Position numbers and translations under genes: made by a program. The notes under the pieces are model-generated. The model was not told the origin of the DNA and did no database searches. It saw nothing but the letters and a program-made list of their open reading frames with translations. Shown here piece by piece: positions 1-32,017 of a stretch of DNA of 32,017 nt (positions are counted from its first letter, which is position 1; each line of letters opens with the position of its first letter). Source of the DNA: Fibrobacterota bacterium (GTDB lineage: Bacteria > Fibrobacterota > Fibrobacteria > UBA11236); assembly GCA_023249635.1 (NCBI GenBank), contig JAHFCH010000055.1, positions 1 through 32,017 on the forward strand, given 5' to 3'.

Positions 1-44
1 AACAGGACGAGTTGCACGTGTGGCATTCGCGGGAACCGGACTAG
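1..44 (+). CDS. 3' end of an unidentified gene (partial)
   Basis: An open frame enters from the left edge and ends at a TAG at 42-44; the visible residues are QDELHVWHSREPD. This is too short to identify a family. It is listed because the frame is open from the edge and the stop lies 39 bp before the next start, the compact spacing seen across this window. An imperfect GC-rich hairpin (about 31-58) surrounds the stop codon but has no T tract. Confidence 0.35.
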   Translation, partial: QDELHVWHSREPD

Positions 45-69
45 CCCCCGGTTTCCGCGCGGGAGAGGT

Positions 70-75
70 TATTAT
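70..75 (+). promoter_or_regulatory. -10-like element TATTAT, predicted leaderless promoter
   Basis: TATTAT ends 8 nt before the ATG at 84. The intervening bases hold no Shine-Dalgarno match. A transcript starting the usual 6-9 nt after a -10 would begin at or beside the start codon. No clear -35/-33 element is visible. Confidence 0.4.
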
Positions 76-83
76 TTCCGCGC

Positions 84-1022
84 ATGCCCGGCCCATCCAA
101 CCTGCTCACCAGTTCCCAGGCCGCCACCCTCCTGGAAGTGCACGAGTCCTCGGTAAAACGTTGGACCAATGAAAACGCCCTCGGCCTAAGCAAAACCCCC
201 GGCGGGCATCGCCGCATCGAACTTCCCAATCTGCTGGCCTTCGCGAAAACAAATCGGGCCGAGGCCTCATTGTTGCGGCTCGCGCCCTTCGAGGCCGAAA
301 TGGCGCTCGCCGCCTTGGCCGCGCGTGAGCGCAATGATTTCAAACTTCTGGCGGCGCTCATCCTCAAGTTGGTCGATAGCATGCCTCCGGTATTCCTGGT
401 CCGCGCCTTGCGATTCCTGGATACGGCCTTCGGCGTTCCTTTGGCCCGGTCCTTCGACCTGGGTGTAAGCGAAGCGCTGCGGCGGGTCGGGGGTGAATGG
501 GCCGAAGGCGCACGGTCCGTGGGCCATGAGCATCGCTTCACCCAGAAGGTGATGGATGCGCTGTACGCGTTGCGCGATCCGGAAACCGATGACGCCAAGC
601 CGGGCTCCCCGCTGGCCCTTGTCGGCTGCGCGGAATCCTGTTACCACGAAATCGGCGCCATGTTCGTGCGGCTATCCCTGGAAGCCGCGGGCTGGCGCGT
701 CATCTACCTGGGAAGCAATGTCCCCTTCACCGAATTCGTGGGAATGCAAGCGGAATTGGGCGCGCGCCTGGTGGCTATCTCCTTCGTGCCGCCTACCGGC
801 AATGCCGATGCCATGCGCTGCGTCGCGTCATTGCAGAAGGAATACCGTCCGGACAAGCCCTATTTCCTGGCGCTGGGGGGCGGAGGCCTGCGTCCCGAAG
901 CCCTGGATCTCAAGCGCCGCCCGTTCCTGGGCGCGGCGGCCCATCGCCACGTGGAACCGATGCAGGATTGGGCCAGATCGAAACTGCGGGCCGATGCCTC
1001 GCGGTCCCGCGCGACGGCGTAG
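84..1022 (+). CDS. MerR-type regulator with a B12-binding (CarH-like) domain
   Basis: 312 aa. The N-terminus is a MerR-type winged helix (about residues 6-50, with the typical TPGGHRR wing at 38-44). It is followed by a helical region and a Rossmann-like cobalamin-binding domain (about 175-295). Family hallmarks are visible: W139-x9-E149-H150 has the spacing of the Trp and Glu-His of CarH's adenosylcobalamin pocket, and H188 sits in C-Y-H-E-I-G, matching the (E/D)xHxxG motif with Cys in place of the acidic residue. LGSN (209-212) and a GGGG loop (265-268) fit the corrinoid site. CarH/LitR proteins are tetrameric DNA-bound repressors that fall apart on green or blue light, usually controlling carotenoid or stress genes; that role here is inference. 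No carotenoid genes are adjacent. A B12-dependent but light-insensitive regulator is the alternative. Confidence 0.82.
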   Translation: MPGPSNLLTSSQAATLLEVHESSVKRWTNENALGLSKTPGGHRRIELPNLLAFAKTNRAEASLLRLAPFEAEMALAALAARERNDFKLLAALILKLVDSMPPVFLVRALRFLDTAFGVPLARSFDLGVSEALRRVGGEWAEGARSVGHEHRFTQKVMDALYALRDPETDDAKPGSPLALVGCAESCYHEIGAMFVRLSLEAAGWRVIYLGSNVPFTEFVGMQAELGARLVAISFVPPTGNADAMRCVASLQKEYRPDKPYFLALGGGGLRPEALDLKRRPFLGAAAHRHVEPMQDWARSKLRADASRSRATA

Positions 1023-1098
1023 AGTCCGCCCATTCCAGTAAACCTCCCCGCTTTACCTTCCAAAGCGGAAGGCCGCCCGTGGCGAGGAATCTTCCGCC

Positions 1099-1122
1099 AG
1101 CCGGTCCGTTCCGGCTTACCTT
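1099..1122 (+). promoter_or_regulatory. Hairpin plus -10-like TACCTT before the 1129 gene
   Basis: A perfect 6-bp inverted repeat (AGCCGG at 1099-1104, CCGGCT at 1111-1116) directly abuts TACCTT at 1117-1122, which ends 6 nt before the ATG at 1129. The spacing predicts a leaderless transcript. The AAGGGG in the gap resembles a Shine-Dalgarno but touches the start codon, too close for normal use. Confidence 0.35.
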
Positions 1123-1128
1123 AAGGGG

Positions 1129-2481
1129 ATGCGCCCCCGCTTACCTGCCTACCCGGTTTTCTTTGCCGTAGCCTTTGCCTGCCTTCCCCTGCGGGCTCAA
1201 CCCGATTCCCTGATGGCGTCCCTCTTGAAGAACGGCCTGGACGCTTTCGATCGGATGCGGGGAGTCAAGGGAATGTATGCCGACCGGGGGACCTTTACGG
1301 GGGACGCAAATTCCGGCCCGGCTTCGGCCGCTTCGGTGGGGATGGGATTGGTCACCTTGTGCATCGCCGATGCCCTGAAACTCGATGGCCAGGCCGAGGC
1401 GAAGGTCATCCTCACCTTGGAATCCCTGAACGGAAAGACTGCGGGATTCTCGCCCCCGGTGAACCGTGCCAACGGATTCTTCCGGCATTTTTTCGACATG
1501 GAGACGGGCGCCGGGTCGGGAGAATATTCCTCCATCGATACCGGAATCCTGGTCGCCGGCGCTTTGTTCTGCAAAACCTATTTCCGAACCGAAAGGCGTA
1601 TCGGGGAATTGGCGGACGCACTGTACCTATCCATCCGGTGGGAGCGGGCAATCGCCGATCCGGAGGGCGGCATTTATATGGTCATGGATTCGCTTCCCGC
1701 CGCGGTGACCCGCCCATTCAACGAATACATGCTGGTAGGGTGGCTGGCCCGCAACGCCGCGGCCGCGGGGTCCGCAGCGGAACAGGCCTGGCTGAACTCT
1801 TACGGACGACCCGAGGGGTTACCGCACATCCGCTACGGAGGGGTGGAATTGTTGACGGACCATCCCTCCCATTACTTGCCGGGATTCACCATACAGTTCC
1901 CTTACTACCTGGTCCATGCCTTCGCGGCAGACACCGCTTACCTACGGCTGTTCCGGAATCATGCCGAGGCCGATCGACTGTGGTTCCGGAACCAGGCGGC
2001 GGGACCGGATTACGCGTGGGGCACCGGGGCGGGATCCAATGTCGCAGGGTATACGGCCGATCGCTTCGATGCCAATCCCTTCAAAACGGTTTCGCCGCAG
2101 ATCATGGCGGGTTTCCTGCCGGCGGATCCGGCCGGTATCCGGGACGACCTGGGAAAGCTATGGGAATCCGGTTTGGGCCGGTATGCGTACGGGGGTGCGG
2201 GGGCTCGCCAAGTGCTGTGGCGGTTCAGCCTGGCGAATCCGGAGTGGAAGGCCGCATCGCTACAGGGAGTGGATTTCTCGACGGAAGTATTCGGTTTGGC
2301 GGCACACCCGAACGTTCTCGGCGCGGGGTGGTTCGCCACTTACAACGATTTCGCCTTTCCGGATCGTCCCAATGCGGTGATCGGCAAGGCGAAGCGCGGC
2401 AAGGAGACGGGCCGGAACGGTTACCCGGCCCGCGTCGATGGCCGGCGCTCCCCGGTTAAAACTCGGCGCGGCGCGCTTTGA
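1129..2481 (+). CDS. Secreted GH144-type glucoamylase-like protein
   Basis: 450 aa with a signal peptide (hydrophobic residues about 8-22, cleavage after LRAQ or nearby). The body matches the glucoamylase-like/COG5368 family that includes GH144 endo-beta-1,2-glucanases, an (alpha/alpha)6 fold: GFFRHFFDMETG at 116-127, EYSSIDTGILVAGAL at 132-146, FNEYMLVGW at 197-205 and FTIQFPYYLVHAF at 253-265 are the conserved blocks. Likely role: hydrolysis of a beta-glucan in the periplasm or outside the cell; the substrate cannot be read from sequence. The last ~30 residues are basic and carry VDGRR, like the tails of other secreted proteins here. The gene ends inside the convergent helicase gene (26-bp overlap), so its extreme C-terminus may be lineage-specific. 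Confidence 0.8.
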   Translation: MRPRLPAYPVFFAVAFACLPLRAQPDSLMASLLKNGLDAFDRMRGVKGMYADRGTFTGDANSGPASAASVGMGLVTLCIADALKLDGQAEAKVILTLESLNGKTAGFSPPVNRANGFFRHFFDMETGAGSGEYSSIDTGILVAGALFCKTYFRTERRIGELADALYLSIRWERAIADPEGGIYMVMDSLPAAVTRPFNEYMLVGWLARNAAAAGSAAEQAWLNSYGRPEGLPHIRYGGVELLTDHPSHYLPGFTIQFPYYLVHAFAADTAYLRLFRNHAEADRLWFRNQAAGPDYAWGTGAGSNVAGYTADRFDANPFKTVSPQIMAGFLPADPAGIRDDLGKLWESGLGRYAYGGAGARQVLWRFSLANPEWKAASLQGVDFSTEVFGLAAHPNVLGAGWFATYNDFAFPDRPNAVIGKAKRGKETGRNGYPARVDGRRSPVKTRRGAL

Positions 2482-4180
2482 CGGGTACGCCCTTGATGCG
2501 CACCTTCGAGAACACCGCGATGATATCGTCGACGCGTTCTTCGGGGACTTCTGCGAGGGTATGCTTGTCCTGCACGCTGATGGCACCGAAGGCGCGGCCG
2601 GGAAGCCCGGTTTCGCCCGCGAGCGCGCCCAGGATGTCCTTGGGGTAGACGCCTTTCAGCTTCCCGATATTGATGAAGATCTTGGCGAACTCGCCGGGCT
2701 GGAAATCCTCAACCTGTTTCACGCCCGGCTTGGGGCGCTTCTCCCAGGGACGTTTGCCTTCGGAGGATCTGCCCTCGTCGAAGGAACGCGCGCCCTCGCG
2801 GTTGCGACCGCCTTCGTCGAAGGAACGCACGCCGTCGCGGTTGCGACCGCCTTCGCGGAAGGGATCCTGCGCGCCGGAATCCTGGGCCGGGGGCTGAGGC
2901 ATGGCCATTTTGAGCAGGGCCGCGGCCACATCCGAAGCCGTGATGGTATCCGTGGTCAGGGAATCGACCAGGGCATGGAAACGATCCAGACCGCCGGCTG
3001 CGAGGGCTTCACGCACCTTGTCCAGCATCACGGTATGCTGCGAGGCTTCCACCTGATCCAGGGTAGGTACCGCGCGGCGCGCGATCTTCTGCTTGGCGAA
3101 ACGTTCGATGTTGCGCAGGCGGAAAATGTCCCGGCCCGAAGCGAAGCTCAGGGCGATGCCGCTTTTGCCGGCGCGGCCGGTGCGGCCGATGCGGTGCACG
3201 TAATCCTCTTCGTCCTTGGGCAGGTCGTAATTGACGACCATTTCCACGTCCTTGACGTCGATACCGCGGGATGCCACGTCGGTGGCGACCAGCAATTCCA
3301 CCGTACCGTTGCGGAACTTGGCCATGATGCGATCGCGCATGGCCTGCTTATGCTCGCCGTGCAAGCCCTCGGCCGAGTAGCCGCGCGCCTGCAGATGCTC
3401 GACCAGTTCGTCCACGCCGATGCGGGTATTGCAGAATACGATGCCGAGCTTGATCCGGTGGAAATCCAACAGGCGGCAGAGCGCCTCGGGCTTCTGCCAG
3501 CGGTTCACTTCCAGGTAAGCCTGCTCGATGGCCGGCACCGCCAGGTTTTCCGGGGTGGACTTGATCATCAGAGGTTGCTTGAGGAAAGCCTGGGCCAGGC
3601 GTTTGATGCCGGGCTGCATGGTGGCGGAGAACAGTACGGCCTGCCGTTCGGCGGGCACCTTGCCGACGATCTTCTCGAGGTCTTCCTGGAAGCCCATGTC
3701 GAGCATCTCGTCGGCCTCGTCCAGCACCACCAGCTTCACCTGGTCGAGCTTGAGGCTGCCGCGCTCGAGATGGTCGATGAGGCGGCCGGGGGTCCCGATC
3801 ACGATATGCGCGCCGCGCTTGAGGCCGAACAATTGGCGATCATAAGCCTGGCCGCCATAGATGGGCAGGGCGCGCAGGTTCTTCTTGTGCTTGCCCAGCT
3901 TGCCGATCTGCTCGGCCACCTGGATGCACAGCTCGCGGGTGGGGCAAAGCACCAGTACCTGGGTGGCGTTGATGGAGGTATCCGTCTTTTCCACGGCGGG
4001 CACGGCGAAGGCGATGGTCTTGCCGGTGCCGGTGCCGGATTGGCCGATTACGTCGCGGCCTTCCATGATGGGCGGAATGGCTTCGCCCTGGATGGCCGTG
4101 GCCATTTCGAAACCCATTTCTTCAATGGATTTCAGGACGTCTTTGGAAAGGGATAACGAGGTAAACGGGACTTTCGACAT
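2456..4180 (-). CDS. deaD: DEAD-box ATP-dependent RNA helicase (DeaD/CsdA type)
   Basis: 574 aa cytoplasmic RNA helicase that unwinds RNA duplexes during ribosome assembly and RNA decay. All core motifs are present: Q motif (about 23-31, with ATAIQ replacing the usual PTPIQ), Walker A SGTGTGKT (48-55), PTREL (80-84), TPGR (130-133), DEAD (154-157), SAT (185-187), VATDVASRGID (298-308) and HRIGRTGRAG (329-338). The C-terminal part has a charged Gly/Arg linker with three 13-residue repeats (about 441-479), then a DbpA-type RNA-binding fold (about 495-572, with FINIGKLKG). The start is supported by AGGAG 5 nt upstream. The 3' end overlaps the convergent glucoamylase-like gene by 26 bp. DeaD-type enzymes are often cold-induced; nothing in the sequence proves that here. 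Confidence 0.95.
   Translation of the reverse strand: MSKVPFTSLSLSKDVLKSIEEMGFEMATAIQGEAIPPIMEGRDVIGQSGTGTGKTIAFAVPAVEKTDTSINATQVLVLCPTRELCIQVAEQIGKLGKHKKNLRALPIYGGQAYDRQLFGLKRGAHIVIGTPGRLIDHLERGSLKLDQVKLVVLDEADEMLDMGFQEDLEKIVGKVPAERQAVLFSATMQPGIKRLAQAFLKQPLMIKSTPENLAVPAIEQAYLEVNRWQKPEALCRLLDFHRIKLGIVFCNTRIGVDELVEHLQARGYSAEGLHGEHKQAMRDRIMAKFRNGTVELLVATDVASRGIDVKDVEMVVNYDLPKDEEDYVHRIGRTGRAGKSGIALSFASGRDIFRLRNIERFAKQKIARRAVPTLDQVEASQHTVMLDKVREALAAGGLDRFHALVDSLTTDTITASDVAAALLKMAMPQPPAQDSGAQDPFREGGRNRDGVRSFDEGGRNREGARSFDEGRSSEGKRPWEKRPKPGVKQVEDFQPGEFAKIFINIGKLKGVYPKDILGALAGETGLPGRAFGAISVQDKHTLAEVPEERVDDIIAVFSKVRIKGVPVKARRAEF
2775..2858 (-). repeat. 39-bp tandem repeat coding for a 13-residue Gly/Arg repeat
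   Basis: Two near-identical 39-bp units (2775-2813 and 2814-2852) and the start of a degenerate third lie inside the helicase gene. They encode FDEGGRNREGARS-like repeats in the linker before the RNA-binding domain. The unit length is a multiple of three, so copy-number changes keep the frame. Confidence 0.8.
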
Positions 4181-4333
4181 GAGGCTCCTACCTGGACCGC
4201 GATGATGCGTCCGGTATGGAAGCGAAGCGGAAGGGTGAGGATAGCTAAAACGGGCCTCCCGTCCAATGAGGTATTGGAGGGAGAGCCTATTTTTGAGGCT
4301 TTCAGTACCGCCTGAACGCGAGAAAGGGCGGGA

Positions 4334-5164
4334 TTAGGGCATCCCTATACGTCCGTCCGCCGTCACTGAAGGCGATTCACCCGACGCCGACGGCAGGCCT
4401 TCGATGCGAAGGAGCTTCCCGGTTCCGTGCGCCTGGCGCCGCAGCGGGGTTGCCCGGGCCGCTACCGTACCCGTGGTGATACCCGTGGCGCCCCAGAACA
4501 CCAGATAGGCCTTGGCGGTCTTGGCCACCTTCACCGCCGTCAGGGTCTTCGCCGCAGGATGCAATTCCACCCCATCCACCATATGATGGTTGTTTTCGGC
4601 GACGCCGTTGGTTTTGCTCCATTTGGCCAAATCGGTAATCAGGTTGAAGCAGTTCGCGTCCGTGGCCGCGATGACGTTGAAGTAATCGGGAAGCTCGATG
4701 GTCTTCTTCTCCTCGCCGTCGGAGTAAATCAAGGTGAAGGTGAGAGTCGACGATCCTTCCGAGCTGGTGAAGACCAGGAAGAGTTTGCTATAGATGCCTT
4801 GAGGCACGGCCACGGTAAAGCTGTCCGCCCCGTGCAGCGCTCGCGTCTGATTGCCGGTGCCATCGGAGTTGGACCAATGCAATTGTATGGCCGGATGACG
4901 GGCGTCGGCGGGGATGAGCGAGGTATCGGGCAGGGCCTTGATGTTCTTGTCGCCATGGAATATCGAGGCGGCCGAAGTGAGGTAGCCGTCGCCGCCCCCG
5001 TTGCCGTCGATGCCCATGGTCCAGGTTACCAGTTTACCTTCGGTAAGCGTGGTGACGGCCCGGGCGTTGAGCAACGGCCCGACGGGGATTTGCACCACGG
5101 CCTCGGCCGCGGCGGAAAATGAAACCAGGGAAAGCGCGCAAAACCACGAGGGAATGCGGAGCAT
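4334..5164 (-). CDS. Secreted protein of unknown function
   Basis: 276 aa from the ATG at 5164, chosen because GAAAGGA lies just upstream and the protein then begins with a clean signal peptide (MLRIPSWFCALSLVSFSAAAEA). The mature part looks beta-rich: alternating hydrophobic strands and aromatic/Gly turns with no transmembrane segment. I recognise no catalytic motif. Phrases such as KLFLVFTSSEGSSTLTFTL and AYLVFWGATG suggest a jelly-roll or carbohydrate-binding-like sandwich, but this is impression only. The last ~40 residues are low-complexity (Arg/Ser/Gly). It is divergent from the FrnE-type gene and lies 153 bp upstream of the helicase on the same strand. Confidence 0.7.
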   Translation of the reverse strand: MLRIPSWFCALSLVSFSAAAEAVVQIPVGPLLNARAVTTLTEGKLVTWTMGIDGNGGGDGYLTSAASIFHGDKNIKALPDTSLIPADARHPAIQLHWSNSDGTGNQTRALHGADSFTVAVPQGIYSKLFLVFTSSEGSSTLTFTLIYSDGEEKKTIELPDYFNVIAATDANCFNLITDLAKWSKTNGVAENNHHMVDGVELHPAAKTLTAVKVAKTAKAYLVFWGATGITTGTVAARATPLRRQAHGTGKLLRIEGLPSASGESPSVTADGRIGMP

Positions 5165-5197
5165 AGTCGTTCCTTTCGCATTCCCACCACCCGATGG

Positions 5198-5213
5198 CAA
5201 AGGTAGTATCTTG
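5198..5213. promoter_or_regulatory. Overlapping divergent -10 elements
   Basis: On the minus strand 5198-5205 reads TACCTTTG, a perfect match to the Bacteroidetes-type TAnnTTTG -10, placed for the gene starting at 5164. On the plus strand 5207-5213 reads TATCTTG, placed to start a ~40-nt leader for the gene at 5260. The two elements are 1 bp apart, so the divergent promoters should compete or be co-regulated. Confidence 0.45.
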
Positions 5214-5259
5214 CCTGAAGCATGCCTGGGCCAATCGGGCCGGCATCAAGAGGTATTTT

Positions 5260-5895
5260 GTGAAGATCGAGATTTGGTCCGATATCATGTGCCCGTTCTG
5301 CTACCTGGGCAAGGGCCGGTTGGAACAGGCACTGGCGGCCTTCCCCGGGAAGGCGGAGGTGGAAATAACCTGGAAAAGCTTCCAACTCAATCCCGATATG
5401 CCTAACGAACCCGGCATCACCCTGGAACAGTACCTGGTTGATCGCAAGGGATGGTCGCCGGACCGCATCCGCGCCGGCCATGAACGCATCGCCCGCGCCG
5501 GAGCCGAGCTGGGGTTGCATTACGATTTTGACCGCGCCGTGGTGGCGAACTCCCTGGACGCGCATCGCCTGATCCAGGCGGCCAAGGCCGAGGGGAAGGG
5601 CGACGTCATGGAGGACCGCTTGTTCCGCGCTTACTTCGGGGAAGGCAAGAGCATCGCCGATCACGGGGTGCTGGCCGCTTTGGCGGTGGATGCGGGCCTG
5701 GATGCGGAAAAGGCGCGAGCGGTTCTGGCCGACCCGCAAGCCTATGCCGCGGAAGTGCAAGCCGACCTGCGCGAGGCCGCGCAGCTCGGGGTCACCGGAG
5801 TACCCTTCTTCGTGTTTAATCGTAAATTCGCCGTTTCCGGGGCCCAGGACAGCGAAGTCTTCGCCCAGGCCCTGGCCCAAGCCGCCTCCGGCTGA
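5260..5895 (+). CDS. DsbA-family oxidoreductase, FrnE type
   Basis: 211 aa from a GTG start at 5260, chosen over the ATG at 5194 because AAGAGG lies 6 nt upstream and the protein then begins at the first thioredoxin strand (KIEIWSD). The active site is CPFC (residues 11-14, FrnE/2-hydroxychromene isomerase-like branch) and the cis-proline loop GVPFF is followed by the branch-typical VSGAQ. There is no signal peptide, so it acts in the cytoplasm, probably in thiol-disulfide exchange or stress protection as in Deinococcus FrnE. The exact substrate is unknown. Length is typical for the family. Confidence 0.9.
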   Translation: MKIEIWSDIMCPFCYLGKGRLEQALAAFPGKAEVEITWKSFQLNPDMPNEPGITLEQYLVDRKGWSPDRIRAGHERIARAGAELGLHYDFDRAVVANSLDAHRLIQAAKAEGKGDVMEDRLFRAYFGEGKSIADHGVLAALAVDAGLDAEKARAVLADPQAYAAEVQADLREAAQLGVTGVPFFVFNRKFAVSGAQDSEVFAQALAQAASG

Positions 5896-6161
5896 TCAAT
5901 CCTTTCATGGGTTCCGTGCAGTACTCCCCTGGCTTTCCCTATTCCCCGCCTTACCCGTTCCCCGCCTGGTAATGTCATTGTCATTACCAGGGTTGTCCTT
6001 ACAATGACATTACACCAAGCCATGGCCCACTTTCCCGCGCAGTTCCCGCCCACTTTATGCCGCCTGCATCAGGCGGACCGTGGTAAAATCCCTTGGAGGA
6101 TTCGCGGTTGCTCTTGTAAACGCAGCGCCGGGAATCATACTGCGGCCGGGAACCGCGGTGT
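5896..6161. other. Intergenic region holding nested inverted repeats
   Basis: About 270 bp without a convincing gene. The frame of the downstream hydrolase is open back to 6004, but that stretch has no signal peptide, no family similarity and unusual composition, so I treat it as non-coding. Its notable content is the set of inverted repeats at 5965-6013, described separately. Confidence 0.5.
5965..6013. repeat. Two mutually exclusive perfect inverted repeats
   Basis: CCTGGTAATG (5965-5974) pairs perfectly with CATTACCAGG (5982-5991) around a 7-nt loop. GTAATGTCATTGT (5969-5981) pairs perfectly over 13 bp with ACAATGACATTAC (6001-6013). The arms share bases, so only one structure can form at a time. 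As DNA this is also a cluster of three ATGACATT-like half sites, the layout of an operator for a dimeric repressor. No T tract follows. Confidence 0.65.
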
Positions 6162-6167
6162 TACCTT
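6162..6167 (+). promoter_or_regulatory. -10-like TACCTT before the alpha/beta hydrolase
   Basis: TACCTT ends 7 nt before an in-frame GTG at 6175, five codons ahead of the ATG at 6190. If this is the real -10, the gene may be translated leaderlessly from GTG 6175. GGGGGG at 6177-6182 could instead serve as a weak ribosome site for ATG 6190. Confidence 0.35.
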
Positions 6168-6189
6168 ATCCGATGTGGGGGGTGCCAAG

Positions 6190-7233
6190 ATGGGAATCAA
6201 ACTCGCATTACCGTGGCTGGCCGCCGCGGCCCAGCTCGCATTAGGCGCTCCCGTGCGTTACAGGGAGCAGGTCTTCACCGACGCCACCGTCACATCCAAC
6301 ATCCTGTACGGGGGCGCCAAGAATCATGCGGGCGTGGTTGAACAGCTTCTCATGGATGTCTACCAACCCGTGGGCGACACCGCCAAGTCGCGGCCCTTGC
6401 TCATTTTCATCCACGGCGGCGGTTTCTCCGCCGGCTCCAAGACGGACGGCGATATCGTCTACCTGTGCCGCTACTTCGCGCAAAGAGGCTACGTGACCGC
6501 CTCGTTCGGGTATCGCCTGGAAACGGGCATGACGACCAGGGAAGCCATGGCCACCGAAGTGCTGCGGGCCGTGCAGGACGGCAAGGCCGCCGTGCGTTTC
6601 CTGCGGGCCCATAAGGGCGATTACAAAATCGACGACACGCGCATCATGATGGGCGGGACCTCGGCCGGGGGCGCGCTTTCCCTCAACTATGCCTACATGG
6701 ATCAGGATGAGATCCCGGCTTTCATCGATACCGCCGCGCTAGGCGGCGTGGAAGGTTCCAGCGGCACGCCTGGGGTTTCCTCCGCCATCAACGGCATCAT
6801 CAATTGCTGGGGCTGCGTGGGCGATTCGACCTTGCTGAACAACGCCAAGCTGCCGGTGATCAGTTTCCACGGCACCAGCGATCCCACCGTGCCGTATGAC
6901 GTAGGATATGCCCTGGGCAATCCGGCACTGGTCTCTTACGGCAGCGCCTGCGTCCATCGCGTGCTGACGCGCAAAGGCGTGAAGTCGGTGCTCAAGCCCT
7001 TCGTGGGCATGGGCCATGGCATACCGGGCGGCGACAAGCGCAACGATACGCTTACCGCCATGACCACGGATTTCGCCTACGATGTGTTGTTCGGGAGTAA
7101 TTCCAACGCCGTAATCGCGCCCCTACGGGGAACGGTCAAGGGAGCGGAAGCCTGGTGGCGCCGCGGCCCCGTGCTGTTCCTGGATGCCCGGGGCAGAGCC
7201 GTGCTGCGCTTGGATGGCAAGCGGATCGACTAA
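6190..7233 (+). CDS. Secreted alpha/beta-hydrolase (esterase/lipase-like)
   Basis: 347 aa from ATG 6190 (GTG 6175 is a possible alternative). A signal peptide (about 1-20, ending ALGA) precedes an alpha/beta-hydrolase of the hormone-sensitive-lipase/carboxylesterase type: oxyanion motif HGGG (75-78), nucleophile elbow GGTSAGG (S158), and likely acid D231 and base H276 complete a Ser-Asp-His triad. A feruloyl/acetyl-xylan esterase-like or lipase role outside the cell is plausible; the substrate cannot be read. The last ~20 residues (VLFLDARGRAVLRLDG) form a short strand-turn-strand with G-R, like the tails of other secreted proteins in this window. Its stop codon overlaps the stop of the convergent pirin gene by 4 bp. 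Confidence 0.85.
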   Translation: MGIKLALPWLAAAAQLALGAPVRYREQVFTDATVTSNILYGGAKNHAGVVEQLLMDVYQPVGDTAKSRPLLIFIHGGGFSAGSKTDGDIVYLCRYFAQRGYVTASFGYRLETGMTTREAMATEVLRAVQDGKAAVRFLRAHKGDYKIDDTRIMMGGTSAGGALSLNYAYMDQDEIPAFIDTAALGGVEGSSGTPGVSSAINGIINCWGCVGDSTLLNNAKLPVISFHGTSDPTVPYDVGYALGNPALVSYGSACVHRVLTRKGVKSVLKPFVGMGHGIPGGDKRNDTLTAMTTDFAYDVLFGSNSNAVIAPLRGTVKGAEAWWRRGPVLFLDARGRAVLRLDGKRID

Positions 7234-8264
7234 GGTCGCTCCTCGCGCCCGTCGGCATGGCGCGCGAAACGCCCTTCCTTGGCGGCATGGGCCGGATCGT
7301 CGCTTTCCCAAGGCCAGCCGCCGAAATGGGTCCGCTGGTAATCCCGGAAGGCCTGCTCGATCTCCTCCCGCGAATTCATCACGAAAGGCCCATGCTGGAA
7401 CACCGGTTCGCCGATGGGCCGGCCTTGCAGCAAAAGGAATTCGGCCTCGTCCTTGCCGTTACGGATGCGCGCGGGCGCGTCACCTTGCAAGCGGATGGCA
7501 TGGCCCGCCTTGATCTCGCGATCGCCCAGGCGTATCGATTCGCCGCGATAGAAATACAAGGTACGGTTACTGCCGGCTGCGGCAGGGGGCAGGGTCCATT
7601 CCGCTTGCGGGGCCATGCGTATGGTCCAGATAGCCACGTCGGCTTCGGGATGGTTGGCCCAGGATTGGGGCGGAGGCTTGGGCGCTACGGAGCCGTGCAG
7701 GGATCCCGCCACTACCGTAACTTCTGTGGTACGTCCCTCCGCGTCCTTCTCGGTACGCACGGGAACGTTCTCGGCCCACAGCATGGTGAAATGCGGTTCC
7801 GCCATCTTGTCGGCGGCGGGCAGGTTGAGCCATATCTGGAAAAGCTCCAGGGGATTGGGATTGTTCTCGTCGATGAGCGGGAACATTTCGGAATGCAGAA
7901 TGCCCTTGCCCGCCGTCACCCATTGCACGTCCCCGCGTCCGGCCTCGCCGTGGCCGGGCCCGAACCGCGCGGCCGCGCCCAAGGAATCGGAATGGTCGAT
8001 GAGGCCGCGTCGCGCGATGGTCACCGTTTCGAAGCCGCGATGGGGATGTTGGGGGAAGCCCGGAATGGTTTCCCCGTGGTACATGCGCCAGCCGTCCTTG
8101 CCCGCGAAGTCGCTGCCCATGTCCCGGCCCGCCAGGGAGGCCGCCGGACCCAGACTGCCGTCGCCGGCGGGATAGGCGTCGAGATGATAGGCGCAGAACA
8201 GGAAAGGGTCCGGGGTCTGCCAGGGAAAACCTAGGGGCGTGCTGCCGAGGATGGGATCGTTCAT
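7230..8264 (-). CDS. Pirin-family cupin protein
   Basis: 344 aa bicupin. The pirin signature is clear: HPHRGFETVT at 73-82 gives metal ligands H73 and H75, and GKGILHSE at 119-126 gives H124 and E126, the His3Glu iron site of pirins. The second, metal-free cupin spans about 180-305. It is somewhat longer than typical pirins (~230-300 aa) because of an N-terminal extension and a charged C-terminal tail. It is predicted cytoplasmic. Known pirins act as redox-linked transcription cofactors or quercetin dioxygenases; which applies here is unknown. It begins 33 bp after the upstream lipoprotein gene but has its own -10-like element 6 nt before the ATG. Confidence 0.92.
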   Translation of the reverse strand: MNDPILGSTPLGFPWQTPDPFLFCAYHLDAYPAGDGSLGPAASLAGRDMGSDFAGKDGWRMYHGETIPGFPQHPHRGFETVTIARRGLIDHSDSLGAAARFGPGHGEAGRGDVQWVTAGKGILHSEMFPLIDENNPNPLELFQIWLNLPAADKMAEPHFTMLWAENVPVRTEKDAEGRTTEVTVVAGSLHGSVAPKPPPQSWANHPEADVAIWTIRMAPQAEWTLPPAAAGSNRTLYFYRGESIRLGDREIKAGHAIRLQGDAPARIRNGKDEAEFLLLQGRPIGEPVFQHGPFVMNSREEIEQAFRDYQRTHFGGWPWESDDPAHAAKEGRFARHADGREERP

Positions 8265-8270
8265 GCGATC

Positions 8271-8276
8271 AAGATA
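8271..8276 (-). promoter_or_regulatory. -10-like TATCTT, predicted leaderless promoter of the pirin gene
   Basis: On the minus strand TATCTT is followed by exactly 6 nt (GATCGC) and then the ATG at 8264. There is no Shine-Dalgarno in the gap. Confidence 0.4.
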
Positions 8277-8297
8277 CGAATCCCCGCGGGCGGGCGC

Positions 8298-10301
8298 TCA
8301 GTCGATGAACCACTTGTCGAGATAGGTCTGGAATTTCCACAATTCGTTGGGATCGAAATGGCCCTGTTCCCATAGGATGATGGGGCTGGCCTCGGTCCAG
8401 GTATCCCCTTGCACGTTCAGGCGCAAGTCGGTGCCCAGGGCCTTGATGAGGTATTCCTCGGGCGGGGTGCCGCCTACGAAGGGAAGCCGCTCCATCTTCC
8501 ACAGCTTGGTCGAATCGATGTTGACCCCGGTGAACCCGGCCAAGGTGATGAGTTGCCCGAATCCATTTTGCTTGAGGTCGCGGCGCACGAATTGGCTCCG
8601 CCATTGTTCCGCGTCGCTTACACGGCTGTCCTTGGTACGGTACCACAGTTGTAGGCGCTGCAGGGCGGCCTCGGAATCGTTCTTGGGCGTTTTCACCCGG
8701 CGGGAAAGGCGCAAGTGCACGCTGTCCGGGGCCACCGTGAGCACGAGCTCGGTGTCGATCTTGGAACGGATGAAGGTGAAATGATACGCCGTAAACCCGA
8801 ACTCGGCCGCTTCCGACCAGTTGCCCACCGAATCGCGTTCTTGTACGCGCAGCGTATGCTTGGCGAGACCGGTGTCCAGGTTGGGCGGCAGCGCGAGCAC
8901 GCTATCGTTGGTTTCGGTGGGGCTGTCCTTGGCGAAATCGGATTTGTCGATCAGGTAACGGTATACCCCGGACCCGTCCGGCCCGCCGCTGCGCCAAGTG
9001 AGCTTTTCATGGGTCGGGATCAGGATCCCCTGCGGCCCCACGGGGAGGGGCTTGCCGGGCGGGGTCCTATCGGGTAACACCACGGTTACGGTGGCGGAAC
9101 CCGAAAGCGACCAGTTGCCGGCGGAGTCCTGCTCTTGTACGCGCAAGGTATGCGCGCCCACCGGCAGGCTGTCCTTGGCGGTAAACCTGAGCGAATCGAC
9201 CGGCGTGGCGCCCACGCTGAGATCGGAGTCGTCCAGCTTGACGCGGAAATGGCCCGCACCATCGCCCTGGCGTATCCAGCTCCAGGCCGGATGGGGATCA
9301 TAGGTTGCGGACAGGCTGGCGTTGGACACCTTCGGGGCCGCTGGGGCTTGCGTGTCCACGATCAGGGCGATGCCGATGGGAGGGGAGAATTGCCCGTCCC
9401 CATCTTCCTCACGCACGTATAAGGTATGCGGCCCATCGGGCAAAGCCGTCTTGGCGGTCCACTCCGTGTCCCCGACGATCTCTCCCGCCAGGCTATCCGA
9501 GTCCAGACGCACATTGTAGAATCCGATTCCGCCCGTGCCTCCCCTGGTCCAGGTCCAGGTGGGGGTAACATTGCGGGTCCACTTGTTCGTGCGGCTCGCG
9601 GGCTGGGGCACGGTGTTGGTGCCGACGCTGATGCGCACGGAAATGGAATCGATCAGATCCGGGCGCGCGAGCGAAGTCGCGATGATCCAGCCGATTCCCG
9701 ATTTGCGCGCCAGGATACGGTAGCGACGTCCCCCTTGGGCGCTGGTTCCCGAATCGCGCACGGCGAACAGGGTCGAATCGCTTAGCCGGATAGCGGCCCT
9801 CGCATCCGCCTTGGCGGGAAGCACGCCCAGGGTGGCGTAATGGGACGAGTCCCCGAAAGGCAGCAGGATTTCCCGGGCGCTCCAGGCGAAGGCGGTGATG
9901 GCGGCGGAGAGATCCTTCAAGGTATCCCGCGGCGCCAGCGCCGACTTGGCAGGATCGAACGTCCGCTTCTCTTCGTATACGATGGCGCCGCCCTTCCATC
10001 CCTGGACGAGGATGACGGCTTCCTGGCCATGGTATCCCTTGGTCGGTAGATGGGCGAGTTGCGAGGGATCTTTGAGCGAGTCGCGCCACAGCGTATCGGA
10101 GCCCTGGGCGTCCTTAAGGATCACGTAGATGGAATCGAAATGCTTGGCGGCGGTATCCACTTTGACGGTAAGCAGGGCCGGATCGCCGGATTGATCGACC
10201 GCGCAAGCCTGCAAGGCCCACCAGGCGGACGCGGCGCATAACCCGGCCGCGCCCAGGCGGAGGGCGCTACGGTACCACATACTCGGGCTTGGGCTTGTCA
10301 T
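8298..10301 (-). CDS. Lipoprotein with three Ig/FnIII-like repeats and a ricin-like C-terminus
   Basis: Up to 667 aa. The N-terminus is a lipoprotein-type signal ending LQAC (Cys33, with an atypical Gln at -2), so a lipid-anchored envelope protein is likely. Residues ~40-215 form a domain I do not recognise. Three tandem beta-sandwich repeats follow (about 245-316, 335-409, 430-503), each closing with a near-identical hairpin: HTLYVREEDGDGQFS, HTLRVQEQDSAGNWS, HTLRVQERDSVGNWS. The C-terminal part (about 545-660) ends with SPIILWEQG and ELWKFQ, resembling a ricin-B (QxW) lectin repeat, so polysaccharide binding is plausible. The start is uncertain: ATG 10301 or 10280, both overlapping the end of the upstream gene and neither with a strong ribosome site. 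Translational coupling to that gene is likely. Confidence 0.75.
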   Translation of the reverse strand: MTSPSPSMWYRSALRLGAAGLCAASAWWALQACAVDQSGDPALLTVKVDTAAKHFDSIYVILKDAQGSDTLWRDSLKDPSQLAHLPTKGYHGQEAVILVQGWKGGAIVYEEKRTFDPAKSALAPRDTLKDLSAAITAFAWSAREILLPFGDSSHYATLGVLPAKADARAAIRLSDSTLFAVRDSGTSAQGGRRYRILARKSGIGWIIATSLARPDLIDSISVRISVGTNTVPQPASRTNKWTRNVTPTWTWTRGGTGGIGFYNVRLDSDSLAGEIVGDTEWTAKTALPDGPHTLYVREEDGDGQFSPPIGIALIVDTQAPAAPKVSNASLSATYDPHPAWSWIRQGDGAGHFRVKLDDSDLSVGATPVDSLRFTAKDSLPVGAHTLRVQEQDSAGNWSLSGSATVTVVLPDRTPPGKPLPVGPQGILIPTHEKLTWRSGGPDGSGVYRYLIDKSDFAKDSPTETNDSVLALPPNLDTGLAKHTLRVQERDSVGNWSEAAEFGFTAYHFTFIRSKIDTELVLTVAPDSVHLRLSRRVKTPKNDSEAALQRLQLWYRTKDSRVSDAEQWRSQFVRRDLKQNGFGQLITLAGFTGVNIDSTKLWKMERLPFVGGTPPEEYLIKALGTDLRLNVQGDTWTEASPIILWEQGHFDPNELWKFQTYLDKWFID

Positions 10302-10797
10302 CGGGCCATACCAGTATCGCGACGGTTACCCCTACCACGGCCGCACCCGCGGCCCAGGCCCAGGGCTTTTGCCACAGCGGCTTGCGCGATTCACGATCGG
10401 CGGCCTGGTGGGCGGCCACATCCTGGTGATGGCTTTCGTATTCCTTGCGCACGCGGCTGAAGATATTGTCGATCTCGTCGCTCACGTACATGTCCACCAG
10501 TTCGGCCGAAGGCACCAGATCCAGCAATTGGAACATGTAATATTTGCCCCGTTCCCGGGTCTCGGGGTTCGCCGTGTACACCACCGCCAGGTGCTTGGCG
10601 ATGAAGATGCTGTCGGTGCGGGGATAGCTTTTATGCGTTTTGGTGTAGGCGTCGATGGCCTGGATGACGGAAGGGAAATCGCCGTCGCTGTACTTGTAAT
10701 GGATGGAAACCTGGTTGAGTTCGGCGGCCCTGGGAACGGCTGTGAGCAGGAGCAGGAGGAGCGCGGCGGGAAGGCCCCGCGGCTTGAGGCGATGCAT
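10267..10797 (-). CDS. Small secreted or membrane-anchored helical protein
   Basis: 176 aa from the ATG at 10797, chosen because it begins a signal peptide (MHRLKPRGLPAALLLLLLTAVPRAAE) and lies 7 nt after a -10-like element. The middle (about 30-130) is helical with TPR-like spacing (DFPSVIQAIDAYTKTH, RERGKYYMFQLLDLVPSA) and a charged helix; one transmembrane segment near the C-terminus (AWAAGAAVVGVTVAILVW) is followed by a short charged tail. I assign no family. Its end overlaps the start of the lipoprotein gene, so the two are probably one operon, and the pair may form an envelope complex. Confidence 0.7.
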   Translation of the reverse strand: MHRLKPRGLPAALLLLLLTAVPRAAELNQVSIHYKYSDGDFPSVIQAIDAYTKTHKSYPRTDSIFIAKHLAVVYTANPETRERGKYYMFQLLDLVPSAELVDMYVSDEIDNIFSRVRKEYESHHQDVAAHQAADRESRKPLWQKPWAWAAGAAVVGVTVAILVWPDDKPKPEYVVP

Positions 10798-10804
10798 TGC
10801 CCAA

Positions 10805-10810
10805 ATACTA
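10805..10810 (-). promoter_or_regulatory. -10-like TAGTAT, predicted leaderless promoter
   Basis: On the minus strand TAGTAT is followed by 7 nt (TTGGGCA) and the ATG at 10797. No Shine-Dalgarno is present. Confidence 0.4.
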
Positions 10811-10962
10811 GAAATCGGGCGTAATTCGCGTGCTAACCGCTTTTCAAGGTTGGACGGTTGGAACGATTCCTGGAAGAGTTCCAATCGAACTGGGAGTCCG
10901 GTCCAGCCGGCCGCGGCGATATTATCCCCTAAACTCTGCGGTGGGGAATGGAGCCTTGGTTC

Positions 10963-12219
10963 ATGTTTTTGTCGACGAATCGTTCACGCTACGCTCTTTG
11001 CTTGGGGATGGCGGCGCTGATGGCATCGGGCGCCGGAGCCCAGGCCATGTACGGGGAATGGGGCAAAAAAGCGCCCATCGTGCTTAACACCTCCGCGGGA
11101 GGAGCCGCCGTGACCGGGGACGTGAAGGGATTCGCCCTTCCCGTTATCCTGAGCGCGGCCAACTTCGATTTTACCCAGGCCCAATCCGGCGGGGAAGACC
11201 TGCGCTTTACTTCGGCTGCGGGCGCGGCCCTGCCTTACGAGATCGAATCCTGGGATGCCGCCGCCAAGAAGGCGGCCGTTTGGGTCCGTACCGACGTGAA
11301 GGGCAATGATGCGGCGCAATCGATAACCATGCACTGGGGCAACCCGGCCGCCAAGAGCGAAAGCAACGGCAAGGCCGTGTTCGCCGCCGAGGACGGGTGG
11401 GTGGGCGTGTGGCATCTGGGCGAGGCCGGCAACGTTGCCGAAGGGGGTTACAAGGATGCTACCCCCAGTGAGGCCCACGCCACCGGCTACGCCTTCGCCG
11501 CCGCCAATACCGCTGATTGCCGAATCGGAAAATGCCCCGAGTTCAAGAACAGCGCCAAGCGCTACATCAAGGTGAACGGGACCAAGAACAACCTGTTCGA
11601 CATCACCAATAAGCTGACCTTCTCGATCTGGGTAAAGGCCGCTTCGTATCCCACCGAATACATCACCATTTTCGCCAAAGGGGACGATTCCTGGCGCGTG
11701 CAGATGTACGGCATCTATTCCTGGGGCGATAACAACGGCAAGTACGTCTCGGAGATGTGCGTGGAGCTGGGCGGCGACGCCTGCCTGGAGCATCGCGGCA
11801 CCGCGGCCGAGCTCAAGCCCAACGAATGGCACTTGCTGACGGTGGTGCACGACAACCCTACGGTCAAGTACTACATCGACATGACCCCGGTGACGAAGCA
11901 ATATCCGGGAAACTGGTCCTCGGGCGCAGCCAACCCGGTGGGTATCGGCTACCAGAGCCAGTTCGGCGGGCGCTGGTGGGATGGTTGGCTGGACGAGGCG
12001 CGGGTGCTCAAGGTCGCCAAGGACGAGAGCTGGGTGAAGCTGAACTATGAGAGCCAGCGGGAAGGCGGCAAGCTGGTGGAAATCAAGCCGGCGGTCACCG
12101 GGCTGCATCGGGTTGCGGCTGCGCCCAGATTGGGCAACGCGATGCAAGGGAAGCTCTTCGGGTTGGATGGAAGAAGGGTCGGGAAGGGCCGCCGCCCGGC
12201 GCGTATTTTACCGGAGTAA
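10963..12219 (+). CDS. Secreted DUF2341-LamG protein
   Basis: 418 aa from the ATG at 10963, preferred over ATG 10948 because GGAG lies 9 nt upstream, whereas the GGTGGGG before 10948 touches the codon. A signal peptide (to about SGAGAQA) is followed by a DUF2341 domain (about 35-130, with the closing ITMHWGNPAA), then a concanavalin-A-like LamG domain (about 140-370, with LTFSIWVKA, EWHLLTVVHD and GWLDEARV). These modules occur in large secreted or surface proteins and often bind glycans; no catalytic residues are visible. The C-terminus (about 385-418) is a short tail with LFGLDGRRVGKGRR. TATTAT at 10920-10925 fits a short-leader promoter. The gene is a paralogue of the modules in the large protein at 28.3 kb. 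Confidence 0.85.
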   Translation: MFLSTNRSRYALCLGMAALMASGAGAQAMYGEWGKKAPIVLNTSAGGAAVTGDVKGFALPVILSAANFDFTQAQSGGEDLRFTSAAGAALPYEIESWDAAAKKAAVWVRTDVKGNDAAQSITMHWGNPAAKSESNGKAVFAAEDGWVGVWHLGEAGNVAEGGYKDATPSEAHATGYAFAAANTADCRIGKCPEFKNSAKRYIKVNGTKNNLFDITNKLTFSIWVKAASYPTEYITIFAKGDDSWRVQMYGIYSWGDNNGKYVSEMCVELGGDACLEHRGTAAELKPNEWHLLTVVHDNPTVKYYIDMTPVTKQYPGNWSSGAANPVGIGYQSQFGGRWWDGWLDEARVLKVAKDESWVKLNYESQREGGKLVEIKPAVTGLHRVAAAPRLGNAMQGKLFGLDGRRVGKGRRPARILPE

Positions 12220-12275
12220 CTTACAGGTTACCTTAGGAAACGGAAAGCGGCCACATCCCCCTGGGCCGCCGACCG

Positions 12276-12307
12276 CCCGGGGACCGGTCGGAACGCCGGA
12301 CCCCGGG
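12276..12307. terminator. GC-rich hairpin between convergent genes
   Basis: CCCGGGG-A-CCGG (12276-12287) faces CCGG-A-CCCCGGG (12296-12307) across an 8-nt loop: 11 pairs with one A-A mismatch. It sits between the ends of the DUF2341-LamG gene and the barrel fragment. The T tract is missing on both strands, so termination strength is uncertain. Confidence 0.45.
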
Positions 12308-12308
12308 G

Positions 12309-12623
12309 TTATCTGCCCCCGAATGAGAACGCGTAGGAAACCTTGGCGCCCAACCCGAACACGCCGGTATGCGAAAATCCCCACCCCAGCTTGCCGCCTA
12401 CGGTAAGGATGAAATGGTCCGAATCACCCAGGTACAGGGAAGCCGCGGGACCGCCGTAGATCGATTTCAGGTGGTAGACGCGGCTATCCTTGGGCCCGAG
12501 GGCGTCGGTGAATCCACGCGGTTGCCACCACCCATAGGCATAGCCCAGGGTCGGCTCGATCACCAACCGGCCGAAAGGCCCGAACAGGTGTTTGGCTTCC
12601 GTGTCCGGTTTCCCCCGCGTCAC
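12309..12623 (-). pseudogene. Outer-membrane beta-barrel C-terminal fragment
   Basis: 104 codons from a GTG at 12623. The product looks like the last strands of an outer-membrane barrel: alternating strands rich in Tyr/Trp/Gly (RLVIEPTLGYAYGWW, SLYLGDSDHFILTVGG, GLGAKVSYAFSF) ending close to an aromatic residue. It has no signal peptide, and the frame stays open upstream into the end of the preceding gene without a better start, so an N-terminal half seems missing. It could be a remnant of a deleted porin or a small real gene expressed with the upstream synthase (43 bp away, same strand). I favour a remnant. Confidence 0.4.
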
Positions 12624-12666
12624 GTCGGGCCCCGGATGGGTAGCAGGTCCGCGGAAGAAATGTAAT

Positions 12667-13983
12667 TCAGACGCCTTCCAGCGCCTGCCCGATGTCCCAG
12701 ATGATATCCTGCGCGTCCTCGACCCCGACCGATAGCCGGATGAGTTTCGCGGTGATGCTCATCTCGGCGCGATGCTGTTCGCCCACCCCGATATGCGTCA
12801 TGGTGGCGGGGTGCTCCGCGAGGGATTCGGTGCTGCCCAGGCTCACCGCCAGCTTGATCAGCTTAAGCCGATTGAGAAAACGGAAAGCGGCCGCCTCGTC
12901 GGCGGCGGGATCGGCCGGGCCCGGGGCGCCTTCGGATCGTTTGATGTCGAAGGACATCATGGCGCCGGGGGAATTGTGCTGCTTCTTGTAGATGCGGTAC
13001 TGCTGCCCATCCTCGGCGGTGAGCAGGCCCAGGTAGTAGACCTTTTCCACCTTGGGATGCCGCGTCAGCCAGGCCGCGACCACCTCGGCGTTCAGGGCCT
13101 GCCGCTCCATGCGTATCTTGAGGGTTTCCAGGCTGCGCATCAATAGCCAGCCCGTCATGGGCCCGGCCATGTTGCCCAGAAAGGTACGCAGCACCTTGAC
13201 CCGGTGGATCAACTCCTTGCTGCCGAGGCAGGCTCCCGCGATCACGTCGCTATGCCCGCCGATGTACTTGGTCGCCGAATACAGGACCAGGTCGGCGCCA
13301 TGCTTGAGGGGATGCTGCCAGAGCGGTCCCATATAGGTGTTATCGACGGCGATCAGAACCCGCTTGCCCGGGCCTCCGAAGCGGTCCGCAATGCCGCGGC
13401 AGGCCGCGATATCGATCAGGGCGTTGGTGGGATTGGCCGGGGTCTCGATATAGATCATCGCCAACTTCTCGCGCTTGCCAGATGCCTCCAAGCGCTTCAC
13501 GATGGCCTCGGGTTCTTCCCGAGGCTGGAATTCCATCACCTCGATTCCGATTTTGGGCAGGAAGGTCAACAGGAAATGATCGGTGCCGCCGTACAAGGGC
13601 GCGCTGGTGAGGACCAGATCGCCGGGCTTGAGGAATTCCAGAAAGGCCGTGGTGATGGCCCCCATGCCGCTTTCGAACACGGCGCAGTCCTCGGCCTCGT
13701 CCCACAGGGTAAGCCGGTCCTCGAGGATTTCCAGATCGGGATTGTTGATACGGCTGTAGATGAGTCCGGTCTTTTCCCCGGGCCGTTGCTCCCGCAAGCC
13801 GTAGGCCACCTCGAAGAAGGCTTTTCCCTGCTCGGCCGATTTGAATACGAAGGTGGACGTCTGGAAGATCGGGCTCTTGATGGCGCCTTCCGACCATTCG
13901 GGATTGTACCCGTAGCTCATCATCAGGCTTTCCGGTTTCAACTTCCGGCCGTGGTCGGTCTTGCCGTTATTGCGCGCGCGCAT
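12667..13983 (-). CDS. Cystathionine gamma-synthase-family PLP enzyme
   Basis: 438 aa from the ATG at 13983, chosen because a strong AAGGAGG lies 5 nt upstream. A fold-type I PLP enzyme of the Cys/Met metabolism family: the Schiff-base lysine is K239 in YSATKYIGGHSD; the tetramer-partner phosphate contacts YSRINNP (Y76, R78), the ring-stacking tyrosine in PLYGGT (Y131) and the pyridine aspartate in VDNT (D214) are all visible. It belongs to the longer (~430 aa) 'cystathionine gamma-synthase family' branch with an insertion near residues 325-345. The reaction could be gamma-replacement (methionine synthesis) or gamma-elimination (methionine gamma-lyase); sequence alone does not decide. Cytoplasmic; divergent from the TMEM175 gene. 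Confidence 0.93.
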   Translation of the reverse strand: MRARNNGKTDHGRKLKPESLMMSYGYNPEWSEGAIKSPIFQTSTFVFKSAEQGKAFFEVAYGLREQRPGEKTGLIYSRINNPDLEILEDRLTLWDEAEDCAVFESGMGAITTAFLEFLKPGDLVLTSAPLYGGTDHFLLTFLPKIGIEVMEFQPREEPEAIVKRLEASGKREKLAMIYIETPANPTNALIDIAACRGIADRFGGPGKRVLIAVDNTYMGPLWQHPLKHGADLVLYSATKYIGGHSDVIAGACLGSKELIHRVKVLRTFLGNMAGPMTGWLLMRSLETLKIRMERQALNAEVVAAWLTRHPKVEKVYYLGLLTAEDGQQYRIYKKQHNSPGAMMSFDIKRSEGAPGPADPAADEAAAFRFLNRLKLIKLAVSLGSTESLAEHPATMTHIGVGEQHRAEMSITAKLIRLSVGVEDAQDIIWDIGQALEGV

Positions 13984-14029
13984 GCCGCCTCCTTGGGTCG
14001 CTTCCATCATATCATAAATGACCATTTGT

Positions 14030-14035
14030 TACATT
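14030..14035 (+). promoter_or_regulatory. -10-like TACATT(GG) before the TMEM175 gene
   Basis: TACATTGG, one base from TAnnTTTG, lies 26 nt before the ATG at 14062, leaving a short leader with AAAGGAG as ribosome site. The opposite strand of this 78-bp divergent region has TATGAT for the synthase gene. Confidence 0.35.
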
Positions 14036-14061
14036 GGCGGATCTAGGACAAAGGAGACATT

Positions 14062-14652
14062 ATGGGCAAAGGCCGCCTGGAAGCCTTCAGCGACGGCGTC
14101 ATCGCCGTCCTCATCACCATCATGGTCCTGGAAATGAAGGCTCCCCATGGGCATGCCTGGGAGGATTTGCGTCCGCTTCTGCCGATCCTCATGAGCTACG
14201 TGCTCAGCTTCGTGTTTCTGGGAATCTACTGGAACAACCATCATCATATCCTCCATGCCATCAAGCATGTCAACGGATCGATAATGTGGGCCAACCTGCA
14301 CCTGCTTTTCTGGCTCTCGTTGGTTCCCTTCACCACGGCCTGGATGGGTGAGAACCATTTCGAAGCGCTGCCCACGTCTATATACGGTGTGGTACTGCTG
14401 GCCTCCGGTGTCGCCTTCAATCTGCTGGTCAAGCTGTTGGTGCGGCATCACGGGCGCGATAGCCTTTTGGCCACGGCCATCCAGGGCGATAAGCGCGGCC
14501 TGGTCTCAACGGGATTGTACGCCACCGCCATCGGCGCGGCTTGGATCACACCCTGGATCAGCTGGGCCTGCTACGTAGCCGTCGCGCTCTTGTGGCTGGT
14601 GCCCGATCGGCGGATCGAGAAGGCCATCGCCCACGGTAACCACGGGGAATGA
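14062..14652 (+). CDS. TMEM175-family (DUF1211) potassium channel-like protein
   Basis: 196 aa integral membrane protein with about five to six transmembrane helices. The family signature is at the start: R5 and F9-S10-D11 in GRLEAFSDGVIAVLITIMVLE, the pore-lining helix 1 of TMEM175 channels. WNNHHHI in helix 2-3 is also typical. Bacterial members have one such repeat and assemble as tetramers conducting K+ with low selectivity. The ATG at 14062 is supported by AAAGGAG 7 nt upstream. No regulator or partner gene is adjacent. Confidence 0.9.
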   Translation: MGKGRLEAFSDGVIAVLITIMVLEMKAPHGHAWEDLRPLLPILMSYVLSFVFLGIYWNNHHHILHAIKHVNGSIMWANLHLLFWLSLVPFTTAWMGENHFEALPTSIYGVVLLASGVAFNLLVKLLVRHHGRDSLLATAIQGDKRGLVSTGLYATAIGAAWITPWISWACYVAVALLWLVPDRRIEKAIAHGNHGE

Positions 14653-14781
14653 AGCCGGGAACCGCCTCGCCGGACACATCGCGCGTTCCGACCGGTACGG
14701 AAGCGGCATCCATGACACTTTTCGTACCGCTCCGCCCGTAACCATCGCCCTTTCCCGTAGGCGCGAACCGCCGTCTCCCGG

Positions 14782-14787
14782 TAGATT
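14782..14787 (+). promoter_or_regulatory. -10-like TAGATT, predicted leaderless promoter
   Basis: TAGATT ends exactly 6 nt before the ATG at 14794, and the gap (GTCCCT) has no Shine-Dalgarno. Confidence 0.45.
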
Positions 14788-14793
14788 GTCCCT

Positions 14794-16731
14794 ATGCTCC
14801 CCGGACCCTTCCGCATTGCGGCCTGCCCGGCCCTAGCCCTGGCCATGGCTATTGCAGCCGGACTTACCGCGGCCCAGCCCGGACCGCTGATTTTTGATTT
14901 CGACAACGGCTTCGCCATCGGTTCGGCCAAGGCTTTCGGCGCCACGGTAGCGCTCGCCTCACAGGCCGGCAACGCCGCCCTTGCGGTCACGCCCAAGGAT
15001 GCCGCGGGCTGGGAAGGCGTCACCCTGACCTTTCCCGCCAAGGATGCATCCGGGACCCTGGGCGCCGTGATGGTGGTGCGCAATACGGGTATAGGCCCGC
15101 TGGCCATCCAGGGCAGCGTCAACGAGGACAACAGTTACCCTTCCAACACGGGATTCCTACGGCTGGCCCCGGGCCAGTCCGATACCCTGTACGTCCATTT
15201 CAACCGTAACACCCCGCCTACGTATCTCCCGAGTTACCTGAAGGGGATGAAGGGACTACCCGGAGGATACACCGAGCATTGGGAAATCGTGGATCTGTCG
15301 CGTATCACCCAGGTTCAGCTTTCCGTGAATTCCCCCGGGCCGGGACGCGGGTTCACTATCGACGACGTGCGCTTGTGGGGCGTCTACGCCCCTCCCAGCG
15401 AAACGGAACTCAAGTCCACCTTCTTCCCGGTGGTGGACAGCCTGGGCCAGTACCGGCATAAGACCTGGCCCGGCAAGGCCGCGGGTACCGCCGATCTCCA
15501 GGCGCAACGGGACGCGGAGTCCGCGGAGCTGGCAGCCAAAGCCGGACCGACCGGCTGGGACGGCTACGGCGGATGGGCCGACGGGCCCAAGCGCGAAGCG
15601 ACCGGGCATTTCCGCGCCGAGAAGATGGACGGGCGCTGGTGGCTGGTCGATCCGGATGGCCATCTTTTCTGGTCCAACGGGATCACCTGCGTGAATTCGT
15701 CCGAGACTACACCGGTGGCCGGACGCGAGAACTATTTCCTCAACCCGCCCGGCAACGGGGATTACCGCGCGTCCAACCTCAAACGCAAATTCGGATCGGC
15801 CTGGAGCACGGAATCGGCCAACCTGGCGCACAAGCGTTTCCGCAGTTGGGGCGTGAACACCTTCGGCAATTGGTCCGACGGGAACATCTATGGATTGAAG
15901 AAGACCCCTTACACCGTGAACTTCGCCACCGGGGTGAACAAGACGGTGCCCAACTCCCTGGATACCGCGGCCTTCCGCGCCACCGTGAAGGGGCTGCTCG
16001 CCGCCTTAAAGCCGAAGGTCGCGGATGATCCCTGGTGCTTGGGCGTATTCAGCGATAACGAATTGAATTGGCCCGATGCCGCCGGCGCGGCGGTCTCGGA
16101 GGATTATTTCCGCATCGTATCCCAGGAAATGAAAGCGGCCATGCCCGCGATGCTGTACCTGGGCAGCCGCATCCATGTGGCTCCGGAAGCGGTATGGCGC
16201 TCGGCCGGAAAATACCTGGACGTGATCGCGCATAATCGCTACGACTATTCGCTGATAGCCCTGCCGTTGCCCGGTGGCGTGGACAAGCCGGTGATGATCA
16301 CGGAATTCCACTACGGCGCCCTGGATCGCGGCTTACCCCATTCTGGCCTGCGCTCGGCCTTGGACCAGCGCCTGCGGGCGCGCCTATACGCGGGCATGCT
16401 GGACGAATGCCTGTTGCATCCGAACCTGGTGGGCGCACATTGGTTCCAGTACAACGACAATATCTACACGGGGCGCTTCGATGGGGAAAATTACAACGAC
16501 GGCTTCCTGGACGTATGCGATCGGCCCTATCCGGAGATGGTAGAGGCCGCGCGCGAGGTTTCCTACCGTATGTACGCGACGCGTTCCGCCGGCAGCGTGC
16601 CCCAGGCCCTACGCCAGGGTAGTGCGCGGGTTACCTGGAGCGGGATCTTCCCCGGGCCCATGATCGACTTGCTGGGCCGCCGGCATGAGACCCCGGCCGC
16701 AACGCCGCGCTTCGCCGTTCCAGGCCGCTAA
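14794..16731 (+). CDS. Secreted GH50 agarase-like glycoside hydrolase
   Basis: 645 aa. A signal peptide (about 1-27) is followed by a CBM-like beta-sandwich (about 30-200, closing with GFTIDDVRLWG) and a TIM-barrel catalytic domain (about 205-600). The catalytic signatures resemble GH50 beta-agarases: SDNELNW supplies the likely acid/base E423, and ITEFHYGALDRG the likely nucleophile E504; VDPDGHLFWSNGI and AHWFQYNDN are further conserved blocks. The likely role is exo-type cleavage of a galactan such as agarose; a different beta-galactan or plant polymer is possible. The C-terminus carries a short tail (PMIDLLGRR). No sulfatase, neoagarobiose hydrolase or sugar transporter gene is nearby, so this is not a complete agar-utilisation locus. 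Confidence 0.83.
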   Translation: MLPGPFRIAACPALALAMAIAAGLTAAQPGPLIFDFDNGFAIGSAKAFGATVALASQAGNAALAVTPKDAAGWEGVTLTFPAKDASGTLGAVMVVRNTGIGPLAIQGSVNEDNSYPSNTGFLRLAPGQSDTLYVHFNRNTPPTYLPSYLKGMKGLPGGYTEHWEIVDLSRITQVQLSVNSPGPGRGFTIDDVRLWGVYAPPSETELKSTFFPVVDSLGQYRHKTWPGKAAGTADLQAQRDAESAELAAKAGPTGWDGYGGWADGPKREATGHFRAEKMDGRWWLVDPDGHLFWSNGITCVNSSETTPVAGRENYFLNPPGNGDYRASNLKRKFGSAWSTESANLAHKRFRSWGVNTFGNWSDGNIYGLKKTPYTVNFATGVNKTVPNSLDTAAFRATVKGLLAALKPKVADDPWCLGVFSDNELNWPDAAGAAVSEDYFRIVSQEMKAAMPAMLYLGSRIHVAPEAVWRSAGKYLDVIAHNRYDYSLIALPLPGGVDKPVMITEFHYGALDRGLPHSGLRSALDQRLRARLYAGMLDECLLHPNLVGAHWFQYNDNIYTGRFDGENYNDGFLDVCDRPYPEMVEAAREVSYRMYATRSAGSVPQALRQGSARVTWSGIFPGPMIDLLGRRHETPAATPRFAVPGR

Positions 16732-16766
16732 TCTCACGGACAGGTACGGCCCGTAAGTAGGACGCG

Positions 16767-18245
16767 CTACTTCTCGACCCTGCGGCCATCCAGGAAATTC
16801 CCTCCCGCTTCGCGGCCCCATGCAATAGGGCTGCCTATCCCAGACCAGCGCAGGCCCGGCCCGATGGTACCTATATGCGCGGCCAGAGACTTGCTTCCCT
16901 GACGGGGGGAGACCCCGGCGACCGTCCCCGCCTCATACGCCCCGATGTCCAAGACCCCGTTGACCGGCCGTGCCACCGGTGACAACGCCAGGGCATGGAA
17001 GGGCGGGCAGGCCGCGGGCGGGAACAAGGGCTTGGGGAAATCGAATCCGGCGGCGCTAGCGGTGGCGGCCACACCCCCATTGGCCAACGCGCCGTTTTCC
17101 AGGGGGCGCAGATCCCGCGCGGCGAAGGAAACGAATCCAGGATCCGTACCTTGCAGGGTACCCTTCCATTCCGCGGGAGCATTGACCGCCCCCGTGGTGA
17201 TCCAATTGTCGCTCCCTGCGATCACGGCATGGCCTTGCGTCCAGGAGGCATCCACTACGCGCATCAGGTTGAGGCCCCCGCCCGGCCGATGGAATACGTT
17301 GTTGTGCATCTCCACGCTTTCCAGGCTGTCGAAGCAGCGGAACACCGCGCCCGTGCCCGCGATTACCGTATTGTTCACGAAACGGTAACGCCCATGGGTC
17401 TCCCCGGTGCCGTCCCCGCCGATGCGGAACACCGCGAAATTGCTGTCGTTGTTGGCCGCCGTCTTGCGTTTCCAGAACACGTTCCCCAGTACATCGGAAT
17501 CCTCGCGCTTGAGACGCGGATCCCACCCATCGTCCACGCCTCCGGGATCCGAACCGATCAATTCCAATTCGTGGTAGTACGCTCCTTCGATCCAGTTGTA
17601 ATAGATCTCGTTCCGCTCGGAACGGGATTTCACGTTGTTGCCGCCCTTGGCATCGTGCACGTAGCAATGCTGCATGCGGAATACGCTGCCCGGATGGTTC
17701 ACCTCATCCGTTGACATATAGATCTGGTGTTTGCTATCGCCCAGGCCGCAGGCGTAGAACTCGCTTCGTTCCAGCAACAGCGAACCGGATCCGACATCGC
17801 CACCCAGCAATCCATGCGCGGGGCAATCGTGGACTACCACGTCGCGCACGGTGATATCGTCGGCTTGGTGGTAGATGCAGCGCGAAGTCCCGCCCGTCAC
17901 TTCGAAACCCTGGAACACATAATGGTCGGCGCCGGCCTTGTAAGGATAGTCGGTCTTGAAATGGACGGTGTTGGCCCCACCGGAGATGAGAGGGCGTTTG
18001 CCCCCGGTAGCCAGGCCGATAACCACGATGGGGGCGGACGCGCTCCCCGACCTGGAAAAGGTGACCGAGGGAAAAGTGGCGCCGCCGTCGACGAAAACGG
18101 TATCGCCCGGGTTGAGCTTTAAGACCACGTCTTGGAAGGTCTTGTTGGCCTGGGTGGGGCCTATTTTGTAGTTGGCCGCTCCCGCGAGGCCGCAGGCCAA
18201 GGCGGCGGCGATCAGGAACCGGATGCGTTTGTTGGCGGCGTCCAT
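16767..18245 (-). CDS. Secreted right-handed parallel beta-helix protein
   Basis: 492 aa from the ATG at 18245, supported by GGGAGG 5 nt upstream and by a signal peptide beginning there (ANKRIRFLIAAALACGLAGAA). The body has the repeating short strands and Asn/Gly turns of a beta-helix (PGDTVFVDGG, HYVFQGFEVTGG, NEIYYNWIEG, YRFVNNTVIAG, VEMHNNVFHR), as in polysaccharide lyases and pectate-lyase-like proteins. DIGAYEAG near 450 is the typical closing motif of such cell-surface or lyase-like proteins. I cannot identify the lyase family or catalytic residues. The tail ends GGNFLDGRRVEK, matching other secreted proteins here. It converges on the GH50-like gene (35-bp gap), and the two may act on related polymers. 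Confidence 0.83.
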   Translation of the reverse strand: MDAANKRIRFLIAAALACGLAGAANYKIGPTQANKTFQDVVLKLNPGDTVFVDGGATFPSVTFSRSGSASAPIVVIGLATGGKRPLISGGANTVHFKTDYPYKAGADHYVFQGFEVTGGTSRCIYHQADDITVRDVVVHDCPAHGLLGGDVGSGSLLLERSEFYACGLGDSKHQIYMSTDEVNHPGSVFRMQHCYVHDAKGGNNVKSRSERNEIYYNWIEGAYYHELELIGSDPGGVDDGWDPRLKREDSDVLGNVFWKRKTAANNDSNFAVFRIGGDGTGETHGRYRFVNNTVIAGTGAVFRCFDSLESVEMHNNVFHRPGGGLNLMRVVDASWTQGHAVIAGSDNWITTGAVNAPAEWKGTLQGTDPGFVSFAARDLRPLENGALANGGVAATASAAGFDFPKPLFPPAACPPFHALALSPVARPVNGVLDIGAYEAGTVAGVSPRQGSKSLAAHIGTIGPGLRWSGIGSPIAWGREAGGNFLDGRRVEK

Positions 18246-18393
18246 GTGAACCTCCCGGAACACTGCGTAAACGTAATCCGGCTTATTCCGCATCGCCGCC
18301 GACCCCTTTCCGAAAATCGGATCAACCCAAGGGGCGGTTTACCAATCTACATTTACCAGGAGGGCTGGTAGCCCGGACCACCGGATTGGAACC

Positions 18394-18909
18394 ATGGAAG
18401 CGATTCCCTTCGCACAAAGCGTTTTTCGCCGGATGCTCGACCCTGATCTTCGTGGCTTTTCCGGGAGTCTGGATGAGTTCCGGGAACATTCCGCTGATTT
18501 TTCCCGATGGCTGGGAGGGCTGCAGGAGGAGGCATTGGATCACGCCTACGCACCGGGAAAATGGACCGCGCGGGAAGTTCTCGGCCATGTGGTAGACACC
18601 CATGTCATCCTGTCGTTCCGTATCTTGAGTTTTGGCCGTGGCGAGATCCAACCCCTTCCTGGAGCCGACGAAGGCCTATGGACCCGGCTTTCCGGCCATA
18701 GCTGGTTACCGAAGTCAGAATTGATTCGTGGGTACCGGTCCGCAGCGGGACTCTCCGCCTGGATCACGGAAACCTTGCCTCAGGCGGCCCTGGAGCGTAG
18801 CGGGGTGGCGAACGGCGTTCTTCTGACCGTGCGCGAATTGATCGCCTACCTGCCGGCACATGAGCGGCATCATCGACGCATCCTCAGGGAACTATACGGG
18901 ATCGGGTAA
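18394..18909 (+). CDS. DinB-like/DUF664-type four-helix protein
   Basis: 171 aa cytoplasmic helical protein of the DinB/YfiT superfamily. The metal-binding histidines stand out: H65 in LGHVVDTH and H156/H159/H160 in AHERHHRRIL, the usual spacing of the three-His site, with the WTAREVLGHVVD helix-2 motif. Members bind Ni or Zn and often act as thiol S-transferases (bacillithiol, mycothiol) or stress proteins; the cofactor here is unknown. The start has no strong ribosome site close by; AGGAGG lies ~30 nt upstream. A TACATTTA -10-like element at 18348 suggests a ~35-nt leader. Confidence 0.87.
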   Translation: MEAIPFAQSVFRRMLDPDLRGFSGSLDEFREHSADFSRWLGGLQEEALDHAYAPGKWTAREVLGHVVDTHVILSFRILSFGRGEIQPLPGADEGLWTRLSGHSWLPKSELIRGYRSAAGLSAWITETLPQAALERSGVANGVLLTVRELIAYLPAHERHHRRILRELYGIG

Positions 18910-18994
18910 GGCATGCGGTAGTTCCGCGCTGTAACGGGAGCTCGTTGGAGAGGACATATCCATACCGGCCTTCCACCCCGGCCCCGAGGATCCC

Positions 18995-19786
18995 ATGCCC
19001 CTGAATCTCCGCAAATACCTCTCCCTGGCCGCCTTGGGCGCCATGCCCGTCGGGCTCGCCCCCCTCGGCGTCTTTTCCTCTTTCGCTACCGCCGCCCTGC
19101 CGCCGGCGCCTGCCACCGGTATCGCCGTCGTGGAACTCTTCACCTCCGAGGGCTGCTCCAGCTGCCCGCCAGCCGACAAACTCTTGTCCGATCTCGCCGC
19201 CGAAGCCGAGCGGGATGCGAAGCCGGTGTATGCGCTCTCCTTCCACGTTGATTATTGGAACTACCTGGGATGGGGCGATCCATTCAGCCAGGCCGCCTTC
19301 ACGGATCGCCAAAGGCGCTATGCCGATGCCCTGGGCGGCGGGGTGTATACACCCGAGATGGTTGTGAACGGCGCCGAAGGTTTCGTCGGATCCAAAAGCG
19401 GTTCCGCCCGCGCCGCTCTCCGCAAGGCTTTGGCCAGGCCCGCGGACTGCGCCATCCGCATCGACTCGGCTTCCGCCGACGCGCACGGTAACGTGAATGT
19501 TACCTACGCGGTCTCCGGCCACCGCACCGGAGCGTTGCTGAATCTGGCGGTGATCGAACCTGAAAAGACCGTGCCTGTGCGCGGTGGCGAGAACGGCGGG
19601 CGCATCTTGATCCATCGCAACGTAGTGCGCGCTTTGCGTACGCTACGCCTGGATGCGCCGGGAACGGGAAATTCGCGCATTTCCATCCCGGCGGATGCGG
19701 GCCGGGAACTGCGCTTGATCGCCTTCGTCCAGGATCCGGAATCCCTGGCCATAACCGGGGCTGCGCGGGCGGACGTGCGGCGGTAA
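18995..19786 (+). CDS. DUF1223 thioredoxin-fold secreted protein
   Basis: 263 aa. A signal peptide (about 1-33) leads into the DUF1223 domain, with the hallmark VELFTSEGCSSCPPAD: C54 and C57 form a CxxC in a thioredoxin-like fold. FHVDYWNYLGWGDPF and YTPEMVVNG are further conserved blocks. It is predicted periplasmic, probably redox-active; the partner is unknown. GAGGA 5 nt before the ATG supports the start. The downstream VOC gene follows after 18 bp on the same strand but seems to have its own -10. Confidence 0.92.
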   Translation: MPLNLRKYLSLAALGAMPVGLAPLGVFSSFATAALPPAPATGIAVVELFTSEGCSSCPPADKLLSDLAAEAERDAKPVYALSFHVDYWNYLGWGDPFSQAAFTDRQRRYADALGGGVYTPEMVVNGAEGFVGSKSGSARAALRKALARPADCAIRIDSASADAHGNVNVTYAVSGHRTGALLNLAVIEPEKTVPVRGGENGGRILIHRNVVRALRTLRLDAPGTGNSRISIPADAGRELRLIAFVQDPESLAITGAARADVRR

Positions 19787-19792
19787 TCGATT

Positions 19793-19798
19793 TATACT
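19793..19798 (+). promoter_or_regulatory. -10-like TATACT, predicted leaderless promoter
   Basis: TATACTTG begins 7 nt after the DUF1223 stop; TATACT ends exactly 6 nt before the ATG at 19805. The GGGGG in the gap is adjacent to the ATG and too close for a normal ribosome site. Confidence 0.4.
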
Positions 19799-19804
19799 TG
19801 GGGG

Positions 19805-20200
19805 ATGCCTGAACTCATCAAGACCCCCGGCGTCCATCATATCGGCCTGCGTTGTAGCGACCTGGCCCGCGCTAAGCACTTCTATGGGACCATTCTCGGA
19901 TTCCCCATCCTGCGCGAGGCTCCCGTTCTCATCATCCGTGCGGGTACTACCGCTATAGCTTTCAAGGGACCGGAAGCGGGCACTCCGGCGAACGATGCGT
20001 TCAGCCCCTTCCGCGTCGGACTGGACCATATCGCTTTGGCCTGCGAGAGCGAGCCCGAATTGCGGGCCCTGGCGGCGGCTTTGGATGCGGCCGGAGTCGA
20101 GAATACCGGTGTTAAAGCCGACCCAGGCTTGGGCGGGAGGTTGTACGTGGCTTTCAAGGATCCGGATCGGATCGCTTGGGAATTCTACATGGTCAAGTAG
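19805..20200 (+). CDS. VOC-family (glyoxalase/dioxygenase-like) protein
   Basis: 131 aa single-domain vicinal-oxygen-chelate protein with two beta-alpha-beta-beta-beta modules. The metal ligands are in place: H12 (HHIGLRCSDL), H75 (LDHIALAC) and E126 (DPDRIAWEFY). The size and the DPDRIAWEFY ending match the broad 'VOC family protein' group (lactoylglutathione lyase-, fosfomycin-resistance- and dioxygenase-like). The reaction is not readable. Cytoplasmic; likely co-located rather than functionally tied to the DUF1223 gene. Confidence 0.9.
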   Translation: MPELIKTPGVHHIGLRCSDLARAKHFYGTILGFPILREAPVLIIRAGTTAIAFKGPEAGTPANDAFSPFRVGLDHIALACESEPELRALAAALDAAGVENTGVKADPGLGGRLYVAFKDPDRIAWEFYMVK

Positions 20201-20221
20201 GCCGCCACCTCCCGTTCGGGC

Positions 20222-20995
20222 TTACCGCACGCGACCGTCGGCCCGGTGCCCGATACCTGCGCGCAGGTATAGCCCGGTTTCCGCCGCGGCTGCCGAACCC
20301 CTTGATCCCTGCCTCGCGGCCCGCCGCGCCTTAGGCTCCCGTACTACGCTCGCCGGCTCCGCGGTGGAGAACGCCGACTTGGTCCACGCGGTATGCACCG
20401 GCGAGGTATTCGCGCGCACGTGCCAATAGTAAAGGACATCCTTCTCCAGCCCGCTCACCTTTCGCGTCGTGTCCGCGACGCTGGTATCCGAAAAGACCAG
20501 GGTGGCGAAATTGCTCGTGATGGAAACCTGCACCGCATACGTCTTGGTTCCCGGAAACGAATTCCAGACCAGAGTGGGGAAGAGCGGGGTGCCTTCGGCC
20601 CCGAAATCGGGCGCCACCGTGGTGGGACCCGCGCCCAGGGGCGGATTGGTGGTGAAGCTGCGCAGCTTGGACCAGGCCCCGAAGCCCGCGGCATTGGCCG
20701 CGCGCACGCGCCAGAAGAAGCGCGTGGAATCGGAGAGCTTGGGGGCCTTGGCAGTCGTATCCGTGAGGGTTGAATCTTCGAACACGGGCATCGCGAAGCT
20801 TGCCCCGGTATCCAGCTGCACGTGGTAGCCGGTAGCGCCGGAAACCTTTTTCCATTTCAGGCTGGTGGTCACCACCACGTTCTGGGCCATGTCGCCGGGA
20901 AAGGTGAGGGTGGGGGCGGCGGGGGCCTGGGCGCGCAGGTTGGCCGCCGCCAGGAGGAGGAGCAGGTATGGCAGGGTAAGGCTGGGTCGAAACAT
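20222..20995 (-). CDS. Secreted protein with two fibronectin type III-like domains
   Basis: 257 aa. A signal peptide (MFRPSLTLPYLLLLLAAANL, cleavage near AQA) is followed by two FnIII-like repeats (about 27-117 and 122-213). Each has the pattern P-x-L-x-W...Y-x-V-Q...W-x-V-R-A-x-N (FFWRVRAANAAGFGAWS and YYWHVRANTSPVHTAWT). The last ~40 residues are basic and low-complexity (EPKARRAARQGS, ending GHRADGRVR). No catalytic domain is present; a binding or spacer protein is likely. GAGAGGA lies just before the ATG and TACCTTAT about 20 nt upstream, a conventional short-leader promoter. It converges on the VOC gene with a 21-bp gap. Confidence 0.8.
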   Translation of the reverse strand: MFRPSLTLPYLLLLLAAANLRAQAPAAPTLTFPGDMAQNVVVTTSLKWKKVSGATGYHVQLDTGASFAMPVFEDSTLTDTTAKAPKLSDSTRFFWRVRAANAAGFGAWSKLRSFTTNPPLGAGPTTVAPDFGAEGTPLFPTLVWNSFPGTKTYAVQVSITSNFATLVFSDTSVADTTRKVSGLEKDVLYYWHVRANTSPVHTAWTKSAFSTAEPASVVREPKARRAARQGSRGSAAAAETGLYLRAGIGHRADGRVR

Positions 20996-21121
20996 GGATT
21001 CCTCTCGATAAGGTACGGGGGGTACGGGGATAAGCTAATCAGCGGCCGGCGCGCGCGGGCGGGCTGCGGCGCATCCCGCTGTTCGCTTTCTTAAACGGGA
21101 TTTGATACCTTTCAGGCCGCT

Positions 21122-21670
21122 GTGATCTACGCAACCCCGAGGCTTATCGTGCGGCGCTTCTCGCCGTCGGATTTGATGGACGCGTACGAAATCCTGTCGG
21201 ATCCGGAAATCGCGAAGTACGAGCACTGGGATGCCTTCGATATGGAGGACACGCGCGCCGATCTGGAAATCCAGGGAGCCGTGGAGCCGGGCACCTGCGA
21301 AGTCTGGAACGAGTTCGCCGTGACCTTGCGCGAGGGCGGTAAATGCATCGGCAATATCTCCTTCAAGCGCAGCGAAGCCGATCAGGGCCAGGTCGAGATG
21401 GGATTCCATTTCAACCGGAGCTTCCATGGGCAGGGCTACGGCATGGAAGCCGTGGCCGGGCTCATCGATTGGCTGTGGGGATTAGGCGTGCACCGCATCT
21501 GGGCCGTATCGGATACCCGCAATACCGCTTCGTGGAAGATGATGGAAAAGCTTGGGATGCGCCGCGAGGGGCATTTCGCCGAGAACTGTTGCATCCGCGG
21601 CGAATGGGCCGACGAATACCTGTACGCGCTGCTGCAGCCCGAGTGGCGCGCGCGCAAGCCTATCCCTTGA
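21122..21670 (+). CDS. GNAT-family N-acetyltransferase (RimJ/RimL-like)
   Basis: 182 aa from a GTG at 21122. The acetyl-CoA pyrophosphate loop HGQGYG (102-107) and the preceding strand VEMGFHFN are typical, as are TPRLIVRRFSPSDL at the start and DTRNTASWKMMEKLGMRREG near the end. RimJ/RimL-type enzymes acetylate ribosomal-protein N-termini, antibiotics or small amines; the substrate here is unknown. No good ribosome site is seen; TACCTTTC at 21106 suggests a very short leader (10 nt). Cytoplasmic. Confidence 0.92.
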   Translation: MIYATPRLIVRRFSPSDLMDAYEILSDPEIAKYEHWDAFDMEDTRADLEIQGAVEPGTCEVWNEFAVTLREGGKCIGNISFKRSEADQGQVEMGFHFNRSFHGQGYGMEAVAGLIDWLWGLGVHRIWAVSDTRNTASWKMMEKLGMRREGHFAENCCIRGEWADEYLYALLQPEWRARKPIP

Positions 21671-21671
21671 T

Positions 21672-21694
21672 GGAATAAAAGCGGAATAAAAAGC
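21672..21694. repeat. 11/12-bp tandem duplication after the GNAT gene
   Basis: GGAATAAAAGC is followed directly by GGAATAAAAAGC, a tandem copy with one extra A, between the GNAT stop and the minus-strand terminator. It may be a slippage product; no function is evident. Confidence 0.5.
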
Positions 21695-21700
21695 GGCATG

Positions 21701-21729
21701 AAAAAAGCCCCGGCGCAGCGCGCCGAGGC
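21701..21729 (-). terminator. Rho-independent terminator for the minus-strand lipoprotein gene
   Basis: On the minus strand GCCTCGGCGC pairs with GCGCCGGGGC (9 of 10 positions, one A-C mismatch) around a 3-nt loop and is followed by TTTTTT. It lies 25 bp after the stop of the 21754-22407 gene, so it should end the two-gene minus-strand unit 23531-21754. Confidence 0.9.
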
Positions 21730-21753
21730 CTTGTTCCGATACCGGGACTCGGG

Positions 21754-22407
21754 TTACTTGCCTGCTACCGTAACCACCATGTTAAGCTTCAGGTTGCCGG
21801 CCTTCTTGAGGGTTTCCTTCAAGGTGAGCTCCGCGATGCACATTTCCTTGTGCTTGGTGGTGTCCTTGATGGCCGAAAGGAAGCCCGGAAAACCATCCGG
21901 CGAGCCGAAGATGTGCTTGTTCAACTCGAACAGGGCCTGATCGGGATCGAAGGATTGCACCTTGAAGACATCGGAATCGGTCTCGGGGGTATACAGCACC
22001 AGGCGGCGGGTGCCGCCGTCTTCGCGCGCGAACACCTTGAGCGCGAACTTGACGCCCTTGTTGTCCAGGAGGAAGGAGTGGGTCGCGCTGTCGTAGGTGA
22101 CCACGATGCCGGTAATCTTCACTGAGTCGGGGTTGAGCCCTTTGTCCTTCATCTTCCTCCGGATTTCATCGAGATCGAATTCGCCGGAATCGGTGAAGAC
22201 GATCTTGGACATGTCGGAGAAGTCCAGGTTGACGCGGGTACTGTCGTTGACCGAGATGACCACGCCCGGTCCGCCTTCGGTATCGTCTACGCTTTCCCGG
22301 AGGGCGCAGGCAGCCAATCCCCATACGAGTGCCAAGGCGCAGAGGGCGGCAAGGCCGCCTTGCAAGGGCGAACCGGCCAAGCGGCGGTGGAAAATCGAAG
22401 CAGCCAT
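21754..22407 (-). CDS. Lipoprotein of unknown function
   Basis: 217 aa from the ATG at 22407, supported by AAGGA ~7 nt upstream. It has a lipoprotein signal with a good lipobox, L-A-A-C (Cys34). The mature protein is charged and beta-rich (GVVISVNDSTRVNLDFSDMSKIVF, VKITGIVVTYDSATHSF) with a helical C-terminus. I recognise no family. It follows the outer-membrane-barrel-like gene by 62 bp on the same strand and shares its terminator, so the two probably form an operon and may act together at the outer membrane. Confidence 0.8.
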   Translation of the reverse strand: MAASIFHRRLAGSPLQGGLAALCALALVWGLAACALRESVDDTEGGPGVVISVNDSTRVNLDFSDMSKIVFTDSGEFDLDEIRRKMKDKGLNPDSVKITGIVVTYDSATHSFLLDNKGVKFALKVFAREDGGTRRLVLYTPETDSDVFKVQSFDPDQALFELNKHIFGSPDGFPGFLSAIKDTTKHKEMCIAELTLKETLKKAGNLKLNMVVTVAGK

Positions 22408-22469
22408 ATCATCATCCTTCGTTGGTTTTTTGAAATACTCGTGCGCCATGCGATGGTACCGGGGCATCC

Positions 22470-23531
22470 TCATTTATAACGGTATGCCAGAACGCTTACC
22501 TGGTTGCCGAAGTCGGCGCCGATGTTCTGGCCCAATACCGCATCATAGCCGAGATGGAAAGCGAGATTCAAGGACATGCGGAAGCCGTTGCGGCCTTCCA
22601 TGGTCAGGTTCGGTTTGACCAGTTCCGCCGTGGATTTCTTGGCGTTGAGGATCAACGAGCCGCTGCTCTTGAGGGAAGCGGTTTCCCAGCCGATTTCGGT
22701 AAACACCTCCAGCCAGTTCTTCCAGGTCCATCCCGCGAGGGCATTGTACGTGGCCGCGGATCCATCGAGCTTCATCTTGCCCGAGATATCCCCGCCCGGT
22801 GTCCATTCGGCGCTCAGTAAGGTCCAGTTGGCTGCCAGGGAAGCATGAACGGGGCTGTTGGGCATGGCCCAAGCGAAATCATGCTGCAGCCCGAAGCCGG
22901 GCATGCTCATCGATACGACCTGCAGGGGCAGGGCGATATAACGCAGCTTGAGTTCGGTGTGGTAGTAGGAAATGCCGATCTGGGGCATGCCGAAGGGTAT
23001 CCAATTCATCGCGGCCACTCCCGCCAGGCCATCGCTGGTCAAGGTATCGATGCCCGGGGTCACCGTCTTGGTGGCCAAATCGTAGTTATGCATCGACAAA
23101 GTCGGCCCCTTGCCTTTTCCGAATATGGTCTGGCCGGTATAGCCGATGGATTCCGGGCATGACGTCTTTCCAGAGGGATTGTCTTTGTGGTACGCGATGC
23201 ATCCGTTGTCCGGAATGCTGCCCTTGAAGGTACGATCGTCGTCGCTGATCTGGACGAGGTTGATGGGCATTCCCAGGTAGAAGGAGAAGCCGCGCGCGAT
23301 GGACGCGCTCTGGTTCCAACCCGAGTTCGCGGCCGAGCCGAAGAGGGTAGCGAAAGGCTTTACGTACTCCTTATTGCTTTCGAATGACTTCACCACGTCG
23401 TTGACGCTGGCGGCGCCGATCATGGGAGGAACGATTAAAGCGGGGAGGATCAGGACGCAACCTTGCAGTACCATGCGGCGCATGGTCCGGTTGATCGAAG
23501 GGCGTACGGAACGGAAAGGATGTCGCGTCAT
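22470..23531 (-). CDS. Outer-membrane beta-barrel-like protein
   Basis: 353 aa. After an N-terminal basic stretch and hydrophobic segment (VLQGCVLILPALIVPPMIGA) comes an export region and a barrel-like body of amphipathic strands (GISYYHTELKLRYIALPL, HASLAANWTLLSAEW, ALAGWTWKNWLEVFTEIGW, GFRMSLNLAFHLGY), ending in an aromatic residue and lysine (LAYRYK). Two cysteines (CIAYHK and SCPES) may form a loop disulfide. It resembles DUF6588-type proteins of FCB bacteria, though I cannot confirm that. The start at 23531 has GAGGA about 9 nt upstream. It is the first gene of a probable operon with the downstream lipoprotein. Confidence 0.75.
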   Translation of the reverse strand: MTRHPFRSVRPSINRTMRRMVLQGCVLILPALIVPPMIGAASVNDVVKSFESNKEYVKPFATLFGSAANSGWNQSASIARGFSFYLGMPINLVQISDDDRTFKGSIPDNGCIAYHKDNPSGKTSCPESIGYTGQTIFGKGKGPTLSMHNYDLATKTVTPGIDTLTSDGLAGVAAMNWIPFGMPQIGISYYHTELKLRYIALPLQVVSMSMPGFGLQHDFAWAMPNSPVHASLAANWTLLSAEWTPGGDISGKMKLDGSAATYNALAGWTWKNWLEVFTEIGWETASLKSSGSLILNAKKSTAELVKPNLTMEGRNGFRMSLNLAFHLGYDAVLGQNIGADFGNQVSVLAYRYK

Positions 23532-23548
23532 GATCGATGGTCCTCAGG

Positions 23549-23577
23549 AAAATAGCGTGAATGCCGGCGTGGCCAAA
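23549..23577 (-). promoter_or_regulatory. FCB-type promoter TTTG-N19-TATTTT
   Basis: On the minus strand TTTG (23577-23574) is followed by 19 bp and TATTTT (23554-23549), matching the Bacteroidetes-type -33/-7 layout. The start codon lies 17 nt after the -10, leaving a ~10-nt leader that includes GAGGA. This is the only promoter in the window where I see both elements. Confidence 0.45.
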
Positions 23578-23653
23578 GCGGAATCGCAACCAAAATAGGC
23601 CAATTCAGGGGCGGTTTGTCAAATAGGGCGCGAGGCCGGAAGCTCCCCGGGGC

Positions 23654-24616
23654 TTAATTGACGGGGGTTACGGAAGCGGGAGCCTTTGCGGGGGCGGGGG
23701 ATTGAAAAAGCCAAAGATTCGGCGCGCCGGGCTGTTTCAGCGCGCCGGGCCGCGTTGCGACGGGTGGGGTGTAAAGTTTTCCGTCGGCGCGCCGGGCCGC
23801 GCGATTCCCGACGGCGGGCGTCCGGATCCCGGCGCGGCGCTCGGGTAGCAAAGACGTTACGGGTTGGGATGAGAATACCAGCGATCCGAATTTTTCCGGC
23901 ATATGGAAGCTGGGCGCGCCCGTGGAGGTCCAGGATATCAGTTCCGCGACCCCGGGGGAGGAGTAGATGATGCGGTAGAAATTCAGGGGCAGATTGTCGC
24001 CAGCCTTGGGCGGCAGGCCCGATTTGGACCACGCGGCGAAGCCTTCCCAGGGCAGGGAGATTTCCACCACCATGCCGGTGTCCGTATCCGCCGGATTGTT
24101 GGCGGTGCCGTGCACCTTCACCGCGCTTTGCATGCCTTTGGGGGCCCAGGCGACGTCCCGTCCCTGCAACGGCGAAGTGAAGGAGAAATCCAGGGACGTG
24201 TTCAGGCAATTCCATTCCAACTCGAAATAATTCTTTCCGTCACCGTCCGGATCGAGGAAAAGTTCCACCACATCCTGCTCGTACAGGCCATCATCGTCGT
24301 GCTTGGTGACGGTATTCTTCACGTTCTTGCCGTCGGCGATATACGCTACGTACAGCCGGGTCGCGCTCCAGGCCACCAGCACCTTGGTTTCGGCGCTGGG
24401 TTTGCCGCCCGCGGGATCGTTATTGCGCAAAAGCCGCAGCGTATCCAGCCCCTGCCAACCGGCATCATCAAGGACCCCGTCGATTTTGAAGGCATCGGCC
24501 ACGGGACGGCAGGTATGCGTGGCGGGGAAAGCCAGCGAGATGGAGGCCAGCGCCAGCATGGCGGAGGCGCGTCGAAAACAGGCGACTGAGGCGGATACCG
24601 GGAAGTACTTGGGCAT
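23654..24616 (-). CDS. Secreted CBM9-like (DOMON-related) binding protein
   Basis: 320 aa from the ATG at 24616. A signal peptide (hydrophobic about 20-32) precedes a family-9 carbohydrate-binding-like domain (about 40-245): FKIDGVLDDAGW, TRLYVAYIADGKNV, YEQDVVELFLDPDGDGKNYFELEWN and MVVEISLPWEGF are the usual blocks, seen in xylanase-linked CBM9 modules and in stand-alone sugar-binding proteins. No catalytic domain follows; the last ~70 residues are Pro/Ala/Arg-rich and probably disordered. It likely binds sugar ends at the cell surface. The -10-like TATTTT ends 6 nt before the ATG, with no Shine-Dalgarno. Confidence 0.85.
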   Translation of the reverse strand: MPKYFPVSASVACFRRASAMLALASISLAFPATHTCRPVADAFKIDGVLDDAGWQGLDTLRLLRNNDPAGGKPSAETKVLVAWSATRLYVAYIADGKNVKNTVTKHDDDGLYEQDVVELFLDPDGDGKNYFELEWNCLNTSLDFSFTSPLQGRDVAWAPKGMQSAVKVHGTANNPADTDTGMVVEISLPWEGFAAWSKSGLPPKAGDNLPLNFYRIIYSSPGVAELISWTSTGAPSFHMPEKFGSLVFSSQPVTSLLPERRAGIRTPAVGNRAARRADGKLYTPPVATRPGALKQPGAPNLWLFQSPAPAKAPASVTPVN

Positions 24617-24622
24617 CACAGG

Positions 24623-24628
24623 AAAATA
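24623..24628 (-). promoter_or_regulatory. -10-like TATTTT, predicted leaderless promoter
   Basis: On the minus strand TATTTT is followed by 6 nt (CCTGTG) and the ATG at 24616. TATTTTCCTG also occurs at the -10 of the neighbouring barrel gene (23554-23545). Confidence 0.45.
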
Positions 24629-24719
24629 ACGTCGCTATGGGTCACGCTGGGGTCAATGAGGCTTGTATTTCCGGCAGTAACCGTGCAAACCTGGGGATCT
24701 GGGAACCCCCCTGGAAGTG

Positions 24720-24735
24720 TGTGAGCGGGCTCACA
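24720..24735 (+). promoter_or_regulatory. Perfect CRP/FNR-family-type palindrome
   Basis: TGTGAGCGGGCTCACA has 7-bp perfect arms and matches the CRP consensus TGTGA-N6-TCACA at all ten fixed positions. It lies in the 172-bp divergent region between the CBM9-like gene (minus) and the gene at 24789 (plus). If the plus gene is leaderless, its centre is at -61.5, a classic class I activator position. Confidence 0.6.
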
Positions 24736-24774
24736 AGGCCCCCCTTCTCCCTTTCAGGAATCCGCAACTAGGGG

Positions 24775-24782
24775 TAGCTTTG
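24775..24782 (+). promoter_or_regulatory. -10 element TAGCTTTG (perfect TAnnTTTG)
   Basis: The TAGCTT core ends 8 nt before the ATG at 24789. It matches the Bacteroidetes-type TAnnTTTG at all fixed positions. There is no ribosome site in the gap. Confidence 0.45.
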
Positions 24783-24788
24783 GTTACG

Positions 24789-25292
24789 ATGCGGGAAACC
24801 CTCTTGGCCTTGGGCCTCGTTTGCCTGGCCAGCATTTCCGTGCCCGCCGCCCCCCAGCCTCCCTTCGAACCCGAAAACGGACCGGTCAAGGTCGCGTTCA
24901 ATTTCCGGAATACCAAGACCGATTGCCAGATGGCCCTGACCAAGGATTCCGTCGGCATCCTGCCGTTGGATTCCACCGCCGGTGCGCTGGAACCCGATGA
25001 CGAGAACGGTTTCGAGAGTGTCGTGCGCAAGCGGGCCCTCTCGGCCGGGGAACGCGATACCGCCGACATGCTGATGACCATGACGCGCTCTTTCAAGGGA
25101 CTCAAGCGCTACAAATGCACCAAAAATGATGGTTATGCCTTTTCCATCTGGAGCGATTCCCTTACCCTGCACTGCGACAATTGCTTTTCCTGTTCCGACG
25201 GCATCGGCATGTCCGAAGCCAAGATGCTGGCCCGCTTCGGCAAGCTTACCCTGTGGCTTTACCGTATCAAGGGTGAGATGCAGCCCGACTGA
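24789..25292 (+). CDS. Secreted cysteine-containing protein of unknown function
   Basis: 167 aa from the ATG at 24789, chosen because a signal peptide starts there (MRETLLALGLVCLASISVPAA). The mature protein has five cysteines: C46, C110 and a tight C129-D-N-C132-F-S-C135 cluster, which could hold disulfides or a metal. The rest is charged with no known domain (KDSVGILPLDSTAG, GERDTADMLMTMTRSFKGLKRY). It sits downstream of a perfect CRP-type palindrome and a TAnnTTTG -10, so it is the best candidate here for catabolite-type regulation. Its stop is 1 bp from the end of the convergent FkbM gene. Confidence 0.75.
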   Translation: MRETLLALGLVCLASISVPAAPQPPFEPENGPVKVAFNFRNTKTDCQMALTKDSVGILPLDSTAGALEPDDENGFESVVRKRALSAGERDTADMLMTMTRSFKGLKRYKCTKNDGYAFSIWSDSLTLHCDNCFSCSDGIGMSEAKMLARFGKLTLWLYRIKGEMQPD

Positions 25293-25293
25293 G

Positions 25294-26100
25294 TCAGGCC
25301 GCGCGTTCGCACAGGAAATTGCCGTAGGTTTCGCCGCGCACGGCTTCGTACAGCGCTTCGGGCGTATCCAGCGTGCGCCATTGGCCGCCGCGATCGAGGT
25401 AACGGCAGGAATACCCCCGCTCGCGCAACCAGACCCAGCCCGGGGGCGGCATGGCATGGAACCAGAACTCGCATAGGATGGGCCCGCGGAAGCGGCGGAA
25501 GAATTCCTCCCCGCCCGTGAAGACGCCCAATTCCGATCCCTCCACGTCGATTTTCACGGCGCCTACGGCTTCGGCGGACAGGCCTTCGGCCGCCAGGAAA
25601 TCGTCCAGCCGCATCAGGCGCGTCGGCAACCGTTCGAAGGTGAAGCCCGAGCCCGGTTTCGCGGCTTCCGGGTAGGACGAAGCGAAGCCCGCTTGGGAAT
25701 AGAGGGGGACGCCTTCGCGAATGGGGATGACCAATTCGGTGTCGCCGTTGGCGGGCGCCAAGGCCAAGGGTTCAATACGCGCGGTAAGGCCCAGGGATTT
25801 CGCCAAGGCGGCCGCGGCCTTATGGTGCACGGGTTCGAAAGCGATGACGCGGCCCCCGGCGCCGGTCGCGCGCGCGAAGAGCGCGGTCGATCCTCCCAGA
25901 AAGGCGCCGATATCGAGTACTAATTGTCCCGGACGGATGCGGGCGGTGAAAGCGAGGACGTCGGCGCCGAAAAAGCTTTCCGCGTAACGGGGCGATCGCA
26001 GGGCGCGCATCAAGCGCGTGCGGAACCACAGCGCATGCAACCAGCGATAGCAGCCCGGTCCGGTAAGGCGGAACAAATGCCTTTTGACGATGCGCAGCAT
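25294..26100 (-). CDS. FkbM-family SAM-dependent methyltransferase
   Basis: 268 aa. The SAM-binding motif I VLDIGAFLGG is at 61-70, the acidic end of strand 2 at E89 (IAFEP), and the FkbM signature KIDVEGSE at 183-190. FkbM enzymes O-methylate sugars or small molecules in polysaccharide, LPS or natural-product pathways; the acceptor is unknown and no glycosyltransferase is adjacent. Cytoplasmic, with a basic N-terminus (MLRIVKRHLFRL) that might touch the membrane. TATCAT ends 7 nt before the ATG with no ribosome site. The small disordered-protein gene lies 39 bp upstream on the same strand. Confidence 0.92.
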   Translation of the reverse strand: MLRIVKRHLFRLTGPGCYRWLHALWFRTRLMRALRSPRYAESFFGADVLAFTARIRPGQLVLDIGAFLGGSTALFARATGAGGRVIAFEPVHHKAAAALAKSLGLTARIEPLALAPANGDTELVIPIREGVPLYSQAGFASSYPEAAKPGSGFTFERLPTRLMRLDDFLAAEGLSAEAVGAVKIDVEGSELGVFTGGEEFFRRFRGPILCEFWFHAMPPPGWVWLRERGYSCRYLDRGGQWRTLDTPEALYEAVRGETYGNFLCERAA

Positions 26101-26107
26101 CGACCCG

Positions 26108-26113
26108 ATGATA
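26108..26113 (-). promoter_or_regulatory. -10-like TATCAT, predicted leaderless promoter
   Basis: On the minus strand TATCAT is followed by 7 nt (CGGGTCG) and the ATG at 26100. No Shine-Dalgarno is present. Confidence 0.35.
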
Positions 26114-26139
26114 CCACTGTTAAGGCGGGGATGCCGGGC

Positions 26140-26532
26140 TTAGCCGGTAGCGTCGACGGTTTGGCCCAACAGGCCGTTATGGCCAAGGGGCTTCAGGAAC
26201 GGCAGTTCTTGGGCGGGCGGCCTGGTGGTCGGCTCGGGAAACGCGGGTTTGCCGGGAAGCTCGGGGGATTCCTTGGCGGCTTCCTCGGCTTCGTCCTGCT
26301 TCTTCTTGGCGCTTTTGCTGGGCACGGGTTCGGGAGGGGCTTGCGTATCGTATACGTCCACATGCTCACCCAAGCCCGGTTCACCGCCCTTCGCGGGCGT
26401 AGGGGGTGCCACCGCCTGGGCGGTTTCGGTACCCGGCGCCGACTTGGTTTCCTCCGCGATCGCAGGCTGGGCCTGCGGGGGCGTCGAGGCTACCGATTTG
26501 ACGGCGTTCGCGATGGGGCTCAAGTCCAACAT
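26140..26532 (-). CDS. Small Pro/Ala/Glu-rich, probably disordered protein
   Basis: 130 aa of low-complexity sequence rich in Pro, Ala, Glu and Lys, with one short amphipathic N-terminal segment (LDLSPIANAVKS) and a charged run KSAKKKQDEAEEAAKES. There is no signal peptide, transmembrane helix or known domain. AAAGGAGAGG about 9 nt upstream of the ATG is one of the strongest ribosome sites in the window, which argues for a real gene despite the composition. It may be an interaction or linker protein. The family is unknown. Confidence 0.6.
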   Translation of the reverse strand: MLDLSPIANAVKSVASTPPQAQPAIAEETKSAPGTETAQAVAPPTPAKGGEPGLGEHVDVYDTQAPPEPVPSKSAKKKQDEAEEAAKESPELPGKPAFPEPTTRPPAQELPFLKPLGHNGLLGQTVDATG

Positions 26533-26676
26533 GATTTGGATCCTCTCCTTTTCAGGATATCGGCGGAATCCGTGAGGACTTTAATTTTTTTTTCCGCGCT
26601 CCCCTGGGTCGTTTGGGAAGTTGCCGCCGCGGCCGCAAAAAACCGGAAGGACGGGGCGAAAATGCGAGGGTGGAAG

Positions 26677-26715
26677 CCCGGTCCGGCCCGCGGGGCCGGC
26701 CGGGTTGGGGTTTTT
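26677..26715 (+). terminator. Strong hairpin with T tract, plus strand
   Basis: CCCGG-T-CCGGCCC (26677-26689) pairs with GGGCCGGCCGGG (26693-26704) with one bulged T and a 3-nt loop, followed by TTGGGGTTTTT. The T tract points to plus-strand termination, yet no plus-strand gene lies nearby upstream. It may protect the minus-strand genes from antisense transcription or simply end the minus-strand 26721 transcript as a stem without T's. Confidence 0.55.
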
Positions 26716-26720
26716 AAAGG

Positions 26721-28058
26721 TCAGCGACGGGGCGCGGGGGTGCGGCCCAATGCGTCGGCGGGACGGGCCCCCCATTGGAATAGGGGCGCGCTTTCGGCGC
26801 GGACGCGTCCGGACTCAAAGCGTCCAGACTGATAAAGGGAGGGATTCCGGGTCGGGTAGCGGGAAACCCCCGTGGCCGCGCTCCAATCCTTACCGGGGTA
26901 GAGCAGATCCTGGTAAGCCATCCAGTATTTGTCTTTGGAGTATTTCGACAAGCTATCGGCGGCCAGGGCCGCGCGCAATTCCTTCTCGAATCCGGGCGGG
27001 AAGATTTCACTGCGACCGACGATGACGCGCTTGAGCTCGGTCGGTGCGGGAATGATGGTGAGGGGAAGGATGCGATCGGTCATGGCCCGGGGCACGATCC
27101 AGAAAGCCTTGAGTCCGCCTTCGATGAAGTAACCATTGTACCATGTGTTGAGCAGGGCGCGGCCCTCTTCCGTGGTGAGGCCCGCGGCCACCATGGCCGC
27201 CAGCAGGTTGTCCATGGCCGCCCTCGCCAGGTAATCGGTGACCGTTACGGCGTGGTGTACCAGGGATAGCTTGGCATGGGCCTTGAGCGGACCCGAGTAC
27301 AAGATGGCGGCATCGCTCATGTTCAAGTCCGCGTATTTCCGATCGTAAACCATGGCGAAGGCGATATCCTCGTCCCCGTCGTTGGTCACCGTGAAGGCGC
27401 TGTCGTTCTGGAACGCCAGCTTCACGGTATTCCCGAAGCTTCCCAAGCCGCGGTAGAACAGGAATTGCTCGACCTCGCCCTTCTCTCCGCGTATCAGGTT
27501 GGAGCCGACATTGCGGGGCGCGGTCCATTCCCCCGTCTCCTGTCCCGAGGCCGTAGTGGTGAACGGCAAGACGGTTCCCGGCGCAAGTACCTTGGCCTTC
27601 CAGCCGATATGCCCCTGGTACGGCGCCTTCGCGAAGTCGACGGACTTGCCCGCGGGCGCGGTCTCGCAATCGTAACATTGCGGGTACCATTGGCTGATGG
27701 TGCCGCCGTTGAAGCGCACCTTCACGTCCACATCGGTTTCCTGCTGGGCGTAGAAGTAGAGCACGGGCGTTTCCATCTTCACGGTCACGTGGCGCAGTTT
27801 GTCGAGTGAAGCCCAACCGTCCTGGGAGGCGTCGAAGTTGAAGAAGGGCACACCGTAAACGAAGGCGGGCAGGCGCGAGGCATCCACGTACAAGCCTCCC
27901 AACGGGCGGCCGTCGCTGGCGCTGAGGCTGGTGAAGGTTCCCCATTCATGCACGGTCAATCCCGGATCCCCGGCGGAAGCGGCGAAGGCTGCGCTGGCGA
28001 TGAAAGCCGGCAGCAAGGTGGCCATCAGGGTTTTTTGAAGCGGGGCGAAGGGACGCAT
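26721..28058 (-). CDS. Secreted EWGTF-motif protein of unknown function
   Basis: 445 aa from the ATG at 28058, supported by TGGAG ~8 nt upstream. A signal peptide (about 10-27) is followed by LTVHEWGTFTSLSASDG, the opening of a conserved secreted-protein group I have seen in Planctomycetes, Acidobacteria and Myxobacteria with no known function. The body is beta-rich (VTVKMETPVLYFYAQQETDVDVKV) with a possible disulfide (CYDC) and a helical C-terminal third (LLAAMVAAGLTTEEGRALLNTW). The C-terminus ends with DALGRTPAPRR, again a G-R tail. TATATTCG about 60 nt upstream on the minus strand is the likely -10. Confidence 0.78.
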   Translation of the reverse strand: MRPFAPLQKTLMATLLPAFIASAAFAASAGDPGLTVHEWGTFTSLSASDGRPLGGLYVDASRLPAFVYGVPFFNFDASQDGWASLDKLRHVTVKMETPVLYFYAQQETDVDVKVRFNGGTISQWYPQCYDCETAPAGKSVDFAKAPYQGHIGWKAKVLAPGTVLPFTTTASGQETGEWTAPRNVGSNLIRGEKGEVEQFLFYRGLGSFGNTVKLAFQNDSAFTVTNDGDEDIAFAMVYDRKYADLNMSDAAILYSGPLKAHAKLSLVHHAVTVTDYLARAAMDNLLAAMVAAGLTTEEGRALLNTWYNGYFIEGGLKAFWIVPRAMTDRILPLTIIPAPTELKRVIVGRSEIFPPGFEKELRAALAADSLSKYSKDKYWMAYQDLLYPGKDWSAATGVSRYPTRNPSLYQSGRFESGRVRAESAPLFQWGARPADALGRTPAPRR

Positions 28059-28286
28059 GCGGGACTCCAGGGTTGCGCCGTTCAAGGCGGTTTGGGCTTC
28101 TTTGCGTCGCCCGTTGTCCCGAATATAGGCCCGGTTGCGGTCCGACCGCCTTTTTGGCGCTCCCGGCGCGATCGGATCCGTTGTCGCCGGACAACAACCC
28201 GGCCTGGGCGCCCGTAGCCACGGAACGGTAGCCTTTACTCCATTTTTGCCCTTTTTAAGACCCCGGGTTTCGACGCCTCCAGCCCC

Positions 28287-28292
28287 TATAAT
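28287..28292 (+). promoter_or_regulatory. Consensus -10 TATAAT before the large surface protein
   Basis: TATAAT lies ~29 nt before the TTG start at 28321, leaving a ~20-nt leader that contains AGGAG. No good -35 is seen. The 262-bp divergent region 28059-28320 is otherwise T/G-rich with small hairpins near 28138-28200. Confidence 0.5.
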
Positions 28293-28320
28293 CAGCCGGA
28301 AATAGCTCCAGGAGCCGGGT

Positions 28321-31300
28321 TTGACGCGTATGCGCCGTTTTGGGATATGGGTTTTGTTTGTGATCTCCGTCTGCGTTCCCGCGCGGTCGGCGGAAGACTA
28401 TTCCGCCTGGTTGCACTCCGCAAAATTGCATATCAATACCACGGCCACCGGCGCCGGGGTCGGTACCAGCCACGCCCATTTCCCCATGCTCGTGCGCATC
28501 ACCGATAGCCGCATCTTCGCCCAAAGCATGACCGACGGGGCCGATGTCCGTTTCGCCGATGTGGACGGCACGCATCTGGATTTCCAGGTGGAGCGTTGGA
28601 ACCGCACGCTCGGAAAGGCCGAGATCTGGGTACGCATCCCCCTGGTCGATTCCTTGAGCGACAAGCAATACATCACGGTTTTCTGGGGCAAGGCCGGTTC
28701 GGCATGGCTTTCCGACGGCAGCAAGACTTTCAAGACCGATGCGGGGTTCACCGAGGTGTACCACTTGAGCGAAGGCGGGACCGGTGTGCGCTCGAACTCC
28801 GTGGGGAATTCCAACCATGCGACTCCCAAGAGTTATGACGGCAACGAAAGCGTCCAGGGAGTCATCGGCATGGCCGACAGCCTGGACGGGACCAGCGTAA
28901 AGGATGGGGACTACCTGGACCTGGGAGCCGGCTTTGCCGATCTGACCAGTTTCACATTCAACATCTGGGCATATCCGACCAAGCCGGGAACCTGGGAGCG
29001 TTTGATCGAATTCGGGAACGGCGAGTACAACGACAACTTCGTATTCGCGCGTTCCAACGTATCGGATACCCTGGTGGCGCTGGGATTCGGTCCTAAGCCG
29101 GCTGGGGGAGGGGGCTGGCCCGGCGGTGGGGAAACCCAGGGCATCGATTTGGGCCATACCAATGTGGCCAAAGGCCTGGACCTGAAGAAATGGGGGTGCT
29201 ACGGCGTAACCGTGAACGGGAAAAACGTCACGATTTTCAAGAATGGCGTCAAGGCGGCCACGGGGCTTTTGACCCAGCCCATGAACAAGATCGCGCGCAT
29301 CGGGAATTTCATCGGCCATTCCAACTGGGCCGTGGACGCGCCCTTCTCGGGAATCGTGGACGAACCCCAATTCGTCATGGGGGCCCATTCCCCGGAATGG
29401 ATGAAGCTCACGTACGAGAACCAGAGACCGGACGCGAAGATGTTCACCTGGGAATTCCCCCCGGATATCAAGCTTGCCATCACCGTCCAGCCCGTGGGCG
29501 TTACCGCAGAGGAAGGGAAACCGGTCAAGTTTTCCGTAGCGGCCGTCTCCAGCGGGACGCTCGCCTACCAATGGACCAAGGACGGGGCCTCCCTTACCGG
29601 GGCCACCGGCCAGTCCTATACCATAACCGCGGTCACCTTGGAGGACATGGGCATGTACGCGTGCCGCGTTACCGATGGCAAAGACACCGTGATGAGCAAG
29701 AACGCCGCGCTCTTCGTTCCGGAGAACTTGGCGACCTGGGCCCACTCGCAGAAGATTTTCATCAATACCACCACCATCGGCATCAACCTGGCCGGGGATC
29801 TTGCGAACGTCCCCATCCTGGTGCGTTTGGGCAAGAAGACCCTGGACTTCAGCCAGGTCGGCGCGGGCGGCAAGGACATCCGCTTCGCCGGATCGGATGG
29901 TGCGGTCCTGGTGCATGCCATCGAACGTTGGGGCACGGATACCGCTGAAGTATGGGTCCGATTGACCAAGGTCCTGCACAACGACGACAAGGGATACATC
30001 ACCATGTACTGGGGCAAGGCGGCGGCATGGCAAGCTTCCAGCCCCGGCTACGTTTTCTCCCTCAACGACGGCTGGCGCGCCTATTACGGCTTCAACGAAA
30101 CTGCCTCCAGTGGCAGCGATACCCGGGTACTTGACGCCACACTCAACGGCTTCCAGGGAACAGGACAAGGGGTTTCTAGCGTCGACGCCGGTGCGATCGG
30201 TAAGGGCCTCACCTTTACCGGCTCATCCCATATCGAAGCGCCCCAGCCGGTAACCGACGGGCTCACGACTTTTACCGTGCTGGCTTGGGCGAAAGAAAAG
30301 ACTCCGGCCCCCGCGGCGACGGACGTTCGCGACAATCCCTCCGTTTACGGAATCCGTACGGCCGTCGCCAGCCAGGGTGAGTTCGGAGTCTATTCCAAGG
30401 GCGGAACGCTCGGAGCGTGGGAAGATATCCTCTCCTCAAAATCCGTGCAATTCGCGGAAACTGATCATGACCTGCATGATGGACAATGGCATCAGATTGC
30501 CGTCACCTCCACAGGGAGTAGCTTTTCATTATACTGCGACGGACTTTTCGAATTTTCCAAAGCTGGCGAGAACCTTCCCTTGTCCCCAAACGTCTTCGGC
30601 ATCGGGGCGGTACGTACCCCTGCCGGTGTTTGGAGCGGGGGATTCACCGGTGACATCGATGCGGTGCAAATCCTGAACGAAGCCAAGAGCCCCGACTGGA
30701 TAAAATTCGAGAACGCCACCCAGGCCCCCGGTTCCATGGTGCTCAGCTTCGGCGTACCGGCCGATCTTCCGCCTCCGGCCCCCGTGATCGATCCGCCCAG
30801 CGGCGAATACGATGGCCCGCTCGTCATCCAGATCACCTGCGCGGCCGATAGTACGCGCATCCTCTACACCCTCGACGGAACCGAACCGGATACGGTCGCG
30901 CACGCATCCACCAAGAACATCGGATCCAATCTTTCACTCTCCGCCAATGGCACGGTCAAAGCCATCGCCTACCGCAAGGGCAAGGCGAGCGCGGTCACCA
31001 CCGCCACTTACAAAATCGCCGCCGTCATCAATACGGCCCCGAACGATACCCTCAAGCCGGGGGGCGAAAAATTCATCGATGCCTCCCATCGAGTCGTGTA
31101 TCCCAACCAGGATGCCAAGGCCCCGGTGTTGTTCTCCCTCGGGGCCGCTTGGAATCCGCTGCCCACCGGTTTCGATAAGGTGGGCCCGCTCTTCCAGGTT
31201 TCCGTGATCGACACCGCCGCCGCCTTTCCGGGTCTGCGTGTCGAAGGCGATTCCCTTACGGGCCTCTCCCTGTTCCGTCGCGATCCCAACCACGCCATCC

Positions 31301-32017
31301 TGTGGATGCCCCCCAAGGACGGGCAATTGTGGATTCCCGGGGCCGGCAGTTATTTCTGGGGGCGGGATATCCAGCCGCCGCGCATCCGCCTGGCGGGTTC
31401 CGGCGCGCTCGGATCGGATTCCCTGCAGGCGCGCATCATCATCGAGGATAATGTTTCCGCCTTGCAGGGGAAAATCCGCTATTGGAACGGCGGCCAGGAC
31501 AGCCTGGGCTGGTGGTCCAGCGCCACCGGCGACGTGCTTGAGTTCACCGTCCCCGTGCCCCGGGAACCGGAAATCCCCCTGGAGGTCCGCTTCACGGCTA
31601 CCGATCAATCCACGCAATCGCTCTTTCCCTCCAAGGGTAAGCTGACGCTCTCGCGCCCGTTACCGGCCATGTCCTCGCCACTGGGACTCAAGTCCGGGAT
31701 CAAGTGGAAGATGGCGGGTCTGCCGCTCATCGCCGACGGCAGCCTCACTCTGAAGGATCTCGCCGCCGCCAGCGGCACCGGCCCGCTCTACGCCGCCGTT
31801 TGGCGCAGCCATCCCGCGCCCGATACCGGCTACCTTATCCTCAAGGACAAAGACGTATTGCCTACCGGTAAGGGATTCTGGCTCGCCTCCGAGGGCGGCG
31901 TGCCCGGTATCAACATTCCCGCTTCGCGCGCCGTGGCCTCCGATTCCGACGGCCTATTCACGCTGAAGCTGGAAGCGGGATGGAACCTGGTCACCTGCCC
32001 ATCCTTCCATCCCTTGG
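28321..32017 (+). CDS. Large modular secreted protein: DUF2341-LamG twice, Ig-like and CHB_HEX-like domains (3' end outside window)
   Basis: At least 1232 aa, with no stop before the window edge. The TTG at 28321 has AGGAG 6 nt upstream; the in-frame ATG at 28330 is the alternative. After a signal peptide (RFGIWVLFVISVCVPARSA) come DUF2341 (about 33-125) and LamG (about 130-365); an Ig-like domain (about 385-463, with YQWTKDG and DMGMYACRVTDG); a second DUF2341 (about 470-567, YITMYWGKAA) and second LamG (about 580-815); a CHB_HEX_C_1-like/FnIII-like module (about 818-900, ILYTLDGTEPDT, TVKAIAYRKGKAS); then beta-rich sequence of unknown family. No catalytic site is visible. A surface adhesin or glycan-binding scaffold is the best guess. 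It shares DUF2341-LamG with the protein at 10963. Confidence 0.85.
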   Translation, partial: MTRMRRFGIWVLFVISVCVPARSAEDYSAWLHSAKLHINTTATGAGVGTSHAHFPMLVRITDSRIFAQSMTDGADVRFADVDGTHLDFQVERWNRTLGKAEIWVRIPLVDSLSDKQYITVFWGKAGSAWLSDGSKTFKTDAGFTEVYHLSEGGTGVRSNSVGNSNHATPKSYDGNESVQGVIGMADSLDGTSVKDGDYLDLGAGFADLTSFTFNIWAYPTKPGTWERLIEFGNGEYNDNFVFARSNVSDTLVALGFGPKPAGGGGWPGGGETQGIDLGHTNVAKGLDLKKWGCYGVTVNGKNVTIFKNGVKAATGLLTQPMNKIARIGNFIGHSNWAVDAPFSGIVDEPQFVMGAHSPEWMKLTYENQRPDAKMFTWEFPPDIKLAITVQPVGVTAEEGKPVKFSVAAVSSGTLAYQWTKDGASLTGATGQSYTITAVTLEDMGMYACRVTDGKDTVMSKNAALFVPENLATWAHSQKIFINTTTIGINLAGDLANVPILVRLGKKTLDFSQVGAGGKDIRFAGSDGAVLVHAIERWGTDTAEVWVRLTKVLHNDDKGYITMYWGKAAAWQASSPGYVFSLNDGWRAYYGFNETASSGSDTRVLDATLNGFQGTGQGVSSVDAGAIGKGLTFTGSSHIEAPQPVTDGLTTFTVLAWAKEKTPAPAATDVRDNPSVYGIRTAVASQGEFGVYSKGGTLGAWEDILSSKSVQFAETDHDLHDGQWHQIAVTSTGSSFSLYCDGLFEFSKAGENLPLSPNVFGIGAVRTPAGVWSGGFTGDIDAVQILNEAKSPDWIKFENATQAPGSMVLSFGVPADLPPPAPVIDPPSGEYDGPLVIQITCAADSTRILYTLDGTEPDTVAHASTKNIGSNLSLSANGTVKAIAYRKGKASAVTTATYKIAAVINTAPNDTLKPGGEKFIDASHRVVYPNQDAKAPVLFSLGAAWNPLPTGFDKVGPLFQVSVIDTAAAFPGLRVEGDSLTGLSLFRRDPNHAILWMPPKDGQLWIPGAGSYFWGRDIQPPRIRLAGSGALGSDSLQARIIIEDNVSALQGKIRYWNGGQDSLGWWSSATGDVLEFTVPVPREPEIPLEVRFTATDQSTQSLFPSKGKLTLSRPLPAMSSPLGLKSGIKWKMAGLPLIADGSLTLKDLAAASGTGPLYAAVWRSHPAPDTGYLILKDKDVLPTGKGFWLASEGGVPGINIPASRAVASDSDGLFTLKLEAGWNLVTCPSFHPL

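Follow-up and report, generated by a model that had tools for sequence, protein, structure and literature searches.

The window analysed here, a stretch of 32,017 nucleotides, is contig C301 of a Fibrobacterota genome (G000; 6.75 Mb in 341 contigs). Its only exact match to TGTGA-N6-TCACA is the predicted CRP-type operator TGTGAGCGGGCTCACA, which occupies positions 24720..24735 and is assigned to neither strand. Downstream on the plus strand lie a predicted promoter element, TAGCTTTG (24776..24783), a predicted transcription start region (24786..24789) placed from the position of that element, and the conserved gene P0001 (24789..25292), the putative target, whose 167-aa product belongs to no known family and has a signal-peptide-like N-terminus by eye. 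The CBM9-domain gene P0002 (23654..24616, minus strand; Pfam CBM9_1, 3e-12) is divergent to it and represents a possible second target. The centre of TGTGAGCGGGCTCACA is 61.5 bp from the A of the P0001 ATG at 24789 and 111.5 bp from the P0002 ATG at 24616 on the opposite strand. Re-reading the sequence placed the palindrome, the element and the P0001 ATG, as well as the 61.5-bp distance, exactly where an earlier note on this DNA had reported them. Genes were called with a codon-model gene caller written for the present analysis.

We compared six genomes of the genus, G000 and five relatives (G001-G005). An ortholog of P0001 was found in all six, and the same search gave no match in seven other genomes; its relatives in named records were four MAGs labelled Fibrobacteres or Fibrobacteria bacterium. 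Four further loci (L123-L126), whose site and element offsets equal those of G005, G003, G001 and G002, respectively, probably derive from the same genomes and were left out of the evidence. Neither Pfam nor NCBIfam yielded a family for P0001 at E 0.01, and a profile search against solved structures returned weak, implausible matches only, mostly antibodies (best E 0.025). We utilized AlphaFold2 to model the protein from five sequences, which yielded a mean pLDDT of 38.9. In the alignment of the six orthologs, a cysteine cluster (H128, C129, C132 and C135) and C110 are invariant.

The palindrome is retained upstream of P0001 with at least nine of its ten specified positions in all six genomes (exact in G000, G004 and G005, one mismatch in G001, G002 and G003), the conservation in relatives that the earlier note had expected of a genuine site. 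All six orthologous upstream regions also contain TA[GC]CTTTG, located 47.5 bp from the site centre in G000 and G004 and 46.5 bp in G005, G002 and G003; in G001 it is 37.5 bp away, closer by about one helical turn. Mean pairwise identity across the six regions was 0.91 for the palindrome core and 0.93 for the element, values that are partly set by construction since both strings anchored the alignment rows (no ortholog was left out), compared with 0.27-0.36 for the spacer, linker and flanks. For each of the five relatives, the 300 bp preceding the ortholog were shuffled 4000 times, and only 6-13 of these shuffles produced a site with at most one mismatch. By eye, the TGA stop of an upstream reading frame falls inside the palindrome in G001 (L043) and G004 (L042).

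Exact palindromes number nine in G000, against none for a backwards-read control, while a dinucleotide model predicts about 1.5-1.6 for the genome as a whole and 0.007 for the window. Eight of the nine lie between called genes, where a dinucleotide model of non-coding DNA predicts 0.11; in the ninth, 5 of the 16 bases overlap a called ORF. These counts, together with the conservation in six of six genomes, bear out the earlier claim that such a match is unlikely to arise by chance. Allowing up to one mismatch gave 47 positions, compared with 8 for the backwards-read control. The 38 one-mismatch sites fall below the roughly 65 expected from dinucleotides, so that there is no genome-wide excess; we rejected this total as evidence and consider only the intergenic concentration of these sites informative (27 of 38 between genes, about 5.5 expected in intergenic DNA under the dinucleotide model). 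The model seems to overestimate coding matches, as it predicts about 31 for the backwards control, for which 8 were counted. At up to two mismatches, the window contains three matches, below the shuffle expectation of 5.48. We also inspected a hand-picked 432-kb sample (L099-L118 and the window; about 6% of G000, 12% non-coding), which, the window excepted, was not placed on known exact sites. There the TGTGA palindrome showed no excess and did not stand out from 30 permutations of its half-site (one intergenic and one coding match). Other palindromes do stand out between genes in this sample, such as TTGGA-N6-TCCAA, with six intergenic and three coding matches at up to one mismatch, and may mark the sites of another regulator. 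Exact TGTGA palindromes were also counted in G010, of the same order (20; control 4), and G012, of the same class (13; control 1), and 15 of the 20 in G010 have the form TGTGATNNNNATCACA, a fuller E. coli-like consensus.

A search of G000 with the HTH_Crp_2 profile returned six matches, three of which exceeded the cut-off: one sigma factor, as judged by eye, and two CRP-family proteins, P0003 (contig C125) and P0004 (contig C2). Each of the two has an N-terminal cNMP_binding domain (PF00027; 1.6e-26 for P0003 and 8.2e-25 for P0004) and a C-terminal HTH_Crp_2 domain over the cut-off (PF13545; 2.6e-16 and 7.6e-12), with recognition helices reading RETVSR and RESVSR, respectively, where E. coli CRP has RETVGR. 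The cNMP domain, the Crp-type HTH and an REx2xR helix suited to TGTGA half-sites place both in the CRP/FNR family, and the regulator gene anticipated by the earlier note is thereby present twice, with RE[TS]VSR helices. Both proteins score below the 266-bit cut-off of NF008732, the NCBIfam equivalog for E. coli CRP (126.4 bits for P0003, 96.3 bits for P0004). Counterparts of P0003 in the five genus relatives share 87-92% identity with it, and the protein had matches in all 31 genomes searched, its own included; the best match in each of 30 of these genomes carries RETVSR in 28 cases and RETVTR in two. The ligand pocket is partly conserved: Glu73 and Arg83 are invariant, and the residues aligned with the T/S at the pocket end in E. 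coli are S and N in P0003 and P0004 (by eye). Four class III cyclase domains are encoded in G000. Autoregulation of P0003 or P0004 was considered and found unconvincing, with two-mismatch sites at best: the 400 bp upstream of P0003 lack any site with up to two mismatches, P0004 has one two-mismatch site at -107, and one of the five relatives' P0003 genes has such a site.

Class I activators bind at about -61.5 or further full helical turns upstream, class II activators bind at -41.5, and in E. coli a class I site works poorly at -51.5. The class I spacing proposed in the earlier note is kept relative to the promoter-like element in five of six genomes and is about one helical turn off in the sixth, where 37.5 bp would put the site near -51.5; the figure of -61.5 itself assumes the predicted start. 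A transcription start at 24786-24789 is a reasonable prediction from the position of TAGCTTTG. The leaderless start that had been proposed for P0001 is plausible in G000, since G004 has the same six-nucleotide gap in TTTG-N6-ATG and signal-peptide-like sequence follows in both (by eye), but this arrangement is absent from the other four genomes, which have no ATG at that position and seem to have leaders. Among the sampled genes, one other, L100, has TTTG-N6-ATG.

The element also fits TAnnTTTG, the -7 consensus of Bacteroidota promoters (PMC7366714). Unlike in Bacteroidota, TAnnTTTG is uncommon in G000: the 200 nt upstream of 179 genes contain 14 matches, 10 of them in the last 60 nt, while the reversed motif gave nine matches upstream of the same genes, three of which fall within the final 60 nt. 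The idea that TAnnTTTG generally accompanies CRP sites was rejected. Two of the 47 G000 sites with up to one mismatch have it within 200 bp, one of the two lies inside a gene, and the window's site is thus the only non-coding one at under 200 bp. Among 22 sites of the five genus relatives, TAnnTTTG occurs at the P0001 and CBM9 promoters only, and none of the 10 exact sites of genus g2 has it.

Beyond P0001, exact sites in G000 lie upstream of the type VI secretion genes hcp (PF05638, 2.2e-36) and vgrG (PF05954, 6.7e-65), with a VipB/TssC gene roughly 1.3 kb from the hcp site on its contig. Others precede genes for an MBL-fold hydrolase, a sugar transferase/deacetylase, a BNR-type protein and unnamed proteins that look secreted, and one precedes a GH18 gene, opposite which is encoded a protein whose TPR match stays below threshold. 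The 16-mer TGTGAGCGGGCTCACA itself occurs once more in the genome, upstream of the sugar transferase/polysaccharide deacetylase gene (L007, G000:C298:31901-31916). In the relatives, exact sites are again present at the hcp, vgrG, MBL-fold and TPR-like genes, with the others at unshared genes. The six genomes contain 10 hcp matches, nine of which have readable upstream DNA; all nine have a site with at most one mismatch (six exact), 104.5-111.5 bp from the ATG. For vgrG, 12 of the 13 matches with upstream DNA (15 in total) have such a site (three exact), at 75.5-135.5 bp, and the exception, in G003, has two mismatches. Where the hcp site is exact, TAANTTAT is located 29.5 bp from its centre in six of six promoters, and the hcp site would fit the class II position of -41.5 if TAANTTAT were the -10 element. 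A second conserved element, GGGATCA...TCACAC, is found about 10-30 bp upstream of the CRP site in the six hcp regions compared (L009, L031, L044, L024, L025 and L050); it resembles a single CRP half-site paired with an off-consensus one, or else the target of another regulator.

The best-conserved members found of this predicted regulon are therefore type VI secretion genes, not catabolic ones. The earlier note had anticipated further palindromes at polysaccharide genes, and this held in part: exact sites do adjoin the sugar transferase/deacetylase and GH18 genes, but conservation is strongest at the type VI genes. In Vibrio cholerae, type VI Hcp depends on CRP and on cyclase, a tie between Hcp and CRP that would be shared here, but hcp there also needs RpoN and quorum sensing, and a direct operator is not in evidence in the accessible part of that study (PMC2726435). 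Here, by contrast, a conserved predicted operator is located at hcp and vgrG themselves.

Taken together, the site with its conservation and spacing, the regulator genes with matching helices and the genome-wide set make it probable that TGTGAGCGGGCTCACA is an operator for a CRP-family activator acting on the P0001 promoter with class-I-type geometry. The earlier proposal of a CRP-type operator accordingly stands as a well-supported prediction, given matching-helix regulators in the genome and a site conserved in six of six orthologs. The protein binding 24720-24735 would most likely be P0003, or possibly its paralog P0004, with a cyclic nucleotide as ligand, probably cAMP supplied by the class III cyclases. 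A dimer positioned about 60 bp upstream of the P0001 start would activate a promoter with the TAnCTTTG element in the class I manner, through an interaction with the alpha C-terminal domain of RNA polymerase. The operator would be one of a genus-wide set that also includes the sites upstream of hcp, with class-II-like geometry, and vgrG.

Mechanistically, this reading follows textbook lines. The TGTGA-N6-TCACA operator, the cNMP domain and the RETVxR helix are those of E. coli CRP, and an operator centred some 60 bp ahead of the putative start would match E. coli class I promoters. In contrast to E. coli CRP, to which they are 34% (P0003) and 26% (P0004) identical, both proteins fall below the equivalog cut-off, the promoter element is TAnCTTTG, and the predicted target genes encode secreted and type VI proteins. 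A CRP-family regulator of Mycobacterium tuberculosis (3d0s, 1.5e-28), which binds the same palindrome, ranks among the best full-length matches to P0003 from solved structures. It likewise has a RETV-containing helix, although this organism is distant and the helix reads RETVNK rather than RETVSR.

A rather improbable alternative is that the operator mainly serves the divergent CBM9 gene under catabolite control, as the earlier note had found sensible, with its proximity to P0001 incidental or the site shared by both genes. The CBM9 gene is divergent to the site in G000, G002 and G005, TATNTTTG lies just upstream of its ATG in G002 and G005, and the 111.5-bp distance in G000 resembles those at hcp and vgrG. 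However, the spacing from the site to the CBM9 start varies (111.5, 94.5 and 93.5 bp), and P0002 has matches in only three of the six genus genomes; in G001, G003 and G004, which lack one, the site stays beside P0001. A site kept at P0001 while the opposite neighbour changes suggests that it travels with P0001, and the earlier view of the CBM9 gene as the target is thus disfavoured.

Somewhat less improbable, though still unlikely, is repression of P0001 by the bound CRP-family protein, or its use of a ligand different from cAMP. Members of the family can act as repressors or answer to other ligands, and the S and N at the pocket ends of P0003 and P0004 leave room for the latter; the site, however, lies upstream of the promoter element rather than over it, at a maintained distance, and the invariant Glu73 and Arg83 and the presence of class III cyclases argue for cAMP. 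Chance, or a role as an RNA hairpin or terminator, is a highly implausible explanation of the palindrome. Its arms reach 7 bp in G000, so RNA from this region could fold, but the window sequence has no run of T directly 3' of the palindrome, the TGTGA/TCACA core is kept in six of six genomes while spacer and surroundings diverge, and intergenic sites are far above expectation.

A bolder reading, which we regard as speculative and rather doubtful, is that cAMP-CRP acts as a master switch of contact-dependent antagonism in the genus, driving hcp and vgrG along with lineage-specific secreted proteins including P0001, which may share an attack or prey-use programme with them. Judged by the entries listed from open PubMed Central papers (10 of 335 for the broadest query), no CRP regulon in Fibrobacter or Fibrobacteres was apparent. 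The predicted site set thus makes a CRP regulon accessible to testing in a phylum where our open-literature search showed none, and it would tie type VI secretion genes and the unfamiliar secreted protein family P0001 to one probable second-messenger signal.
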